A stretch of 64,000 bases of DNA from NCBI RefSeq assembly GCF_025685685.1, contig NZ_JAGSYH010000003.1, positions 558,001 through 622,000 of the forward strand, written 5' to 3'. A program made the translations under genes and the position numbers. Below are positions 1-64,000 of this stretch, in pieces; position 1 is the stretch's first letter, and each line of letters begins with the position of its first letter. The DNA comes from Acidicapsa dinghuensis (GTDB lineage Bacteria; Acidobacteriota; Terriglobia; Terriglobales; Acidobacteriaceae). The notes under the pieces were generated by a model. That model ran no database searches and had not been told where the DNA came from. It saw only the letters and a list, made by a program, of their open reading frames with translations.

Positions 1-749
1 CGCAACATCGTCACCACATCCCGCTCAAGCTCGGCGTCAAAGAGATGCGGATGCTGCTCCCGCACAATACTCACCACTTCAAACGCGAATTCCAAATGTG
101 CGCTTTCGTCACGAAAGACCCAGTTCGTTCCAGCTGCGAGGCCATTGAGCAATCCCCGTGATCGCAGAAAATACACATAAGCAAACGCAGCAAAGAAAAA
201 CAGCCCTTCAATACAGCCGGCGAAGCAGATCAGATTGAGCAGAAACTGCTTCTGATGTTCTTCAGTGCGGAGTTCGTCGAGTTGCTGGATAGAGTCCATC
301 CACTTCATGCAGAAGTCGGCTTTTTTGCTGATCGAGGGGATGTTTTCTACTGCAGCGAAAGCGGCGGCACGAGCGTCCGGGTCGGGCACGTAGTTGTCGA
401 GCAGCGTCAGGTAGAACTGCACATGCACTGCCTCTTCAAAGAGCTGGCGCGAGAGATAGAGCCGGGCTTCGGGTGAGTTGATGTGCTTGTAGAGATTGAG
501 CACGAGGTTGTTGGAGACGATGGAGTCGCCGGTGGCAAAGAAGGCAACGAGGCGCTGGATGAGGTGCGTCTCGGCTGGCGTCAATCGCGAGCGCAGGTCT
601 ACCAGGTCGGTCGAGAAGTCGACTTCTTCAACGGTCCAGGTGTTCTTGATGCCATTTTTGAACATGTCGAAGAAGACCGGGTACTGCATAGGGCGCAGGG
701 TGAGCGAGAGGCCGGGGTCGAGGATGCTGTTCGGGGCTTTGGTGGACAT
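1..749 (-). CDS. nrdB: Class Ia ribonucleotide reductase beta subunit (partial, N-terminal part)
   Basis: The reading frame starts at 749 and runs off the left edge, so about 249 N-terminal residues of a protein that is usually near 350 are visible. NrdB houses the diferric-tyrosyl radical that the alpha subunit needs to reduce ribonucleotides. Iron ligands expected in the family are visible: an Asp in the GDSIV segment, an EExxH helix (FEEAVHVQFY) with the radical Tyr four residues after the His, and a second ExxH (DESAHLEF). It lies downstream of nrdA on the same strand, separated by about 315 bp of repeats, and is probably in the same B12-controlled transcription unit. Family assignment is firm; the C-terminus is not in the window. 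Confidence 0.95.
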   Translation of the reverse strand, partial: MSTKAPNSILDPGLSLTLRPMQYPVFFDMFKNGIKNTWTVEEVDFSTDLVDLRSRLTPAETHLIQRLVAFFATGDSIVSNNLVLNLYKHINSPEARLYLSRQLFEEAVHVQFYLTLLDNYVPDPDARAAAFAAVENIPSISKKADFCMKWMDSIQQLDELRTEEHQKQFLLNLICFAGCIEGLFFFAAFAYVYFLRSRGLLNGLAAGTNWVFRDESAHLEFAFEVVSIVREQHPHLFDAELERDVVTML

Positions 750-770
750 TGAGAACTCCTGATCTTCTTT

Positions 771-1062
771 GGAAATTGCTCCACGTGGAACATTTTTGAT
801 GCGGGAAATTGCTCCACGTAGAGCAATTGCGAACCCAGGTCTCAAAATCGAGACCTGGGGCACCCGCTTGATTGGTACTTCGGAATTGCTCCTCGTGGAA
901 CACTTTTGGGCGAACGGTAATGGGTTTGGCGAGGTTTGTTGGAAATCGCCTGATTTCAGATGCTTGCAATTGCGTACAATTTTGGGTGTTTGTGCCTTGT
1001 TACAGCGAATGGAAAGTTGCTCCACGGAACGCGGTGTGGAGCAATTTCCTGTGGAGCAATTT
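771..1062. repeat. nrdA-nrdB spacer filled with CACGTG-type repeats and a REP-like hairpin
   Basis: The 315-bp spacer has no gene. On the minus strand it holds several copies of a unit resembling TTCCACGTGGAGCAATTTCC: near 778-791 (best, GTTCCACGTGGAGC), 811-824, 888-901, 1016-1035 (degenerate), and half copies at 1033-1047 and 1048-1062 in the opposite orientation. A perfect 10-bp hairpin (CCCAGGTCTC / GAGACCTGGG) sits at 834-859 and looks like a dispersed palindromic repeat. The best core differs by one base from the Pseudomonas-type parS core GTTCCACGTGGAAC. Whether these are parS-like sites, a regulatory array or inert repeats cannot be decided here. Confidence 0.6.
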
Positions 1063-1064
1063 GG

Positions 1065-3545
1065 CTACTGGCAGGCTTCGCAACTGCCGGGGTTTTCGAG
1101 GGAGCAGGCTATGGCCTGGCTGGCTGTGTACTGCGGTGCGGGCGGCGCTTCCGCGGCCGGACGGGCCGCATGTGCGACGGTTGTCTTGGAGATCTTGGTT
1201 GCGGGACGCGAGCGCAGGTAGTAGGTGGTCTTGATGCCGCGCTTCCAGGCGTACATGTACATGCTGCTCAGGCGGCCGATGTTGGGCGACTCCGAGAAGA
1301 GATTGAGCGACTGGCTCTGGTCCAGGTACGCTCCGCGATCGGCGGCCATGTCGATGAGCGAGCGCATGGGAATCTCCCAGACGGTGCGGTAGATCAATTT
1401 CAGTTCGGCGGGGATCTCGGCGATGGACTGGATCGATCCCTCGGCGAGCTTGATGCGTGTGCGCATCTCTTCCGACCACAGCCCGAGCCCCTTGAGCTCG
1501 TTCACAAGGTAGCGGTTGATCTGCATGAATTCGCCGGAGAGCGTCTCGCGCTTGAAGAGATTGGAGATCTGGGGCTCGATGCACTCGTAGCAGCCGACGA
1601 TGGAGGCGATGGTTGCTGTCGGCGCGATGGCGATGAGTAGCGAGTTGCGCAGGCCGTGCTTGGCGATGCGAGCTTTCAGCGCGTCCCAGCGTGCGGCGTC
1701 CGTCGGCTTCACACCCCAGAGATCGAACTGCAGCTCGCCCTTCGCAGCGCGAGTTTCACCGAAGGCTTCATGCGGACCGCTGTGCTCGGCCAGCTCGCAC
1801 GATGCGGAGAGTGCGTGGAAGTAAATCTCTTCCTGAATGCGGGCCGAGAGCTCGCGAGCTTCCGGGGAATCGAAGGCCCAGCGGAGTTGGAAGAAGACAT
1901 CCTGCAGGCCCATGAGGCCGAGGCCGACGGGACGCCAGCGCGAGTTCGATCCGGCTGCCTGCGGGATGGGATAGAAGTTGATGTCTATGACGCGGTCGAG
2001 CATGGGCACGGCGTGGCGCACGGTGGCGGCGAGTTTGTCGAAGTCGAACTTGCCATCCGTAATGTGGCGGCCAAGATTGATGGAGCCGAGATTGCAGACG
2101 GCGGTTTCGGCCTTTGAAGTGACCTCGGTGATCTCGGTGCAGAGATTGGAGAGATGCACGACGTTGCCGGGATTGCCGATCTCGTTTGTGCCGGTCTGGT
2201 TGCACTTGATGTTGCAGGCGTCTTTGAAGACCATCCAGCCGTTGCCGGTTTCGGCGAGTGTGCGCATCATGCGCGCGTAGAGATCGCGAGCCTTGATCTG
2301 GCGCTTGTAAATCTTCTTCGCTTCGGCTTCTTCATAGGCAGTCTGGAAGGCTGGACCGTAAAGATCGGTCAGGTTGGGCACATCTTTGGGATCGAAGAGC
2401 GACCACTGGCCGTCGGCTTCGACGCGCTGCATGAAGAGGTCGGGAATCCAGTTGGCGAGATTGAGATTGTAGGTGCGACGGGCCTGATCGCCGGTGTTAT
2501 CGCGCATTTCGAGGAAGCTCTCGACGTCGGCGTGCCACGGCTCGAGATAGACGCAGCATGCGCCTTTGCGCTTGCCGCCCTGGTTGACGGCGGCGACGCT
2601 CGCATCGAGGGTGCGGAGCCAGGGAACGATGCCATTGGACAATCCGTTGGTGGCGCGGATGAGGGAGCCTTCGCTGCGGATGCGATGGAAGGCGAGGCCG
2701 ATGCCTCCGGAGAACTTCGACAGCAGCGCGACCTGCTTGTAGGTGTCGTAGATGGAGTCGAGCGAGTCGGACGGCGAATCGAGTAGGTAGCAGCTCGACA
2801 TCTGGCTGTGCTTGGTGCCGCTGTTGAAGAGGGTCGGCGAGCTTGGCAGATAGTCGTGTGAAGCGAGCAGGCGATAAAAGTTGACGGCCTCGTTTACGGT
2901 TGTGGACAACCCTGACGAAACGCGGAGGAAGAAGTATTGCGGCGTCTCGATGACCTGGCGGGTGATGGGGTGGCGCAGCAGGTAACGGTCGTAGACGGTG
3001 CGCAGGCCGAAGTACTCGAAGCTGTCGGAGTAGCGGTCGTCGATGGCGGAGTTGAGCTTGCGCGCGTTGGCGGCGACGAACTCGGCTGCATCCTTGGAAA
3101 CGACGCCTTCGCGCGCGCCGAGCTCGACGGACTGTGAGAAGGAATAGATGTTCTGCCCGGCGACTTCTTTGGCGATGGTTTCGAGCAGGAGACGCGCCGC
3201 GAGGCGGGAGTATTCCGGCTCCTCGGCGATGAGCGAGGCGGCGGTCTGGATGGAGATGGAGTCGAGCTCGCGGGTGGAGGCACCGTTGTAGAGGCCGCCG
3301 ATGGTCTTGCTGGCTACGCGGATGGCGTCGACGTGGGGCAGGCCAGCGCAGCAGCGCTCGACGGCGCGGACGATCTTGTTGACGTCGACAGGCTCGTGGG
3401 CTCCGGAGCGCTTGCGCACCTGCATCTGCGGCGCGGCTTCGGCGGGTGGAAAGTTGGGATCGAGCTCGGTAAGGCTGGCCTGCTGGGCGGCTGGCCGGTC
3501 GGGCTCGAAAGCAGAATCGAAAGCGGGTTGCAATGTTGCGGCCAT
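1065..3545 (-). CDS. nrdA: Class Ia ribonucleotide reductase alpha subunit
   Basis: Catalytic subunit that reduces ribonucleoside diphosphates to deoxyribonucleotides in the cytoplasm. The start at 3545 (MAATLQP...) is preferred over 3587 because GGAAAGGA lies just upstream. An ATP-cone occupies roughly residues 40-135. Expected active-site residues are visible: a Cys in the MSSCYLL segment (about residue 252), the NLCTE motif (about 467-471), the Cys in AVCNLGSINL (about 484), the TTYYL tyrosine pair near the C-terminus, and C-terminal redox cysteines in CEACQ. Length (826 aa) is normal. It is first in the nrdA-nrdB order and lies behind a cobalamin riboswitch, so it is probably repressed when B12 is abundant. 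Confidence 0.96.
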   Translation of the reverse strand: MAATLQPAFDSAFEPDRPAAQQASLTELDPNFPPAEAAPQMQVRKRSGAHEPVDVNKIVRAVERCCAGLPHVDAIRVASKTIGGLYNGASTRELDSISIQTAASLIAEEPEYSRLAARLLLETIAKEVAGQNIYSFSQSVELGAREGVVSKDAAEFVAANARKLNSAIDDRYSDSFEYFGLRTVYDRYLLRHPITRQVIETPQYFFLRVSSGLSTTVNEAVNFYRLLASHDYLPSSPTLFNSGTKHSQMSSCYLLDSPSDSLDSIYDTYKQVALLSKFSGGIGLAFHRIRSEGSLIRATNGLSNGIVPWLRTLDASVAAVNQGGKRKGACCVYLEPWHADVESFLEMRDNTGDQARRTYNLNLANWIPDLFMQRVEADGQWSLFDPKDVPNLTDLYGPAFQTAYEEAEAKKIYKRQIKARDLYARMMRTLAETGNGWMVFKDACNIKCNQTGTNEIGNPGNVVHLSNLCTEITEVTSKAETAVCNLGSINLGRHITDGKFDFDKLAATVRHAVPMLDRVIDINFYPIPQAAGSNSRWRPVGLGLMGLQDVFFQLRWAFDSPEARELSARIQEEIYFHALSASCELAEHSGPHEAFGETRAAKGELQFDLWGVKPTDAARWDALKARIAKHGLRNSLLIAIAPTATIASIVGCYECIEPQISNLFKRETLSGEFMQINRYLVNELKGLGLWSEEMRTRIKLAEGSIQSIAEIPAELKLIYRTVWEIPMRSLIDMAADRGAYLDQSQSLNLFSESPNIGRLSSMYMYAWKRGIKTTYYLRSRPATKISKTTVAHAARPAAEAPPAPQYTASQAIACSLENPGSCEACQ

Positions 3546-3689
3546 TGGGGAGGGGGTCCTTTCCGGTACAGGTAGAGCAAAAATCATCAGACCGAAAGGA
3601 AACGAAGACGGACCAGTGCCTGGAAAAACCAGCCAGAAGCCGCCCGGCCTTCCCCTCGGAGGCGGTTGCGTATCTCGCGTTCGCCTGGA

Positions 3690-3905
3690 ACGCGTCTCCC
3701 GGCAGGTCTTCGGACTTGCAGGCTTGCCTACTTGCTCCAGCTTCCCAGCTCTTGCCGACCGTTGGGAGGATCGGGCGTTCGCCAGTGCTTTTGACCTTTG
3801 CAGGCCTGGAGGGTTCGTTCCTGTTTACCGCTGCGGGGCAGTTCCGGAGTTGCACCGGATTCCCTTTTCAGGTGAATCGGAGGATTCACCACCGAAAGCA
3901 GTTTC
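3690..3905 (-). promoter_or_regulatory. Cobalamin (B12) riboswitch upstream of nrdA
   Basis: Read on the minus strand, the region contains the conserved aptamer blocks in order: GGTGAATC and AAAGGGAATCCGGTGCAA, then AACTGCCCCGCAGCGGTAA, a central variable part with CACTGG and GGGAAG, and finally the B12 box AGTCCGAAGACCTGCC at about 3698-3722. A GC-rich hairpin follows between the aptamer and the nrdA start and may be the expression platform. Boundaries are approximate. B12 riboswitches ahead of B12-independent class I RNR genes are known in other bacteria, where they silence the oxygen-dependent enzyme when a B12-dependent class II enzyme can work. Confidence 0.93.
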
Positions 3906-4060
3906 GACTATATCGCGGGTCTGGTGGCTGGTCAACGTCTATATGTTGGGGTGGGTGTGGAAATGGGTACAAGTGGGAAATGGGAGTGTGGAGTGTGAAA
4001 AGCGGAGGAAGCGGGGGCATGGGCCTCCCGCAATAGAATTCGAGAATCGAGGATATATCC

Positions 4061-4834
4061 ATGCTTCGCGATTTCTTGGAGTCATTGCGGCCAGACAAGG
4101 ACCTTCTGTTATCGGAGATTTCAAAGCATATTAGTGACGATATGCTCGCGAAGATTGCGCTAGCTGACTATGGCCAAGACCAAGAGCAGCATTTCGCAGC
4201 ACTTCGATTGCTTCGAGATAAGCACATCTTTGCTGAACCGATGCATTGGTACCCCTGCGAGGTTCTAGAACTGGTTCGCTATTCCGAGCCGGACGGCAGC
4301 CCGGAGCCGGAGCGGGAAAAGGAACATTGGATTCGCGCATTCTCGAGCGCAGCACTACTTCGTGCGATGCAATCACCTTGGAACTACAGCGCCGATGGGG
4401 CGAGCCCGAGTCTCAGCTTGATCCAGTTAATCGGCAGTCTTGAGGCGCTGCCGATTAATTTCAGTGGAAGCGCGGTTCGCTTTCTTGCGTGGATGATGCT
4501 GCATCCTAATCTTGAACAAGGAGACGAGCAGCCGATTTACTACGGCATCGCCTTGTTGTGGCTCGCACTACGCATCCCTGATCTTCCCTTCGATCAGGAC
4601 CTTTTAGAGCTTGCGGAATGGGTTGTCCGGCGAGAAGCCGAGATTCGCGAAGGATGCCCTTGGGCGTTTGATCGATGGCTGCTTGGCATTGCACATGATC
4701 CACCGCCGTCTAAGTGGGAGCCGCTTGGCACAAGGCTCGCCAATCTGGATCTCAGCGGTCGATCAAGGGAATTACGAAATTGGATAAAGCTCATTGGACT
4801 GGAACTGGCTGGACAGTCGTTTTCAGGGGCATGA
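4061..4834 (+). CDS. Protein of unknown function (257 aa)
   Basis: I do not recognise this protein. It is acidic, Leu/Trp-rich and apparently all-helical, with no signal peptide, no clear membrane span and no obvious catalytic motif. Trp-rich stretches (HWYPCEVLELVRY, IALLWLALRIPDLPF) and the helical pattern recall immunity or helical-repeat proteins, but that is only an impression. It starts about 150 bp beyond the B12 riboswitch and is transcribed away from nrdA, so it is not part of the RNR operon. The last few codons run into a palindromic repeat that recurs at 5581-5635, so the C-terminus may have been rewritten by repeat insertion. Confidence 0.6.
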   Translation: MLRDFLESLRPDKDLLLSEISKHISDDMLAKIALADYGQDQEQHFAALRLLRDKHIFAEPMHWYPCEVLELVRYSEPDGSPEPEREKEHWIRAFSSAALLRAMQSPWNYSADGASPSLSLIQLIGSLEALPINFSGSAVRFLAWMMLHPNLEQGDEQPIYYGIALLWLALRIPDLPFDQDLLELAEWVVRREAEIREGCPWAFDRWLLGIAHDPPPSKWEPLGTRLANLDLSGRSRELRNWIKLIGLELAGQSFSGA

Positions 4835-4873
4835 ATGCCCCTGCTCCCTCCCGGTTCGCGCTTTGCGCGAATA
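4819..4873. repeat. Palindromic intergenic repeat, copy 1
   Basis: This segment holds the palindrome CAGGGGCATGAATGCCCCTG followed by CTCCCTCCCGGTTCGCGC and a TTGCGCGAA half-palindrome. It is nearly identical to 5581-5635. It overlaps the last codons of the gene ending at 4834. Confidence 0.75.
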
Positions 4874-4882
4874 TGGCTCGTC

Positions 4883-5509
4883 TTAAGAGCGATGAGGCTG
4901 CGCTGAAACTGGAGAATCTGTGGAGCTCAACAACTTCAATAGATCAGGCTGCTTTATCCCGTCGGTTTGGACGACGTGCCAGCCGTTCACATCTTGCCAT
5001 TGCGCGTACCAATACCGGTACGAGTTGCCATCGGGTATGTAGGCCATTAAGCTGCCTCTCTTGTCCTTTTCCGATTCACCGCTGTACCAAACCAACAGCG
5101 TGCCGGGAGCAATTTCTGAGGCCTTCCTTCTTAAGGCATGCCTGCTTCGGATCTTTTGATGGATTGGCGATCCTGCGTCTACTTCCTCGTAATACGGTGC
5201 GGTGAATCGACGCTGTGAAACAACTCTGTTCGGAACGAACGGCGGAATTCTCGTCCCGCTTCCCCGATAGAACGCAGCGACATGCGGTATCGGCAGGCCA
5301 GAAAATCCTAGCCATTTTTGCCCGAACCAGTTGTCGACCTTGATCACGATCAGGCTTTCCGGCTTCTCATTGCGAAGCAGTCCCTCGATTACTTCGTTGA
5401 CCGCAGCCACGAATCCCACAGCATCGTTTTCTGACGCTTCAATGCGCATGTGAACAAATATCCCATGAATGGAGAGTTGTTGAGTATCTCTGCGCGAAAA
5501 AGCAATCAT
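4883..5509 (-). CDS. Protein of unknown function (208 aa)
   Basis: No family is recognised. The frame could start at 5509 or at an internal Met at 5449 (MRIEASEN). The first codons of the longer form fall inside a 16-bp sequence that is repeated at 5832-5847, so the true N-terminus is doubtful. The body contains a mixed alpha/beta segment with conserved-looking aromatic positions (LLVWYSGES, YRYWYAQWQDVNGWHVVQTDG). No signal peptide or membrane span is obvious. It is convergent with the 4061-4834 gene, with about 50 bp of repeat-derived sequence between them. Confidence 0.5.
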   Translation of the reverse strand: MIAFSRRDTQQLSIHGIFVHMRIEASENDAVGFVAAVNEVIEGLLRNEKPESLIVIKVDNWFGQKWLGFSGLPIPHVAAFYRGSGTRIPPFVPNRVVSQRRFTAPYYEEVDAGSPIHQKIRSRHALRRKASEIAPGTLLVWYSGESEKDKRGSLMAYIPDGNSYRYWYAQWQDVNGWHVVQTDGIKQPDLLKLLSSTDSPVSAQPHRS

Positions 5510-5847
5510 TTGGATTCCGCTAGATCGGTGGTGACTACAAGGAAGGCCCGCGGCTGAAGCCGCTTTCTTTTCCGGGCTGATTTTTCAGGGGCATGAATGC
5601 CCCTGCTCCCTCCGGTTCGCGCTTTCGCGCGAATGGGGTTTGTTGGTGGAACCGCCTGGGCGGAATCCCACTCATTCGGCAGAGTGCGCCGAATGAATGG
5701 GGTACCCCGGTGATGGTGATTCGGGCGAAAAGCAGAGACAACAGCAGATCCCCTTCGGGGATGACAAACAAAAAAGCAAGGACAAAGGCAATGGACACTC
5801 CAGTGGCCGTTAAACTCGGTGGCCATTGAACATCTCTGCGCGAAAAA
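5486..5847. repeat. Mosaic of tandem palindromes bounded by a 16-bp direct repeat
   Basis: The stretch 5510-5903 has no convincing gene. ATCTCTGCGCGAAAAA occurs at 5486-5501 and again at 5832-5847. Between them lie at least five hairpin-forming segments: GCGGCTGAAGCCGC (5550-5563), the CAGGGGCAT palindrome (about 5586-5605), TTCGCGC/GCGCGAA (about 5615-5635), a long stem around TCATTCGGC/GCCGAATGA (about 5667-5700), and ATCCCCTTCGGGGAT (about 5748-5762). The second and third also occur at 4819-4873. This resembles composite REP/BIME arrays. Long open frames across it are by-products of the composition. Confidence 0.7.
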
Positions 5848-5903
5848 ACGTATGGCTTTGCATCCCGATAGACCGCTGGTTGCGGAATAGAGAGTAGAAG
5901 CGC

Positions 5904-6440
5904 ATGAGAGAGCCGAGATGGCAGCCGGATTTCGAAGAGTTAGTGGAGGAGCACCAGTCGATGGTCTTCTCGCTGGCCTGGCGAATAACCGGCGACCGGG
6001 GACTGGCGGAGGAACTGGCGCAGGATGTGCTGCTGGAACTGGACCGGAACCTGGGCAAGATGAAGTCGGCCGAGCATGCGCGCTGGTGGCTGCGGCAGGT
6101 GACGATGCATCGCTGTGCGGATGCATTGCGAAGGCGCAGGACGCGGACCACCAGTCTTGGCACCGATGTATGGGTGGAGCTTGAGGAACGGCACGTGTTG
6201 ATCGAGCCATTCGATGAGGATGGTCCATTGAGCGCGCGGATTGAGGAGTTGCTTGCGGGTTTGCCGGAGTCGCAGAGGGCAGCACTGGTGCTGCGATACC
6301 AGGAAGAGATGACGCCGGAGGAGATTGCAGCGATGGTGAAGTCTCCGTTGGCGACGGTGAAAAGCCAGTTGCAGCGCGGGTTGAAGCTGTTGCGGGCGAG
6401 AGCCGGGGAAACCCTGAAGGAGTATGTGCGTGGAGCATAG
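5904..6440 (+). CDS. ECF-type RNA polymerase sigma factor
   Basis: A 178-residue sigma-70 family protein of ECF size. Region 2 spans about residues 10-80 (EELVEEHQSMVFSLAWRITGD...AEELAQDVLLELDRN, then ARWWLRQVTMHRCADALRRRR). Region 4 spans about 112-165 (LAGLPESQRAALVLRYQEEMTPEEIAAM with the helix-turn-helix LATVKSQLQRGLKLLRAR). It redirects RNA polymerase to its own promoters. The next three genes follow in the same direction with overlaps or very short gaps, so it heads an operon with a membrane protein (likely anti-sigma) and two exported proteins. Confidence 0.93.
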   Translation: MREPRWQPDFEELVEEHQSMVFSLAWRITGDRGLAEELAQDVLLELDRNLGKMKSAEHARWWLRQVTMHRCADALRRRRTRTTSLGTDVWVELEERHVLIEPFDEDGPLSARIEELLAGLPESQRAALVLRYQEEMTPEEIAAMVKSPLATVKSQLQRGLKLLRARAGETLKEYVRGA

Positions 6441-6444
6441 CAGG

Positions 6445-6810
6445 ATGGACCACGAGAACGAGCAGGAGCTGGCTGAGTTTGAGCAGCGGCTGCGGATGGC
6501 GATGCAGCGGCGTGAGGCTCCGATGGGGCTGAAGGCGCGGGTGCTGGCGGAGTCAAGGGCGCGGCGGCAGCACAGGTTTGCCGAGGGCGGCGGCTGGATG
6601 TTGCAGCGGATTGCGGCTTCGGCGGTGCTGGCGGCGATTGCGAGCGGAATTGTGGTCTACCACCAGATGGAAGTGCGGTCGGTGGAGCGGCAGAAGGGTG
6701 AAGAAGCGAAGGCACAGGTGATGCTGGCGCTTCGGATCACGAATCGGGCGCTCGACCGGATTAATGACCGGATTAACGACAAATCAAGCTCCAGCGAAGA
6801 GAATCGCTGA
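6445..6810 (+). CDS. Small membrane protein, likely anti-sigma partner
   Basis: A short single-span protein. Residues 1-45 form a charged helical region (LAEFEQRLRMAMQRREAPMGLKARVLAESRARR), then one transmembrane helix (about residues 50-70, IAASAVLAAIASGIVVY), then a charged tail that may be coiled. No zinc-finger HxxxCxxC motif is visible. The start at 6445 is preferred; an upstream ATG at 6424 overlaps the sigma gene by 17 bp but its SD-like sequence lies too close. Position directly after an ECF sigma gene suggests it holds that sigma factor at the membrane. This is inferred from context, not homology. Confidence 0.75.
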   Translation: MDHENEQELAEFEQRLRMAMQRREAPMGLKARVLAESRARRQHRFAEGGGWMLQRIAASAVLAAIASGIVVYHQMEVRSVERQKGEEAKAQVMLALRITNRALDRINDRINDKSSSSEENR

Positions 6811-6835
6811 TCGGCGGCGGGAGAAAGAGGACGGG

Positions 6836-7423
6836 ATGAAAGCGACGAGAGTGTGGGCGGGAATGTTGGCGGTTGGTATGGGGATTGCGCTGGTGATGGC
6901 GGCGCGCGCGCAGGATGAGCTGCCGATGCCTTCGCCGGCAGAGAAGGTGTTGGCGGACAAGGCGAAGCATGTGACAGAGGTGACGCTGGATAAGAGCATG
7001 CTGGCCTTTGCAGCGAAGTTCATTGACAAGGATGAGGGTGACGATAAGGACTCGCAGGCCGTGAAGGACATGATCCGAAACCTGAAGGGCGTGTACGTGC
7101 GCGACTACGAGTTCGATAAGGACAATTCGTATTCTGCGGCTGACCTGGCCGCGTTGCGCAAGTACTTTGAGGGTTCGGAGTGGTCTCCGATGGTGCATGA
7201 ACGGACGAAGGGCGAGCCTGAAGGTACGGATGTGTACGTGAAGCTGGTCAATGGCCAGATGCAGGGTTTGTATGTGCTGGATGCCGAGCCGAGGGAGCTT
7301 TCGCTGGTGCTGATTCTGGGGCCGATCGATATCGATAAGGTTGCGGAGTTGAGCGGGAACTTTGGGATTCCGAAGGAAGCGGGCAAGCGCATCAAGAAGG
7401 CTGAGAAGGAGGCCGGCAAATGA
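6836..7423 (+). CDS. Exported DUF4252-like protein
   Basis: About 195 residues with a signal peptide (residues 1-25, hydrophobic core then ARA-Q). The body (KAKHVTEVTLDKSMLAFAAKFI...IRNLKGVYVRDYEFDKDNSY...LVNGQMQGLYVLDAEPRELSLVLILGPIDIDKVAELSG) matches the general pattern of DUF4252 proteins. The start at 6836 is used because the signal peptide begins there. It overlaps the next gene by 4 bp (ATGA). It is likely exported and could be an output or sensory partner of the sigma/anti-sigma pair; the biochemical role is unknown. Confidence 0.8.
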   Translation: MKATRVWAGMLAVGMGIALVMAARAQDELPMPSPAEKVLADKAKHVTEVTLDKSMLAFAAKFIDKDEGDDKDSQAVKDMIRNLKGVYVRDYEFDKDNSYSAADLAALRKYFEGSEWSPMVHERTKGEPEGTDVYVKLVNGQMQGLYVLDAEPRELSLVLILGPIDIDKVAELSGNFGIPKEAGKRIKKAEKEAGK

Positions 7424-7998
7424 AGCAGGCATGGTATCCGGTGGCGGTGGGAATGGGCATAGCTGCCGTGATGACTCCGGCGATCATGCTGGCGATGGGC
7501 GGCGGTTTTGGCGGGGGCGGGTTCGATCCGGTGGTACATGGCATTGAGTCGCGCTATCACGTGCATGCGAACAAGATTCCGTTTATGGGGCTGATCAGCG
7601 GCATTGCACATGTTGCTTCGCATGGCGGCGTGGGCGGGCTGCATGTGGCGGAGATCGAACACTTCGACGAAGATGTGGACGGCGCGGAGCTGACGTCGAT
7701 TGTGGAGCAGCATGTAGGCAAGGGCTGGGGACGGATGATTCGCGAGACGAGCAAGGACGGAAGCGAGCAGACGCTGATCTACACGAAACCCCAGGGCGAC
7801 CGGATGGCGATGCTGATTGTGGATCTGGATGGGCATGAGATGGATGTGGTGCAGGTGTCGGTTGATCCGAATCATCTGGATGACGACATGTCGCCGTTCC
7901 ATCACAAGCATCATCAGTACACGGGTGGGTCGGATAATCAGGATCACTCGCCGAAGGATGCGGACAAGAGCGATTCGGCGGATGAGGGTGCTGAGTAG
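7420..7998 (+). CDS. Exported His-rich protein of the same operon
   Basis: 192 residues, start overlapping the previous stop. It begins with a signal-like hydrophobic segment (AVGMGIAAVMTPAIMLAMGGG), followed by a Gly-rich linker and a domain with the same general organisation as the preceding DUF4252-like protein (VAEIEHFDEDVDGAEL...MIRETSKDGSEQTLIYTKPQGDRMAMLIVDLDGHEMDVVQVSVDP). The C-terminal 40 residues are acidic and His-rich (FHHKHHQY...), which could bind metal. It is probably a diverged duplicate of its neighbour acting in the cell envelope. No specific function is recognised. Confidence 0.7.
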   Translation: MKQAWYPVAVGMGIAAVMTPAIMLAMGGGFGGGGFDPVVHGIESRYHVHANKIPFMGLISGIAHVASHGGVGGLHVAEIEHFDEDVDGAELTSIVEQHVGKGWGRMIRETSKDGSEQTLIYTKPQGDRMAMLIVDLDGHEMDVVQVSVDPNHLDDDMSPFHHKHHQYTGGSDNQDHSPKDADKSDSADEGAE

Positions 7999-8083
7999 AT
8001 TTTCGGACAAAAAGTCGAAACAGGGTATGCGCGGTGTGGAATCAAGTCATCCATTCCGCGCATTTCTGTTTTGTGCGTAGACT

Positions 8084-9106
8084 TTGAGGGTGAGCACTGA
8101 TCGGCTGCTGCCTTCGCTGACGATTACGGATGCGAAGGGCAGTGAGGACAACCCGGAAGAACACGCCGGCAATGAGCCGTATCGCAGCCCTGAGCTGTAT
8201 CGCGGCCGGCTTGCGCCTTCGCCGACGGGGCTGATGCATGTGGGGCATGCGCGGACTTTCTGGACGGCTTATCAGCGGGCGCGGGATGCAAAGGGCACGC
8301 TGGTGATGCGGATGGATGATCTCGATCCGGAGCGCAGCAAGAGCGAGTATGTGGATGCGGCGATTGAGGATCTGCGGTGGCTGGGGATTCGCTGGCAGGA
8401 GGGTCCCGGGGCTGCTGGTCCGGATAAGGCAGATCGCACAGGCAACAACGGCCCTTATGCGCCGTACTTTCAGAGTAAGCGGCATCGGCTGTATGCGGAC
8501 GCGTGGCGGAATCTGATGCGGAGGGGGTTGATTTATCCGTGCCGGTGTTCGCGTAAGGAGCTGGCCGCGCTGGCGAGTGCTCCGCATGAGGGCGCGATGG
8601 CGCAGGCGGATGATGAGCCGATTTATCCGGGCACATGCAGGCATCTCTCGGCGGATACGGCGCAGCTTCCGGGGCCTACCTCGGGAAAGATGGAGCCGGC
8701 GCCGGCGAACTGGCGGTTTCGCGTGCCGGATGGGGCGGTGGTGGAGTTTTACGACCAGCACATGGGACTACAGCGGTTCACAGCAGGCGTGGACTTTGGG
8801 GATTTCCTGGTGTGGCGCAGGGACAATGTGCCGAGCTACCAGCTTGCCTGCGCGGTGGACGACGCAACGATGGCGATTACGGAAGTGGTGCGCGGGGCTG
8901 ATCTACTGAAGTCCACGGCGCGACAGATACTGCTGCTGCGCGCGCTGGGCTTTGCCGCGCCTAGCTGGTACCACTGCACGCTGGTGGCGGATCACCATGG
9001 GCAGAGGCTGGCGAAGCGTTATGATGCGCTGAGTCTGCGCGCGCTGCGGCAGCGCGGGATTACGCCGCTGAATATCTTTTCGGCGGAGCTGCCGATACTG
9101 GCTTGA
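8084..9106 (+). CDS. gluQ: Glutamyl-Q tRNA(Asp) synthetase
   Basis: GluQRS is a truncated glutamyl-tRNA synthetase-like enzyme that attaches glutamate to queuosine in the anticodon of tRNA(Asp). The catalytic core starts at RGRLAPSPTGLMHVGHA, where HVGH is the HIGH motif. A zinc site is suggested by CRCSRKEL and YPGTCRH. RLAKRYDALSLRALRQRG stands at the KMSKS position. There is no anticodon-binding domain, which fits the family. The assigned start is a TTG at 8084; a GTG at 8090 is equally possible and neither has a good ribosome site. The gene is monocistronic and convergent with the large sensor gene, 23 bp away. Confidence 0.92.
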   Translation: MRVSTDRLLPSLTITDAKGSEDNPEEHAGNEPYRSPELYRGRLAPSPTGLMHVGHARTFWTAYQRARDAKGTLVMRMDDLDPERSKSEYVDAAIEDLRWLGIRWQEGPGAAGPDKADRTGNNGPYAPYFQSKRHRLYADAWRNLMRRGLIYPCRCSRKELAALASAPHEGAMAQADDEPIYPGTCRHLSADTAQLPGPTSGKMEPAPANWRFRVPDGAVVEFYDQHMGLQRFTAGVDFGDFLVWRRDNVPSYQLACAVDDATMAITEVVRGADLLKSTARQILLLRALGFAAPSWYHCTLVADHHGQRLAKRYDALSLRALRQRGITPLNIFSAELPILA

Positions 9107-9129
9107 GGCATGGCAGCAATGGTGACGGC

Positions 9130-12100
9130 TTAAGTTTTGGCGGGGAAAAAGATTGAAAAGCAGGTTCCGCTCTTACCTGGGCGCACGCTGCTTCGAGTCA
9201 GAATCGAGCCGCCAGCACGGTCTATGATCCCGCTTGCCACCCAGAGGCCCAGTCCGGTGCCATTGTCACCTTTGGTGGTAAAGAATGGATCGAAGATACG
9301 AGAAATGTTGGATGCGGGAATGCCGACTCCGTTGTCGGAAATGGTTACTCGAATACCCCGAATCGCCCGATTTTTCAAGTGAGACGTCTTGCGAGTGCGG
9401 ACGGCAATGGCGCCGCCGGTATCGACCGCCTCCATCGCATTCAGAAGCAGAGTCGAGAATACCTGGCGAATCTCGCCGGGATAGGTTTTGACAGTCGTAC
9501 CATTCAATCGATATCGCTTCATTACGCGGATCTTCTTGGCTTGAATGCGTTTGTCATAAATGCTGAAGACACTATCGATCACCTCTTCGACATTGACGGG
9601 CGTTGGAACAGATGACTCCCGGTAAAAACTCAGAGACTGTTGGGTGAGATGGCTCACACGACGCAGCTCGCTCTCCGCCATCGCCGCATGTGCCTGACCT
9701 TGTGCATCCAGTCCAGGAGATCGCGCCCAGATGTTGACAAGGTTCGTTATAGCCTGCAGAGGGTTGTTTATTTCATGGGCCAGCGTAGCCGCCAAACGCC
9801 CCGCGGTGGCCAGCTTCTCCGATCTGATCAAAGCGGCTTCCGTGAGTTTTCGACCGCTGATATCGCGCGCGATTTTTGATGCGCCCACAACCCGGCCAGC
9901 CTGATCGAAAATAGGGGAAATCGTTAACGAGACAGGGAGCAAGCTCCCATCCTTACGCCGTCGGATAGATTCGTAGTGCTCAATGTGCTCTCCGCGGCGA
10001 ATGCGTTCCAGAATCTCTGATTCCTCATGGACCCGCTCGGGGGGCATCAGTATTGTGACGGACCGTCCGACTGCCTCCTGCGCTGTGTACCCAAATAAGC
10101 GCTCTGCCGCGCGATTCCACGACTGAATCACTCCATCCACGCTCTTGGCGATGATAGCCTCGTCCGAGCATTCGACGATGGCGGCCAGCCTTGCGAGAGC
10201 GGTCTCCGAGTGCTTACGCTCGGTGATGTCCTCAATAGCGAGCAGAATCATTGGCTGAGATTGATTCGGTTGCACGAGCGTTCGTGCGTTCAGCAGCATC
10301 GTTCTCGTGCCGATCGTTTCGAAGTCGTGCTCCACTTCAAAGTCCGTTACGATCTGCTTTTCAGGCAGCACTCGTTCGAGCAATTTCCGTAATGCGGGGA
10401 TCTGCCATTGGCCGTTGCCAAGGTCATAGAGCAACCTGTTCGAAGTTTGTTCCGATGAAACCTTGAACGTATTCAGAAAAGACTCATTCGCGCTAATGAC
10501 CCGAAGATCTGCATCGAGCACCAGCAGCGGTTCTCGAACCGTGTCGGAGATTCCACGAAAGAAGTCATTGGATCTTGCCAGCTGATCCCTGGCCGACTTA
10601 ATGGCATCGATGTCCTGCAATGCCAGCACTGCGCCATCTATCTTGTTGTCCTGCGTTCGATAAGGCAGGATGCTCAATGCGTGCCAGCGCCCATCCAGGT
10701 CCCGCACCTCGCGCTCGACTGGCTGGAGATTATCGAGAACCTTTCCGATCTCCATTTCGAGATCGTAGGACGCCATGTCGATGTTGAGCTTGATGTCGGT
10801 AAACGGCCGCCCAACATCTGCAGGACGGACCGCGAAGAGGCCGGAAGCACTGGGGGTAATACGTCGTATGTGAAGCCTCCGGTCCAGCATGACAACGGGA
10901 ATTCGCGTGCTGTTCAGCAGGTTCGAAATATCATTGCTCAGGTCGTGGAGTTCGGTGTTCTTGACGCGCAACTCAGCATTGAGCGTGCCGAGCTCTTCAT
11001 TGGCCGATTGCAGCTCTTCCTTAGAGGTCTCAAGCTCCTCATTCGTGCTCTGCAGCTCCTCGTTCGCAGAGAGGATTTCCTCGTTCGCCGACTGAAATTC
11101 TTCCCTGAGGGAATCTTCCGACTCGATTGCGGACCGCAACGCGTCGCGCGTACCGGCAAGTTCCTGCTTCAGCCGCCTCGTTTCCTGATCGCCGGCTCCA
11201 CGGCCTTTGGACCTGCGCTCCGCAGTCACCTCCTTCGGAGGGGTCCACAGTGGAGTCACGTCATCGAAGAGGATCAGGAAGAAGTCTCTATTCCGCGCAC
11301 CTTTCTCGACCGCCCCCTTTTCTCCCAACGGCGTCACCGACAGGTTGAGTGTGCGCTTATGACCGTTCTCGTCGAACGCGACACTATCTTTCCTGACGGC
11401 TGCATCTTTTTTCGCCGCAGCGGTAATCAACGCCCGCAGTTCGATGGCCAGCCCATTTCGCGCCAGCTTCAACACGTTCATGCTGGGTTTACCCGGCGGA
11501 GGCGCAAGATATGGTGTCGTCTGTCCCCGGAACTGGACCACTTCCATGTCGCGGTTGATCACCACTCCGGCGGGAGCGTGCTCCCGTAGTACGAGCCGGT
11601 CGGCCTCAGCCTGAACATCGAGCTCATCCTTGTCGTTGAACTGCGATTTGAGCGCCTGGCCGCGAATACTGAGCGCGCTCTGCGCGGGATAATAACTCTG
11701 GACGAAGTCATAATGAAGGCGCGAAGCCGTGGCCTTTTTGGCGTAAATTTTGTGCTTCTTGTCCACCGTGGAGAACAGCTCAGGAAAGGTGGATACACTC
11801 TCCGAACTTCCCAGGACAAGGAACCCGGAAGGCTTCAAGGCATAATGCAGAACGGGGATGATCTTCTTTTGCAGTACCGGCTGGATGTAGATCAGCAGGT
11901 TGCGGCAGGCAACAACATTCATCTGCGAAAAAGGTGGATCGTTGGCCACGTTCTGCCGAGCGAAGACGCACATATCGCGCACTGCTTTGTTAACCCGGTA
12001 GCCGTCCTCTACCTTAACGAAAAAGCGCGCCAGGCGGTCCTGAGATATCTCTTCCGCGATGCTTTCCCGGTATACCCCGGTTCGGGCTTTTTGAATGCTC

Positions 12101-13341
12101 TTTTCGTTCAGGTCAGTCCCGAAGATCTGCACCTGGAAGCTGGAGGCACGGTCGCCCAGGAACTCCAGCAGGGTCATGGCCAGCGAGTAGGTCTCTTCGC
12201 CCGTCGAGCAACCCGGCGCCCACATCCGGATTGTGCCCTTGTTCGCCTTATCTTTCACGATGGCGGGATAGACCTGCGTTTTCAGAGACTCGAAAGCCTC
12301 GAAATCGCGAAAGAAACTGGTCACAGGGATGAGCACGTCTTCGTATAGCTTTTGACTTTCCTCGGGATGCTCTTTCAGATAACTCCCATACTCTCGAAGC
12401 GAATCGATTTTGAGAAGCAGCATCCGGCGCAAGGACCGGCGATGAATCGTGTTCGGTTTGTATTGGCTGAAATCGACCCCACTGGCCTTGCGAAGCTGAG
12501 TCAGGAGTACGCCGAAATCCCTCGCATGAGACGACGAGATTGAGTCATCGGAGTGCTCTTCCGGGCCTGACTTGTCCGAGGCAGGTTCCCCCTTGTCCGA
12601 CTCCCCTCCGCCCGGTTGCTCGATCTCTGATTCGGCATCCTGTGTTTCCAGGTGAACATAAGGATGATGCTGGATGCGCCGCAGTTCCTTTGCCATCTCC
12701 TTTGGCGCAAGAATGAAGTCCGCGCACCCGGAATCGATGGCGCTGCGCGGCATTCCGTCATACTTGGCCGTCGCCGGACTCTGAGCAAAGGTGATGCCCC
12801 CTTCCGCCTTGATCTCCTCCATCCCGGCCGTGCCGTCTGTTCCCGTGCCGGAGAGGACGATGCCAATTGCACCACTCTTCCGCTCCCGGGCAAGAGAATG
12901 CATGAAGAAATTCACCGGCAGATGCTGGCCCGGCGTTTTGCCACGCGGTGACAATTGAAAAATGCCACCCGCCAGGGCCATAAGGGTATTGGGCGGAATG
13001 ACATAAACGTGATTTGGGCGAATGGGCGTGCCGGATCGAACCTCTTCCACCGGAATTGTGGTGGCTTTTGCAATGATTTCCGTCAACATGCTTTCGTGGC
13101 TCGGATCCAGATGCTGGATCAGCACAAACCCCATCCCGGTATCGGACGGCAGCGCACGGAAGAACTCTTTAAATGCTTCGAGACCGCCGGCAGAGGCTCC
13201 GATGGCGACTATGGGAAAAGTGCCCTTTCGCGCGGGCGGGTCTTTGCGCGCGAGATTCTTCTTCGGTGAGGATGCAGGCTTGGACGGACGGGATTTCATC
13301 TTGGTTTTGCTCCCGCTTCTCTCGCTGCGTCTTGCAGGCAC
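9130..13341 (-). CDS. CheB-CheR-PAS-histidine kinase fusion
   Basis: A 1403-residue multidomain signalling protein. Order: CheB-type methylesterase (about 43-230, with IGASAGG serine, QHLDP histidine and GTGTDG aspartate), CheR N-terminal and methyltransferase domains (about 275-535), a long Glu/Leu coiled coil (about 715-790), three PAS domains (about 800-1175), HisKA (LAATLAHEINNPLQ, about 1185) and a HATPase_c domain (NGVGIPASN, DPFFTTKGDNGTGLGL). It probably autophosphorylates in response to PAS input; no receiver domain or response regulator gene is adjacent. The GTG at 13341 is one start; an ATG at 13299 behind GGGAG is a good alternative. No chemotaxis genes are nearby. Confidence 0.93.
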   Translation of the reverse strand: MPARRSERSGSKTKMKSRPSKPASSPKKNLARKDPPARKGTFPIVAIGASAGGLEAFKEFFRALPSDTGMGFVLIQHLDPSHESMLTEIIAKATTIPVEEVRSGTPIRPNHVYVIPPNTLMALAGGIFQLSPRGKTPGQHLPVNFFMHSLARERKSGAIGIVLSGTGTDGTAGMEEIKAEGGITFAQSPATAKYDGMPRSAIDSGCADFILAPKEMAKELRRIQHHPYVHLETQDAESEIEQPGGGESDKGEPASDKSGPEEHSDDSISSSHARDFGVLLTQLRKASGVDFSQYKPNTIHRRSLRRMLLLKIDSLREYGSYLKEHPEESQKLYEDVLIPVTSFFRDFEAFESLKTQVYPAIVKDKANKGTIRMWAPGCSTGEETYSLAMTLLEFLGDRASSFQVQIFGTDLNEKSIQKARTGVYRESIAEEISQDRLARFFVKVEDGYRVNKAVRDMCVFARQNVANDPPFSQMNVVACRNLLIYIQPVLQKKIIPVLHYALKPSGFLVLGSSESVSTFPELFSTVDKKHKIYAKKATASRLHYDFVQSYYPAQSALSIRGQALKSQFNDKDELDVQAEADRLVLREHAPAGVVINRDMEVVQFRGQTTPYLAPPPGKPSMNVLKLARNGLAIELRALITAAAKKDAAVRKDSVAFDENGHKRTLNLSVTPLGEKGAVEKGARNRDFFLILFDDVTPLWTPPKEVTAERRSKGRGAGDQETRRLKQELAGTRDALRSAIESEDSLREEFQSANEEILSANEELQSTNEELETSKEELQSANEELGTLNAELRVKNTELHDLSNDISNLLNSTRIPVVMLDRRLHIRRITPSASGLFAVRPADVGRPFTDIKLNIDMASYDLEMEIGKVLDNLQPVEREVRDLDGRWHALSILPYRTQDNKIDGAVLALQDIDAIKSARDQLARSNDFFRGISDTVREPLLVLDADLRVISANESFLNTFKVSSEQTSNRLLYDLGNGQWQIPALRKLLERVLPEKQIVTDFEVEHDFETIGTRTMLLNARTLVQPNQSQPMILLAIEDITERKHSETALARLAAIVECSDEAIIAKSVDGVIQSWNRAAERLFGYTAQEAVGRSVTILMPPERVHEESEILERIRRGEHIEHYESIRRRKDGSLLPVSLTISPIFDQAGRVVGASKIARDISGRKLTEAALIRSEKLATAGRLAATLAHEINNPLQAITNLVNIWARSPGLDAQGQAHAAMAESELRRVSHLTQQSLSFYRESSVPTPVNVEEVIDSVFSIYDKRIQAKKIRVMKRYRLNGTTVKTYPGEIRQVFSTLLLNAMEAVDTGGAIAVRTRKTSHLKNRAIRGIRVTISDNGVGIPASNISRIFDPFFTTKGDNGTGLGLWVASGIIDRAGGSILTRSSVRPGKSGTCFSIFFPAKT

Positions 13342-13658
13342 ACGAAAATTGGAATCGCATACCGGGAGAAATCAGTGGCCTTTAGAGTATCGTGCAGAGG
13401 GGGCGTCGTACAGAGCGGTAACGTACAAAGGGCGAAATACTGTTGATGACGGGATTTCTTCCCAAGAATCGAGCGGCAAGAAGCGCTCAACAACACCTCT
13501 ACTCCGGGCGGAGTTCGGTCTTTGCTGTGTGAGCGCGCTGGCCTATTGGCATCAGTTGACTCGGTCAGGCACTTTGAGCCGACACCCACAGTCTCAACCA
13601 CAAGACGAAAGGACAGCAGGCACTGGCAAGGTGCATTTGCAAGTACCAGATCCGCTGT
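13342..13658. other. Gene-less spacer between the sensor kinase and the first permease
   Basis: About 317 bp between two minus-strand genes. No ORF, terminator with a T-run or clear promoter was found. Small frames read through it but have no coding character. It presumably contains the promoter of the sensor kinase. Confidence 0.5.
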
Positions 13659-16286
13659 TCACTCGTATCGCAGCGCCACTGAGGGGTCTACGCTCATCGC
13701 TTTTCGCGCCGGCAAATAGCATGCAGTGAGGGCAATCGCTCCCAGTCCGATGGCTACCGACGTCATAGTTGCTGGATCGTTCGCCCCAATCCCGTACAGC
13801 AGCGGCGACAGTAGGCGCGCCGCCCCAAACGCAGCGCACAATCCAATCCCTAGCCCGATCGCTGTCATCCGAAGTCCCTGACTCATTACCATTTTCAGCA
13901 CATCTACGCGCCGCGCCCCCAGAGCCATGCGCACGCCGATTTCGTGAGTCCGCTGCGACACCATGTACGCAATCACCCCAAACAAGCCGATCGTGGTCAT
14001 CACTACCGCCAGAATCCCTGATACACCTAAAAGCCATCCCACCGTGCGCGCCGGAAATAACGGTAGCGCCATGTACTCCTCGATCGTCTGCACCCCGGTG
14101 GCAACCATGAGCGGGTCAACGATTGGGACCTCGCGGCTCACCTCGCCCAGCAGCGTACGTGAATCGCCAGCAGTACGTACCACCAGCGTGCGTGCTGCGG
14201 GAATCGTCCCGCGAAACACAACCGGCAGCGGCCCCTCGCCCAGCGAGCGGTACTTCCCATTCTTCACCACGCCCACAACCTGGCTCATCTCTTTCTCACC
14301 CCCTAACGCTATCTTTTCACCTACTGGATTTTTGCCAGGCCACAGGCTACGCGCTAACGTCTCATTGATCACCACCGCGTCGGGCTTGTCGCTGTCAGCT
14401 TCCTTTTGGGTCAAGTCCCGCCCGCGTAACAGCGAAATCCCCATTGTTCGGAAGAATCCCGGCTCCACACGGTACACTCCGACCCTGATTGCGCTCGGAT
14501 CCTTGCCTAATTGCTTGCCTGCAGACATCTCTGAGCGCGAGGTACCCAGCGGGAGAAACTCCGCATAGCTCGCCGAGATCACGCCGGGCAGGCGTTCCAC
14601 CCGCTCCAACAGCCTCGCGTAAAACTCGTTAACCTTCTCTGGCGTGTATTTCAGGTTGCCCGGGTCCAGCCTCGCCAGCGCTATGTGATGCGTGTCGAAC
14701 CCCGCGTCAATCGCGTTTGCGTTGATCAGGCTACGCACGCACAGCGCCGCCCCGGCGAGTAGCACCACGCACATTGCCATCTGCACAACCACAAGCGCAT
14801 TTCGAATGCGCGCTTTCTTCCGGTCCCCGCTCTGCGATTCCTCTTTCAGCACCCGCGCCGCCTCCACTGCGCTTGCCCGCAACGCCGGCGCCAGCCCGAA
14901 TAGCACTCCTGTTGCCAGTGACACCGCTACGGTGAACAACACCACCCGCCAGTCCATCGGAATCGCTAGCGTGATCGGAATGTCCGCTGGCTTCAATTCC
15001 AAGAGCAGACGTGCTGTCGTCCACGCAATCGCCATACCTGCAGTTCCTGCGATGCCCGCCAGCATGAGGCTCTCCACCAGCATTTGACGCATCAGGCGCC
15101 CGCGTCCGGCTCCCAGAGCCGATCGAGTTGCCATCTCCCGCGTCCGCCCTGTGGCCCGCGCCAGGAGCAGACTGGCTGCATTCGTGCACGCAATCAGCAG
15201 CACGATCACAAAGACCGCCAGTAGCCCTCCAGTAAACGCTCCGACATATCCGCGAAACGGTCCCGGAACAAGCGTTAGCGGATACACCCGCGCATCTTGA
15301 AAGTCGTCTGCGCTCTTCTGCGCCACGTACACCTGTTTCGCCAGTACTTGCAGTTCCGCCTGTACGCTTTTACGGTCGCCGCTTCTTCGCATTTTTCCGG
15401 CGACGATCAACCAGTAGGAGTGCCGGTTGGTCAACCGGTTCTGGTCCTCGTGTGTGAAACGCCCCTGTGTCGTAAGCGGCGCCCAGAAGTCCGGCGCAGC
15501 GCCCACCATCAACCCCGTAAACCCAGCCGGCGCCACACCCACAACCGAAAATTCCGCGCCATCCAGCATGAGAGTCTTACCTACAATTCCTGGGTCGCCG
15601 CCCAGTTTCTGCCTCCAGAACGGGTAACTCAACACTGCCACCTGCCGAGGGTTGTTAATCCTGTCGTCATCCACTGAAAGCGTGCGCCCCACCACAGCGT
15701 TCACTCCCGCAAGCGAAAACAGATTTCCCGATACAAGCTGCCCGTGAACGATTTCTCCTGTCCCAGCTTGATTCCAAATGGCTTCCTGTCCATCCCCGTC
15801 GAAAGCCATCAAGCCTTCCAGCGATTTGCTGTGGTCGCGATAGTACGCATAGTCCGGATAATTGAAAGGTAAATAACTTTGTACGCCGCTGCCCTTTGGG
15901 TCGTGCAGAAACACCTCAACCAGCTTGTTGGTTGTGGCTACTCCCTGAGGCGGCCGCAACAAGAGTGCATTCACAAATGTGAATACCGCCGCATTCATCC
16001 CGATGCCCAGCGCGAGCGCCAACACCACAGCCACCGTTAATCCTGGGCTCCGCAACAACATGCGAGCCCCGTAACGAACGTCCTGAAGCAACTGCTCGAG
16101 CCACACCACACTCCACACTGCGCGCGTTTCTTCCTTCACTCGCGCCACGTTGCCGAACTTGCGCAGTGCCGCAGACCGCGCCTCTTGCGGCGACATGCCG
16201 CGGTCGATGTTGTCCTGTGTCTCCATCTCCAGGTGGTCACGAAGATCCTGCTCCAGATCCTCCAGCATGCGTTTGCATAGCCTCAT
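13659..16286 (-). CDS. ADOP-family FtsX/MacB-like permease
   Basis: An 875-residue membrane protein of the acidobacterial duplicated orphan permease type. An N-terminal cytoplasmic segment ([36 protein letters not shown]) precedes the first membrane span ([27 protein letters not shown]). Two MacB-like periplasmic domains each precede an FtsX block ([40 protein letters not shown] and [30 protein letters not shown]). No ATPase gene is adjacent, as usual for ADOPs; the substrate is unknown. Its ATG overlaps the PadR stop by 4 bp (ATGA), so the pair is translationally coupled and probably PadR-controlled. Confidence 0.92.
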
Positions 16287-16645
16287 GATTCACTCTCCTG
16301 CTCCCCGGGCCGAAGAATACGAGCAATCGCTGCTGCCAACGTGTCCCACTTGCTGGTCTCAACTGCCAGCTGCCGCCGCCCCTTCGCCGTCAAACGGTAG
16401 AATTTGGCGCGGCGATTGTTCTCGGAAGTCCCCTCTTCCACCGAAATCCAACCTCGCTTAATCAGCCGATGTAACGCCGGATAAAGCGACCCTTGCTCAA
16501 CTTGCAGCACATCGTCGGACCGGAACTCGATAGCCTTGGCGATCGCATGCCCGTGCAGCGGACCAAGCTGCAGCGTGCGGAGGATCAGGAGGTCCAGAGT
16601 GCCCTGGAGCAGCTCAATGCGCTCTTTTTGTTCTTTGGTAGACAT
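16283..16645 (-). CDS. PadR-family transcriptional regulator
   Basis: About 120 residues with a PadR winged helix ([28 protein letters not shown]...[47 protein letters not shown]). The start at 16645 (MSTKEQ) is chosen over 16666 because the promoter -10 box lies at 16654-16659, placing transcription start almost on this ATG. It is the first gene of a two-gene operon with the ADOP permease and probably represses its own promoter through the inverted repeat at 16641-16680. Confidence 0.93.
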
Positions 16646-16682
16646 TCTAGGTGATCGTATTGCCATTCGGGTAGAATGTCAA
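16641..16682 (-). promoter_or_regulatory. Promoter and inverted-repeat operator of the first padR gene
   Basis: Read on the minus strand: -35 TTGACA (16682-16677), 17-bp spacer, -10 TACGAT (16659-16654). A perfect 9-bp inverted repeat, GACATTCTA at 16641-16649 and TAGAATGTC at 16672-16680, brackets the -10 box and overlaps the -35 box and the ATG at 16645. This is the expected layout of an autorepressor site and predicts a nearly leaderless mRNA. Confidence 0.8.
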
Positions 16683-16846
16683 GGGGAGCATTGCCGGCAC
16701 AGCACCGGATCAGCTCAATGCATGCCCTGGCCTGTTATCGCCTGACAAGATTTCCCGATGTTCATACTTCCCGGACCCCACAATCCTGTCAGGGAATCAG
16801 TCTGATCTGGCAGAGCCCCTATCGGGCAAAGTCGCCTGCATTCCCC

Positions 16847-16902
16847 TTGACATCTAGGGTAGATCAGGGCTACGCTTCTCACTGCCCTCGCTGTCTAGGG
16901 TA
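16847..16902 (+). promoter_or_regulatory. Promoter and repeat operator of the second padR gene
   Basis: -35 TTGACA (16847-16852), 18-bp spacer, -10 TACGCT (16871-16876). The 9-mer TCTAGGGTA occurs at 16853-16861, inside the promoter, and again at 16894-16902, covering the ribosome-binding AGGG before the ATG at 16909. Its TCTA/TAGA core resembles the neighbouring padR operator at 16641-16680, so cross-regulation between the two divergent units is possible. Confidence 0.65.
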
Positions 16903-16908
16903 AGAACT

Positions 16909-17234
16909 ATGGCGAAAAATGACCTCCAGGGCGCACTCGACCTCCTGATCCTAAAGACACTCTCGCAGCTTGGCTCCATGCACGGATATGGGATATTGAT
17001 GCAAATCCGGCGCGTGACCGAAGAGCAGCTGATTGTGGAAGAGGGCTCGCTCTATCCCGCAATGCACCGCATGGAGCAGAACGGCTGGGTACGCGCCAGC
17101 TGGCCGTTACGGAGTATGCCCGCAAAGCCAAATGGTACGCGCTCACGCGCGCGGGCCGGGAGCGGTTGACCAACCGCGAAAAGAACTGGGCTCAGGTAGT
17201 CAAAGGCGTCGATGCGATGCTGCGTTTTGCATGA
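16909..17234 (+). pseudogene. PadR-family regulator with a -1 frameshift
   Basis: The first 65 codons encode a normal PadR winged helix (LDLLILKTLSQLGSMHGYGILMQI...VEEGSLYPAMHRMEQNGWVRASW). At about 17102 the frame breaks: the PadR C-terminal part (VTEYARKAKWYALTRAGRERL...VVKGVDAMLRFA) continues in another frame to a stop at 17232-17234. One missing G in a run of Gs after the Trp codon would explain this. The unshifted frame ends early at 17169. Downstream the ADOP gene starts 8 bp after the restored stop, as expected for the intact pair. It may be a real loss of function or a sequencing error. Confidence 0.8.
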
Positions 17235-17242
17235 GGTGAACG

Positions 17243-19906
17243 ATGGCAATCTTTCGAAGAATTCTGTCGCTGGGTACACGCGAACGCATGGAGCGTGAAA
17301 TTAATGCGGAGTTGCGCGAGCATATGGCCATGTGCGTGGACGACAATATGGCCCAAGGCATGAGCCGCGAAGAAGCGGAGCGCGATGCGCGCAGGCGCTT
17401 TGGAAGTCCCACTGCCATGCGTGAGCGTGTCGTGGCGGAGGACGCTGCGCTTGGCTTGGAAAATCTCTGGCAAGATGTGCGCGGGGCGCTGCGCGTCTTC
17501 CGCAGAAGCCCGGGCTTTTCCCTTGTCGTTGTCGTCACGCTTGCCCTCGGCATCGGCGCTAACACCGCGATCTTCGAGATATTCAACGCGGTGAGGCTAC
17601 GGGCTCTCCCCATCGCAAACCCCGGTGAGTTGGTGGAACTACGCATCGCCAACGGCAATCCGACTGGAATTGGGATCCAAAGCAATACATTTACCGACTT
17701 TACCGTGCCCATGTGGCGCGAGATCAAAGAACATCATGATCCGTTGTCGGGCATCTTTGCCTGGGGCACAGGCCCTGCTCTGGTAGGGCCGCCCGGGCAT
17801 TCCTATCAGGTGAATGCGATGGAGGTCAGCGGAGAGTTCTTCAACGTACTTGGGGTCACTCCGGTTCAAGGACGTCTGATCGAACCGGTGGATGAGGCTA
17901 ACTGTCAGCAAGCGGGCGTCGTGGTCAGCTACCCATTCTGGAAGACGCATATGGGCGGTGAGCCGATCACCCCGAAAAGCACCATCGTTGCCGGAGGGCA
18001 ACCATTGCAGGTTGTCGGTGTGACATCGCCGTCCTTCTTCGGCATGGTTGTCGGCGACCGCTTCGATGTTGCTTACACTACCTGCAGAAACCCCAATGGG
18101 CACACCGAAAATTTTGTATACACCGTGATGGGACGGCTGAAACCTGGCTGGACCCTGAAGCAGGCAACGGACTATTTTGACGCGCTGAGTCCCGGGCTTT
18201 TTCAAAAGACCGCACCGATGGGCTACAGTGCCGAGGCTCTCAAGGCCTGGAAAGCCTTTCGCCTGGCCGTATATCCGGCTGGAGCCGGCGTAAGCTATCT
18301 ACGCAATCAATACAACTCTTCGCTGGAGATTCTGCTGGCAATTACCGGGCTCGTGCTGCTGATTGCCTGCGCGAACCTTGCCAACCTGATGCTGGCCCGG
18401 GCCAGCGTGAAACGGCGCGAGGTGGCGATCCGCATGTCCCTGGGCGCGTCGCGGGGGCGTCTTCTGCGCCAGATCCTGCTGGAGAGCGCGCTGCTGGCGG
18501 CCTGCGGCGCGACGCTGGGAGCGGCGCTTGCGCAACCCCTCAGCCGCGCGCTGGTGCACTCTCTCGATACCAGCCAGAGCGCCATTCAGCTGGCCATCGT
18601 GACCGACTGGCGCGTGCTCCTGTTCGCAGGCGCGGCATCCGTCGCGACATGCCTCATCTTCGCCACGCTTCCGGCTCTACGCAGCAGCAGTGCAGAACCG
18701 CTGACGTCGCTGAAATCTGGTGAGCGCGGAGTGGTTGGCAACCGCGAGCGATTCTCAGCGCAGCGCGCGCTGGTGATTACTCAGATCGCTGTGTCGATGA
18801 TCCTGCTCGTGGGAGCATTGCTTTTCATCAGGAGCTACCGCAAGCTGTTGACCCTGAATCCGGGAATCCGGGAGAACAACATCACGATTGCATTCCTCGT
18901 ACCAAATGTGAAGCCAGAAGGTCTTGAAGATTTCAAGAGGCAACTGGTCACGACGGTGCGCGCCATTCCTGGAGTGGAGAACGTGGCCACCAGTACGTTT
19001 ATTCCTCTCAGCGGGGGCGGCTGGATCCATGACGTCGAGGTTGGAACGATCGGCGGGTCGAGCAACTTTTCTTACGTCAGCCCCTCCTTTTTCGCGACCT
19101 TGAGCATTCCAGTGCTCGAGGGACGCAACTTCACGGATTACGACACGATGGACAAGCCGTTGGTCGTGGTGGTCAACCAGGCCTTTGTCCGGAAGTATGT
19201 CGGTGCCCGATCTCCTCTCGGCGTTCAGGTCCGTGTGCACTCCGAACCCGGCTTTCCCGCGCGCATCTGTCAGATTATTGCGGTGGTTCCGGATACAAAA
19301 TATGCCGATCTGCGCGCCGACCCTCCGACCCAGGCTTTTGCGCCCATGGCACAGCTACCGGCCATGGCGCCACTCGGATGGGGGATGCTGATTGCTTCAC
19401 GCGATCCTGTCGCCGCGCAGTCGGCTGTGCAGCACATCGTGGACACGCAGTTTCCCGGCACGCAGGTCCAATTCTCCGATTTTCAGCAAGGCATCCTCGA
19501 TCAACTCGTGGGTGATCGCATGATGGCCAGACTGGCGGGGTTCTTTGGCATTCTGGCGGCTTTGCTGGTCGTGGTCGGATTACACGGAATTCTCTCGTAC
19601 TTCCTCGCTCAGCGTCGCAGTGAGATTGCCATTCGTATAGCGCTAGGAGCCAGCCGCGGCCGTGTGGTGGCAGGCATGCTGCGCAGTACCTGCGTGATGC
19701 TGGCGGGCGGCCTCGTGGCGGGTACGGCATTGGCGCTGCTCGCTGGCCGCGGAGTCAGCACATTGCTCTTTGGCCTGAAAACGTGGGACCCAGTAACTCT
19801 CGCTGGCGCTGCTGCGCTGCTGACATTGGTCACCGTCATTGCAAGCGTCATTCCATCGCTGCGGGCAGCCAGTGTGAATCCAGTCGACTCTCTCCGTGCT
19901 GAATAG
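17243..19906 (+). CDS. ADOP-family FtsX/MacB-like permease
   Basis: 887 residues with the ADOP layout: cytoplasmic N-terminal prefix (MEREINAELREHMAMCVDDNMAQGMSREEAERDARRRFG), first span (LVVVVTLALGIGANTAIFEIFNAVRLR), a MacB periplasmic domain, an FtsX block (LLIACANLANLMLARASVKRREVAIRMSLGASRGRLL), a second periplasmic domain and a second FtsX block (LHGILSYFLAQRRSEIAIRIALGASRGRV). GAGGTGA is well placed before the ATG. It follows the frameshifted PadR gene by 8 bp and is divergent from the first PadR/ADOP pair. If the regulator is truly dead, this permease may be expressed constitutively. Confidence 0.92.
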   Translation: MAIFRRILSLGTRERMEREINAELREHMAMCVDDNMAQGMSREEAERDARRRFGSPTAMRERVVAEDAALGLENLWQDVRGALRVFRRSPGFSLVVVVTLALGIGANTAIFEIFNAVRLRALPIANPGELVELRIANGNPTGIGIQSNTFTDFTVPMWREIKEHHDPLSGIFAWGTGPALVGPPGHSYQVNAMEVSGEFFNVLGVTPVQGRLIEPVDEANCQQAGVVVSYPFWKTHMGGEPITPKSTIVAGGQPLQVVGVTSPSFFGMVVGDRFDVAYTTCRNPNGHTENFVYTVMGRLKPGWTLKQATDYFDALSPGLFQKTAPMGYSAEALKAWKAFRLAVYPAGAGVSYLRNQYNSSLEILLAITGLVLLIACANLANLMLARASVKRREVAIRMSLGASRGRLLRQILLESALLAACGATLGAALAQPLSRALVHSLDTSQSAIQLAIVTDWRVLLFAGAASVATCLIFATLPALRSSSAEPLTSLKSGERGVVGNRERFSAQRALVITQIAVSMILLVGALLFIRSYRKLLTLNPGIRENNITIAFLVPNVKPEGLEDFKRQLVTTVRAIPGVENVATSTFIPLSGGGWIHDVEVGTIGGSSNFSYVSPSFFATLSIPVLEGRNFTDYDTMDKPLVVVVNQAFVRKYVGARSPLGVQVRVHSEPGFPARICQIIAVVPDTKYADLRADPPTQAFAPMAQLPAMAPLGWGMLIASRDPVAAQSAVQHIVDTQFPGTQVQFSDFQQGILDQLVGDRMMARLAGFFGILAALLVVVGLHGILSYFLAQRRSEIAIRIALGASRGRVVAGMLRSTCVMLAGGLVAGTALALLAGRGVSTLLFGLKTWDPVTLAGAAALLTLVTVIASVIPSLRAASVNPVDSLRAE

Positions 19907-20113
19907 GAACTTGATACCCCGCGGACTCACTCGACGCCCGCGTCTGTTGACCCGAAAGCGCCGAGGCGATTGTTGAAAGGCATGCTTGAAAATTCGCAGA
20001 GAGACTTCAGGAGATATTCAGGAATCGAGCAATTTCCAATACGAAATCAAGATGCGGCATTTGCCGCTGTCACACGGGCAATGGCTTCTGTTCAGTGCTC
20101 ATGCGACCTTCCT

Positions 20114-20148
20114 CCCCCTTTCTCATCACCGAGAAAGGGGGTTCTTTT
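20114..20148 (+). terminator. Rho-independent terminator between convergent permease genes
   Basis: CCCCCTTTCTC / GAGAAAGGGGG (11-bp perfect stem, 6-base loop, 20114-20141) followed by TTCTTTT. It lies about 210 bp past the plus-strand ADOP stop. The rest of the 375-bp gap (19907-20281) between the convergent permeases holds no gene I can support; a small RNA ending at this terminator cannot be excluded. Confidence 0.75.
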
Positions 20149-20281
20149 GCATAAGGGCCAGCATGTAATCACCGGTCACTCATCGAGAGCTGGAACGAGA
20201 ATGAAAATCCGACTCGGCCGGGCGCATGCGCTGAGTGCTAATTTGTGATCGCAGCTGCAGACGGTGAGGTAATTGTCCTGT

Positions 20282-23035
20282 TTACTCTTCGCGGAGTACC
20301 TGAATCGGATTGACCGAGGCTGCGCGAATCGCCGGAAGCAAACTTGCTGCCATGGCGATAATCAGAAGTGCTGTTGTCGCGACGACCAAGGTCATAGGGT
20401 CGACAGGGTTAATGCCATAGAGTAACGCTCTTGCGCTTCTCGCAGAGGCGATCGCGATGGCTGTGCCTGCTATAAGGCCTCCAGCGACCAAACCAGTGGC
20501 CTCGCGCAGGATGATTCCGAGCACGCTCATCCTTTGGGCGCCGAGGGCGATCCGAAGCCCCATTTCGTTGCTGCGCCGGATGACCATGTAGGACATGATG
20601 CCGTAGACACCCACCATTGCCAGAATGGCAGCGAGAGTGCCATAGACACCTGACAGCGTGGCCATCAACCGTTCTCGAGTCAGTCCCTGGAGAACGGAGG
20701 TTCTCAGCACACTGAAGGTCAATACGATTTGAGGGCTGTTTCTTGCCGCAGTATTTTTCAACGACGGAATCAGAGACGCCGGGTCTTCCTCGGAACGCAC
20801 GACGAAGGTGGAATCGGTGCCCGCGTCGTCTGTCTGGTACGGCGACACAAAGATGAGCGGGGTTGGCACATCGTGAATGTCACGGTACCGGGTGTTTCCT
20901 ACGATTCCAACGATGCGGTAGATTCGGTTGGGCTTGCCTCGATCCTGCCGTATCTCAAATGTTTTTCCAATCGGGTTTTTATCTTCGAAATATGCATGCG
21001 CAAACTGCTCGTTCACAATCGCCACGTGCGGTGAGGTTGCCGTATCGCCGTCGTTCAAGTCTCTTCCTGCGAGCATGTGAATTTGGAGCGTTTGAAAATA
21101 GCCTGAACTTACAGCGCTGAAATACACGAGCTGACGGGAAAGACCGCGGTCTGGAATATCGATGAACTCGTTCCATCCATCACCATTGAGAGGAACGATC
21201 GTAGTTTCGGCCGCAGAGAGAACACCAGGCGTGCTCTTCACATCCGCCAGAAGCTTGCGCTTATATTCCGCGCGGTTCGACGGTCGGATGTGCAAAGGTG
21301 AGAAGTCGAAATCTGCAACAAGCACTCCATCTTGTCGAAAGCCGGCATTCACGGTCAGAAGGTTGCGGAATGTCTGGATAAACAGCAGAGCCGCAACAAG
21401 GAGTACAAGCGAAAGAGCGACCTGCGAAACGATCAGCCCTCTTCTCAGCAGGAAATGCTGGCGTCCCGCCATGATGCCGCGGCCATTCATTTTCATCACT
21501 GTACCGGGATCGACTCGCACGGCACGAAGAGCGGGAGCGACGCCAAAGAACAGACATGTCAACAAAGCGATGCCGATTGTAAACAGCAGAACGCGAAGAT
21601 CCGGATAGAGCGGAAGGAATATCGGATCTTCAGCGTTTCCAATAAATGCGATGAGAACCCTTCCCAGAATCTGGGCGAGAGTCAATCCAACGGTGGCGCC
21701 CACCATGGCCAGAAGGATGTTCTCTGTCAGGAGTTGGCGAAGCAGGCGGCGCTGTGACGCGCCCAGCGCCAGGCGCAATGCTATCTCACGCTGCCGCGCA
21801 CCGGCCCGAGCCAGCATCAGATTGGCGAGATTCGTACACGCCAGCAGCAGGACAAGAGCCGAGATCGCAAGGAGCGCTCGCAACGGATCAGCATAGTGGG
21901 CACGAAGCTCGGAGACCCCTGTGGCTGCTGACTCCGCTTTGAGGCTAAAGCGCAGATAGTTTTTTCTGGCAGCAGCGTCATATCCCGCAGGCAACGTTGC
22001 GGCGAATATTCCGGGGGCAATCGATGAGAGTTGAGCATTCGCTTTCTGAAGGGTCCAGCCGTCATCCAATCGAGCGATGACATCGAGCCACCAGGTCGTT
22101 GTATCTGCTGTCCACGAGCCCTCCGGACGGATGGCCGGTTCACTGCAGAGCGGCACAGCGACGTCGAAGTTATGGCCTATCTCGAGTCCGTAAAAACTTG
22201 CCGGTGTAACGCCGACCACTTCAAATGGATGGCCGTCGAGAGAAAGCTTGCTTCCAACGGCATCGGTGCGGCCTCCAAACGCCCGCTGCCAGAAGGGGTA
22301 ACTGATGACCACGGCTCGAATTCCGCATCCTCGATAGTCGTCGCTCTCGGTAAGCAGGCGGCCCGTTGATGGCTGTATTCCGAGGGTATGGAAGAAGCCT
22401 CCGCTGACCCACATGCCATCTACGTAGCGCGCTTCGCCTCCTTGCCCGAGATCGAATCTCTCTGTACTCCACGCAGCTGTTCGGGAGAAACCTTTCTGCT
22501 GTTGCTGTATCTGCTGCCACAGAGCGAAGGAGAAATTCTTCTGCCGCGCGACCGTGCTTCCAATTCTGTCGTCGTGGATCTCTTCGATATTCGCCAGTCG
22601 CTGCGGAGCCTGTACGGGAAGAGTTCGAAGAAGAACTGCATCAAGCAACTCGAAAATCGCCGTGTTAGCTCCGATTCCGAGGGCGAGCGAGAGAATCGCT
22701 ACGGCTGCGAAACCCGGGTTGAGACGTAGCATCCTTATGGCATAACGAAGATCGTTTCCCAGCCCTGCGAACGGCCTCTCCCGCTTGTCATTTCCTGGCG
22801 ATATTGATTCCGAAGCTGGAGCGAGAATGCCTTTGAGTTCGGCTACAAGCCGGCCATCACCCAGCTCACTTCGAACCAGCCGGATGGCTTCCGCTTCATC
22901 CACACCTTCGCGCCTCAGCTCGTCATAGCGGTCTTCCAGGTGTTGCGTCAACTCATCCGCAACCGACGCTTCCTGAGCCACGCTCAGATTGAGGCGTTCA
23001 AGCGCCGCATGAATTTCCTTTGACCAGTCAGGCAT
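20282..23035 (-). CDS. ADOP-family FtsX/MacB-like permease
   Basis: About 917 residues, ADOP type. The start at 23035 (MPDWSKEIHAALERLNLS) is preferred to 23071 because GGAGG lies 6 bp upstream. The N-terminal prefix has the permease-associated helix (LTQHLEDRYDELRREGVDEAEAIRLVRSELGD), then the first span (VAILSLALGIGANTAIFELLDAVLLR), two MacB-like domains and two FtsX blocks (LACTNLANLMLARAGARQREIALRLALGASQRRLL; VYGIMSYMVIRRSNEMGLRIALGAQR). The ATG overlaps the end of the PadR gene by 8 bp. Function and substrate are unknown. Confidence 0.92.
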   Translation of the reverse strand: MPDWSKEIHAALERLNLSVAQEASVADELTQHLEDRYDELRREGVDEAEAIRLVRSELGDGRLVAELKGILAPASESISPGNDKRERPFAGLGNDLRYAIRMLRLNPGFAAVAILSLALGIGANTAIFELLDAVLLRTLPVQAPQRLANIEEIHDDRIGSTVARQKNFSFALWQQIQQQQKGFSRTAAWSTERFDLGQGGEARYVDGMWVSGGFFHTLGIQPSTGRLLTESDDYRGCGIRAVVISYPFWQRAFGGRTDAVGSKLSLDGHPFEVVGVTPASFYGLEIGHNFDVAVPLCSEPAIRPEGSWTADTTTWWLDVIARLDDGWTLQKANAQLSSIAPGIFAATLPAGYDAAARKNYLRFSLKAESAATGVSELRAHYADPLRALLAISALVLLLACTNLANLMLARAGARQREIALRLALGASQRRLLRQLLTENILLAMVGATVGLTLAQILGRVLIAFIGNAEDPIFLPLYPDLRVLLFTIGIALLTCLFFGVAPALRAVRVDPGTVMKMNGRGIMAGRQHFLLRRGLIVSQVALSLVLLVAALLFIQTFRNLLTVNAGFRQDGVLVADFDFSPLHIRPSNRAEYKRKLLADVKSTPGVLSAAETTIVPLNGDGWNEFIDIPDRGLSRQLVYFSAVSSGYFQTLQIHMLAGRDLNDGDTATSPHVAIVNEQFAHAYFEDKNPIGKTFEIRQDRGKPNRIYRIVGIVGNTRYRDIHDVPTPLIFVSPYQTDDAGTDSTFVVRSEEDPASLIPSLKNTAARNSPQIVLTFSVLRTSVLQGLTRERLMATLSGVYGTLAAILAMVGVYGIMSYMVIRRSNEMGLRIALGAQRMSVLGIILREATGLVAGGLIAGTAIAIASARSARALLYGINPVDPMTLVVATTALLIIAMAASLLPAIRAASVNPIQVLREE

Positions 23036-23381
23036 GCTCATCCTCCGTGATCCGGTTGATCGCAAGGACAAAATCGGCCCAGCAACTGCGCTGGTCTTTC
23101 AGCACCTTCTTCCCTTGGGCGGTGAGCTGATAGTAGCGGCGTCTACGCTGGCCCTCTTTTTCAACCCACCGGCCAGTGATAAAACCGCGCTTTTCAAGCC
23201 GATAGAGCAGCGGGTAGAAAGAAGCGACATTGAACTTGAGGAGACCCTCGGAGCGCTGTTCGATCAGTTTGCTGATCTCATAGCCGTGGCGAGGACGGCG
23301 CTCAATAAGCGAAAGAATGAGCAGCTCGGCGCTGCCTTTTTTCAATTCCCGCTCGAACAGTCTTGCTCCGATATATTTCAT
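23028..23381 (-). CDS. PadR-family transcriptional regulator
   Basis: About 117 residues: KKGSAELLILSLIERRPRHGYEISKLIEQRSEG...FNVASFYPLLYRLEKRGFITGRWVEKEGQRRRRYYQLTAQGKKVL is a typical PadR winged helix. The start at 23381 (MKYIGARLF) is favoured because a TTGACG -35 box at 23417-23412 with a -10 box near 23387-23392 would start transcription about there; an ATG at 23396 is the alternative. A perfect inverted repeat overlaps the start. It overlaps and presumably controls the ADOP gene that follows. Confidence 0.9.
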   Translation of the reverse strand: MKYIGARLFERELKKGSAELLILSLIERRPRHGYEISKLIEQRSEGLLKFNVASFYPLLYRLEKRGFITGRWVEKEGQRRRRYYQLTAQGKKVLKDQRSCWADFVLAINRITEDEHA

Positions 23382-23417
23382 AGCAATATATGACATCGTC
23401 GAATTTCATTGCGTCAA
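23371..23417 (-). promoter_or_regulatory. Promoter and ATATATT operator of the third padR gene
   Basis: ATATATT (23371-23377), 7-bp spacer, AATATAT (23385-23391) form a perfect inverted repeat over the start of the padR gene. A -35-like TTGACG lies at 23417-23412 on the minus strand. AT-rich ATAT inverted repeats are typical of PadR operators. Confidence 0.65.
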
Positions 23418-23514
23418 GCAAAGATTTACATGGCAAGGTTTATTACTGAAGTGGAGCGTGGAAAAGAGGTGTGTTGAAAGTGATTTATCGGGACTAACCT
23501 AAGTTCGAAGACTG

Positions 23515-23556
23515 GCACGGCAATCAGCATCACCTTAGACAACCTGATTGCCGTGC
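23515..23556. repeat. Unexplained 13-bp perfect inverted repeat in a gene-less stretch
   Basis: GCACGGCAATCAG at 23515-23527 and CTGATTGCCGTGC at 23544-23556, with a 16-bp loop. There is no T-run on either side, so it is not a standard terminator. The surrounding stretch 23397-23883 holds no convincing gene; a plus-strand frame at 23694-23945 has no recognisable features. Confidence 0.6.
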
Positions 23557-23883
23557 GGTGGCTGGCCATCGGGATCACATGGTCTTCGCAGATGCTTTCC
23601 TCGGAACGTCCGCTTTCGAACTCTGTTTCTCAGCTATGAACACACGTCCGCGATGTCGAGGCTTCTAAGTTGTTGATTTCAAGTCACTGACATGTGGAAT
23701 GTGACGTGCTCTCTCCCAGTGGAACCCGAAGTGTGGAGAGGTTTGATCGATGCGGATTCTACTTCAGGACGTCACCTGCGCGCGGCGCCGGGTTCGGGCA
23801 GCCCAGTCTAGCTGCAGCCAACATCGTTGCCGATGTCCAAGCGGCAATGCAGCCGTCTACTCCGGGCAATCTGGGCGATCGCT

Positions 23884-24834
23884 TTATCTATCGAGTCCAG
23901 ATCGAGCCCAAGGGGCCAAAGCTGCATAGTTTTTCGAGTAACTAATGAAGACACGTTCAAAAGCGCCCGTTGGAAGCAGGCCATCCTCGCGAGGATTGGG
24001 ACCGCTGCCAACTTCATTCATGGGTGTTACGAATGACACCTGTCTCACCGGACATGCTCCCACAAGGATGTCTTGGGCGGGTAGAACAGCAAATATCTGC
24101 TCCACTCCGTTGACTACGCGCTTGAGCACTGGAGCCCGATTTACGGGAACTCTGAGAAGGCGCGGCTCTACCGCATACAACACTGCCGCGTTACTCCCCG
24201 AATCCAATCGAAGCAGCACGGGAGCCACATTCGCGGTCGTGAGTCGCACAGAAACAATCATGGGCCGCGTGAACGGCGAGTCATCTCGCGGACCGTAAGG
24301 CTGCTCCAGCAAGATATGGTCGCCCTTGATCGCATGCGCGAGGATACTCGACTCATCAAGGCACAGAATTTGTTGCCGGTTATCGATGAGCAGATCGAAA
24401 TGCGAAAGGAAGTTTTCACCCAGTATCCCGCGTATGCGAGGATCCGCTGCCTTTAACTCCGCGATGTCCTGAATGATTGCGAGAAACTGTGAGACCGAAT
24501 GCCTTCCAACCTCAACCAAGTCGACAAAGGTAAACGCGCTTCGAGATTGGGTGGCAACGCCGCTTACTCCCGTCAGACCTTCGATTTTCAAATGAAGGTC
24601 CGAGGCAAGGACAGGATCAATCGTCGTGATCTGGGAGCCTGTGTCAACCAGGAAGTCGTAGGGCCCGGTGCGGTTTATCCGGACTCGGACAACGATGAGA
24701 TGGTCTTGAATGCGACGCAAGGCTAGACTGGCGACGTTCCCTGGACAGCGTGGTTCAGCATGAAGCGTGGAAAGGGTCAAGATGGCAAGAGTCGAGGCGA
24801 TAAAGCAAGCGACAAAGCGTTTGATAAGCGACAT
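23884..24834 (-). CDS. Exported retropepsin-like aspartic protease
   Basis: 316 residues with a signal peptide (residues 1-26, ending STLHA). Two aspartic-protease signatures are visible: FLVDTGSQITTI (Asp64) and LRLDSGSNAAVL (Asp211), with the retropepsin-like GILGENFLSHFDLLID at about 137-150 in the first lobe. Bacterial retropepsin-like proteins often carry one such motif and work as dimers; this one has two in a single chain. It is divergent from the winged-helix/propeller gene at 24938 with 103 bp between them, so the two may be co-regulated. Substrate unknown. Confidence 0.8.
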   Translation of the reverse strand: MSLIKRFVACFIASTLAILTLSTLHAEPRCPGNVASLALRRIQDHLIVVRVRINRTGPYDFLVDTGSQITTIDPVLASDLHLKIEGLTGVSGVATQSRSAFTFVDLVEVGRHSVSQFLAIIQDIAELKAADPRIRGILGENFLSHFDLLIDNRQQILCLDESSILAHAIKGDHILLEQPYGPRDDSPFTRPMIVSVRLTTANVAPVLLRLDSGSNAAVLYAVEPRLLRVPVNRAPVLKRVVNGVEQIFAVLPAQDILVGACPVRQVSFVTPMNEVGSGPNPREDGLLPTGAFERVFISYSKNYAALAPWARSGLDR

Positions 24835-24937
24835 TGGAAATCACCTCAGCCGCGTTGGCTGAATGCAATGTCGCCCTGTAGCGTCGCGAGGTCGTGATGC
24901 GAGTCTGACGATTCTCTGAAATGCGAGTGAGGGATTT

Positions 24938-27172
24938 GTGACGGACCACAAGTTCTCTGTTTTTAAGTTCGAAGAGATCGAGGTCAGGGAGCGTGAGTTC
25001 CTGCTGGTGAAGGACGGAAACTCCCTGCCGGTGGAACCGAAGGTGTTTCGCGTGCTTTTGTTTCTGCTGCGAAATCCCAAGCGACTGGTGACGAAAGACG
25101 AGATCCTGAACGCAGTCTGGAATGACTGTGCGGTTTCTGACAACTCGCTCACTCGTAGCATCGCTACATTGCGCAGGCTGCTTGGAGATGACAGCCGTGA
25201 GCCACGATTTATCGCAACTGTGCCCACGATAGGCTACCGATTTCTGTGCGATGTGGTGGCTGTAGAGGAAGGCGTCAACGAGTTTGCTATGGATGAAACT
25301 CATCTTCTACCAGAGATCGATACCAAGAATCATCCCAAGCCAAAATTCGAACCGGGCCGCAAGAGACTCTCTTATCTGTCCCTCTCAGGACTGTGCATTT
25401 TGTTAGTCGTAATCGTCGCGGCTTGGTTCTTAGTACGCCAGGCCGTCAGCACACGTGACGTGCACAGACCCTTCGTTCCACATCTGGCCACCGAAGAGCG
25501 AATCACATCAAATCCGCCAGAAGCGCCCGTTGACGATGCCATCCTATCGCGCGATGGCAAATATCTCGCTTTTTATGACAATTTGGGGCTTTATCTGCGG
25601 CAAATCGCTAACGGCGAAACCCGCGCTTGGGGCCTGCCAAAGGACTTCGTTGCATGGCCCGATGACTGGTTCCCCGACGGTACCCATCTGTTGGTGACAC
25701 GCAGAGAAGGCCCGTCCAGAACACTCAGTCTTTGGAAACTTTCCCTCTTGGGCGACGATCCCGAAAAGCTCATGGACGATGCCGCAGGGGGATCTGTATC
25801 CCCGGATGGATCACGGATCGCCTATGTGCCCGGGCCCAAATTCGGCAGCGAACTCTGGGTCATGAACTCCGATGGCGCCAACGCCCGAAGAATAGCTTCG
25901 GCCAGAAAACCGGACCCGCCAAACCTGGGAGAGAGCTGGATCCAACATCCCGCCTGGTCACCCAATGGCACACGTCTTGCGTATGTCGAGGCCCGCTTCG
26001 CAACTGCCCAGGCTGATCCCGAGCAATTTGCTAACTCACTTCTGACTAGCGATGCGAATGGTGGCGATTTACAGGTTGTGTTGAAGGACGATGCCCGGTT
26101 GCGGCCGGCACTGTGGTGGACCGCGGATGGACGTATTCTCTTCGCCTACCTCAATGATCCGACGAGCGAACGTGAAGACACAGACGTTGACTCGATCTCG
26201 ATTGACGAGCACACAGGGAAGGCCGCTACCCCACCGCAACGAGTAACTGAGGGGCAAGGGTGGATTGGCCGTTTGAGCGCCACGTCAGACGGGAAGCGGC
26301 TTGTTGTATCGAGAGAGAACACAACGCGTCAGGTATTTATCACCGAACCCGATCCGGGCAACCACTGGTGGAAAGCGCCTCGCCGCCTGACCCTGGATAC
26401 GAACGAGAGTCTAGCCACGGCGTGGACCGCTGACAGCAAAGCAGTCCTTTTCGTTTCGGACCGGAATGGCAGCTGGAAACTTTTCAAACAGAATATCGAC
26501 GAGACCACAGCCGAGGTCCTTGTTGAAGGGCACGGCATGCGTTTCCCGCGTCTGAGTGCGGATGGTTTGCAAGTACTTTATCTTGTTGAATCGCAGCCAA
26601 GCGATCACTCGTTCCCTCCATCCTTGATGTCCAGGCCGTTGGCCGGAGGGCCTCCCCGGTGGATTCTTCGGGAAAATGGAATCAGCAATTACCAGTGTGC
26701 GCGGGCTCCATCGCAATTGTGCATTTTCAGCAAGCTCGTGGGATCCGATCACGTTCTTGTCTCGTTCGATCCGGAACACGGCGTTGGCCGTGAGATTACG
26801 AGAATCGCGAGCGGCGGATATTACTGGAGTCTTTCCCCGGATGGATCACGGCTTGCGCTTGTCCTCGACCCCCATCGAATTCGATTTCTCTCGCCGGACA
26901 CCGGCGCCGCTCATGATGTTAACCTCAACGACTGGCCTGCGTTTAATATCGATTGGTCAGCCGATGGTGCGAGGCTCTTCATACGGAGTATTACGCCGGC
27001 AGGCATTCCGGTGATTCTGGCCTTAAATGAGGCAGGGAAGGCGGAAGCGGTCATTGAAGGGCAAGTGGGTTCCAATTTTGCCTTCTTTATTCAGTCTCCC
27101 GACGGGCGACACGGGATTTTAGAGATGCCAACTCCAGGCGACAATAATGCCTGGATGGTCGAAAACTTTTGA
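24938..27172 (+). CDS. Membrane-anchored winged-helix protein with TolB-like propeller
   Basis: 744 residues with a GTG start. An OmpR/PhoB-type DNA-binding winged helix lies at about 5-105 (EPKVFRVLLFLLRNPKRLVTKDEILNAVW...LTRSIATLRRLLGDD...FIATVPTIGYRF). One membrane span follows at about 148-170. The exported remainder is a PD40/TolB-like propeller, with blades such as DDAILSRDGKYLAFYD, GGSVSPDGSRIAYVPG, HPAWSPNGTRLAYVE and YYWSLSPDGSRLALVL. It has the CadC-like plan of a one-component membrane regulator in which the outer propeller senses and the inner domain binds DNA. Divergent from the aspartic protease. Confidence 0.9.
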   Translation: MTDHKFSVFKFEEIEVREREFLLVKDGNSLPVEPKVFRVLLFLLRNPKRLVTKDEILNAVWNDCAVSDNSLTRSIATLRRLLGDDSREPRFIATVPTIGYRFLCDVVAVEEGVNEFAMDETHLLPEIDTKNHPKPKFEPGRKRLSYLSLSGLCILLVVIVAAWFLVRQAVSTRDVHRPFVPHLATEERITSNPPEAPVDDAILSRDGKYLAFYDNLGLYLRQIANGETRAWGLPKDFVAWPDDWFPDGTHLLVTRREGPSRTLSLWKLSLLGDDPEKLMDDAAGGSVSPDGSRIAYVPGPKFGSELWVMNSDGANARRIASARKPDPPNLGESWIQHPAWSPNGTRLAYVEARFATAQADPEQFANSLLTSDANGGDLQVVLKDDARLRPALWWTADGRILFAYLNDPTSEREDTDVDSISIDEHTGKAATPPQRVTEGQGWIGRLSATSDGKRLVVSRENTTRQVFITEPDPGNHWWKAPRRLTLDTNESLATAWTADSKAVLFVSDRNGSWKLFKQNIDETTAEVLVEGHGMRFPRLSADGLQVLYLVESQPSDHSFPPSLMSRPLAGGPPRWILRENGISNYQCARAPSQLCIFSKLVGSDHVLVSFDPEHGVGREITRIASGGYYWSLSPDGSRLALVLDPHRIRFLSPDTGAAHDVNLNDWPAFNIDWSADGARLFIRSITPAGIPVILALNEAGKAEAVIEGQVGSNFAFFIQSPDGRHGILEMPTPGDNNAWMVENF

Positions 27173-27340
27173 GTCGCCCATCGACGACCTGTAAGTGCAT
27201 AGCCGCGCTTTTTCTAACTGCCCATATCTAAAGGTTTGGGCCGACGGGGCGAATGATTGTTACTCAACGTCTTTGCGGAAACGGATAAGATGTTTTTTCA
27301 TCGCTTCCAGTCGTTGCTGTCTTTCGTCGTTCGCTTACTT

Positions 27341-28201
27341 CTACATACCCTCGACTAACGACCGAAGAGCCTCCGTCAAAGTGACGCTGCCTTTGCGCGA
27401 GCCTGCAGATCCTGATTCAAAATCAATCCAGCCTTCATTGAAACCATCCAGCATGCGCATGCGAGGTGATGGATTCTTCATCCCTTGCGAACGAAACAAC
27501 TCCTCCCAGCCAGAGCGAGGAACGGCTTGAATCCCAACATTGTTGCCGAGAGCGCTTCCAAGCGCGCCAGCCACATCGTTCGCGGAATAGCGTTCGGGCC
27601 CTTCCAACTCGACGACGCGGACTCCCTGCCATGTTTCGCTCAGGAGTTCTGTTGCGGTGCGAGCAATGTCCACTGTTGAGACCATTGGAATCTGATGGTC
27701 GAGCGGCTGCAGGAAGCTGTGCACCACGCCAGTTCTGGCGGACTCGACATCCCAGGACGTGTTCTCCATGAACCATGCCGCCCGAAGGAACGCCACTGGA
27801 ACGGATACAGTGCGAAGCATCTCCTCTGTGATGCCGGAATTGTTGAGCAGGTTCGGCTCTGTTACCTGAGCGCCAACCGTAGACAGGAAGACAACTCTCG
27901 GGGGGCGCGTGGCTTCAATGGCGGCACGAATCGCTGCCGCGTTCTGCCGCGTGTCCGGGAAGCCGGGTTCGGGGTCATAGTCGGGAGGCGTCATCAGGAA
28001 GACGCCTTCGACATCGCGGAACGCCTCTGCCAACGCGTCAGCGTCATCAATGCTCGCGATTGATACCTCGCAACCGATCGCGGACCATTTGTCACCTTTT
28101 GACTGGTCCCGAACCACCGCTCTTATCTTCTGCCCCTGCGCGAGAAGATTTCGCGCAACTTCGCCTCCCACTTTGCCCGTGATTCCAGTAATCGCAAACA
28201 T
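27341..28201 (-). CDS. NmrA-like NAD(P)-binding reductase
   Basis: About 286 residues. The start at 28201 (MFAITGITGKVGGEVARNLL) is fixed by GGAGGAAAT directly upstream. A Rossmann dinucleotide-binding motif TGITGKVG opens the protein, followed by the atypical short-chain dehydrogenase pattern (RAVVRDQSKG, GVFLMTPPDYDP, RVVFLSTVGA, TVSVPVAFLRAAWFMEN). Family members are NmrA-type redox sensors or quinone reductases such as QorB; the exact reaction is uncertain. It is divergent from a LysR regulator, which probably controls it. Confidence 0.88.
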   Translation of the reverse strand: MFAITGITGKVGGEVARNLLAQGQKIRAVVRDQSKGDKWSAIGCEVSIASIDDADALAEAFRDVEGVFLMTPPDYDPEPGFPDTRQNAAAIRAAIEATRPPRVVFLSTVGAQVTEPNLLNNSGITEEMLRTVSVPVAFLRAAWFMENTSWDVESARTGVVHSFLQPLDHQIPMVSTVDIARTATELLSETWQGVRVVELEGPERYSANDVAGALGSALGNNVGIQAVPRSGWEELFRSQGMKNPSPRMRMLDGFNEGWIDFESGSAGSRKGSVTLTEALRSLVEGM

Positions 28202-28278
28202 ATTTCCTCCAAACGTGAGCCGAAAGCTCGGCACTGGTTATCTGATGTGGCTTCTATTGCAGCGTTTCACGCATAAAA

Positions 28279-28295
28279 TGCATAGTAGTAATGCA
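28279..28295. promoter_or_regulatory. Candidate LysR operator between the NmrA-like and lysR genes
   Basis: TGCAT, 7-bp spacer, ATGCA: a perfect palindrome of the T-N11-A type recognised by LysR proteins, in the 109-bp gap between the divergent genes starting at 28201 (minus) and 28311 (plus). Confidence 0.6.
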
Positions 28296-28310
28296 TATAG
28301 CGCAATGATC

Positions 28311-29225
28311 ATGCGATTCGACGAGCAAACCTTAAGTGACGCGAGCGTATTTGTAGCGATTGTGCGATGCGGGAGCTTTGCCAACGCAGCCAGATCGCTG
28401 AACCTGTCTCAATCCGCCTCAAGCCGCGCCGTCAATCGCCTGGAGAAGCGTCTCGGCGTCAGGGTTCTTGACCGGACGACGCGATCCCTCTCCCTCACGG
28501 ATGAGGGCAGGGGCCTATTCGAGAGACTGGAGCCGCTGCTGCATGGTTTCGAGGATGCATTTGCCTCGGTGCACGAAGACCGATCACGGATGCGCGGAAG
28601 ACTGCGGGTGAAGATACATCCGACCCTGGCTCACGTGATTACCGGCGAACAACTCAGGACCTTCGTCGAACGCTGTCCGGAGCTTGCCGTCGAACTTATC
28701 AGCAGCGACAAGCTTGGCGACCTTGTCGGGGAAGGCATGGATATCGCTCTCCACGTGGGGGAGCTGTCTTCGTCCCGCCTGATTGCGAAGAAGCTCCTCG
28801 ACACGCGTGTCATTACAGTAGCAGCACCCGCATACCTCAGAAAACACGGGAAAATCGTTCATCCCAAAGACCTACTCAAAAAAGAACACGCCTTGATCGA
28901 CTACCGTAATCCGGAGACAGGCAGACCGTTCCAATGGGAATTTCATCGAGGCCGGGAGTTGGTTAAGATCGCCACACCAGAAAAGCTGGTGGTCAGCGAT
29001 ATCGTCACCTTGCATCGCATCTGCATGGCCGGATGGGGAATCGCGCAGGTGCTTGAAGTCGCTGTCAGGCCCATGCTTGTCTCGGGAGCGATGGTGAAAA
29101 TACTGGCCGAGTGGGGCGATGAGCACTTTCCTATTTACGCGGTCTATCCATCCCGGAACTATGTTCCGCCGAAGCTGAGGGTATTTTTGGAGTTTGTTTC
29201 TTCTGTCATAAGTGAAGAGGATTAG
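28311..29225 (+). CDS. LysR-family transcriptional regulator
   Basis: About 304 residues. N-terminal winged helix (LSDASVFVAIVRCGSFANAARSLNLSQSASSRAVNRLEKRLGVRVLDRTTRSLSLTDEG, about 5-65), then the periplasmic-binding-like effector domain (LRVKIHPTLAHVI...GMDIALHVGELSSSRLIAKKLLDTRVITVAAPAYL). The start at 28311 (MRFDEQ) puts the helix-turn-helix at the usual distance; 28305 also fits. The frame is open further upstream, but that part overlaps the divergent gene and is not coding. It likely regulates the adjacent NmrA-like reductase through the palindrome between them; the effector is unknown. Confidence 0.92.
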   Translation: MRFDEQTLSDASVFVAIVRCGSFANAARSLNLSQSASSRAVNRLEKRLGVRVLDRTTRSLSLTDEGRGLFERLEPLLHGFEDAFASVHEDRSRMRGRLRVKIHPTLAHVITGEQLRTFVERCPELAVELISSDKLGDLVGEGMDIALHVGELSSSRLIAKKLLDTRVITVAAPAYLRKHGKIVHPKDLLKKEHALIDYRNPETGRPFQWEFHRGRELVKIATPEKLVVSDIVTLHRICMAGWGIAQVLEVAVRPMLVSGAMVKILAEWGDEHFPIYAVYPSRNYVPPKLRVFLEFVSSVISEED

Positions 29226-29291
29226 CCGGGACTGCGTCCGATCAGGTACGAATCTTTCCTGGATAAAAAAACGAAGCAAAACCGCCGCTTG

Positions 29292-32015
29292 CTACTCGCA
29301 GCGAAGAGCCGTCATGGGATCAACGTGCGTGGCGCGGCGCGCGGGCAATGCGCAGGCCAGGATTCCAACCAGGAGCAGGAGACATGCGGTGAGAACGAAC
29401 GTCGCCGGATCAGTAGGCTGCACGGCGTAGAGCAGGCTCTTCAAGAGGCGGCTAACACCGAGTGCCGCTCCGCATCCAACCAACACACCAGCCATCATCA
29501 GCACGATTCCTTGCCACACCACCATAGACCAGATAGTTCCACGCTGTGCTCCGAGCGCTGTGCGAATGCCGATTTCGCGCGTGCGGCGTTCTACCTCGTA
29601 TGAGAGCAAACCATAGAGGCCAATGCAGGCGAGCAAGAGACCCACGATTGCGAAAATGCCAAGGAGCCGGCCTACCAGGCGCTCGTTAAAAAGCAGGCGG
29701 TCGATTGAATCGGATTGCGTACGCATACGCATGATAGGCAGATTGATGTCGACGGTATTCACTACGTTGCGTACGGCGGGCATGAGCGAGGAAGGTGCGG
29801 ACTGGGTTCGAATTGCAAAAGTGGCGCCGTCGGACGCGAGCGGCATGTAGGCGGTCGGCGCAACTTCTTTGCGTAGCGTGTCATATTTGGTGTCGCCGAC
29901 CACACCAACGATTTCCCATTGCGGGTCCTTCGGGTCATCTCCGCCGATATGCAAACCGAGCGGGTTCTGGCCAGGGACGTATTTTTGTACGAACACGCGA
30001 TTGACGAGCACGCGATTGGTAGTCGCAGTATCGGCCTGATTTAGCAGCCGCCCCTCCAGAAGAGGAATCCTCATCGTATGAAAATACTCCGGGCCTACGG
30101 AGAGGGTTTGTACTTGGACGGAGCTTTTATCGGCGAGCCCTTGTACATGCATGGTCCGGCTCGAACGCCCGCCGTCGAGCAAAGCTCCGGAAGAATAAGT
30201 GACGTTGATGACTCCAGGCAATGCGGCAATTCTCTTCTGCAGATCTGTGTAGAGATTGGTGATTTGCTGGTCTTTATAGCCAGTCAGCTCGGGATTGATG
30301 GAGAAGAGGATCAGATTTCGTGTGTCGAAGCCAGGATCGATGTTGCGCAATTTGTCGAGAGAGCGCAGGAGTAGTCCGGCTCCCGTAAGTACGACCATGG
30401 AAAGCGTGACCTGGAGGATGACCAGGACGCTGCCGAGACCGAGAAGGCGTCCGCGGCCATGGCTGGCAGCGGCTGTCGTGGTATTGCCTTTCAGTTGCGC
30501 GGTCACACTGGTGCGAGCGCCGCGGAATGCCGGGGCAAGACCAAAGCCGACTCCGGTGAGAAACGCGACGCCAACGGTGAAGAGCAGAATGCGCGCATCG
30601 ACATGCAGGTCGAGCTGCAGAGGAGAGTAAGAGTTCGCCGAGAAAAACGAGGCAAGGGCTGAAACGCTAAGAGGAGCAAGTAATACGCCGAGGCCGGCTC
30701 CGATGAATGAGAGCACGAGACTCTCGGTGAGAAGCTGGCGGATGACGCGACGACGCGACGCGCCCATCGCAAGGCGCACTGCCATTTCTCGCTCGCGAGA
30801 GGCAGCTCGCGCCAGCATGAGACCTGCTACATTGGCGCACGCTATCAGCAAGGTAAGGCCAACTGCCGCCATGAGCAGAAGGAGCGGCTCGCCATACGCG
30901 TTTCGAATCCCAGTCAGGGCCTCTTGCGCGGGCAACAGAAGAAGATGAGGATCGTCGGCCGGATCCCATTCCTTGTTGGGACCATGAAGCATCTCATTCT
31001 TGTAGATCGAGTCGAGTGCAGCCTGTGCCTGTACGCGCGAAACACCAGCGTGCAAGCGGCCAACAACCACGAGCCACCAGTCTGTCGGATCGGTTGGGTC
31101 AATATGTTTGAGCCCAAGCGTGGTTGTCTGGTTCAGTGAAACCCATAGATCGACCGATTTGCCCGGTGTGAGTCGCGTAAAACCGGGCTCCGTGACGCCG
31201 ATGATAGTGAAAGGAGCATTGTTGAGGTGGATGATTCGCCCGATAACCGTCGGGGATCCACCAAAAGCGCGCTGCCAGTATCCATAGTCGAGCACGGCTA
31301 CCGATGGCGCTCCGGGCTTCTCATCATCCGGCGACAAGGTGCGACCCAGCGCAGGTAGTACGCCGAGTGTCTCAAAGTAGCTTCCCGAAACAAGTTGTCC
31401 TTGCGCGATCGCCGCGGCTCCATTACCGCTGAGGTCCATTTGAAAAGGCCCGATGAAGGCCATTGCATCTTCGAGAACACTGTTTTGTTTTTGAATTTCC
31501 TGGAAGAGCGGATACGACATCGTGCATCCGGTTGTACCCTCAGGGTTGTGGGTACAATCTCCAAAGCTGCTCACGCCTACATGGCTCGGCCCGTGATGCG
31601 CCGACCATTGCGCCATAACCAACTGCTGCGGATCGCGCACAGGAATGGAGCGAAGCATGATTGCGTTGACGAGCGTAAAGATAGCGGTATTCGCTCCAAT
31701 GCCGAGCGCCAGGGTGATGATGACGACTGTGGTGAAAACAGGCGATTTCACCAGCATGCGCAGACTGTAACGCAGATCCTGGACGAGAGAATCGAGAAAC
31801 GAAATGCCACGGGCATCCCGGCAATCTTCCTTAACTTGTCCGACTCCACCAAAGTCGAGCCGCACCTGGCGCAGCGCTTCATCCTTGCTCATGCCAGTGC
31901 GCATGTATTTGTCTACCTGCTTTTCCTGATGGAAACGCAGCTCATCATCGAGTTCTTCGTCGACCTTCGCGCGGCGAAAGAGGGAACGAAGCCGGATATA
32001 CAAATCGCTCAGCAT
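29292..32015 (-). CDS. ADOP-family FtsX/MacB-like permease
   Basis: 907 residues. The ATG at 32015 has GGAGG 6 bp upstream; a GTG one codon before is less likely. ADOP layout: prefix helix (VDEELDDELRFHQEKQVDKYMRTGMSKDEALRQVRLDFGG), first span (VVIITLALGIGANTAIFTLVNAIMLR), MacB domains, and FtsX blocks (LLIACANVAGLMLARAASREREMAVRLAMGASRRRV; LYGLLSYEVERRTREIGIRTALGAQRG). Its PadR gene lies just upstream in the same operon. It belongs to the same family as the three copies at 13.7-23 kb but is separated from them by 6 kb of unrelated genes. Confidence 0.92.
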   Translation of the reverse strand: MLSDLYIRLRSLFRRAKVDEELDDELRFHQEKQVDKYMRTGMSKDEALRQVRLDFGGVGQVKEDCRDARGISFLDSLVQDLRYSLRMLVKSPVFTTVVIITLALGIGANTAIFTLVNAIMLRSIPVRDPQQLVMAQWSAHHGPSHVGVSSFGDCTHNPEGTTGCTMSYPLFQEIQKQNSVLEDAMAFIGPFQMDLSGNGAAAIAQGQLVSGSYFETLGVLPALGRTLSPDDEKPGAPSVAVLDYGYWQRAFGGSPTVIGRIIHLNNAPFTIIGVTEPGFTRLTPGKSVDLWVSLNQTTTLGLKHIDPTDPTDWWLVVVGRLHAGVSRVQAQAALDSIYKNEMLHGPNKEWDPADDPHLLLLPAQEALTGIRNAYGEPLLLLMAAVGLTLLIACANVAGLMLARAASREREMAVRLAMGASRRRVIRQLLTESLVLSFIGAGLGVLLAPLSVSALASFFSANSYSPLQLDLHVDARILLFTVGVAFLTGVGFGLAPAFRGARTSVTAQLKGNTTTAAASHGRGRLLGLGSVLVILQVTLSMVVLTGAGLLLRSLDKLRNIDPGFDTRNLILFSINPELTGYKDQQITNLYTDLQKRIAALPGVINVTYSSGALLDGGRSSRTMHVQGLADKSSVQVQTLSVGPEYFHTMRIPLLEGRLLNQADTATTNRVLVNRVFVQKYVPGQNPLGLHIGGDDPKDPQWEIVGVVGDTKYDTLRKEVAPTAYMPLASDGATFAIRTQSAPSSLMPAVRNVVNTVDINLPIMRMRTQSDSIDRLLFNERLVGRLLGIFAIVGLLLACIGLYGLLSYEVERRTREIGIRTALGAQRGTIWSMVVWQGIVLMMAGVLVGCGAALGVSRLLKSLLYAVQPTDPATFVLTACLLLLVGILACALPARRATHVDPMTALRCE

Positions 32016-32025
32016 CACGCACCTC

Positions 32026-32358
32026 CTAAACGGCTCTCAGCACCTGGGCGACAGCGGTTGTCAGCTTTTCCCAGACGTCCTGCTCGGCAGCAAGCTGTTT
32101 GAGGCCTGTCTTGGTCAGCTCGTAGTATTTGGCACGGCGATTATTTTCCGATGCGCCCCATTGCGCTTTGATCCATCCGCGCCGCTCCAGACGATGAAGC
32201 GCTGGATAGAGAGATCCCTGCTGAATGCGCAGAACATCCTCGGATATCTGCTGAATCCGCTCGGAAATGGCCCATCCATGCTGCGGGCCCAGGGACAACG
32301 TCCTCAGGATGAGAAGGTCCAGCGTGCCTTGCGGCAAGTCAATATGCGGGCTCGTCAT
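32026..32358 (-). CDS. PadR-family transcriptional regulator
   Basis: About 110 residues, PadR winged helix ([28 protein letters not shown]...[47 protein letters not shown]). The start at 32358 (MTSPHID) has AAGGGG 5 bp upstream and sits just below the promoter; the longer open frame to 32532 is not coding. It is most like the first PadR (16283-16645) in its C-terminal SENNRRAK segment. Upstream of, and probably controlling, the ADOP gene at 29292. Confidence 0.93.
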   Translation of the reverse strand: MTSPHIDLPQGTLDLLILRTLSLGPQHGWAISERIQQISEDVLRIQQGSLYPALHRLERRGWIKAQWGASENNRRAKYYELTKTGLKQLAAEQDVWEKLTTAVAQVLRAV

Positions 32359-32373
32359 TTCTACCCCTTCTAC

Positions 32374-32415
32374 TTCTACAAGTGGCAATATATGCCAACT
32401 CTTGTAGAAATGCAA
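32374..32415 (-). promoter_or_regulatory. Promoter and nested palindromic operator of the fourth padR gene
   Basis: Minus strand: -35 TTGCAT (32415-32410), 17-bp spacer, -10 TATATT (32392-32387). A perfect 9-bp inverted repeat TTCTACAAG (32374-32382) / CTTGTAGAA (32401-32409) brackets the -10 box, and a shorter inverted repeat TGGCA/TGCCA lies inside it. This matches the promoter-embedded operator seen at 16641-16682 but with a different sequence. Confidence 0.8.
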
Positions 32416-32467
32416 GGGGAATCCGCAGATCGAATCGAACGAAAAACCGTGGTGGTCGGCAGACGAA

Positions 32468-33358
32468 TTATTTGGGCATGGGGATCGATACGGCTTTGCC
32501 TGCGCCGCGCTCGGCGATCCAGAGCGTGTCACCTGCGGGCTCTACGCCGGTTGGCGTATTCAATCCTTCCTTAACGACGGTGACGTGGGCCTTATCTCCA
32601 TCGATCGTAAGGACAGAGATTTTGCCGCTGCCATTTTCGGCAAGGAAAAGCTTGCCGTTGGCTGCCCTCATGCCATCCGGTCCCTTGATTGGCTGATCCG
32701 TCCAGATATCGACGGGTGTGCCTGGTTTACCATCAGCGCCGACAGGGATGCGATAAAGCTTGTTGTAGATGACGTTGTTTACATAGAGCGTGCCGTCGAG
32801 AAAGGTAATGCCATCGATGCCCATCAGCGTCCGATGTTCCAGATAAAGCTCTGCTGAAGAAGCGCCTGCAGGCAGCCTGTAGATTCTGCCAGTCGCGGTG
32901 TCGGTGATGTAGAGCGCCTTGTCCGGTCCGATGGTGAAGTCGTTGCAGGTGGTGTTTTCTCCAGGCAGATTCCAGCGAATCTTCGGCGCGCCGGTGGAGA
33001 GATCAAAGCTTCTGAGCGCGGTGTGGCGCTGCACCGGAGTAGTGTTGGGCACCGGAGTCAGTTGGCATGTCCACAATGTGTTACTGGAAGCATCGGCGAG
33101 CATCCCGAAGAAGAATGTCCCGGGAACCTCGGCACTGGCGTCGATAAACTTTTCGGCTATCGATGAACCTGGGCGCACTTTGTAGACAAATGGCGAACTG
33201 GCGCTGCCGACGATCAGCACCCCGCCGGGCGCCATGGTCAGGCTCTCAGGCTGCGACTTCGCATCGGAGATCAGAATTTCCGCAGCAGACGCGACTTGCG
33301 CAAAACTCACGATCAGAGCGGCACAGGCAGCAAAACATCGAAGGTTCCGGATAGCCAT
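32468..33358 (-). CDS. Exported SMP-30/gluconolactonase-like beta-propeller protein
   Basis: About 296 residues. The start at 33358 (MAIRNLRCFAACAALIVSFAQVASA) gives a clear signal peptide and has AGGGAGA upstream; the longer frame to 33442 is not coding. The mature protein has repeating propeller motifs (PESLTMAPGGVLIVGS, NDFTIGPDKALYITDTATGRIYRLP, GIDGITFLDGTLYVNNV, GPDGMRAANGKLFLAENGSGKISV, LNTPTGVEPAGDTLWIAERG) of the SMP-30/gluconolactonase kind. A lactonase or simple ligand-binding role is possible; no adjacent gene points to a substrate. Confidence 0.82.
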   Translation of the reverse strand: MAIRNLRCFAACAALIVSFAQVASAAEILISDAKSQPESLTMAPGGVLIVGSASSPFVYKVRPGSSIAEKFIDASAEVPGTFFFGMLADASSNTLWTCQLTPVPNTTPVQRHTALRSFDLSTGAPKIRWNLPGENTTCNDFTIGPDKALYITDTATGRIYRLPAGASSAELYLEHRTLMGIDGITFLDGTLYVNNVIYNKLYRIPVGADGKPGTPVDIWTDQPIKGPDGMRAANGKLFLAENGSGKISVLTIDGDKAHVTVVKEGLNTPTGVEPAGDTLWIAERGAGKAVSIPMPK

Positions 33359-33650
33359 TGTTAAATCTCCCTGGAGATGCTCTCGCGTTAAGGACGAATG
33401 AATCGGGGGGTGATGGATTGCAATCACGAAGAGAAACTGCAAAAAAGTCAGCCTGTACAGTATGCCGGATAGGATGCAGGCTTGTGGTTGTTAAATTTGT
33501 GCGGAAATTGCAGACTTGCCCGCAGGCGCCGCGACGGATGGGAAAACGAAGTGTCTCATGTGAAGCTGGAATGAAAAACTTCTGCGCCTGCGAGTACCGT
33601 ATAAGAAGCCGCGCCGGAGCTGGTGTCTGTTGAGCTTTCATAAACCTGAG

Positions 33651-34883
33651 ATGACGTCCGCGAAGCCAGTACCGTTGAGCAGAGCCATCGAGGTACTTTA
33701 CCGGTCGGAGTCTGGCAGGATACTGGCCACGCTGGTGCGGCTGCTTGGCGATATTGACCTGGCGGAAGAGGCCATGCACGAGGCTTTTGCTACTGCCCTG
33801 GAAGCATGGCGCGACAGCGGTATCCCTGAAAGACCTCGCCCATGGCTAATTTCAACTGCGAGATTCAAAGCCATTGATGGGATGCGCCGGCGGGCCCGCT
33901 TCGACGCCACGCAGACGGATCTTGGACTTTATCTTGAGACGCAAATCCATGACGAGCCTCAGGAAGAGGAGATCGAGGATGATCATCTCCGTCTTATCTT
34001 TACCTGCTGCCATCCATCGTTAGCTCCGGAGGGGCAGGTTGCTCTTACGCTGCGAGAAGTCTGCGGATTAACAACAGAGGAAATTGCCCGAGCCTTTCTT
34101 GTTACACAGGCGACACTGGCGCAACGCATTGTGCGCGCAAAAGCCGTCATTCGCGATAAGGCGATTCCCTACCAGGTACCTGCACAGCAGGAGCTTCCAG
34201 AACGGCTCGGAGCCGTACTTCAGGTTGTCTATCTTGTATTCAACGAGGGATATTCGGCAGAGACAACGGGATCAGAGCTGAGCTGCGAAGCGATTCGCCT
34301 GGGCAGACTGCTGCATGAGCTGCTGCCGGAACCAGAAGTGATGGGCCTGCTGGGGCTGATGCTGTTGCAGGAGTCGCGGCGCGCGGCGCGAAGCTCTCCA
34401 GAGGGCGACCTAATTTTGCTCGATCAGCAGGATCGTTCTTTATGGAACAGAGATCAGATCGCCGAAGGCATTGGGCTCACCGAGAGCGCTCTTGCATCGC
34501 GGCGCTTTGGCGCTTACACATTGCAGGCCGCCATTGCCGCTGTTCATGCCGAGGCTCCAACCACGGCATCGACGGATTGGCGTCAGATCGTGGCGCTTTA
34601 TGACGGGCTGATTCAGATACAGCCGTCTCCGGTTGTCGAGCTTAACCGCGCGGTGGCAATCGCTATGTGGAAGGGACCGGAGCATGGGCTTCGTCTCATC
34701 GATGCCATGCTGATGCGTGGAGAACTCACCAACTACCACCTTGCGCATTCTGCCCGGGCTGATTTATGCCGCAGACTTGGCCGGATATCCGAGGCCCGTA
34801 CTTCGTATGAGAGAGCGCTTGCTTTGGTCCGGCAGGAGCCGGAGCGCCGCTTTCTGGCCGGACGGTTGCGGGATTTGAAATAA
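33651..34883 (+). CDS. ECF42-type sigma factor with C-terminal extension
   Basis: About 410 residues, much longer than a plain ECF factor. Sigma region 2 is at the N-terminus (EVLYRSESGRILATLVRLLGDIDLAEEAMHEAFATALEAWRD...RPRPWLISTARFKAIDGMRRR). Region 4 follows (LTLREVCGLTTEEIARAFLVTQATLAQRIVRAKAVIRD), then a 200-residue helical, TPR-like extension (VYLVFNEGYSA..., SPVVELNRAVAIAMWKGPEHGL, YHLAHSARADLCRRLGRISEARTSYERAL). This is the ECF42 plan, whose members are encoded beside YCII/DGPF proteins, as here. The start at 33651 is an ATG; a TTG at 33630 is an alternative. Confidence 0.92.
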   Translation: MTSAKPVPLSRAIEVLYRSESGRILATLVRLLGDIDLAEEAMHEAFATALEAWRDSGIPERPRPWLISTARFKAIDGMRRRARFDATQTDLGLYLETQIHDEPQEEEIEDDHLRLIFTCCHPSLAPEGQVALTLREVCGLTTEEIARAFLVTQATLAQRIVRAKAVIRDKAIPYQVPAQQELPERLGAVLQVVYLVFNEGYSAETTGSELSCEAIRLGRLLHELLPEPEVMGLLGLMLLQESRRAARSSPEGDLILLDQQDRSLWNRDQIAEGIGLTESALASRRFGAYTLQAAIAAVHAEAPTTASTDWRQIVALYDGLIQIQPSPVVELNRAVAIAMWKGPEHGLRLIDAMLMRGELTNYHLAHSARADLCRRLGRISEARTSYERALALVRQEPERRFLAGRLRDLK

Positions 34884-34983
34884 AAATCAGCTTTGCTGTC
34901 GATTTTGCACGTGCGTAACGACTATAGGGCGAACAGGCAGGCGCGCAAACGGCGTGGCTGACTTTCAGAGGAAGAGATGAGAG

Positions 34984-35382
34984 ATGAAATACATCTGTTT
35001 GGGATATATCGAGCCGGGAAAATTTCAAGGCATGACGGAAGATGAGCGGCACGCGATGCTCGACGCCTGCTTTGAGTATGACGACCATCTACGGGCAAAT
35101 CATCACTTTGCCGCAGGAGAGGCGCTGCAGCCCCCGGAGAGCGCGTTAACGCTGTACTGGAAGAACGGCAAGGTGGCAACCACGGATGGCCCGTATGCGG
35201 AAACCAAGGAGCAGCTTGGAGGCATTCTGGTGCTTGAGGCGCGAGACCTGAACCATGCCATCCAGCTCATCTCGCAGCATCCGGGCCTCAGATATGGGCC
35301 GTGGGAGATACGACCGGCAGCCGACCTGAACGAGATGGTGCGGGAGAGTGAGCTTCGGCGAAAAAAGAGCTCAGAAGGATAA
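34984..35382 (+). CDS. YCII/DGPF-domain protein
   Basis: 132 residues: MKYICLGYIEP at the start and the ATTDGPYAETKEQLGGILVLEARDLNHAIQLISQHP block are typical of the YCII-related (DGPF) domain, a small alpha/beta fold. These proteins accompany ECF42 sigma factors in many genomes and probably act in the same signalling path; their activity is not known. It lies 100 bp after the sigma gene and 68 bp before a dihydrofolate-reductase-like gene, all in one direction. Confidence 0.9.
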   Translation: MKYICLGYIEPGKFQGMTEDERHAMLDACFEYDDHLRANHHFAAGEALQPPESALTLYWKNGKVATTDGPYAETKEQLGGILVLEARDLNHAIQLISQHPGLRYGPWEIRPAADLNEMVRESELRRKKSSEG

Positions 35383-35450
35383 GACTGTACAGAACGTGCA
35401 GGTACACCAGAAAACGACAAGAACAACATGGAGATGCGAGGGAGACACAG

Positions 35451-36095
35451 ATGTCAAAGGTGCGTGTAGCAGGATTTAGCGTTTCGCTGGATGGGTTCGG
35501 CGCGGGAATCGAGCAGAGTCTCAGCGACCCGTTGGGCAAGCGAGGAGCAGAGATGTTCCAGTGGTTTTTTCGGACGAGGACGTTTTGTGCGATGCATGGG
35601 AAGCTCGGCGGCGTTGTCAATACCGATGATGAGTTCGCACAGAGAGCGATGGATAACTTCGGTGCGTTTATTCTTGGCCGCAACATGTTCGGCCCTGTTC
35701 GCGGCCCGTGGCCCGACGATTCATGGAAGGGCTGGTGGGGCGACAACCCGCCGTATCATACGCCAACCTTCGTTCTGACCCACCATGAGCGCGAACCAAT
35801 CGTGATGGAAGGAGGGACAACCTTCTACTTTGTCACCGGCGGAATCGAAGAAGCGCTGAGGCTGGCTAAAGAGGCCGCGGGCGAAAAAGACGTAAAGATC
35901 GGAGGAGGTGTTTCCACCGTGCGGCAATATTTGCGAGCCGGACTGATAGACACACTGCAATTCGCGCAATCTCCAGTGGCGCTTGGTCAGGGAGAAGCAA
36001 TCTTTGCCGGGATCAACCTGCCAGCGCTTGGGTTCCGCGTGACCGAGCACAGGGCTACAGAGCACGCGACACATATTGTGCTGGAGAAAGCGTAA
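35451..36095 (+). CDS. Dihydrofolate reductase-like (RibD C-terminal type) protein
   Basis: 214 residues. VRVAGFSVSLDGFGAG at the N-terminus, FGAFILGRNMFGPVRGPW in the middle and VKIGGGVSTVRQYLRAGLIDTLQFAQSPVALGQGEAIF near the end fit the family that includes the RibD C-terminal reductase and YwjB/YyaP-type proteins. It probably binds NADPH; the substrate is unknown. Last gene of the ECF42-YCII group and convergent with the GMC operon; a hairpin at 36103-36136 separates them. Confidence 0.9.
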   Translation: MSKVRVAGFSVSLDGFGAGIEQSLSDPLGKRGAEMFQWFFRTRTFCAMHGKLGGVVNTDDEFAQRAMDNFGAFILGRNMFGPVRGPWPDDSWKGWWGDNPPYHTPTFVLTHHEREPIVMEGGTTFYFVTGGIEEALRLAKEAAGEKDVKIGGGVSTVRQYLRAGLIDTLQFAQSPVALGQGEAIFAGINLPALGFRVTEHRATEHATHIVLEKA

Positions 36096-36096
36096 G

Positions 36097-36136
36097 GAAA
36101 AAACCGGCAGCGATTCCGAAAGAGTTCGCTGCCGGT
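36097..36136 (-). terminator. Rho-independent terminator of the GMC operon
   Basis: Perfect stem ACCGGCAGCG / CGCTGCCGGT (36103-36136). On the minus strand it is followed by a run of six T residues, so it ends transcription of the minus-strand GMC operon. Confidence 0.8.
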
Positions 36137-36146
36137 GAATTGACGA

Positions 36147-37835
36147 TCAGAGCTCTCCGTTTTTCATCTGGTTGACAGCGTAGTCGCAGGCGCGGGCGGT
36201 CATGGCCATATAGGTCAGCGATGGATTCTGGCATGCGGACGAGACCATGAAGGAACCATCGGTGACGAACAGATTGGCGATGTCGTGTGCCTGATTGTGC
36301 GCGTTGAGTACCGATGTTTTGGGATCGTTGCCCATGCGCGCGCTGCCCATCTCGTGGATGCCTTCACCGGGTAGAGATGGTACGGAGAAGAGCTGGATAT
36401 CCTTGGCTCCGGAAGCTTGCAGCATTTCAGCACCGGTAACCTGCATGTCCTTGACCATAGCCAGCTCGTTCTCTCTCCACTTATGGCTGACCTTGATCGT
36501 CGGAATGCCCCACGCGTCTACCTTGTCCTTGTTCAGCTCCATGTGGTTGTCGTGGTTGGGCAGGCACTCGCCGAAGCCGGCGAAGGTGAAGCGCCATGGG
36601 CCGGGATTGCGAAGCTGATGCTTGAAGTCCGCGCCGAAGCCGGCCATATCGGTGCCGCGCCGCCAGTCTTCGCGTCCGCCGCCGCCCTGGAATCCGTAGC
36701 CGCGCACGAAATCGGGATGCTTGTCGTGCATGTTGCGGAAACGAGGAACATAGATGCCGTTGGGCCGGTTGCCGAGCTGCACGCGATCTTCATGGCCGGG
36801 AATGATGCCGGAAGCGCCCCCATGCATGATGTGATCCATAAGGTTGTGGCCAAGCTCACCGCTTGAATTGGCGAGTCCGTTCGGAAACTCAGTAGTGGCC
36901 GAGTTCAACAAAATGCGCGCAGATTCGAGCGTAGAAGCGTTGAGAAAGACCACCTTGGCGTGGAACTCCATCGTCTCTTTGGTCTGCGCATCGATGACCC
37001 GAACGCCGGTGATGCGCCGCGTCGCGGAATCGAATACGAGGCTGTGCACCACGCTGAAGGGCCGCAGCGTCATCTTGCCCGTTGCTTCGGCCGCGGGCAA
37101 TGTTGAATTGAGGCTGCTGAAGTAAGAGCGCGTGATACAGCCGCGTGAGCATGGGCCGCAGTAGTGGCAAGCACCGCGTCCGTTGTGCGGAACGGTGAGG
37201 ATCGCTGTGCGGCCGATGGTGAGGCAGCGATCGGGAAATTTCTCTTTCATCGCTTCCTTAACGGCGATCTCGGCGCAGTTCATCTCCATGGGAGGAAGAA
37301 ATTTGCCGTCGGGAAGCTGGGGCAATCCTTCTGTCTGGCCGGAGACACCGATGAAGTTTTCCACGTAGTCATACCAGGGCTCGATGTCTTTGTAGCGAAT
37401 GGGCCAGTCGCTACCGTGACCGTCATCCGCATTGGACTCGAAGTTGACGTCTCCCCAGCGATACGACTGACGGCCCCACATGATGGAGCGGCCACCAACG
37501 TGGCGTCCGCGCAGGAAAAGATACGGCTGATCGGGCGGCGTGGTGTAGGGATTTTCGAGATCGTTGACGAAGAACTTGGAGTTCCACTCATCGCCGATGT
37601 GACGCTGGATGGGCTGATAGACCTCTTCGTATTTGCGGTCGCGCAGGCCGCGGAATTTTACGTCCCACACCGGCACGTGCTCGACATAATCGCGCTCGGG
37701 GACGATAGTCTGCCCTGCTTCAAGCACGAGTGTCTGCATGCCTTTTTCCGTCAGCTCTTTGGCAGCCCATCCGCCGCTGATACCGGAGCCGATCACGATT
37801 GCGTCGTATTTATTTGCTGTTCCGATTACATTCAT
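36147..37835 (-). CDS. GMC-family FAD oxidoreductase (gluconate/sorbitol dehydrogenase-like large subunit)
   Basis: 562 residues. An FAD-binding Rossmann motif is at about 10-40 (DAIVIGSGISGGWAAKELTEKGMQTLVLEAGQ). The C-terminal GMC domain carries HEMGSARMGNDP and the catalytic region VSSACQNPSLTYMAMTARA. A cysteine cluster (CHYCGPCSRGC, about residues 223-233) is visible, as in the membrane-bound gluconate 2-dehydrogenase family. Its ATG overlaps the stop of the upstream subunit-3 gene (ATGA), so the two are translated together and form a complex that oxidises a sugar or polyol in the periplasm. The cytochrome c subunit of the classical enzyme is absent here. Confidence 0.93.
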   Translation of the reverse strand: MNVIGTANKYDAIVIGSGISGGWAAKELTEKGMQTLVLEAGQTIVPERDYVEHVPVWDVKFRGLRDRKYEEVYQPIQRHIGDEWNSKFFVNDLENPYTTPPDQPYLFLRGRHVGGRSIMWGRQSYRWGDVNFESNADDGHGSDWPIRYKDIEPWYDYVENFIGVSGQTEGLPQLPDGKFLPPMEMNCAEIAVKEAMKEKFPDRCLTIGRTAILTVPHNGRGACHYCGPCSRGCITRSYFSSLNSTLPAAEATGKMTLRPFSVVHSLVFDSATRRITGVRVIDAQTKETMEFHAKVVFLNASTLESARILLNSATTEFPNGLANSSGELGHNLMDHIMHGGASGIIPGHEDRVQLGNRPNGIYVPRFRNMHDKHPDFVRGYGFQGGGGREDWRRGTDMAGFGADFKHQLRNPGPWRFTFAGFGECLPNHDNHMELNKDKVDAWGIPTIKVSHKWRENELAMVKDMQVTGAEMLQASGAKDIQLFSVPSLPGEGIHEMGSARMGNDPKTSVLNAHNQAHDIANLFVTDGSFMVSSACQNPSLTYMAMTARACDYAVNQMKNGEL

Positions 37836-38434
37836 TGGCGCGCCTCCTGCAGTGGGGCACAGCCCGAATGGCTTGCCGGGATGATGGACTGTCCCAGCTC
37901 GTTTTCAAAACCGACTTCCGAGGTGTAGTAGCCGACGAGCGTGAGGCGCTTGAGGGTGTAGAAGAAGTTTTGAGGAGCTGGTGACGTGTCATGCTGCATG
38001 GCACGTTTCCTTGCCTCGGCACCCTGATTGTGCGCGGATTCCATCGCTTCGCCGTCCATCTGCTTCATCAGTTGCGTCTGTTGCGCAACGGTGCAATCGA
38101 CAAAATCTTTGCCGAAGAGCTTGCGGCTGCGGGCATCGACGGTTGCGAGACCTTCGAGGAAATGCGCAGTTTCCTGCTGCTCGAACCAATCGGTCAGCAT
38201 CAGATCGAGAAACTCATTGACCTTGGCGCCGGTTGCGCCGGGTGTATCGGTCGCGGGAATGATGAGCTCGGAGATGGTGGTTACAGTTGCATTCTGATGA
38301 GCATTCAGCGTTCTCAGCCCTGGGAACGGGCCTGCGTCTGCTCTTGCCTGCTGCAATGCCATCATCGCTTCCATGGGCATCGCGGATAAGACCGCTGAAG
38401 AGGTCAGCAATCTCAATACATCACGCCTTTGCAT
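37832..38434 (-). CDS. Gluconate 2-dehydrogenase subunit 3-like protein
   Basis: 200 residues with a twin-arginine-type signal (MQRRDVLRLLTSSAVLSA), suggesting Tat export of the folded complex. The mature part (TVTTISELIIPATDTPGATGAKVNEFLDLMLTDWFEQQETAHFLEGLATVDARSRKLFGKDFVDC) matches the small subunit that escorts GMC-type dehydrogenases. Because the GMC subunit has no signal of its own, it probably rides on this one. First gene of a two-gene operon. Confidence 0.92.
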   Translation of the reverse strand: MQRRDVLRLLTSSAVLSAMPMEAMMALQQARADAGPFPGLRTLNAHQNATVTTISELIIPATDTPGATGAKVNEFLDLMLTDWFEQQETAHFLEGLATVDARSRKLFGKDFVDCTVAQQTQLMKQMDGEAMESAHNQGAEARKRAMQHDTSPAPQNFFYTLKRLTLVGYYTSEVGFENELGQSIIPASHSGCAPLQEARQ

Positions 38435-38637
38435 TCTATGATTCCCCTCTAATTCATTACTCTGCCGCCGCCTGCGGCGCAGGCGAAATAGTCCCGCAAA
38501 GGCGACAGTGCCATTGAAGGACTTATATCAACGCGAGCCCCATGTCGGCCAGTCTCTAGTGGTAATATCCCGCGGTCCTGGGCCTTGTTCATGGTTTTTG
38601 CAGGTACTTTAGAGGCTGAAAATTCTGTAAGTCTTCA

Positions 38638-38666
38638 TTGACATGGGCTTGCCGCTTTTCTAATCT
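38638..38666 (+). promoter_or_regulatory. Sigma-70 type promoter for the alpha/beta hydrolase
   Basis: TTGACA (38638-38643), 17-bp spacer, TAATCT (38661-38666). It lies about 210 bp before the hydrolase ATG in the 444-bp gap (38435-38878) between divergent genes. The remainder of the gap holds no gene I can support. Confidence 0.6.
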
Positions 38667-38878
38667 GAATGCGTCAACCCGGGTAGCGCTGGACGCAGGG
38701 GCCTGAAATAACAGGTGCGTTTCCAGAGCGATGGTTGATGCGAGCTTCCCTAGCCGATTTGGGGAGGGCTCCGCCCAAAGCTACCCGGCGTCACTCCCAA
38801 AATCAGTTAGAGATGCTGCTCGATCCTTCCCGGACGTTGAGATATTCGCTGGACGCTGCTGCGTCCGAGGGAGTGTTT

Positions 38879-39757
38879 ATGGGTACATATCGAACTTTGA
38901 AGATGAGTGTGTGCGCACTCTTTGCCGTCTTCCTTTCATGCATCGCGCAGGCACAGAGTGGAGCGGAAGCAATCCACTACGGTGCGAATCCGGCTGCGGG
39001 CCATTATCTTCGCGTGGACGACGTGAATATCTACTACGAAACTTACGGCAGCGGTGGAACTCCGCTGGTGCTGCTGCATGGCGGGCTGTACGGATACATT
39101 GAAGAGTTTGGCGAACTGATTCAGGAGATGAGCAAGCACCGCCGTGTGATTGCGATTGCTACGCGCGGTCATGGCAAGTCGGAGATCGGATCGAAACCAT
39201 TTTCGTATGCGCTGTTTGCCAACGATGCCTATACCGTTATTCGTCACGAGACGAGCGAAAAGGTTGATGTGCTTGGATTCAGCGATGGAGCGGTGACTTC
39301 TTATACGCTCGCAAGCGCTCATCCAGAGCTGGTAAGGCGGCTGGTGGCGATTGGCGGCCCAAGGAAGTTTACGGATTGGACTCCCAATGCGCAGGAGGAG
39401 CAGAAGAATGCGAAGCCCTCGGATGTTGAGCGGGACTCGCCGCAGTTCGTGGCGGAGCGCAAGAAGCTGATGCCGCAGCCGGAGCGATGGATTGAGTTCA
39501 ACGAAAAACTCAATGCCATGTGGCTCGGGCCGGTTTATGTGACGGATGAGCAGATCGAGTCGATCAAAATTCCGACACTGATCATTGCGGGCGATCATGA
39601 TCCTTACAACCAGACGGAGAAGTTTGTTGAGCTTTATCAGCTATTGCCCCAGGGAGAACTGGCCCTCATTCCCGGCTGTGGTCATGTGGTGCTGAATTGC
39701 AAAGGTCAATTCACCATTGAGGCGGTCGAGGCATTTCTCGATGAGAAGGAAAAGTGA
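38879..39757 (+). CDS. Exported alpha/beta hydrolase
   Basis: 292 residues. The start at 38879 (MGTYRTLKMSVCALFAVFLSCIAQAQ) has GAGGGAG 5 bp upstream and gives a signal peptide; the longer frame to 38735 is not used. Alpha/beta hydrolase features: TPLVLLHGGLYG (oxyanion HG), nucleophile elbow GFSDGA with the Ser, IIAGDHDPY (acid) and IPGCGHVVL (His). A complete catalytic triad suggests an esterase or lactonase acting in the periplasm. Monocistronic; divergent from the GMC operon. Confidence 0.88.
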   Translation: MGTYRTLKMSVCALFAVFLSCIAQAQSGAEAIHYGANPAAGHYLRVDDVNIYYETYGSGGTPLVLLHGGLYGYIEEFGELIQEMSKHRRVIAIATRGHGKSEIGSKPFSYALFANDAYTVIRHETSEKVDVLGFSDGAVTSYTLASAHPELVRRLVAIGGPRKFTDWTPNAQEEQKNAKPSDVERDSPQFVAERKKLMPQPERWIEFNEKLNAMWLGPVYVTDEQIESIKIPTLIIAGDHDPYNQTEKFVELYQLLPQGELALIPGCGHVVLNCKGQFTIEAVEAFLDEKEK

Positions 39758-39769
39758 GGCGGAGGCTTT

Positions 39770-39807
39770 AAAAGAGACAGGCGGCTCATATGAAAGTGAG
39801 CCGCCTG
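39770..39807 (-). terminator. Hairpin terminator between convergent genes
   Basis: Stem CAGGCGGCTCA / TGAGCCGCCTG (39778-39807). On the minus strand it is followed by TCTCTTTT, which suits the minus-strand membrane protein gene. Confidence 0.6.
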
Positions 39808-39837
39808 CCGGGAACGTACTTCTGACTGCAACCATGC

Positions 39838-40197
39838 TTAGCCCGGCAGAAAGATGGCGACTAGAAAGAACACCAGCACGACGAGGAGGACGACGCAGAG
39901 AAGCGATGCGATCTTCGACCCGCGCGTGCGCTTGAATCCTCGCTGTGTGGCGTGGCGGCGTAGCCATGCCGAGATGCCGAAGCAGCACAGGCCTGCGCAC
40001 GCAGCAAACGCAAGATAGAGCATGACGGCGCGAGTCTCGCGTGACCAGCCGGGTGAGAGTAGCATCATCAGCACGAAGTAGATTGCCAGCAGACCTGCTG
40101 CGTCACACGGTATGGCTGTAAGGAGCTCCCAGTAAGTGAACCAGCTCTTCCCTAACTGGATGCGCGATGGTGTGTCCTTGGAATCAGCAGCACTCAT
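39838..40197 (-). CDS. Small membrane protein of unknown function
   Basis: 119 residues with three hydrophobic spans (about 28-48, 58-78, 95-117) and a basic loop between the second and third (RRHATQRGFKRTRGSK). No family recognised. It sits between a hydrolase (convergent) and a radical SAM gene (same strand, 73 bp away) and may be co-transcribed with the latter. Confidence 0.6.
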   Translation of the reverse strand: MSAADSKDTPSRIQLGKSWFTYWELLTAIPCDAAGLLAIYFVLMMLLSPGWSRETRAVMLYLAFAACAGLCCFGISAWLRRHATQRGFKRTRGSKIASLLCVVLLVVLVFFLVAIFLPG

Positions 40198-40270
40198 ACA
40201 CCATAGTTTGCCTTGTCAGGGTTGACCTCGTCAGGGCACTTGATCGGGCATCGTATCGCGCGCTTTGTGG

Positions 40271-41299
40271 TCAATTCTGAAGAATCTTGAAAGCTGCTGT
40301 TTTCGGCTCGGGAGCGGTTCTAGAGAACTTCTCCCGTACTGCCCGCAAAGACGTTCCGACGCGGTCAGATACATGGAGCAGATGGCCAGCGGTGAGGGGT
40401 CCGAGCACACGATGGTGCCCGACTGCGGCCAGCACCATGGAGGCGATGCAGCCGCACTCGGCGCAGTTTGGATTCCCTCCGAACTGGCAGGGGGTGATCC
40501 TGGTTTGCAGATCCGCGGAAATGGTGCGCGTTGTTTTGGCGAAGATGCACTCTTCCGGGCTTTGGGGAGGAGCGAGAAATTCCCGGAGGAGCGGTTCCGG
40601 CATCTCCAGGATCGGATATTGCACACGCAGACGCATCAGATCCTGCACGACGAATGCGCGCTGTTCGGGGGTCAATATTTCCTCTCCGGTTGCTCCACGC
40701 TGCGGGGTGAAAAAGCTGAACCAGACCCTATGGATCTCAGGACGCGCGCTCCAGAAGCGAAGGAACTCCTCCAGGTAGCCAGGGCGTCCCGCGATATTAC
40801 CCGTGATGGTCGAGTGGATCGTTACTTTCGCGAAAGCGATGTTCTTGAGGATGCGATCGTACGTGGCTGGTTTACGCCGTTCATCATGCTCCGGCTGCAG
40901 ACCGTCGATAGACACCACAACGTTCAGGCGTTTGAATCGGCCCCACTCCGCCGGTATCTGCCGAAAGGCGCTGGTGACGATCTGCGTATACACCCGACGG
41001 GCATCGAGCTCCGGCAGAAGTATTTCCAACTCGCGGTAGCGGACCAGAGGATCACCGCCGACAAGAGAGACGTGGAGCGGTTTTTCCCGATCAACGATCT
41101 CCAGAATCTTCGCTACCAGCTCTGCTCCTTTGAAATCGGAGAGCTCACGCAGCCCGGTTTCGCTTCCCAAATGAGCTGCGTCGAACGCATAACAACCAGG
41201 GCAACGCAACGGGCACTCTTTGGTGATCTCGATGGAAAGAGAAGGTTTACGTCCTATAAGAATCGCTGCCCATGCCTGTAAGACTTCAGATGTCTTCAT
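40271..41299 (-). CDS. Radical SAM protein with C-terminal cysteine cluster
   Basis: 342 residues. The N-terminal CPLRCPGC provides the CxxxCxxC cysteines that bind the SAM-cleaving iron-sulfur cluster. VSLVGGDPLVR is the GGE-like SAM motif, and NVVVSIDGLQPEHDERR and related strands follow the radical SAM barrel. The C-terminus has further Cys residues (CIFAKTTRTISADLQTRITPCQFG...CAECGC) like the SPASM/twitch auxiliary cluster. The substrate cannot be read from sequence; there is no peptide-precursor gene next to it. Divergent from the cold-shock gene. Confidence 0.88.
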   Translation of the reverse strand: MKTSEVLQAWAAILIGRKPSLSIEITKECPLRCPGCYAFDAAHLGSETGLRELSDFKGAELVAKILEIVDREKPLHVSLVGGDPLVRYRELEILLPELDARRVYTQIVTSAFRQIPAEWGRFKRLNVVVSIDGLQPEHDERRKPATYDRILKNIAFAKVTIHSTITGNIAGRPGYLEEFLRFWSARPEIHRVWFSFFTPQRGATGEEILTPEQRAFVVQDLMRLRVQYPILEMPEPLLREFLAPPQSPEECIFAKTTRTISADLQTRITPCQFGGNPNCAECGCIASMVLAAVGHHRVLGPLTAGHLLHVSDRVGTSLRAVREKFSRTAPEPKTAAFKILQN

Positions 41300-41524
41300 T
41301 CACGCCCCATACGCACGTAGGTTAGATGCCTGTTTTGGAGTACATGGGCGCACGGAACAAGCTGAGAAGCGTGTTTCTTCTGCTTTTAGGGTTTTTACGC
41401 GAATTAGTATATGCTGTAAGTTGATCGAAGAATCCGATCTGGTCTTTTTTGCCTGTTCCGTGAACCGCTACTCGCAACCAATTCCAAATTGAGTTCGGCG
41501 GTACATTGTCAAAGGAACAAGTTA

Positions 41525-41725
41525 ATGGAACAAGGAACAGTAAAGTGGTTTAACGACGCGAAGGGATTCGGCTTTCTGAGCCGGCCCAACGGCGATGATG
41601 TGTTTGTACACTTCTCGGCGATTGAGAGCCAGGGCTTCCGCAGCCTTCAAGAAGGCCAGGCAGTGGTCTTCAACGTCGTCAAGGGCCCTAAGGGCTTCCA
41701 GGCAGAGAACGTAAGGATTGCCTGA
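41525..41725 (+). CDS. cspA: Cold-shock protein
   Basis: 66 residues: [33 protein letters not shown] is a full CSD OB-fold with RNP1 (KGFGFL) and RNP2 (VFVHF). It binds single-stranded RNA and DNA as an RNA chaperone. AAGGAAC lies upstream of the ATG. More than 100 bp of upstream sequence could form a 5' UTR, as in other csp genes. It is followed directly by a strong terminator. Confidence 0.96.
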
Positions 41726-41744
41726 TCAAGAGATAACTGATTGA

Positions 41745-41777
41745 AAGAGGGCGGTCATCAAGGCCGCCCTCTTTTTC
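41745..41777 (+). terminator. Rho-independent terminator of the cold-shock gene
   Basis: Perfect stem AGAGGGCGG / CCGCCCTCT (41746-41772) followed by a run of Ts. Confidence 0.88.
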
Positions 41778-41797
41778 ATCCTCGAAAAAGGAATCCC

Positions 41798-42106
41798 ATG
41801 GCAAAACCTGCTCTTCGGAACGATAAGTATTTCCTCCGCGATCTTCATCAAGAGATTGATCTTTACGATCGCAAGCTTTCCCACCTGAAAAACTATGTAG
41901 AGTTTGCCTCCGCTGCAGACCGCGAAGAGGCTCAGAAAAAATTGATCACGAAGCGGGCCACTCTCGAGAAAGCCGCGAGAGATCTTGTGGCATCCGGCGT
42001 TGAATTCGAGGAGAAGGATCTTCCGCGATCATTTCGCAAGGAAAACCTCGAACAAGATATCGAGCATGTCGAGCGCGAGAATATCTTCCTGGTCAAGCAA
42101 GCGTAA
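41798..42106 (+). CDS. Small coiled-coil protein of unknown function
   Basis: 102 residues, highly charged and helical (DLHQEIDLYDRKLSHLKNYVEFASAADREEAQKKLITKRATLEKAARDLVASGVEFEEKDLPRSF...). The start at 41798 has AAAAGGA before it and lies just after the csp terminator. No signal peptide or membrane span. No family is recognised; the composition suggests a cytoplasmic coiled-coil partner. The next small gene follows on the same strand. Confidence 0.7.
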   Translation: MAKPALRNDKYFLRDLHQEIDLYDRKLSHLKNYVEFASAADREEAQKKLITKRATLEKAARDLVASGVEFEEKDLPRSFRKENLEQDIEHVERENIFLVKQA

Positions 42107-42198
42107 GACGCCCACGGCTGTTTCAGTTTTCACCAGCTATCGCTTCGCCCAAATCGCTGTATGTAGTGAATCGCTCCAAAGGATTGGTATCTCAATCC

Positions 42199-42528
42199 AT
42201 GACATGCAAACAACAGTTCGCCCCGCTGTGCGATCTGCACCATACGGCGATGGAGCGAATGATGTTGGAAGAAGATGCGGAGGAAATCCGCTCTTATCAT
42301 GCTTGCAGTCGACCCGAGTGTACGCGAGTATTCCAGGATTCTCTTGGCTACCTGGACTTCATTGAAGGAAAGTTCGATGATTCCCGGATCTCGGTGGAGA
42401 GATGTCCTCACTGTGGGTCTGCTCTCTATCTCGCAGAGGCGGATCACACACAAAAAATCGAGAGCTGGGATTGTCCGCAAAAGGGCTGCGATTTTTCGGG
42501 AGACTCTGCATCGCCGTCTGCACGATAG
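42199..42528 (+). CDS. Small zinc-ribbon protein
   Basis: 109 residues with eight Cys: MTCKQQFAPLC near the start, HACSRPEC (CxxxxC), CPHC (CxxC) and CPQKGC (CxxxxC), plus nearby His residues. The spacing suggests one or two zinc ribbons. The start at 42199 is preferred; a GTG at 42166 is possible. No defined family is recognised. It could bind nucleic acid, as neighbours of cold-shock genes sometimes do, but that is only inferred. Confidence 0.7.
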   Translation: MTCKQQFAPLCDLHHTAMERMMLEEDAEEIRSYHACSRPECTRVFQDSLGYLDFIEGKFDDSRISVERCPHCGSALYLAEADHTQKIESWDCPQKGCDFSGDSASPSAR

Positions 42529-42615
42529 ACGAAGATGCGTCACATGAGTATGCGTCTTGCTTGTGTCAGCGAGCTTTTGAAAAACCCAGGATAACCGGTT
42601 CTTCATTCGGCCATG

Positions 42616-44034
42616 TTACTTCGCTGCTGGTTCTATGGGAGCGGAGCCGCCGGCTATGAGACTGCTCAGGCTGCCGGCCAACTGCGGTTGCACCATGACG
42701 AAAAACATGCCGCCGCGCCCGTTCTGGCTGCTGGTGCAGTTGCCGGTGAGCGAGCCTTGCTGGTTCATGTCGCCGAAGATGTTGTAGGCCGTGTCGCCAG
42801 CGGTCGAAACGCCGATCTTGGCATGGTTGTGATTGCCACCTTCACCGCCGGTGAGTGCAAAGGTCTTGCCGTCCCATGTGCCGGTGGTGGCGATATCGAC
42901 TGGTCCCGGTTTCGGCAGCGACGGACTCCAGCATCCAACAGGACTGTTGGCATCGGTCGAGTCCATGGCGGGGTTAGCCCACCAGTTGGCCGTGCGCAAC
43001 GGCACGCTGCCGAGCAGCGCTGAGACAAGCTGCCATGGCGGCACATTCAGTTTCGATGGCTTAGAGATCAGCTCCACGCCCGAGGAGAGCGTGGTGTTGA
43101 AATAGGTGGTGCTCGCCGAGAGCTTGCCTAGCTGCGAGGCGAGTTGCTGAATATCCGATGGGCCGCCGTTGTGAACGACCTGCTGATTGGTTGGATCGGT
43201 GACGACGCTGGCATTGTTGAGTCCGCGCAGCACCGCGACCACATCGTTCTTATTGAGCCGCAGGGCAAAGAAATGCTGGCTCACTTCCACATCGTCATCC
43301 TTGACGCAGCCGAGTGTGTTGCCGTCGCTCTTGCGCGGAGACTGCGCGTTACCTGAGGCGGGCCAGGATGGCGTGGAGACCTGCATGATCATGCCGTCGC
43401 CGTCATCGTTCCAGGCGAGCATGCCTTTGGAGTGTCCCCACGGCGCGTCGCAGTTGCCACTGGAGCAGCCCTTGATCTGCGGGTCGGCATAAAACTGATC
43501 GTTCCAGACGACGTAGTTGAACTTGCCGTTGTAGACCTCATCAAACGTCGCGCCGATGGGATCGTTGACCGTGTCGCCTGCGCAGCCTGCCCCCTGTTTG
43601 AGCGTTGGCTCTTCACTGCTGGCGGAAACATACTGCTGGCCCCATCCGGATTTGTAGGGCTGCACTGTGCCGCCGAAGGGACAGGCACGATCGACACCGG
43701 AGCCGCAGCCGGGAAAGACAGATGAGTTGAGCTTGAAGACAAACCACCAGTCGACGGGATGGCCTTTCTGAATCATCGGATACGGCGCAGTACATGCGGG
43801 TGAATCCGATGTACCGGCGCCGCAATGCGTGTTGGAGAGCGTGATCGACGGCACGAAAGGCAACGTCGCGTTGGCCTGGATTGTGGCCGCAGGCGGCGCT
43901 TGCGTGGGCGCAGGCGCAAGAGCGCTATGCGCAAGCGCAACGGCAAGCGGCAGAACAGGCGCGATGGTGCGAACAGCGCTGCCGGGCTTCTTCGCCGGTG
44001 GATCGGGCGTCGCCGATGTTTTACGTGTGGTCAT
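42616..44034 (-). CDS. DNase II-family endonuclease
   Basis: About 472 residues. The start at 44034 (MTTRKTSA) has GGAG 7 bp upstream. After a proline/alanine-rich N-terminus with a hydrophobic stretch (signal or anchor) comes a DNase II domain: HPVDWWFVFKLNSS, then PWGHSKGMLAWNDDGDGMIMQVSTPSWPASGN with the first HxK (H-S-K), later GGNHNHAKIG with the second HxK (H-A-K), and FGDMNQQGSLTGNCTSSQNGRGGMFFVM near the end. These match the two catalytic HxK motifs and the GDMN-RGGG region of animal DNase II. Cys-rich, so probably extracytoplasmic. It would cleave DNA without metal ions at acid pH. Last gene of a three-gene operon. Confidence 0.87.
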   Translation of the reverse strand: MTTRKTSATPDPPAKKPGSAVRTIAPVLPLAVALAHSALAPAPTQAPPAATIQANATLPFVPSITLSNTHCGAGTSDSPACTAPYPMIQKGHPVDWWFVFKLNSSVFPGCGSGVDRACPFGGTVQPYKSGWGQQYVSASSEEPTLKQGAGCAGDTVNDPIGATFDEVYNGKFNYVVWNDQFYADPQIKGCSSGNCDAPWGHSKGMLAWNDDGDGMIMQVSTPSWPASGNAQSPRKSDGNTLGCVKDDDVEVSQHFFALRLNKNDVVAVLRGLNNASVVTDPTNQQVVHNGGPSDIQQLASQLGKLSASTTYFNTTLSSGVELISKPSKLNVPPWQLVSALLGSVPLRTANWWANPAMDSTDANSPVGCWSPSLPKPGPVDIATTGTWDGKTFALTGGEGGNHNHAKIGVSTAGDTAYNIFGDMNQQGSLTGNCTSSQNGRGGMFFVMVQPQLAGSLSSLIAGGSAPIEPAAK

Positions 44035-44088
44035 GCTGACACTCCGCATCGAATGGCAAGACTTGCCCGGCTACGATGGACAGCGAAA

Positions 44089-44745
44089 CTATTCACCGGA
44101 GGCATTGCTGCCGCCTGTCGGATTCGTACTGGCATCAGCAATGGTGGCGGCAGCGACACTGACGTCTTTTGCGACATTGGCATCGACGGCAGCGTCTTTT
44201 GCGACAGCGGCACTGACCTGGGAGGCGACAGCGGCGCCGACGGTGGTTGCCTGCGCGACGCGAGCAGTCGTTGCCGCTTGTCCGGCGGCAGCTGCAGCCT
44301 GCTGGGCGGCTGCAGCGTGGGACTGAGCAGTGGCTGCGGCCTGCTCGGCGCGGATAACATCTTCTGGAGTCGGGTCAGGCTCGAGGGTTTGCGGCTGGCT
44401 GTAGGAAATGCCTTTGCCGACAGCATAGGTGGTCGCGCTGATGCCCAGGAGTGTGAGCACTCCTTCTGGGATATCCGGCAATGCGCCGTTCTTCATCACC
44501 AGCTCAAAGACGCTGATGGCGATAACGAAAGTAAAGAGAAGCAACTGGAAGCGCGACATGCTTGCCTGGCCGTTAACCTCGTTGAGCAGATGCGTCAGGT
44601 CAATCTGCCGCTTATGAGGCGGCGCCCACCAGATAAGAACGATGATGGAAAGAGCGAGCATGCCGAGAAAGAAACACGCCACATATCCAGCTAAGCTCGT
44701 AGGATCCCAATTGATTGTGCCCAATGCTGTTACTGCCTGCCCCAT
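44089..44745 (-). CDS. Membrane protein with Ala-rich tail, paralogue of the upstream gene
   Basis: About 218 residues; the start at 44745 (MGQAVTALG) has AGGAGG. Three spans: about 20-41, 72-92 and 100-118. The core L-x-x-LL...SMSRFQLLLFTFVIA...ALPDIPEGVLTLLGISATTYAVGKGIS closely parallels the protein encoded at 44756-45088. The C-terminal 100 residues are mostly Ala, Gln, Val and Thr and likely form an extended helix or coil. Middle gene of the DNase II operon. Function unknown. Confidence 0.75.
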   Translation of the reverse strand: MGQAVTALGTINWDPTSLAGYVACFFLGMLALSIIVLIWWAPPHKRQIDLTHLLNEVNGQASMSRFQLLLFTFVIAISVFELVMKNGALPDIPEGVLTLLGISATTYAVGKGISYSQPQTLEPDPTPEDVIRAEQAAATAQSHAAAAQQAAAAAGQAATTARVAQATTVGAAVASQVSAAVAKDAAVDANVAKDVSVAAATIADASTNPTGGSNASGE

Positions 44746-44755
44746 AACTTTCCTC

Positions 44756-45088
44756 CTAATTCCCTTTCCGGTTGCTCCACATCGACCAAGCTTTTTCGAG
44801 CACGTAGATACTGCTGCTGCCTCCAAGAACATAAAGCCAGTTGGCGCTTACGTCGGGCAGCTTTCCATCAGTGGACTTCGCAACCTCTGCGAGATATGAG
44901 CCGCACGCCGTGATGGTGGCCAACAACAGCTGCACTCGACCCGGACTGAGATTTCCCCCGGAGTCCTTATGCATCAGAAGGCCTGAGAGCGGGATGCGGC
45001 GCGTGAGTATCTTCCACGCGATGGTTGCCATCATCAGAAAGAGAAAGCCTTGCATCTCCAGGATCAATAAACGTGACGGAGTCATGCG
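44756..45088 (-). CDS. Small three-span membrane protein, first gene of the DNase II operon
   Basis: 110 residues; the start at 45088 (MTPSRLLILE) has GAAAGGAG. Hydrophobic spans at about 6-28, 48-68 and 82-100. The stretch LSGLLMHKDSGGNLSPGRVQLLLATITACGSYLAEV...KLPDVSANWLYVLGGSSSIYVLEKAWS repeats the pattern of the next protein: S-x-x-R-x-QLLL-x-T, LPD, L-G-x-S-x-x-x-Y-x-x-x-K. The stop overlaps the ribosome site of the next gene. No known family is recognised. Confidence 0.75.
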   Translation of the reverse strand, partial: RMTPSRLLILEMQGFLFLMMATIAWKILTRRIPLSGLLMHKDSGGNLSPGRVQLLLATITACGSYLAEVAKSTDGKLPDVSANWLYVLGGSSSIYVLEKAWSMWSNRKGN

Positions 45089-45327
45089 GGCTCCTTTCTG
45101 CATTCAAAGAAGGTGTTGACGGGAGATCACGCCGGATGCTGGGCTCCGGCGAATAGATCTGGATCGAGGAAGGATCAGTATGCTGCGCGGCGCACCGTGC
45201 GTCAAGGCTTTTATTTGTCGCACTTTAACCGCAGATAGCGCTGGAGGCGAAGACAATCGCGCTGCAATCCATTGCAAACGCGCGACGGGTTCTCGATGAG
45301 TTGCCGCGCGAAGCTATAGATGAGGGT

Positions 45328-45368
45328 AGAGGCACGAAGGTACGCATATGGCGTGTCCTTGTGCCTCT
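45328..45368. repeat. Inverted repeat downstream of the VWFA-related gene
   Basis: AGAGGCAC...AAGG pairs with CCTT...GTGCCTCT. No T-run is seen. It lies in the 300-bp gap (45089-45388) upstream of the DNase II operon and downstream of the minus-strand VWFA gene, and may act as a transcription barrier. Confidence 0.5.
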
Positions 45369-45388
45369 GCTTTGAGCACCACTCCGAA

Positions 45389-46543
45389 CTACTTTGACTC
45401 CGCATAATATGCATTACGCGTGTGTACAACCAACTCTGGGTTGTTCACCCTAACCGTGAGTGCATGATATTCGTCAGGGTGTTTTGCCTCGGGCCCGTTG
45501 AAGATGAAGCTGTAATCAGAATCATAGCTCGCTACATTGCTTGCAATCTCCTGCCAGAGATCCTTATTCGTAGGGCTGATTGCGCGGCCCCCGCTCTGTT
45601 CAGCCAGTACCTGTAGCGCGAGATTGGCAGCGTTTGCGTTATTCGGTTTCTGAACGCCCTTCAAATACTCCCGGTAATAATTCCAATGAAAAAGATCCGC
45701 GCCCGAATTTCGCACTGGATCAATGTCGAACAGAGTCACACGTGCTTGGCGCAGCCCGTTCGACATCAGCACAATCCATTGGAAATAGATATCGAGCGCC
45801 TTTCCCGATGGATTCACTTGTGTTCCGACAAGAAAGGGCCAGCCTGGGCTTACCCAGAACATCAATTTCCGCCCTGGTATCTGAGCTGAACCACGCGTGA
45901 GCATTGCCATCGTTCGTAAAGATCGATCGAGCTTCTCCTCATCGCCGTAAAAGCCTTCAGAGCGTCTCACCGGGTGCAGATTCGCACCTTGAACCTGCAG
46001 CGCAGCGGCAAGGGCATTTCCATCGGTTGTCTCTTGTCCGATCGGTACTGCGCCATCGCCATTGAACATAAATAGAGCGACAGGATGGTGTAGCTTTCCG
46101 CCATCGGACTTGAGATACTCCATCACCTGATCGCGCGCGTACGCCGTATCAACGAGCGAACTGTTTACTGTATCGAAGACAATAAGCACTGCCGAGATAG
46201 CGTCGGCCTTGGCTCCGTCAGCCGCAAAGTCCGTCAGTGTCACTGGATGTCCAGCGTCCAATACAGTGAAATCCTGCGCTGTCAGATTGGTCACCGGTTT
46301 TCCCTGCTTATCGGTCACGAGTGCATCGAGGTGAATAAGCCTGGGATCGATTGGCTGCATCTTGTTGCCTATTGGTTTCAGTGCCCCAGCATCCAGTTGC
46401 TCGCTGTGTGGATGGTTTAGCCCCGGCGGCGGAACTACCTGCTGCGCGTGCAGCAAAATGCTGCCAGCGGCCAAAACTGTAAGAGCAAGACCTGCGAGAG
46501 CCAAAGCAACACATCTGGAGCGATCTATTCTAGTGCGGTCCAT
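45389..46543 (-). CDS. Exported VWFA-related protein (acidobacterial type)
   Basis: About 384 residues. The start at 46543 (MDRTRIDRSR) has GAGGAGG upstream and gives a signal peptide (ALALAGLALTVLAAGSILLHAQ). The mature part follows the VWFA-related acidobacterial domain: RLIHLDALVTDKQGKPVTNLTAQDFTVLDAG, then the MIDAS-like VLIVFDTVNSS, LFMFNGDGAV, and GRKLMFWVSPGWPF. These exported proteins are abundant in Acidobacteria; function unknown, perhaps surface adhesion. Monocistronic. Confidence 0.9.
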   Translation of the reverse strand: MDRTRIDRSRCVALALAGLALTVLAAGSILLHAQQVVPPPGLNHPHSEQLDAGALKPIGNKMQPIDPRLIHLDALVTDKQGKPVTNLTAQDFTVLDAGHPVTLTDFAADGAKADAISAVLIVFDTVNSSLVDTAYARDQVMEYLKSDGGKLHHPVALFMFNGDGAVPIGQETTDGNALAAALQVQGANLHPVRRSEGFYGDEEKLDRSLRTMAMLTRGSAQIPGRKLMFWVSPGWPFLVGTQVNPSGKALDIYFQWIVLMSNGLRQARVTLFDIDPVRNSGADLFHWNYYREYLKGVQKPNNANAANLALQVLAEQSGGRAISPTNKDLWQEIASNVASYDSDYSFIFNGPEAKHPDEYHALTVRVNNPELVVHTRNAYYAESK

Positions 46544-46789
46544 CGTCTCATCCTCCTCAACATCAAACCGCTTGTAATGCCGCCAGGAGGGCAACGATCC
46601 ATGGAAGAGACTTGCACTGATAACTTCCGTCGGGAAAAAGCACCCTCAACAGCGCATCCGCATACTACCACGCAACCAGCACAAATGGCTGCGTATCTTC
46701 CTGACTTTGAGACGGATCGGAGTTGATTTGCGGATAACTTAAAACACAATAAAGTTATGTCAGGTTTCTAACAGGTTTCCGGCAGACTT

Positions 46790-48010
46790 CTAACAGGTTT
46801 TGAGCCCCATCGGGCCAGCAAGCAACTCTTCAATCCGATTGAGGTCAACTGCGAAATCCTCGACTGAATCCTCGCCGCCTTCCCAGTTTCCAGTGACACC
46901 GTAGTGTTCCAGCCCAAGGCTGCGGGCCATGGTGTAGAAGTATTCTCCGGGATGCTTCTCGGGGTAAAGCACCAGAAGTTTTGCGTGCGTGGAGAAGACC
47001 ATCCCGCCAAGCGCGCCGCCGTGTGGAGCGACGATTGCTTCGGCGCGTTGAAAAAGCTCTACCTGCTCGCGCATGGAGAGGCGCTCAGGAAAGGCGGTCT
47101 GGAATCCGTAGCGCTCCAGAAGCTGCACAAGCTCCGATTCATTAAGCACTCTTCTACGCCCTGCCGTGCCGCGCGACAGGTAGATACGCAGATCCGGCTT
47201 TGCGACTAACTCCGGAAGTCCGACTCCCTTGGCGATTCTGCAGCGGATCTCCTCGTAATAGCCCGGATGGATATAGCCGCTGCGCCTGCCGGAAAGATAC
47301 GAAGGAAGAATGAACCGATCCGTCGCAATCCAACGCTCAGCCGGAACAAACTCTACCTGCATGGTTTCCGGCAGCATCAGTTTCAGAGTTTCGCGTTGGA
47401 AGCCGCCGAGGTTGTCTCCCATCAGCAGTGTCAGCGGCTCGCCTTGCATGTAGCGCTCCAGCGTGATGATCTGCGGAAGACAATCGGCAAACCAGTGCCA
47501 GAAGCTGTAAGAATCAATGCGCTGAATGCTGGAGACAGGGCCGCTTCGCCGGTCAACCTGGCGTGGGCGAAAGCTCATGTATATATCGCTGGTTTCAAAA
47601 CGATGCGGCAGCAGCACGGAATCGCCGAAGACCTCAAACGACTCGTTCGCGACAACGCCGAGATATGGATAAAACATCGCAGGTGAAACCTCGCAGACAA
47701 ACACTTCATCGAGTCCGAGACTGCCGGTACGATATGCGCGAACGGTCTGCAGGAACTCCATTTCGTGTGGCGTATCCGCAATCTTCACTGTCTGTGCGGG
47801 ATGAAAAACCCGATAATTCTTTACCTCTTGCCCAATGCGATCTTTGGCCCAGATAACCTTCTCGATCATGGCCTGACTGAGGCCTACACGATTCAGCGGC
47901 CGCAGCAATCCTTTCTTGATCGCTCTGCCTGCCTTCCAGCGCAGCCAGTGCGCTCGCGCCTTCACTCCACGCGGCGACGGATGCAGTCCAGAGCCATAAG
48001 GTTGACGCAA
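46790..48010 (-). CDS. Glycosyltransferase family 61 protein
   Basis: 406 residues. The C-terminal half matches GT61: RIDSYSFWHWFADCLPQIITLERY, RIYLSRGTAGRRRVLNESELVQLLERYGFQTAFPERLSMREQVELFQRAEAIVAPHGGALGGMVFS. The APHGGALGGMVF motif is diagnostic. It likely transfers a sugar to a cell-surface glycan. The start is a TTG at 48010 with GAGGG upstream; internal Met codons exist but lack good sites. No other glycan genes are adjacent. The last codons include a 12-bp direct repeat (CTGTTAGAA copies) containing the stop. Confidence 0.88.
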   Translation of the reverse strand: MRQPYGSGLHPSPRGVKARAHWLRWKAGRAIKKGLLRPLNRVGLSQAMIEKVIWAKDRIGQEVKNYRVFHPAQTVKIADTPHEMEFLQTVRAYRTGSLGLDEVFVCEVSPAMFYPYLGVVANESFEVFGDSVLLPHRFETSDIYMSFRPRQVDRRSGPVSSIQRIDSYSFWHWFADCLPQIITLERYMQGEPLTLLMGDNLGGFQRETLKLMLPETMQVEFVPAERWIATDRFILPSYLSGRRSGYIHPGYYEEIRCRIAKGVGLPELVAKPDLRIYLSRGTAGRRRVLNESELVQLLERYGFQTAFPERLSMREQVELFQRAEAIVAPHGGALGGMVFSTHAKLLVLYPEKHPGEYFYTMARSLGLEHYGVTGNWEGGEDSVEDFAVDLNRIEELLAGPMGLKTC

Positions 48011-48197
48011 GGGTGTCCCTCTTTCGCTGACTAATCAAAATTAAGTGGATGCTGCGTGGCACGGCTGAGTCATGTTCTCGTTGCACAAACAGCCCGCATG
48101 CACTCAGGATCGGAATGGCTAGAATCATAACAGGCAGCGGAATTATGACCTATGTCACGAAAGCTGCATATCCCGGCCACTGAAAGCGATAAAAACT

Positions 48198-48836
48198 GTG
48201 CCTCTCGAAAGCGGAATTCAATCGACTGACCTCTTGCTCGTTATCGATGTGCAGCGTGACTTCTGCCCCGGTGGCGCACTGGCCATCAACGAAGGTGACG
48301 CAGTCGTTCCGCTTATCAACCAGCTGGCGCCTCGATTCGAACACATCGTGCTCACGCAGGACTGGCATCCGGCCAATCATCAATCCTTTGCCTCCACGCA
48401 TAACAAAGATGCCTATAGTCAGCTCGAAGTCTCTTACGGGCAACAGACGCTGTGGCCCGATCACTGTGTGCAGGGAATGCCCGGTGCGGAGTTTCACCCA
48501 AGTCTCGAACTAACGCGCGCCGAACTGATTCTGCGCAAAGGCTTTCGCGCCAACATCGACTCTTACTCCGCTTTCTTTGAGAACGATAAAACCACCACAA
48601 CCGGTCTTGCCGGCTACCTGCGCGAACGCGGCTTCCAACGTATTTTTCTCGCCGGGCTGGCCTTCGATTTCTGCGTCAGGTTCTCTGCTATTGACGCGGT
48701 CCGGGCCGGCTTTGAAGCGCTGGTCATCGAGGACGCTTGCCGCTCCGTCAACCTGCCCGGCACCGTCGATGCGACCCGCCAGGAGTTCGCCGCTACGGGC
48801 GTTCAGCTCATCGAGAGTGACATGTTGCTTAGCTGA
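48198..48836 (+). CDS. pncA: Nicotinamidase
   Basis: 212 residues, isochorismatase-like hydrolase that converts nicotinamide to nicotinic acid for NAD salvage. The catalytic triad is visible: Asp17 (LLVIDVQRDF), Lys114 (ILRKGF) and Cys159 (LAFDFCV). Metal ligands Asp55, His57 and His61 (DWHPANHQSF) are present. The start is GTG at 48198. Divergent from the GT61 gene. Confidence 0.93.
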   Translation: MPLESGIQSTDLLLVIDVQRDFCPGGALAINEGDAVVPLINQLAPRFEHIVLTQDWHPANHQSFASTHNKDAYSQLEVSYGQQTLWPDHCVQGMPGAEFHPSLELTRAELILRKGFRANIDSYSAFFENDKTTTTGLAGYLRERGFQRIFLAGLAFDFCVRFSAIDAVRAGFEALVIEDACRSVNLPGTVDATRQEFAATGVQLIESDMLLS

Positions 48837-49076
48837 CCCGTTCCGCACGTAAACGGCTGAAAAATAGATGCTTCCTGCCTGAGATCGTCCAATTCCGCAC
48901 AACTCGCCGGAACGCTCATGACAACTTCTGCGTAGCCTAACCTGTACGCCGCGCAAGGGAGACGTGAGACGCAACTTTCTTCTTCGGCGCGTATCATTAG
49001 TAGTAGGGCACTCGTTCCTGCATGGCGCTCGTCCATAAGCCATGGCGCGGGAACACGAGTGCCGGGAGAATTGGCA

Positions 49077-49844
49077 ATGCCTCAACTGATGAAGACTTCA
49101 AACCCGGCCTTGGGAGCGAACACCTTTCGCAATGTCGCCGGTTATGGTGGATACGGCGACGTAACGGCGCGCATGACGCTGAACGGTACCGTGAACAAGA
49201 CCGGCATACTGCTGGTATGCGCCCTGGCAACGGCTGGTTATACCTGGTTCCGTTTCTTTTCCACCGGCGATCCTGCTTCCGTCGCCGGCCTGATGATGCT
49301 CGGCGTCTTCGGCGGGCTGATCGCCTGCCTGGTGACCATTTTTAAGAAGGAATGGGCCGGCGTTACCGCGCCTGCCTATGCGCTGCTCGAAGGCCTCGTG
49401 CTCGGCGGCGTATCGGCGATGTTTGAGATCCGTTATCCCGGCATCGCCATTCAGGCTGTCGGACTGACGTTCGCCACGCTCTTCGTGATGCTGCTGCTTT
49501 ACACCACGCGCATTATCAAGGTGACGCAGCGCTTCTACATGGGCGTGCTCGCGGCAACAGGCGGCGTCTTCCTGTTTTACATGGCAGAGATGATCCTCGG
49601 TTTCTTCGGCATTCATCTCGCAGCGGTCAATGGGTCAGGGCCGCTCGGCATCGGCATCAGCCTCGTCATCGTTGCAATTGCGGCTTTTAACCTCGTACTC
49701 GACTTCGCGTTTATCGAGCAGGGAGTGCAGTACGGCGTGCCCAAGTACATGGAGTGGTACGGTGCATTTGGCATCATGGTCACGCTGGTGTGGCTCTATA
49801 TGGAGATCCTCAATCTCCTCGGCAAACTGCAACGCCGCAACTGA
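49077..49844 (+). CDS. Bax inhibitor-1/YccA family membrane protein
   Basis: About 255 residues; the ATG at 49077 has GGGAGA 7 bp upstream; the GTG at 49059 is less likely. Seven hydrophobic spans are predicted (ILLVCALATAGYTWF, VAGLMMLGVFGGLIACLV, and so on). The charged ends and central EGLVLGGVSAMFE fit the bacterial YetJ/YccA branch of the BI-1 family, which form calcium leak channels. Single gene with its own terminator. Confidence 0.92.
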   Translation: MPQLMKTSNPALGANTFRNVAGYGGYGDVTARMTLNGTVNKTGILLVCALATAGYTWFRFFSTGDPASVAGLMMLGVFGGLIACLVTIFKKEWAGVTAPAYALLEGLVLGGVSAMFEIRYPGIAIQAVGLTFATLFVMLLLYTTRIIKVTQRFYMGVLAATGGVFLFYMAEMILGFFGIHLAAVNGSGPLGIGISLVIVAIAAFNLVLDFAFIEQGVQYGVPKYMEWYGAFGIMVTLVWLYMEILNLLGKLQRRN

Positions 49845-49866
49845 TTCCGTTACCTATACCGCATCA

Positions 49867-49904
49867 GAATGGGGGAGCTTATGGCTCTCCCATTCTTGCG
49901 TTTT
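49867..49904 (+). terminator. Rho-independent terminator of the BI-1 family gene
   Basis: Stem GAATGGGGGAGC / GCTCTCCCATTC with one mismatch, followed by TTGCGTTTT. Confidence 0.8.
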
Positions 49905-50047
49905 ACCATTGCTTAGCCTGCCCATAAAAAGGCGATCTTCAGCTAAATTGGCTCGTCAACGCTCTCTTTTCTTACTGACCACCGCTTACCGGCGGTAACG
50001 TTCCGGCGTCTGCTATCTTGTCTTCCATCTGACTTTGAGGATGCTCC

Positions 50048-51646
50048 ATGTTCACTTTCCCCATACGTCGATCCCTCTTCGTTTTGTGCATCTCTACTGC
50101 TCCTCTCGTATTGACCGCTATGCCTTCGACTGCATCTGCAGTCAGCGTTGCGCTCGGGGCTGCTGCTTCAAATCCAGCACCTCATTCCCAGTCTGCAATC
50201 CAATCTCCTGGTTGCGATGGCCTTGAGCCAAAGCAGTGTTTAAATCTCGCGATTGAGGCCATGGGCGGCCGCGATCGTCTCGCTGCAATTCACAATCTCA
50301 AGCTCGATGTCATCGCACACACCGCGCTTGTGGAACAGTCGTACCGTCAGGCTCCATTCATCACCTCGTACGAGCGCGACCAGATCGTCATCGATCATGA
50401 GCATCAGCGTCTCATGCAAAAGCAGCACTCCGTCTGGCCTGAGGCCGATCTCAAAGGCGCTGACTCTGACGTCACGCTCATCGTTACGCCGGCGGGCGGA
50501 GTCTATCGCTTTGGAACGAAAGACGCGCCTTGTGGCGCTTCCGACCTCGATGCGACACGCGATGCACTTGCACTATCGCCGGAAGCCGTTTTGCTCACCG
50601 CAGCCGAGGCAACCGACCTGCACTACGCGGCAACCGAATCTCTGCGCTCCACGCCTCACACCGTTCTCGCGTTTACGTGGAACAAGACCCCTGTCAAAGT
50701 CCTCGTCAACCGCTTTAACCATCTTCCGGATGCGGTCGAGACCACGCAACAGTTCCGCGATTTCTGGTTTTACTGGGGCGATGTTCAGCAACGCGTTTAT
50801 TTCGATAACTGGCGTCTCGTGCAGGGCATCGAATACCCAAGCAATCAGATCACTGAGCGAAACGGCATTTTATGGAACTCAACACAGGCTCTCGATATTG
50901 AGTTCAACGCGGCATCGGATGATAAGGACTTCAACATCGACGCCAAAGCCGCGGCACAAAGCCTGCAATCCAAAGGCTGGAATCGTCCTTTCAGCGCTGC
51001 AAACAGTCAACAACTTGCACCCGGCATCGATCTCTTTCAAGGCTCATGGAACACCACTATTGTGAAGCAGAACGATGGCATCGTCATCCTGGAGACGCCC
51101 ATCTCCGGCACCTTCACGCAGGGTATCTTTGATGAAGCCAGAAAGCGGTATCCGGAACAGAACATTGCGGCGATTCTCTCCACATCTGACTCATGGCCGC
51201 ATACGGGCGGTGTTCGCTATGACGTTGCGGAAGGGCTTCCCGTCTACATTCTCGATCTGAATAAGCCGCTTCTCGATCGCATCGTTGCCGCTCCGCACAC
51301 TCTCGATCCCGATGCGCTGGCTAAATCAAAGAAACAGGCGAACTGGCACATCGTCTCTGGCCGCACTGAGATTGGCGCTGGTCCCAATCGTATGATCCTG
51401 TATCCCCTGCGCGGCGCTTCGACGGAACGTCAGTACATGGTCTACTTTCCTGAACATCAGCTTCTGTATGCCAGCGATACTCTTGTTCTCAATCCAGATC
51501 ACACGCTCTATGATCCCGAACTGTTTCGCGAAGTACAGCAAGCGGTCGAACACGAACACCTGCAGGTGAAAACCGTCTACGCGATGCACCAGGCTCCGGT
51601 TTCCTGGAGCGAGGTTATCGCTGTGCTTCAGAAATCTCTCGCGTAA
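50048..51646 (+). CDS. Exported metallo-beta-lactamase-like protein lacking the metal motif
   Basis: 532 residues with a signal peptide (about 1-31). The C-terminal half has the order of an MBL-fold hydrolase, with GIDLFQGSWNTTIVKQNDGIVILETPI, then NIAAILSTSDSWPHTGGVRYDVAEGLPVYI and MVYFPEHQLLYASDTLVLNPD. At residues 378-388, where active members have T-H-x-H-x-DH-x-GG, the sequence reads STSDSWPHTGG, so the first histidines and Asp are lost. It may have become a binding or structural protein. Single gene followed by a convergent operon. Confidence 0.75.
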   Translation: MFTFPIRRSLFVLCISTAPLVLTAMPSTASAVSVALGAAASNPAPHSQSAIQSPGCDGLEPKQCLNLAIEAMGGRDRLAAIHNLKLDVIAHTALVEQSYRQAPFITSYERDQIVIDHEHQRLMQKQHSVWPEADLKGADSDVTLIVTPAGGVYRFGTKDAPCGASDLDATRDALALSPEAVLLTAAEATDLHYAATESLRSTPHTVLAFTWNKTPVKVLVNRFNHLPDAVETTQQFRDFWFYWGDVQQRVYFDNWRLVQGIEYPSNQITERNGILWNSTQALDIEFNAASDDKDFNIDAKAAAQSLQSKGWNRPFSAANSQQLAPGIDLFQGSWNTTIVKQNDGIVILETPISGTFTQGIFDEARKRYPEQNIAAILSTSDSWPHTGGVRYDVAEGLPVYILDLNKPLLDRIVAAPHTLDPDALAKSKKQANWHIVSGRTEIGAGPNRMILYPLRGASTERQYMVYFPEHQLLYASDTLVLNPDHTLYDPELFREVQQAVEHEHLQVKTVYAMHQAPVSWSEVIAVLQKSLA

Positions 51647-51648
51647 AC

Positions 51649-51677
51649 AAAAAAATGGGGAGGGCCTCAGCCCTCCC
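51649..51677 (-). terminator. Rho-independent terminator of the minus-strand operon ending at 51699
   Basis: Stem GGGAGGGC / GCCCTCCC with a 4-base loop (51658-51677). On the minus strand it is followed by CATTTTTTTGTTT. Confidence 0.85.
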
Positions 51678-51698
51678 GAGATTTCCCATTGAGACACT

Positions 51699-52646
51699 TT
51701 ATTTTCGGGTTGAGAGCGCGTAGCTGGACGGCGGCGTAAACAGCTCTACTAAAGGCTCTGTTGTCTGCAGATTGTCGAGCTTGTAGGTCGTTTGCCCATA
51801 CCTCGGATCGTCCGTCGTCGACAGCACCACCGCGTCAATCGATGGCGCATACCAGGTCTCTGTCACAATCTCGATAGGCTTCTCATTGCCGACTTCTCCA
51901 GCCGGAATCGTGATCGTGTGCTTCGTGCCATTGCAGTCAACGCCTGCTATCGAGCGCACGCCAAGGTCCTCTTTCGTCTCGCCGCGCTTTTCGTTATCCC
52001 TCTGGACTACCAGCACATTCGGGTTTCCGGAATGATCGTCCCTGAATTGGATCATCATCTTCTGATTTCCCGAGCCCAATTGCTCCTTCTCGGCAACTGA
52101 CTTCGACATGACCCGCGCCCCGTCGTCATCGCTATTGCGCTCGCTTAAAAAGAGCGGCGACCGACGTACCTTCTCCGCTGTCTTCGACCCTGGATCCAAC
52201 ACGTATGCCGTTTCCGCAACCGGATCATCGATGAACACCTTTACCTCATGTGGTGTGGGGTGCGCCGGATCCACATTGCCGAACGTCTCCTCGCGCCGTG
52301 TCCTTCCCTCGCTGTCACGAGCAAACTTGCTCACCGTCCGATGCACGATCCGGTTTCCATCGCTAAGCGTCTGCACCGTTTCTGTCGAAGTGTCCGCCGA
52401 ATACGGCTTGCCCTTCACTATCGCCGCATCCGCAGCAACCAGCTCCAGCGTCACCTTCTGGTTCGCCTCCTGTAGCTCAGGACCGTTGCCATCGGGAATC
52501 ACCGCGGCCAATTCCGCCGCATGCTTCGCCTGCTGTCCCGCATCCTCCTGCGCCACGGCCCGCGAGGCCATGCCAGCCATCGCCGCCGCACTCAGCGCCG
52601 CCAGCATCAACGGCGCACTTACTCGACCCATGCGAATTCCACTCAT
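51699..52646 (-). CDS. Exported protein of unknown function
   Basis: About 315 residues with a signal peptide (PLMLAALSAAAMAGMASRAVAQ). The start is uncertain among Met codons at 52658, 52646 and 52631. The mature part is rich in charged residues, with regular beta-strand-like segments (RIVHRTVSKFARDSEGRTRREETFG; PIEIVTETWYAPSIDAVVLSTTDDPRYGQTTYKL). I recognise this only as the kind of exported protein that Acidobacteria encode behind sigma/anti-sigma genes. Third gene of the ECF operon; function unknown. Confidence 0.7.
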   Translation of the reverse strand: MSGIRMGRVSAPLMLAALSAAAMAGMASRAVAQEDAGQQAKHAAELAAVIPDGNGPELQEANQKVTLELVAADAAIVKGKPYSADTSTETVQTLSDGNRIVHRTVSKFARDSEGRTRREETFGNVDPAHPTPHEVKVFIDDPVAETAYVLDPGSKTAEKVRRSPLFLSERNSDDDGARVMSKSVAEKEQLGSGNQKMMIQFRDDHSGNPNVLVVQRDNEKRGETKEDLGVRSIAGVDCNGTKHTITIPAGEVGNEKPIEIVTETWYAPSIDAVVLSTTDDPRYGQTTYKLDNLQTTEPLVELFTPPSSYALSTRK

Positions 52647-52706
52647 CTCCCGTCCCATCCCTTCTCGTTTGAATTGATTCCTATTTACCGCGTTCCCTAA
52701 CAACCT

Positions 52707-53333
52707 TCACTGCACAATGCGAATAGCGCGCGGCAGTCCATCCTCACCAACCACAAACTCCGCCAGCAGGCTTCTTGCCGCCGCATCTGGAGGAGCCTGC
52801 AGGCCATACTGCTGCAGGTCACTTCCCGTTAATGTCACTCGCACCAGACTTAACTGATTCGCCGGCGGCAGCCCCTCACTAGTCGGCAGCGGAATGAATA
52901 CATCGAGGCTGCCTGTATGCGCCGCAAGCGCCACCTCGTGCGCTGTTTCGTGTACAGCCCGACGCCTCTCTTGCATCTGGTCCACATCGCGATGCGCAGG
53001 CTGTATCACCTGTTCCACTGCCGCATGCGCATCCGCTCTGGGCGTTCGATTCTGCAGCTCATGTGGCGTCGCCTTGATCGTTGCCTCAGGACTCTTCCAC
53101 GAATGCGAACGCCAAACAATGGTGCCCCACACAGCCAGTCCCGCCAGTACTGCTGCCGCACCCCAGGCCCACGCGCGCCGTGCCATGGCAGTTGACTGCT
53201 CGCGCTTTGCATTTACCTGCAACTCCCGCATTTTCGCCAGCAGCGCAGGCTCCAGCCGCTCGGGCGGCTCAATCGCGCGATGCTCACGCCCGACCTCCCG
53301 CAACAAATCATCGAACTCGTCTTCCAATCTCAT
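52707..53333 (-). CDS. Single-span membrane protein, likely anti-sigma partner
   Basis: 208 residues. The N-terminal cytoplasmic part (LEDEFDDLLREVGREHRAIEPPERLEPALLAKMRELQ) precedes one span (about 52-73, AWGAAAVLAGLAVWGTIVW). A periplasmic part of about 130 residues ends with FIPLPTSEGLPPANQLSLVRVTLTGSDLQQYGL. The start overlaps the ECF sigma gene by 4 bp. The arrangement indicates an anti-sigma factor, though no zinc-finger or FecR domain is visible. Confidence 0.8.
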   Translation of the reverse strand: MRLEDEFDDLLREVGREHRAIEPPERLEPALLAKMRELQVNAKREQSTAMARRAWAWGAAAVLAGLAVWGTIVWRSHSWKSPEATIKATPHELQNRTPRADAHAAVEQVIQPAHRDVDQMQERRRAVHETAHEVALAAHTGSLDVFIPLPTSEGLPPANQLSLVRVTLTGSDLQQYGLQAPPDAAARSLLAEFVVGEDGLPRAIRIVQ

Positions 53334-53959
53334 TGAGTTCTCCTTCGCAATACCGTGCGCTCACTGACACCTGCCATATCGCTACGTAGCGCGCGAGCCA
53401 GCCTCAGCTTTGCCCGATGCAGCCGCGAGCGCACCGTTCCAACCGGAACCGCCATCGCTTCTGCCGTCTGCTCATAGCTCATCTCTTCCAGCGCGCACAA
53501 CACGATCACTTCTCTCAACTCCGCCGGCAGCGTATTGATAGCGCTCTGCACGGCGGCGACAGCTTCGCTTCGTAACAGCAACTCCACCGGACTGTCATCG
53601 TCTGCAGCAGGTTCAACTAGCTCCTCATCGTCGTCCGCCAGACTTTGCCTGCCGGTTTTCTCGTAGTGCTTCCAAAGCTGCCTTCGCGCAATCCCACACA
53701 ACCATGTCGGCAACGCAGCTCGCTCCGGATCGAATCGTTCAGGCTGGCTGAGCAGCGCAAGAAAGACTTCCTGCGTAATCTCTTCTGCCACCGTCGCATC
53801 GCAGCTCATGCGCAGCGTGAAGCGGTAGATCAGCCCGCCATGACGCCGGTAGAGAGCAGCCATCGCATCCGTGCTTCCAGCCAGCGCAGCCCGATGCAGT
53901 TCCGCATCGCTCGTCTCCGCTCTAAGCTGCCTGCTCCCGAGCCAGTTCCACATAGTCAT
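53330..53959 (-). CDS. ECF-type RNA polymerase sigma factor
   Basis: 209 residues. Region 2 is at about 25-105 (MAALYRRHGGLIYRFTLRMSCDATVAEEITQEVFLALLSQPERFDP...WLCGIARRQLWKHYEKT). Region 4 is at about 138-190 (INTLPAELREVIVLCALEEMSYEQTAEAMAVPVGTVRSRLHRAKLRLARAL). It is the first gene of an operon with a membrane protein and an exported protein. The TonB-dependent receptor lies upstream on the same strand. Confidence 0.94.
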   Translation of the reverse strand: MTMWNWLGSRQLRAETSDAELHRAALAGSTDAMAALYRRHGGLIYRFTLRMSCDATVAEEITQEVFLALLSQPERFDPERAALPTWLCGIARRQLWKHYEKTGRQSLADDDEELVEPAADDDSPVELLLRSEAVAAVQSAINTLPAELREVIVLCALEEMSYEQTAEAMAVPVGTVRSRLHRAKLRLARALRSDMAGVSERTVLRRRTQ

Positions 53960-54143
53960 CCATGATTACGCTGAGCTGCAAAAAAGTTCCCACGCAGATC
54001 AATCGCTCAACGGTTTTTATCCCGAAGCAACCTCAATGCACAGAAAAGCCGAAAGAAAAGACGCGGCGGCGCAAGGAAAGTAGCCCCGCACCGCCGCCAG
54101 AGGAAAGAAGATTTTAGGTCGGAAAGAACGCAGCCTGCGCGAA

Positions 54144-54824
54144 CTACATCTCAGCCCAGCGCCGCAACAGATTGTGATACACGCCGGTCAGTTGCACGCC
54201 TGCAGAATTGCCCGGTACTTCCTTCGCTAGCTTCTGAATGGCGGTGTCGAGATCGTACAACAGTGTGCGGTCTCCGTCGCTTCGAATCATGCTCTGTATC
54301 CAAAAGAACGAAGCCAGTCGCGCGCCACGCGTCACAGGCGTTACACGATGCAGGCTCGTTGCTGGATACAGCACCATGTGTCCCGCATGCAGCTTCACGC
54401 TATGCACACCATAGGTATCTTCGACCAGCAACTCGCCGCCGTCATACTCATCCGGCGTAGAGAAGAACAGCGTCGCTGAAATATCAGTCCTGATCCGCTG
54501 GCCCGTGGAGGCCATTGCGCGGATCGCCGTATCCACATGCGTGCCGAAGTGACCGCCGCCGGTGTACCGATTGAACATCGGCGGAAACACCTTCAGCGGG
54601 AGCGCGGCCGACATAAAGAGCGGAGAGCGCGCCAGCGCGGCCAGCACCATCTCACCCAGTTTCACTGCCACCGGATGCCCCTCAGATAGCTGCAGATTTT
54701 CCTTCACCGTCTGCGCCTGATAGCCGGCCGTTACCTTGCCATCAATCCAACTGGCAGCCTCTAACGCAGCTCGCCCCTGCTCAAGCTCATCCTTTGTTAA
54801 AACATCCGTAATCGTAATCAACAT
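54144..54824 (-). CDS. piuC: PKHD-type Fe(II)/2-oxoglutarate hydroxylase
   Basis: 226 residues of the YbiX/PiuC family. The iron triad is His96 and Asp98 ([13 protein letters not shown]) and His159 ([12 protein letters not shown]), with Arg167 for 2-oxoglutarate. The gene follows the TonB-dependent siderophore receptor by 16 bp, as fiu-ybiX and piuA-piuC do in proteobacteria. It may help release iron or modify the siderophore; the exact reaction is not established. Confidence 0.92.
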
Positions 54825-54840
54825 ATCGTTTTCTCCGCTG

Positions 54841-57516
54841 CTAGAACTTGAAGTTCAGTCCGAACTGCGCGTTGGCTCCGGCCCCTGGAATCAAATGGCT
54901 CGGATGTGGCAGGTCAATGTAGTAGCGATTCAGAAGATTGTTCACATTTACCTGGAAGTCAAACTTCTCTCCCAGCGATCGCTTAAGCATCGCGTTAAAG
55001 ATCCAGTAGCCAGGCACCTGTTTCATCGCCACGCTCGTCACAATATACCCTGCTCCATTCGGATTCGGAGCATACGATGTCGGCACATACGGCACCGTCG
55101 AACTGGCCGTTCTGCCGCCCACATAATTACCGCCGAGGCCACCATCTAGCCTCCACGGCAACCGGTGTGTCACGAACAGATTGAACGTCTGCTTCGGCAC
55201 GTTTGCCAGGGGATATCCAACCGCGGCAGGAAAGAATTGCGAATAGATCACGTCGCTGTCGAGGTACGCATAGCCTGCTACCAGGTCCATACCCTCCGGC
55301 AACCTACCAACGACGCTCAGCTGCACGCCTTTCACGAGCTGATTACCCGCAGCCACGATGTCATTGGAGTTGGTGGGATCGGTCTCGTGCGCATTGTCTT
55401 TCTCCGTGCGAAAGACCGCCCCCTCCATCATCAGCCGCTCGTTAAGGAAGCTCCACTTTGCGCCGCCTTCATAGGTCTCGTTCTCTTCCGGCTTTACGTT
55501 GCCGTTGACGAGGCCCGCGCTCAGGCTCAATGACTCAGCATCGGGATCGAAGCTTGTGCCCCAATCAAAATAGACGCTGCCATGCGAGGAGGGCTTGTAA
55601 ACAAAAGCTGCGCGGTACGTGGGCTGCTTATCTAGACGGCTCAATGAGACAAAAGCTGCCGGCGCGCTGGAGGTTGGCACGACTGGCGTGTACACGTGAT
55701 AGTCGGCATTGAAGTAATCCCATCGAGCGCCGCCACTCAACTCGAAGAGATGCCCTAACTTCATCGTATCGACGAAATAGATGCCTGTGCTGTCTGCCTT
55801 GGTGTGCACCACGGAACTGATGTAACCATTGCCTGAAAACGGCTGTGCTTCGTTGGGATCGAGAAGAGTCGTGTAAGGAACAGAATTGATCGTGCCCGTC
55901 GCTCCGCTGCTGCTCGTATAGGGCTGGCTGTAGCTGTAGCGGATGGGGTTGGAAGTCTCCTGTCCACCCTCAACGCCTGCGACAAGATCGTTGCGAATGC
56001 CATGGATCTTAAAGTCAGCGGCTATCTCGGTCTGATCCCAGAGATCCGTCTCGACGCTCTTCACCTGGATCTGATTGCGATTCACAACACCGATCTCGCT
56101 TGCCGGCGTGTTCGCGTCATAAGGACAGGCAATCGTAGAGTTGTAGGCCAGCGTTGGCAGCGCCGAAACCACCGTCCCTACTGGCACGCTCTGGCTTGCA
56201 TTCGAACATATCTGAGACTCGGTAATCTGTACCTGCCGTGGATAATTCGCGCCACGCGCGGTCGTGTGAATATTCAAGCCCGGACGGAAGTCGTGCTGAA
56301 CCTTCAGCGTCAGAATGTCGTCGTTCGTCTTGAGATAGTTCTCGTCGGCGAATCCAAAGTAGCTGTGCCGGTTCGCTCCTGACAGGTGATTGAACTGCCA
56401 TGGCAATCCATAGTCGGGCGTATCGTCTGCTGTCAGGTGCTCATAGCTCAGTGTCGCGTGGGTCTTGTCATCGAGCCCCACCGAGACCGAGGGCGCCAGT
56501 CCGAAGCGGCGAATCTCCGCACCATCGCGGCCTGCAACCCCGCTTTCCTGCCCCATCATATTTACTCGAAAAGCAGTGCCACCCATCTCGGGATAGAGAG
56601 GAGTATTTGCATCGAGCGTCAGCCTTCGATTGAGATCGGTGCCGAACTGTGTATCGACATGCACGAATTGGCTGGCGCCGGGAACCTTGCTCTCCTGATT
56701 AATGACACCACCGGTCGAACCGCGTCCAAACTGGACGCCTGAGGGCCCTTCCAAAACGTCTACCTGCTCATAGTTGAACGCATCGCGATAATAACTGCCG
56801 AAATCGCGAATGCCATCGAGAAAGATGTCGTTGCGCGCAGTGAATCCGCGAATGGTGAGATTGTCGCCCTGCGCGCCCGACTCGCCTGCCGCCAGGCTGA
56901 TACCGGGCACGTTGCGCAGCGTATCTCGCAGCGTCGAAACGCCCTGGTCCTGCAACACAAAATTCGGCACTACATTGATGCTCTGCGGCGTCTCCAGCAA
57001 CGGTTCGGTGAACTTGTCCATGCTCACCGAATCCGCTGCCGAGGCTGTTACCGATACGGTGTCGCTTGCCTGCACGCCAACGGCAATTGTCGTTGCATCT
57101 TCGGTGCGATAGTTCAATCCTGTGTCTTTTAACAGCATCTGCATCGCCTCATCTTCGCGATACAGCCCATGCACGCCCTGCGTGGTAAATCCGGCGAGTG
57201 TCCCAGAAGGCAACACCACCTTTACTTTTATTCCAGTGATCTTTTCGTATTCGGCAATTGCCCCATCCAGCGGTCCTGCCGCAATGTCGAAGCGCTTGAG
57301 CGGCAGCGTTGCCGCCGTGCCTACCGCGCCTGGCTCAGCCTTTCCGCCAATCGCGGCCAATGCCGGCTGGCTTGTGCCGAGCGTCGCATAAGCTGCCAGT
57401 GTTCCCACAACGATCCAGCCGCGCGGCCCTTTAAGGGCCTGCCCGCTCGCCAGCGCCTTTTCGCGTGCCATCTGTCCAGCCCGGCCTATCCGCTTCGCAA
57501 TCTTCCTGCTCTTCAT
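54841..57516 (-). CDS. TonB-dependent siderophore receptor with STN domain
   Basis: 891 residues with a signal sequence after a basic N-terminus. An STN signalling domain lies at about 72-150 ([25 protein letters not shown]...[22 protein letters not shown]), then the plug ([57 protein letters not shown]) and a 22-strand barrel ending in a terminal Phe (GLNFKF). AAGGAG precedes the ATG. An STN domain normally talks to an inner-membrane anti-sigma factor; an ECF/anti-sigma pair lies downstream on the same strand. No Fur box was recognised. Confidence 0.94.
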
Positions 57517-57826
57517 CCGTCTCCTTCAGGTCCTGTCGTTAAAGGCCGTGTTCCACTCGCAGCGGCCAAGAGACACAACTTCGTGCACGCGTGCAGGCTT
57601 GCACCCGTTCGCCAATCTCTTCGCCTTCGGCCTGGACATCGCTCGCAGCCAACGTGCAATTGCGTAGCGCGCCGAGTTCTGTTGTCGATCTGGGAGTTCT
57701 CGAGAAGACGGGCCTGCGGAAAAGCAACCTGAGCGTCCGGTGCCACGGTTGCTCATCCCTGCCGCGCCTGGGGGGAAGGACACGGTACAGGGACACGAGA
57801 TATCTGGCATTCACCAGAAAACGCCC

Positions 57827-57926
57827 TATAATGCAGGTAGCTTCGAGTCCACGAGGCTCAAGCTTCAGGGCTTTGCGGTCTCCGCCAAGAGATAACCCGC
57901 AAGGCCCTGTCCCTTTTCTCCTGAAG
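57827..57926 (+). ncRNA. Candidate structured RNA
   Basis: A -10-like TATAAT (57827-57832) precedes two hairpins: GAGTC/GGCTC (57845-57859) and a long 13-bp stem CAGGGCTTTGCGG / CCGCAAGGCCCTG (57866-57909, one G-U pair) capped by TCTC/GAGA (57879-57892). CTTCAG/CTGAAG (57863-57868 and 57921-57926) offers an alternative outer pairing. No -35 box or terminator T-run is seen, so strand and extent are uncertain. The rest of the 626-bp gap (57517-58142) upstream of the TonB receptor has no supported gene. Confidence 0.4.
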
Positions 57927-58142
57927 CACTACTCAAATCCGGTGTCGAGTTCCGACCTTCTGAATATACGACATAAATAGTCGCATATCAATGACGCCAT
58001 GGTGAAAATCTCGCATGATGGATCGAAGCAACACATGAGTTGCGCAGAATGCCCATGCCTGCTTTTGCAGACAGTCGTGCTTTGCGAGCGGCCGGACACA
58101 AAAGAGAATGAATGAATTTTGCAATCGCCGTGGGTGGAGAAT

Positions 58143-58457
58143 TCAGGCGTTAAAGGCGCCTATGCGATTCTCGCTGGCTGTAATGGCGTCACAGGAGCGG
58201 TCGAGCGCCTCGTAATCTGCATCATATTCAGCACGGAAGGCACGGAAAGCATCTTCGCTGTCCCAGCGGTCAATGGTGACGTACCGTCCCGGAACATAAG
58301 CGTCCTTGAGAAGTTCGGTGCCGTGGTAGGCTCCAGAACGCGTAAAGAGCCGTGACCATGAGCCGGTGGGCCCATAGGCTTCTTCGAAAGCGGCAATGCC
58401 GCCTTCGGCGATGTCGAACTGCCAGAGTATGACGAACATGCGAGGTCTCTGAGCCAT
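58143..58457 (-). CDS. Antibiotic-biosynthesis-monooxygenase-like protein
   Basis: 104 residues: MFVILWQFDIAEGGIAAFEEAYGPTGSWSRLFTRSGAYHGTELLKDAYVPGRYVTIDRWDSEDAFRAFRAEYDADYEAL has the alternating beta-alpha pattern of a dimeric ferredoxin-like (ABM) domain. The start is 58457; a Met six codons later is possible. Substrate unknown. Divergent from the Crp/Fnr gene. Confidence 0.75.
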   Translation of the reverse strand: MAQRPRMFVILWQFDIAEGGIAAFEEAYGPTGSWSRLFTRSGAYHGTELLKDAYVPGRYVTIDRWDSEDAFRAFRAEYDADYEALDRSCDAITASENRIGAFNA

Positions 58458-58836
58458 TATCGCATTCGGCCACGCAGCGATTATCGGCTAGCACAGGCCC
58501 AGAGATGCGCACCGCAGGATCTAATTCCCATGTCAGAATTTGTGTTCAAGATGAGACAACTACGGAAGGAACCAGTGCATCCTACTCGCTGAAGACGAAG
58601 GTGTCTGGTCAAAACGGTACTGCCTGCCGTCCGCGCATCCGCATATCTCACCCACGATCAAGTATCTTTCACTTACCCACACGTTTATCTTCTTTGCCAT
58701 GAAGGCAACTACGAAACTTAAGCACTTCTTACATCCAGATACAACCCGTGTATAAAATGCAACGTCCAACAAAGGCAAACGAGCTCCTTATTGCTCGATC
58801 TACAAATTCCTGGAATTCCCGAGAAAGGTTGTGGTT
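58458..58836. other. Divergent promoter region, no gene
   Basis: A 379-bp gap between the ABM-like gene (minus) and the Crp/Fnr gene (plus). A plus-strand TATAAA (58751-58756), with TTACAT 16 bp before it, could be the Crp/Fnr promoter. No other feature was recognised. Confidence 0.5.
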
Positions 58837-59496
58837 ATGGCTGTAGGAAATGATGTTTTCGATCCCCAGGAGTATCTGTCTAAAGGTGGATTCGGCAAGA
58901 CTATCCTCCAAGTCAGAAAGAACGAAGGGATTTTCTCGCAAGGAGATTTGGGCGACACTGTCTTCTTTGTTCAAAAGGGAAAGGTAAAGTTGTCCGTGGT
59001 ATCACCCACGGGTAAAGAAGCCACGATCGCAATCCTAGGCGCCGGTCATTTCCTCGGCGAAGAGTGCATAACATCCGATCAACCCAGCCGCACTAGCTCG
59101 TCGCGCGCTCTTACACCTTGCACGCTGCTGCGTATCCGCCGGCAGGAGTTTGTGCGCACCCTGCTTGAACAGCAGATGATGTCACGCATGTTCATCAAGT
59201 ACTTGCTGTCACGCAATAGCCGTATCCAAGCCGACCTTGTCGATCAGCTATTTAACTCAAGCGAGAAGCGTCTCGCCCGCACCTTGCTGCTCCTCTCGCA
59301 GACGGGCCGTGAAGATATGCCGCTGGCCCCGCTGCCGCGCATCAGCCAAGCCACGCTTGCCGACATGGTGGGCACAACTCGCTCTCGAGTGAGTTATTTC
59401 ATGAATCGGTTCCGCAAGTTGGGCTTCATCGAGTACAGCGGGCTTAACCGCATTCAGGTGAATAGCTCCCTGCTCTCGATGGTTCCGATGCAGTAA
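58837..59496 (+). CDS. Crp/Fnr-family transcriptional regulator
   Basis: 219 residues. Cyclic-nucleotide-binding-like domain at about 20-120 (NEGIFSQGDLGDTVFFVQKGKVKLSVVSPTGKEATIAILGAGHFLGEECI). C-terminal winged helix at about 150-212 (ISQATLADMVGTTRSRVSYFMNRFRKLGFIEYSG). No cysteine set for an Fe-S cluster is visible. The ATG at 58837 is 8 bp after AAGG; a GTG at 58831 is possible. Single gene with its own terminator. Confidence 0.93.
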   Translation: MAVGNDVFDPQEYLSKGGFGKTILQVRKNEGIFSQGDLGDTVFFVQKGKVKLSVVSPTGKEATIAILGAGHFLGEECITSDQPSRTSSSRALTPCTLLRIRRQEFVRTLLEQQMMSRMFIKYLLSRNSRIQADLVDQLFNSSEKRLARTLLLLSQTGREDMPLAPLPRISQATLADMVGTTRSRVSYFMNRFRKLGFIEYSGLNRIQVNSSLLSMVPMQ

Positions 59497-59541
59497 GTTT
59501 AAAAACATAACGATCAGCGGTACTCACTGAAGTAACTTATG

Positions 59542-59575
59542 GCGCTCCTTGCATAAAGGAGCGCTTACTTTTTAT
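59542..59575 (+). terminator. Rho-independent terminator of the Crp/Fnr gene
   Basis: Perfect 9-bp stem GCGCTCCTT / AAGGAGCGC with a 5-base loop (59542-59564), then TTACTTTTT. Confidence 0.9.
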
Positions 59576-59613
59576 CCATGAAGCATGGATATGAAATAAG
59601 AATCCGACAGTAA

Positions 59614-61242
59614 CTATCTCTGAAAGACATCAATTGGCTTACTAAAGTCAGTTACCCGGAAGTATTTTGCCAGCGATGGGTACTGCCGCTGCACGGCAAG
59701 ATACATCTCCCAGGCTACTTTACGATAACTGAAGTGCCCTGCCGGAGCGCTGCGCAACTCTGAGATATAGACCGCCTGCGCAAAGTCCATCTTGAAGAGC
59801 GAACGAATGCGCGTCGCCAGCGGCAGGACATAGAGCGCAGCCTGACCGGCTTCGAACGCGCTGCTTTGCGCGATGGAGCGGGATGCTGCTTGAGCAGCCT
59901 CTATGGTTTGCGTGTACTCAGAGATCAATCCCGCATCGGCCAGTCCGGCGGCGTCGCCTGACTCGGGAACGTCATAGCCGTGCAGATATGTGAATTGTTG
60001 AAGAATCTGTGTAGCCCGGCGATGCCGGTGCATGTCGCGAAAGCCGCCAATGTCCATCAAAATGTCGAAACGCAGTGCCGCTCCTGCATGGAAAGAACGG
60101 AGCAGCTCATCGTGACGGCCACGGCTGCGTGCGCCCAACTCGATGATTTCGGCCACACGGGCCTCGGGCAGCTCTGCAACCAGGTCTCGAATTTGACGGT
60201 ACGGATGGTGACTGGCGGAATAGAGCAGTGTGGCCGCAAGCTCAACTTCCAGTGATTCCGTGCGCTCCACCAGATCGACAACGGGCGCTGGAGCTATCGG
60301 CAGATTCGACAGAAGCTCTGTCGCGGCCTGGGTAAGCTCGGTCCGCGTGGCGATCTCATACGGATTGGGACTGGCGTACTTCACAAGCGTAGGCGCAACG
60401 TGGATTTCTCGATCCAGCAGCGCTTCGGCTTCCAGCGCGAGGTCAGGATTTGCATCAGCGATCTTGCGATACAGGCCGTTAGACGCCTCGGCATATATGT
60501 TCCATGCCTGACCGGTCGCGGCAGCGCGCAGCTTCTCGCCGAGATCGCGAATCTCGGCCGCTGGATGCGAGAGCAGCCGCGAAACCTGTGTCTCCAGCGT
60601 ACGCGCGTTCACAATCTGCCCAAGCGAGGTATTGGTGGCGAGCGGCAGCAGGTAGCGCGCAACGTCGAAGGCGCGGGCCTTGAGCGTACGCTCATATGCG
60701 TCCTGCTTCATGCCTTCCGGACAGGCGACCCGCTCTTTGAGCGCCTCGAAAACAGCCGTCGAGGTAGCCGAGTAGGACGCGAAAAGCTTTTCGACTGTCT
60801 GGATGTAAAGATTGCGGGCCTCGGCTGCGGGGCCGAACTCAGGAAGATACCAACCGGATTTCTGGAAATTCTGGTAACGGGTGCTGCGCTCCTGACCGTC
60901 CCAGCGCTGCTCATCGACCAGAACAATCGCCGCAAGCAGAGAAAGCCGCTCAACGGCAAAGGCGACGTGAGCCAGGTCAGCAATGGAGCGATGGCCGTAC
61001 TGGAAGTAAAACGTGTTCAGGAACTGCTCAGCGCGCTGTGAGCTGATTTCGCGCAGCGACTGGCGCATGGAGAGTGCGGAACGCGAATATTTCGCCATGG
61101 CATACGCCAGTACTTCGGGATCGGCCCCGTGAACGGCAAAGACTTCGGTGCGATTTTCGGCGTGGACAGGAGTGTGCGCCTGGGCCTCAACTGGGGTGGA
61201 TGCAGGGGCTGATTCCGTTGACTGGATGGGGGTCGTGGTCAT
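59614..61242 (-). CDS. thyX: Double-length FAD-dependent thymidylate synthase (ThyX)
   Basis: About 542 residues, roughly twice a single ThyX, with two ThyX-like halves. First half: YGHRSIADLAHVAFAVE, then QERSTRY at about 117-123 (the E-x-S-x-RY end of the ThyX signature), VNARTL and EIRDL; its RHR part is missing. Second half: RGRHDELLRSFHAG, FRDMHRHRRATQ at about 402-413 (RHR kept, but the Ser/Asn/Arg part lost) and FSYRKVAWEMY. ThyX makes dTMP from dUMP with methylene-folate and FAD. The start at 61242 (MTTTPIQ) is preferred to a TTG at 61320. Single gene; no thyA is seen. Confidence 0.88.
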   Translation of the reverse strand: MTTTPIQSTESAPASTPVEAQAHTPVHAENRTEVFAVHGADPEVLAYAMAKYSRSALSMRQSLREISSQRAEQFLNTFYFQYGHRSIADLAHVAFAVERLSLLAAIVLVDEQRWDGQERSTRYQNFQKSGWYLPEFGPAAEARNLYIQTVEKLFASYSATSTAVFEALKERVACPEGMKQDAYERTLKARAFDVARYLLPLATNTSLGQIVNARTLETQVSRLLSHPAAEIRDLGEKLRAAATGQAWNIYAEASNGLYRKIADANPDLALEAEALLDREIHVAPTLVKYASPNPYEIATRTELTQAATELLSNLPIAPAPVVDLVERTESLEVELAATLLYSASHHPYRQIRDLVAELPEARVAEIIELGARSRGRHDELLRSFHAGAALRFDILMDIGGFRDMHRHRRATQILQQFTYLHGYDVPESGDAAGLADAGLISEYTQTIEAAQAASRSIAQSSAFEAGQAALYVLPLATRIRSLFKMDFAQAVYISELRSAPAGHFSYRKVAWEMYLAVQRQYPSLAKYFRVTDFSKPIDVFQR

Positions 61243-61550
61243 GCGCTGGCGGGCTCTCCGGCGACCAGAATACGCTATCGACGGTATCGAATGGACGCGC
61301 GCTCGGGCTGTTCCGTTCAATGGCTGTGGATTCCGGCTGCAATATTCGGCGCCCAGCCTTGAAGCCTGCGAGAATGGAATTGAAACGGCTCAATTTAGCG
61401 CTTTCATGCCGTCTAAAACCGTGCGTTGGCAATGTATATTCGCGCCATTTTTTCGCGGCGTGCAATCATGTTGGACTAGCATAAAACTTGCATAGAGCGC
61501 GCCCTTCTTCCCCCAGAGAGCGATCTCCTGCGCAGACAAGCCGATCGTTG
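61243..61550. other. Divergent spacer between thyX and the DUF2071 gene
   Basis: About 308 bp with no supported gene. It must hold promoters for both divergent genes but I could not identify boxes with confidence. Confidence 0.45.
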
Positions 61551-62360
61551 ATGCGACAGATTCTGGAGAAGACGTCACACCGCCCGTGGCCGTTGCCACC
61601 TGGCCGCTGGGCTATGACCCAGCGCTGGAATGATTTGCTGTTTGCCCACTGGCCCATGCGCAGCGCAGAGATCGAGGCGCTGCTGCCGGAGGGGCTCGAA
61701 GCGGATATTTGCCAGGGATCGGCCTGGATCGGCGTCGTTCCGTTCTGGATGGACCGTATCCGGCTGCGCGGCGTACCTCCGATTCCCGGAGCGCGCAAGT
61801 TTCCTGAGCTAAATCTGCGAACTTACGTTCGCGAAAAGAGAACCAAGACACCGGGCGTGTATTTCTTCTCTCTCGACGCTGCCAGCCTTCTGGCCGTAAT
61901 CGCGGCGCGAACTCTCTTTGACCTGCCGTATTACTGGTCGCAGATGAGTATCAAGCCGCGCGGAGACCGGGAATTTTCGTATTACAGCCGCCGCCTGCTC
62001 AGCGGAAAGCCGGTGCGGTTTGTCGCACGCTACCGCGGCCTCGGTCCCACGCACAAGCTGGCACAAAGCAAGGCTGGATCGATCGAACACTTCCTGACGG
62101 AGCGTTATTGCCTCTTTACAAAGAATGCGATGGGCAGACTGGTGCGGGCCGATATCCACCACATACCCTGGCCGCTCGAAGAGGCTGAGGCCGAGATTAC
62201 GCAAAACGATCTGGCCGCGCACATCGGGCTAACGCTGCCTGATACGCAGCCGCTGCTGCACTACTCGCGTCATCTGGCGGTATATGTTTGGCCTGCGATG
62301 CTGGCGCAGGCGTGGCGTGCTCCTGAGCCGATCACGGCAGCGGCTGTGCCATCGGGATAG
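61551..62360 (+). CDS. DUF2071 (YqjF-like) protein
   Basis: About 269 residues. The start at 61551 (MRQILEKTSHRPWPLPPGRW) is chosen over a TTG at 61488. QRWNDLLFAHWPMRSAEIEALLPEGLEADICQGSAWIGVVPFWMDRIRLRGVPPIPGARKFPELNLRTYVR is typical of the DUF2071/YqjF family, which has no firm function. The rest (GVYFFSLDAASLLAVIAARTLFDLPYYWSQM) fits too. It precedes fabG by 63 bp on the same strand. Confidence 0.9.
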   Translation: MRQILEKTSHRPWPLPPGRWAMTQRWNDLLFAHWPMRSAEIEALLPEGLEADICQGSAWIGVVPFWMDRIRLRGVPPIPGARKFPELNLRTYVREKRTKTPGVYFFSLDAASLLAVIAARTLFDLPYYWSQMSIKPRGDREFSYYSRRLLSGKPVRFVARYRGLGPTHKLAQSKAGSIEHFLTERYCLFTKNAMGRLVRADIHHIPWPLEEAEAEITQNDLAAHIGLTLPDTQPLLHYSRHLAVYVWPAMLAQAWRAPEPITAAAVPSG

Positions 62361-62423
62361 ACTAGCCCGGAACTCTATAATTTTCATGCGCCTGAGGTTC
62401 GTTTACGGCGCCCATGAGGTAGT

Positions 62424-63170
62424 ATGAGCGGATTGAATGGCCGGATTGCGCTGGTAACGGGCGCTTCGCAGGGAATTGGACGGGCATGCGCACTGGCGCT
62501 GGCCAAAGAAGGCGCAACCGTTGCCCTTGCAGCGCGAAATGAAGCCAAACTGGCCGAGGTACAGGCCGAGATCGAGACCGCCGGCGGCAAGGCTGCTGCG
62601 TTTGCTCTCGATGTGGCGAGCGAAGAGTCCATCACGGCGGGAGCGAAGGCTGTCGAGGAGAAGTTCGGCAAGGTCGAGATTCTGGTCAACAATGCCGGCA
62701 TCACACGCGATGTGCTGGCGATGCGCATGAAGCGCGCCGACTGGGACGACGTGATCCAGACCAACCTGACCGGCGCCTTTCTGCTGACGCAGGCTGTATT
62801 ACGCGGCATGATGAAAAACCGCTGGGGCCGCATCATCAACATCTCAAGTGTGGTTGGGCGAACAGGGCAGGCCGGGCAGGCGAATTATGCAGCCAGCAAA
62901 GCCGGCATGATCGGCATGACCCGCTCCCTGGCCCGCGAGTTGGCCTCCCGCGGTATCACCGTCAATGCCGTCGCTCCGGGATATATCGAAACAGCGATGA
63001 CCTCAGCGCTCAACGAAGAGCAGACCAAAGCCATGCTGGCGACGATTCCCGCTGGCCGAGCCGGAACGGACACCGAGATTGCGCATGCCGTTCTTTATCT
63101 CGCATCGGAAGGCGCTGCTTACGTCACTGGCCATGTGCTGGACGTCAACGGCGGCATGTTCATGGGTTAG
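62424..63170 (+). CDS. fabG: 3-oxoacyl-ACP reductase
   Basis: 248 residues, short-chain dehydrogenase that reduces 3-oxoacyl-ACP with NADPH in fatty-acid elongation. NADPH-binding TGASQGIG is at residues 13-20, NNAGITRD at about 89, catalytic Ser (ISSVVGRTGQAGQ) and YAASK in the middle, and PGYIETAMT after it. A TATAAT at 62376-62381 may be its -10 box. It has its own terminator. No other fab genes are in the window. Confidence 0.94.
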   Translation: MSGLNGRIALVTGASQGIGRACALALAKEGATVALAARNEAKLAEVQAEIETAGGKAAAFALDVASEESITAGAKAVEEKFGKVEILVNNAGITRDVLAMRMKRADWDDVIQTNLTGAFLLTQAVLRGMMKNRWGRIINISSVVGRTGQAGQANYAASKAGMIGMTRSLARELASRGITVNAVAPGYIETAMTSALNEEQTKAMLATIPAGRAGTDTEIAHAVLYLASEGAAYVTGHVLDVNGGMFMG

Positions 63171-63191
63171 ATCTCGTATCAGGACGTAACG

Positions 63192-63237
63192 AAAGGCCGG
63201 CATCTTCGTTTCCACGCGCGAAGGCCGGCCTTTTCTT
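63192..63237 (+). terminator. Rho-independent terminator of fabG
   Basis: Stem AAAGGCCGG / CCGGCCTTT (63192-63233) followed by TTTCTTT. Confidence 0.85.
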
Positions 63238-63382
63238 TGCCCGGCTCATGTTACTGAACCGAAATGCCGATGACACCGGTAGACTCCTGCTGGTTGTTCT
63301 GCCGAACGGTGAACTCCGTGCGGCACAGCCCTTATATATTTACTGTTCGCGGTGATGGGCAAACGACGGGAAAGCTGGTGCG

Positions 63383-64000
63383 ATGACTCTTATAACTCAA
63401 GCTCTCTCCACTGAGAGCGACGCTCCGCGAGAGAACAACTCTGAAAACGCTTCCTCGCCACAGCCCGAAAGTCTCTGCTGCGTTGCCCTTCAGCCCATTC
63501 TGGATATGCGCAGCAAGGTGTTCGGTTACGAGTTGCTCTTTCGTTCCAGTCCCACATCCATGGCGTTCGATGGCGATGGCAACAACGCCACGCGCACGGT
63601 GATCGACAACAGCCTGATTTTGGGATGGGAGCGTCTGACCAACGGCCTGCCCATGTTTGTGAACTGCACCTACGAGGCGCTGATGGGCGGACTTGTGCAT
63701 CTGCTGCCGCCCAATCAAACAGTGCTTGAAGTGCTCGAAACACTGGAGCCGACACGCGAACTGGTCGAGGCCTGCCGCGCACTCAAGGCAAAGGGATTCC
63801 GGCTGGCTCTGGATGACTTTCAGGGCAAGGCCGGCTGGCATCCACTGGTGACGATCGCCGACTTCGTCAAGATCGATCTCAGCCAGACGACCGCGCAGGA
63901 GCGCATGGAGCTGCGCCATAAGGTAGGACGCCACAAAGCAAAACTGGTGATGGAGCGGATAGAAACCCGGGAAGACTGGGCGCGCGCCAAAGCCGAGGGC
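63383..64000 (+). CDS. EAL/HDOD-type signalling protein (partial)
   Basis: 206 N-terminal residues are visible before the right edge. CVALQPILDMRSKVFGYELLFRSS is the start of an EAL domain in which the EAL triplet is replaced by YELLFR, as in YuxH-like EAL/HDOD proteins. VNCTYEALMGG, VLEVLETLEPTRELVEACRALKAKGFRLALDDF and FVKIDLSQT follow the EAL barrel. Several catalytic acidic residues look changed, so it probably lacks c-di-GMP phosphodiesterase activity and works as a signal or binding module. A C-terminal HDOD domain would be expected beyond the window. Confidence 0.85.
   Translation, partial: MTLITQALSTESDAPRENNSENASSPQPESLCCVALQPILDMRSKVFGYELLFRSSPTSMAFDGDGNNATRTVIDNSLILGWERLTNGLPMFVNCTYEALMGGLVHLLPPNQTVLEVLETLEPTRELVEACRALKAKGFRLALDDFQGKAGWHPLVTIADFVKIDLSQTTAQERMELRHKVGRHKAKLVMERIETREDWARAKAEG

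Follow-up and report, generated by a model that had tools for sequence, protein, structure and literature searches.

A bacterial DNase II in an operon with two paralogous membrane proteins whose cargo has been exchanged during evolution

The window, a stretch of 64,000 nucleotides from Acidicapsa dinghuensis (contig NZ_JAGSYH010000003.1, positions 558,001 to 622,000), contains three co-directional genes at 42616-45088 on the minus strand, in the order M2, M1, and DNase II. The genes and their features are as follows.

42616..44034, minus strand: DNase II family nuclease (PF03265, AlphaFold2 model, Foldseek match to 5i3e, start site)
44089..44745, minus strand: M1, a membrane protein with three predicted transmembrane helices and a long, alanine-rich C-terminal helix (AlphaFold2 model)
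44756..45085, minus strand: M2, a membrane protein with three predicted transmembrane helices and a paralogue of M1 (hhalign against the M1 family)
45091..45097, minus strand: ribosome site of M2, AAAGGAG (sequence)
44752..44757, minus strand: ribosome site of M1, AGGAGG, which overlaps the stop codon of M2 (sequence)
43426..43434, minus strand: first HxK motif, H206-S-K208 (sequence; H and K invariant in alignment A4)
42817..42825, minus strand: second HxK motif, H409-A-K411 (sequence; invariant in alignment A4)
43915..43980, minus strand: N-terminal hydrophobic segment SAVRTIAPVLPLAVALAHSALA, a putative docking or export element (leave-one-out profile score)

M2 and M1 are 10 bp apart, 39-54 bp separate M1 from the nuclease gene, and both membrane protein genes have strong ribosome sites. 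The nuclease frame is open up to an ATG at 44049, and GGAG precedes a second ATG at 44034. Because of its better ribosome site, the ATG at 44034 is the more likely start. A first-pass annotation of this DNA had described a tight three-gene operon, and the operon is confirmed, with the start of the nuclease gene shifted from 44049 to 44034. Further along the same strand is a gene for a radical SAM protein (40271-41299, minus strand; PF04055, E 1.5e-12), which nothing ties to the operon.

DNase II is a metal-independent acid endonuclease that yields 3'-phosphate ends and is placed in the wider phospholipase D superfamily. To our knowledge, it has been studied almost solely as a lysosomal nuclease of animals; a structure of DNase II from Burkholderia thailandensis was reportedly published in 2017. 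The nuclease of the window belongs to this family and its catalytic motifs are intact. PF03265 matches residues 94-465 (E 7.3e-16; 58.7 bits against a curated cut-off of 23), in agreement with the family assignment made at first reading. That reading also held that both HxK motifs are kept along with the GDMN-type and RGG motifs, which lie at residues 426-429 and 445-447, and the alignment bears this out: H206, K208, H409, K411, D427, N429, R445, G446, and G447 are invariant across the 23 rows of A4 (the window, 21 of 31 DNase II loci, and one distant relative). Excerpts of two papers describe animal DNase II as cofactor-free and acid-active with two PLD domains that carry one HxK each (PMC9208542), and as digesting RNA too (PMC11430429).

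Structure comparisons point in the same direction. A profile search of the PDB finds the B. thailandensis DNase II (5i3e/5unb) at E 1.3e-25; a single-sequence phmmer search of the PDB with the window nuclease gave no match. The AlphaFold2 model (pLDDT 76.4, pTM 0.81, with low confidence over most of the first 60 residues) has 5i3e as its best Foldseek match (E 3.6e-13, TM 0.67 by target length, 17% identity, rmsd 8.9), and the window nuclease is predicted to have the pseudodimeric DNase II fold.

DNase II is sparse in the genomes searched, as had been supposed for bacteria: PF03265 occurs in four of 396 Acidobacteriota genomes and in none of 14 control genomes. The genome of the window encodes a single PF03265 protein, and that of another of the four genomes (G286, locus L002) is distant, at 24% identity to the window protein. 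We assembled 36 DNase II loci of the window's clade (31 from a search for relatives plus the window, L068, L069, L104, and L105). M genes adjoin the nuclease gene in 12 and are absent beside 24, a count in which L012 and L015 are covered for <300 bp downstream. The enzyme thus does not need the membrane platform that we propose below.

Various other genes lie near DNase II, or are fused to it, elsewhere. RNase T2 is fused to DNase II in one locus and is its neighbor in another. In L012 (4110-6176; a Desulfuromonadales MAG), one frame encodes both (PF00445, E 1.3e-21; PF03265, E 6.2e-20). In L017 (2931-9536; a Syntrophaceae MAG), RNase T2, a sub-cut-off GH19, DNase II, and a patatin phospholipase are clustered, together with a protein judged by eye to be caspase-like. 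Genes for Tle1-like phospholipases (PF09994) adjoin DNase II in L010, L014, and L018, and a patatin fragment, recognized by its BLAST cluster, is near DNase II in L014. A histidine acid phosphatase is near DNase II in L025 according to Pfam; a similar neighbor read by eye in L011 received no support from Pfam, and L025 alone is counted. In L021 (4959-9681; Candidatus Scalindua sp.), a DNase II gene whose product shows no obvious signal peptide is followed by RebB-type genes. The RebB "killing trait" family PF11747 matches 6651-6884 at 70 bits and 7111-7530 at 23.9 bits (cut-off 24). By eye, 6349-6582 is also RebB-like and a patatin-like protein is present; a collagen-like protein is encoded upstream. 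A nuclease linked to R-bodies is possible in this locus. Finally, the L104 locus (genome G595) has a gene for a GH25 muramidase (3255-3890; PF01183, E 3.6e-31) that stops 47 bp short of the M2 frame and has no obvious signal peptide. RNase T2, phospholipases, phosphatase, RebB, and muramidase fit a set of enzymes that dismantle cells or polymers, and both feeding and attack are compatible with them.

Variation is also seen within the nuclease frames. An SH3_3 domain is fused before DNase II in L016 (4563-6161; 28.2 bits, cut-off 27). DNase II is split into two overlapping frames in L036 (4932-6148) and L105 (5617-7027), and these broken frames are decayed genes or sequencing errors.

M1 and M2 are paralogous, as was suspected from their sequences at the outset: hhalign aligns the two families at 97% probability (E 9e-12). 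Searches of Pfam, NCBIfam, and PADLOC are empty for both proteins of the window. Among PHROGs, nothing matches M2, and M1 has weak matches to tail fibers that involve its alanine-rich tail only (E 0.04-0.08). A Pfam scan of 12 aligned M1 and M2 proteins with E up to 10 returned 17 families, each in at most two members (best E 0.0016). The low-confidence AlphaFold2 model of M1 (pTM 0.34) has helices at 15-40, 63-86, 94-116, and 127-206, three long enough to span a membrane followed by an extended one at the C-terminus, and has no credible match among PDB structures. The loop between the first and second transmembrane helices contains on average 2.6 (M1) and 3.7 (M2) arginine plus lysine residues, the loop between the second and third 0.7 and 0.6, and the part after the third 2.2 and 3.8, counted over 14 rows of M1 and 12 rows of M2 (M2 of L004 and L107 were dropped and that of L109 is misplaced). 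By the positive-inside rule, these counts fit a predicted topology with the N-terminus outside and the C-terminus inside. In alignment A7, the polar or small residues R65, Q67, S103, Y107, and K111, located in or near the membrane, are invariant. For a motor like those of ExbB, TolQ, or ZorA, the sole sign is weak, sub-significant PADLOC matching in one relative (M1 of L024, ZorA-like, E 0.011). The defense models of PADLOC match none of the three window proteins.

The membrane pair is strictly linked to one of two genes. A profile of M1 and M2 has matches in 16 of 396 phylum genomes, and a profile of M1 has matches in 19 of 300 family genomes. Over both searches, 12 genomes have a strong match (E <1e-20) to an M1 encoded separately from M2, hereafter split. 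In all 12, M2 and M1 are followed, in this order, by a third gene, which encodes DNase II in six (G000, G249, G470, G555, G595, and G629) and a different protein, cargo B, in the other six (G075, G084, G508, G452, G526, and G484). Because DNase-linked pairs were used to build the M1 profile, it favors close relatives, and still half of what it retrieved has cargo B. With L019 and L024 added, all 14 loci have DNase II or cargo B, at a distance from M1 of -50 to 87 bp. It had been asked at first reading whether the three genes occur together in other genomes; the trio of M2, M1, and DNase II recurs in seven loci besides the window, so the arrangement is not due to chance. Granulicella paludicola has an operon of this type, L028, whose core falls inside stretch L103 of G555, a genome of the same family as that of the window. 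Co-occurrence at the level of the phylum has a Fisher p of 2.3e-4, to which we give little weight because the test includes the genome of the window, by which the case was chosen.

Cargo B is a putative exported protein of about 270-330 residues that is present in 18 of 396 phylum genomes and absent from the genome of the window. It has 27 matches in the phylum. Flanks were viewed for 20, of which four have M genes (two split and two fused into one chain) and 16 do not. We considered that cargo B is a hidden DNase II and rejected this at the sensitivity of hhalign (probability 0.06%). Likeness to HU-alpha was dismissed as well (PDB profile search, E 0.79-0.88, not credible). Pfam has no match for cargo B of L066, L067, L106, L109, and L171, and for that of L162 it has sub-cut-off matches to SH3_3 and DUF4431 only. 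The SH3_3 match lies before cargo B (3913-4914; 25.8 bits, just below the cut-off of 27), and SH3_3 may be a second accessory common to DNase II and cargo B. In L108, a member of the animal haem peroxidase family (5587-7278; PF03098, 54 bits) is encoded immediately after cargo B.

The distribution of the two cargos on phylogenetic trees shows that the cargo of the membrane pair has been exchanged during evolution. Trees of M1 and M2 (14 rows each), which have long branches and few supported forks, show two and three changes of cargo, respectively, and at least two changes are forced by supported branches on both trees. A mobile element or phage origin was rejected on the following searches: viral contigs have no relatives of cargo B, DNase II, or M1, and by tblastn, phages have no relatives of DNase II, and plasmids have none of DNase II or of the one cargo B searched.

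The N-terminus of the nuclease correlates with the presence of the pair. All eight pair-linked DNases start with basic residues followed by a hydrophobic segment of the type RTIxPxxPLAxAL. Five match this pattern exactly or almost exactly, and those of L004, L104, and L105 match it more loosely. In a leave-one-out profile test of this segment, the eight score 6.4-33.1 and 17 unpaired DNases score 2.2 or less. The two nucleases nearest to that of the window in A4 (L007 and L009; 65% and 64% identity) have neither pair nor segment, so the segment tracks the pair and not the closeness of the nuclease. Among the six pair-linked cargo B proteins, that of L067 carries the DNase segment almost unchanged (33.0) and that of L106 carries it partly (8.7). 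The other four are without clear resemblance, with scores (-7.6 to -2.8) within the control range, and have a proline-hydrophobic core visible by eye. Where cargo B is encoded next to a fused M protein, its four representatives have scores of -10.1 to -6.5. Shared docking is clear for one swap (L067) and suggestive for a second (L106). In the window nuclease, a basic N-terminus and one hydrophobic segment can be read from the sequence, and the segment may be cleaved off as a signal peptide rather than serve as an anchor.

Relatives of the pair also exist as single chains. The weaker matches to the M profiles have two M repeats in one protein, several with a preceding extracytoplasmic domain. 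Cargo B adjoins four (L070, L071, L110, and L111) of 12 acidobacterial loci of this type that were viewed. In L070, the fused M gene and cargo B are adjoined by a gene for a protein of the same BLAST cluster as the Tle1-like phospholipases. In Betaproteobacteria, a fused M gene is 24-30 bp after DNase II in four of five DNase II loci (L029, L030, L034, and L037; not L014). Across 27 genomes with DNase II and no split pair, 10 have an M-type protein anywhere, and four of these are the betaproteobacterial genomes in which the genes are adjacent. In the family of Variovorax, 10 of 299 genomes have an M-type protein (E up to 1e-10). It is beside DNase II in the Variovorax genome that seeded the search and in none of the nine others. 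M-type proteins are thus mostly apart from DNase II, indicating that the M family is broader than the nuclease system. The fused M proteins of L192-L200, from the Variovorax family, have neither DNase II nor cargo B nearby, and L194 and L196 have upstream of them a gene judged by eye to be lipoprotein-like.

Strict linkage, change of cargo, and the N-terminal segment together lead us to propose that M2 and M1 are an inner-membrane platform that holds an exported enzyme at its periplasmic face, a reading to which we give an even chance. M2 and M1 would each span the inner membrane three times, with N-terminus outside and C-terminus inside, and would assemble into a two-subunit platform. The N-terminal hydrophobic segment would export DNase II, and by the same segment the enzyme would be kept at the periplasmic face. 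So tethered, the nuclease is predicted to cut nucleic acid without metal ions and optimally at acid pH. Its purpose would be local digestion of external or incoming nucleic acid, either for nutrition or, perhaps, to break down DNA as it enters. A bolder version, which we put forward tentatively and hold to be less probable, is that M2 and M1 represent the first described docking system with exchangeable cargo, one that recruits unrelated exported proteins by an N-terminal transmembrane code, exists in fused form elsewhere, and has the acid nuclease as one of its cargos.

Three other explanations have to be weighed. The nuclease could simply be secreted for scavenging of nutrients, with the membrane pair a neighbor or a helper in folding or export. 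The pair is missing beside most DNases of the family, RNase T2 is fused to or lies near relatives (L012 and L017), a histidine acid phosphatase is near another (L025), and secreted nucleases of Acidobacteriota are interpreted as nutritional in an excerpt of PMC11495043. Linkage in 12 of 12 genomes, a fixed gene order, and a segment specific to the pair nevertheless exceed what mere neighborhood predicts, and we regard this explanation as rather unlikely. We consider it unlikely that the pair is a channel or translocator, either importing released oligonucleotides and phosphate or letting the cargo or other proteins out in the manner of a holin, with the cargo adjoining for functional reasons. 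The invariant residues of A7, which are polar or small and lie within or close to the membrane, are consistent with a channel, and so is the GH25 muramidase just upstream of M2 in G595, but this muramidase is beside M2 in one locus only. Moreover, the window proteins resemble no transporter or holin above curated cut-offs, and a transporter for one class of product leaves the unrelated second cargo unexplained.

The remaining explanation is that the nuclease is a weapon and that the membrane pair guards its producer. The pair is co-located with a nuclease whose catalytic residues are intact, and other DNase II loci are near Tle1-like phospholipase (L010, L014, and L018) or the R-body protein RebB (L021). 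However, the same pair accompanies an unrelated cargo in six of 12 genomes and its cargo has changed, an exchange that specific immunity would not tolerate. In addition, M genes are absent beside 24 of the 36 DNase II loci, and the pair comes before the nuclease in the operon. We therefore disfavor dedicated immunity and find the weapon hypothesis improbable. The first-pass annotation had suggested that the membrane proteins anchor, secrete, or neutralize the nuclease. Anchoring, as in the platform, is the best supported of these roles; neutralization is disfavored, since the pair also occurs with unrelated cargo. That annotation did not include the exchangeable cargo, the common N-terminal segment, or the fused M-type proteins beside betaproteobacterial DNase II.

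The operon joins a bacterial relative of DNase II to dedicated membrane partners that are outside any family model, and the same partners serve an unrelated exported protein. Searches of an open-licence library turned up no description of an operon around a bacterial DNase II, nor any of the M membrane family. These observations offer a testable idea, that bacteria may hold exported enzymes at the membrane by means of a general platform and a short N-terminal code. They also open a way to learn what the M family and cargo B do and which role acid nucleases play in soil bacteria.

Known systems resemble the parts of this operon to different degrees. The fused M-type proteins, for which we found no family name, are like M1 and M2 in having two sets of the elements S..R.Q, P, and LLGIS..Y, and the profiles match (97% probability, E 1.1e-11). 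They differ in being one chain rather than two, in that many have an N-terminal extracytoplasmic domain, and in their location mostly away from DNase II. PLD3, Tdp1, and Nuc of the phospholipase D superfamily share the HxK chemistry of DNase II, but matches of the window nuclease to the folds of PLD3 and Tdp1 are weak and below significance (Foldseek, E 0.03-0.3). The DNase II of B. thailandensis (PDB 5i3e and 5unb) is similar to the window nuclease in its profile match over the length of the family, both HxK motifs, and the same predicted fold. The window nuclease stands apart from it by the membrane pair encoded in its operon and by its unusual N-terminal segment. The nuclease is a further member of a known family, and its operon with the membrane pair is a new variant.
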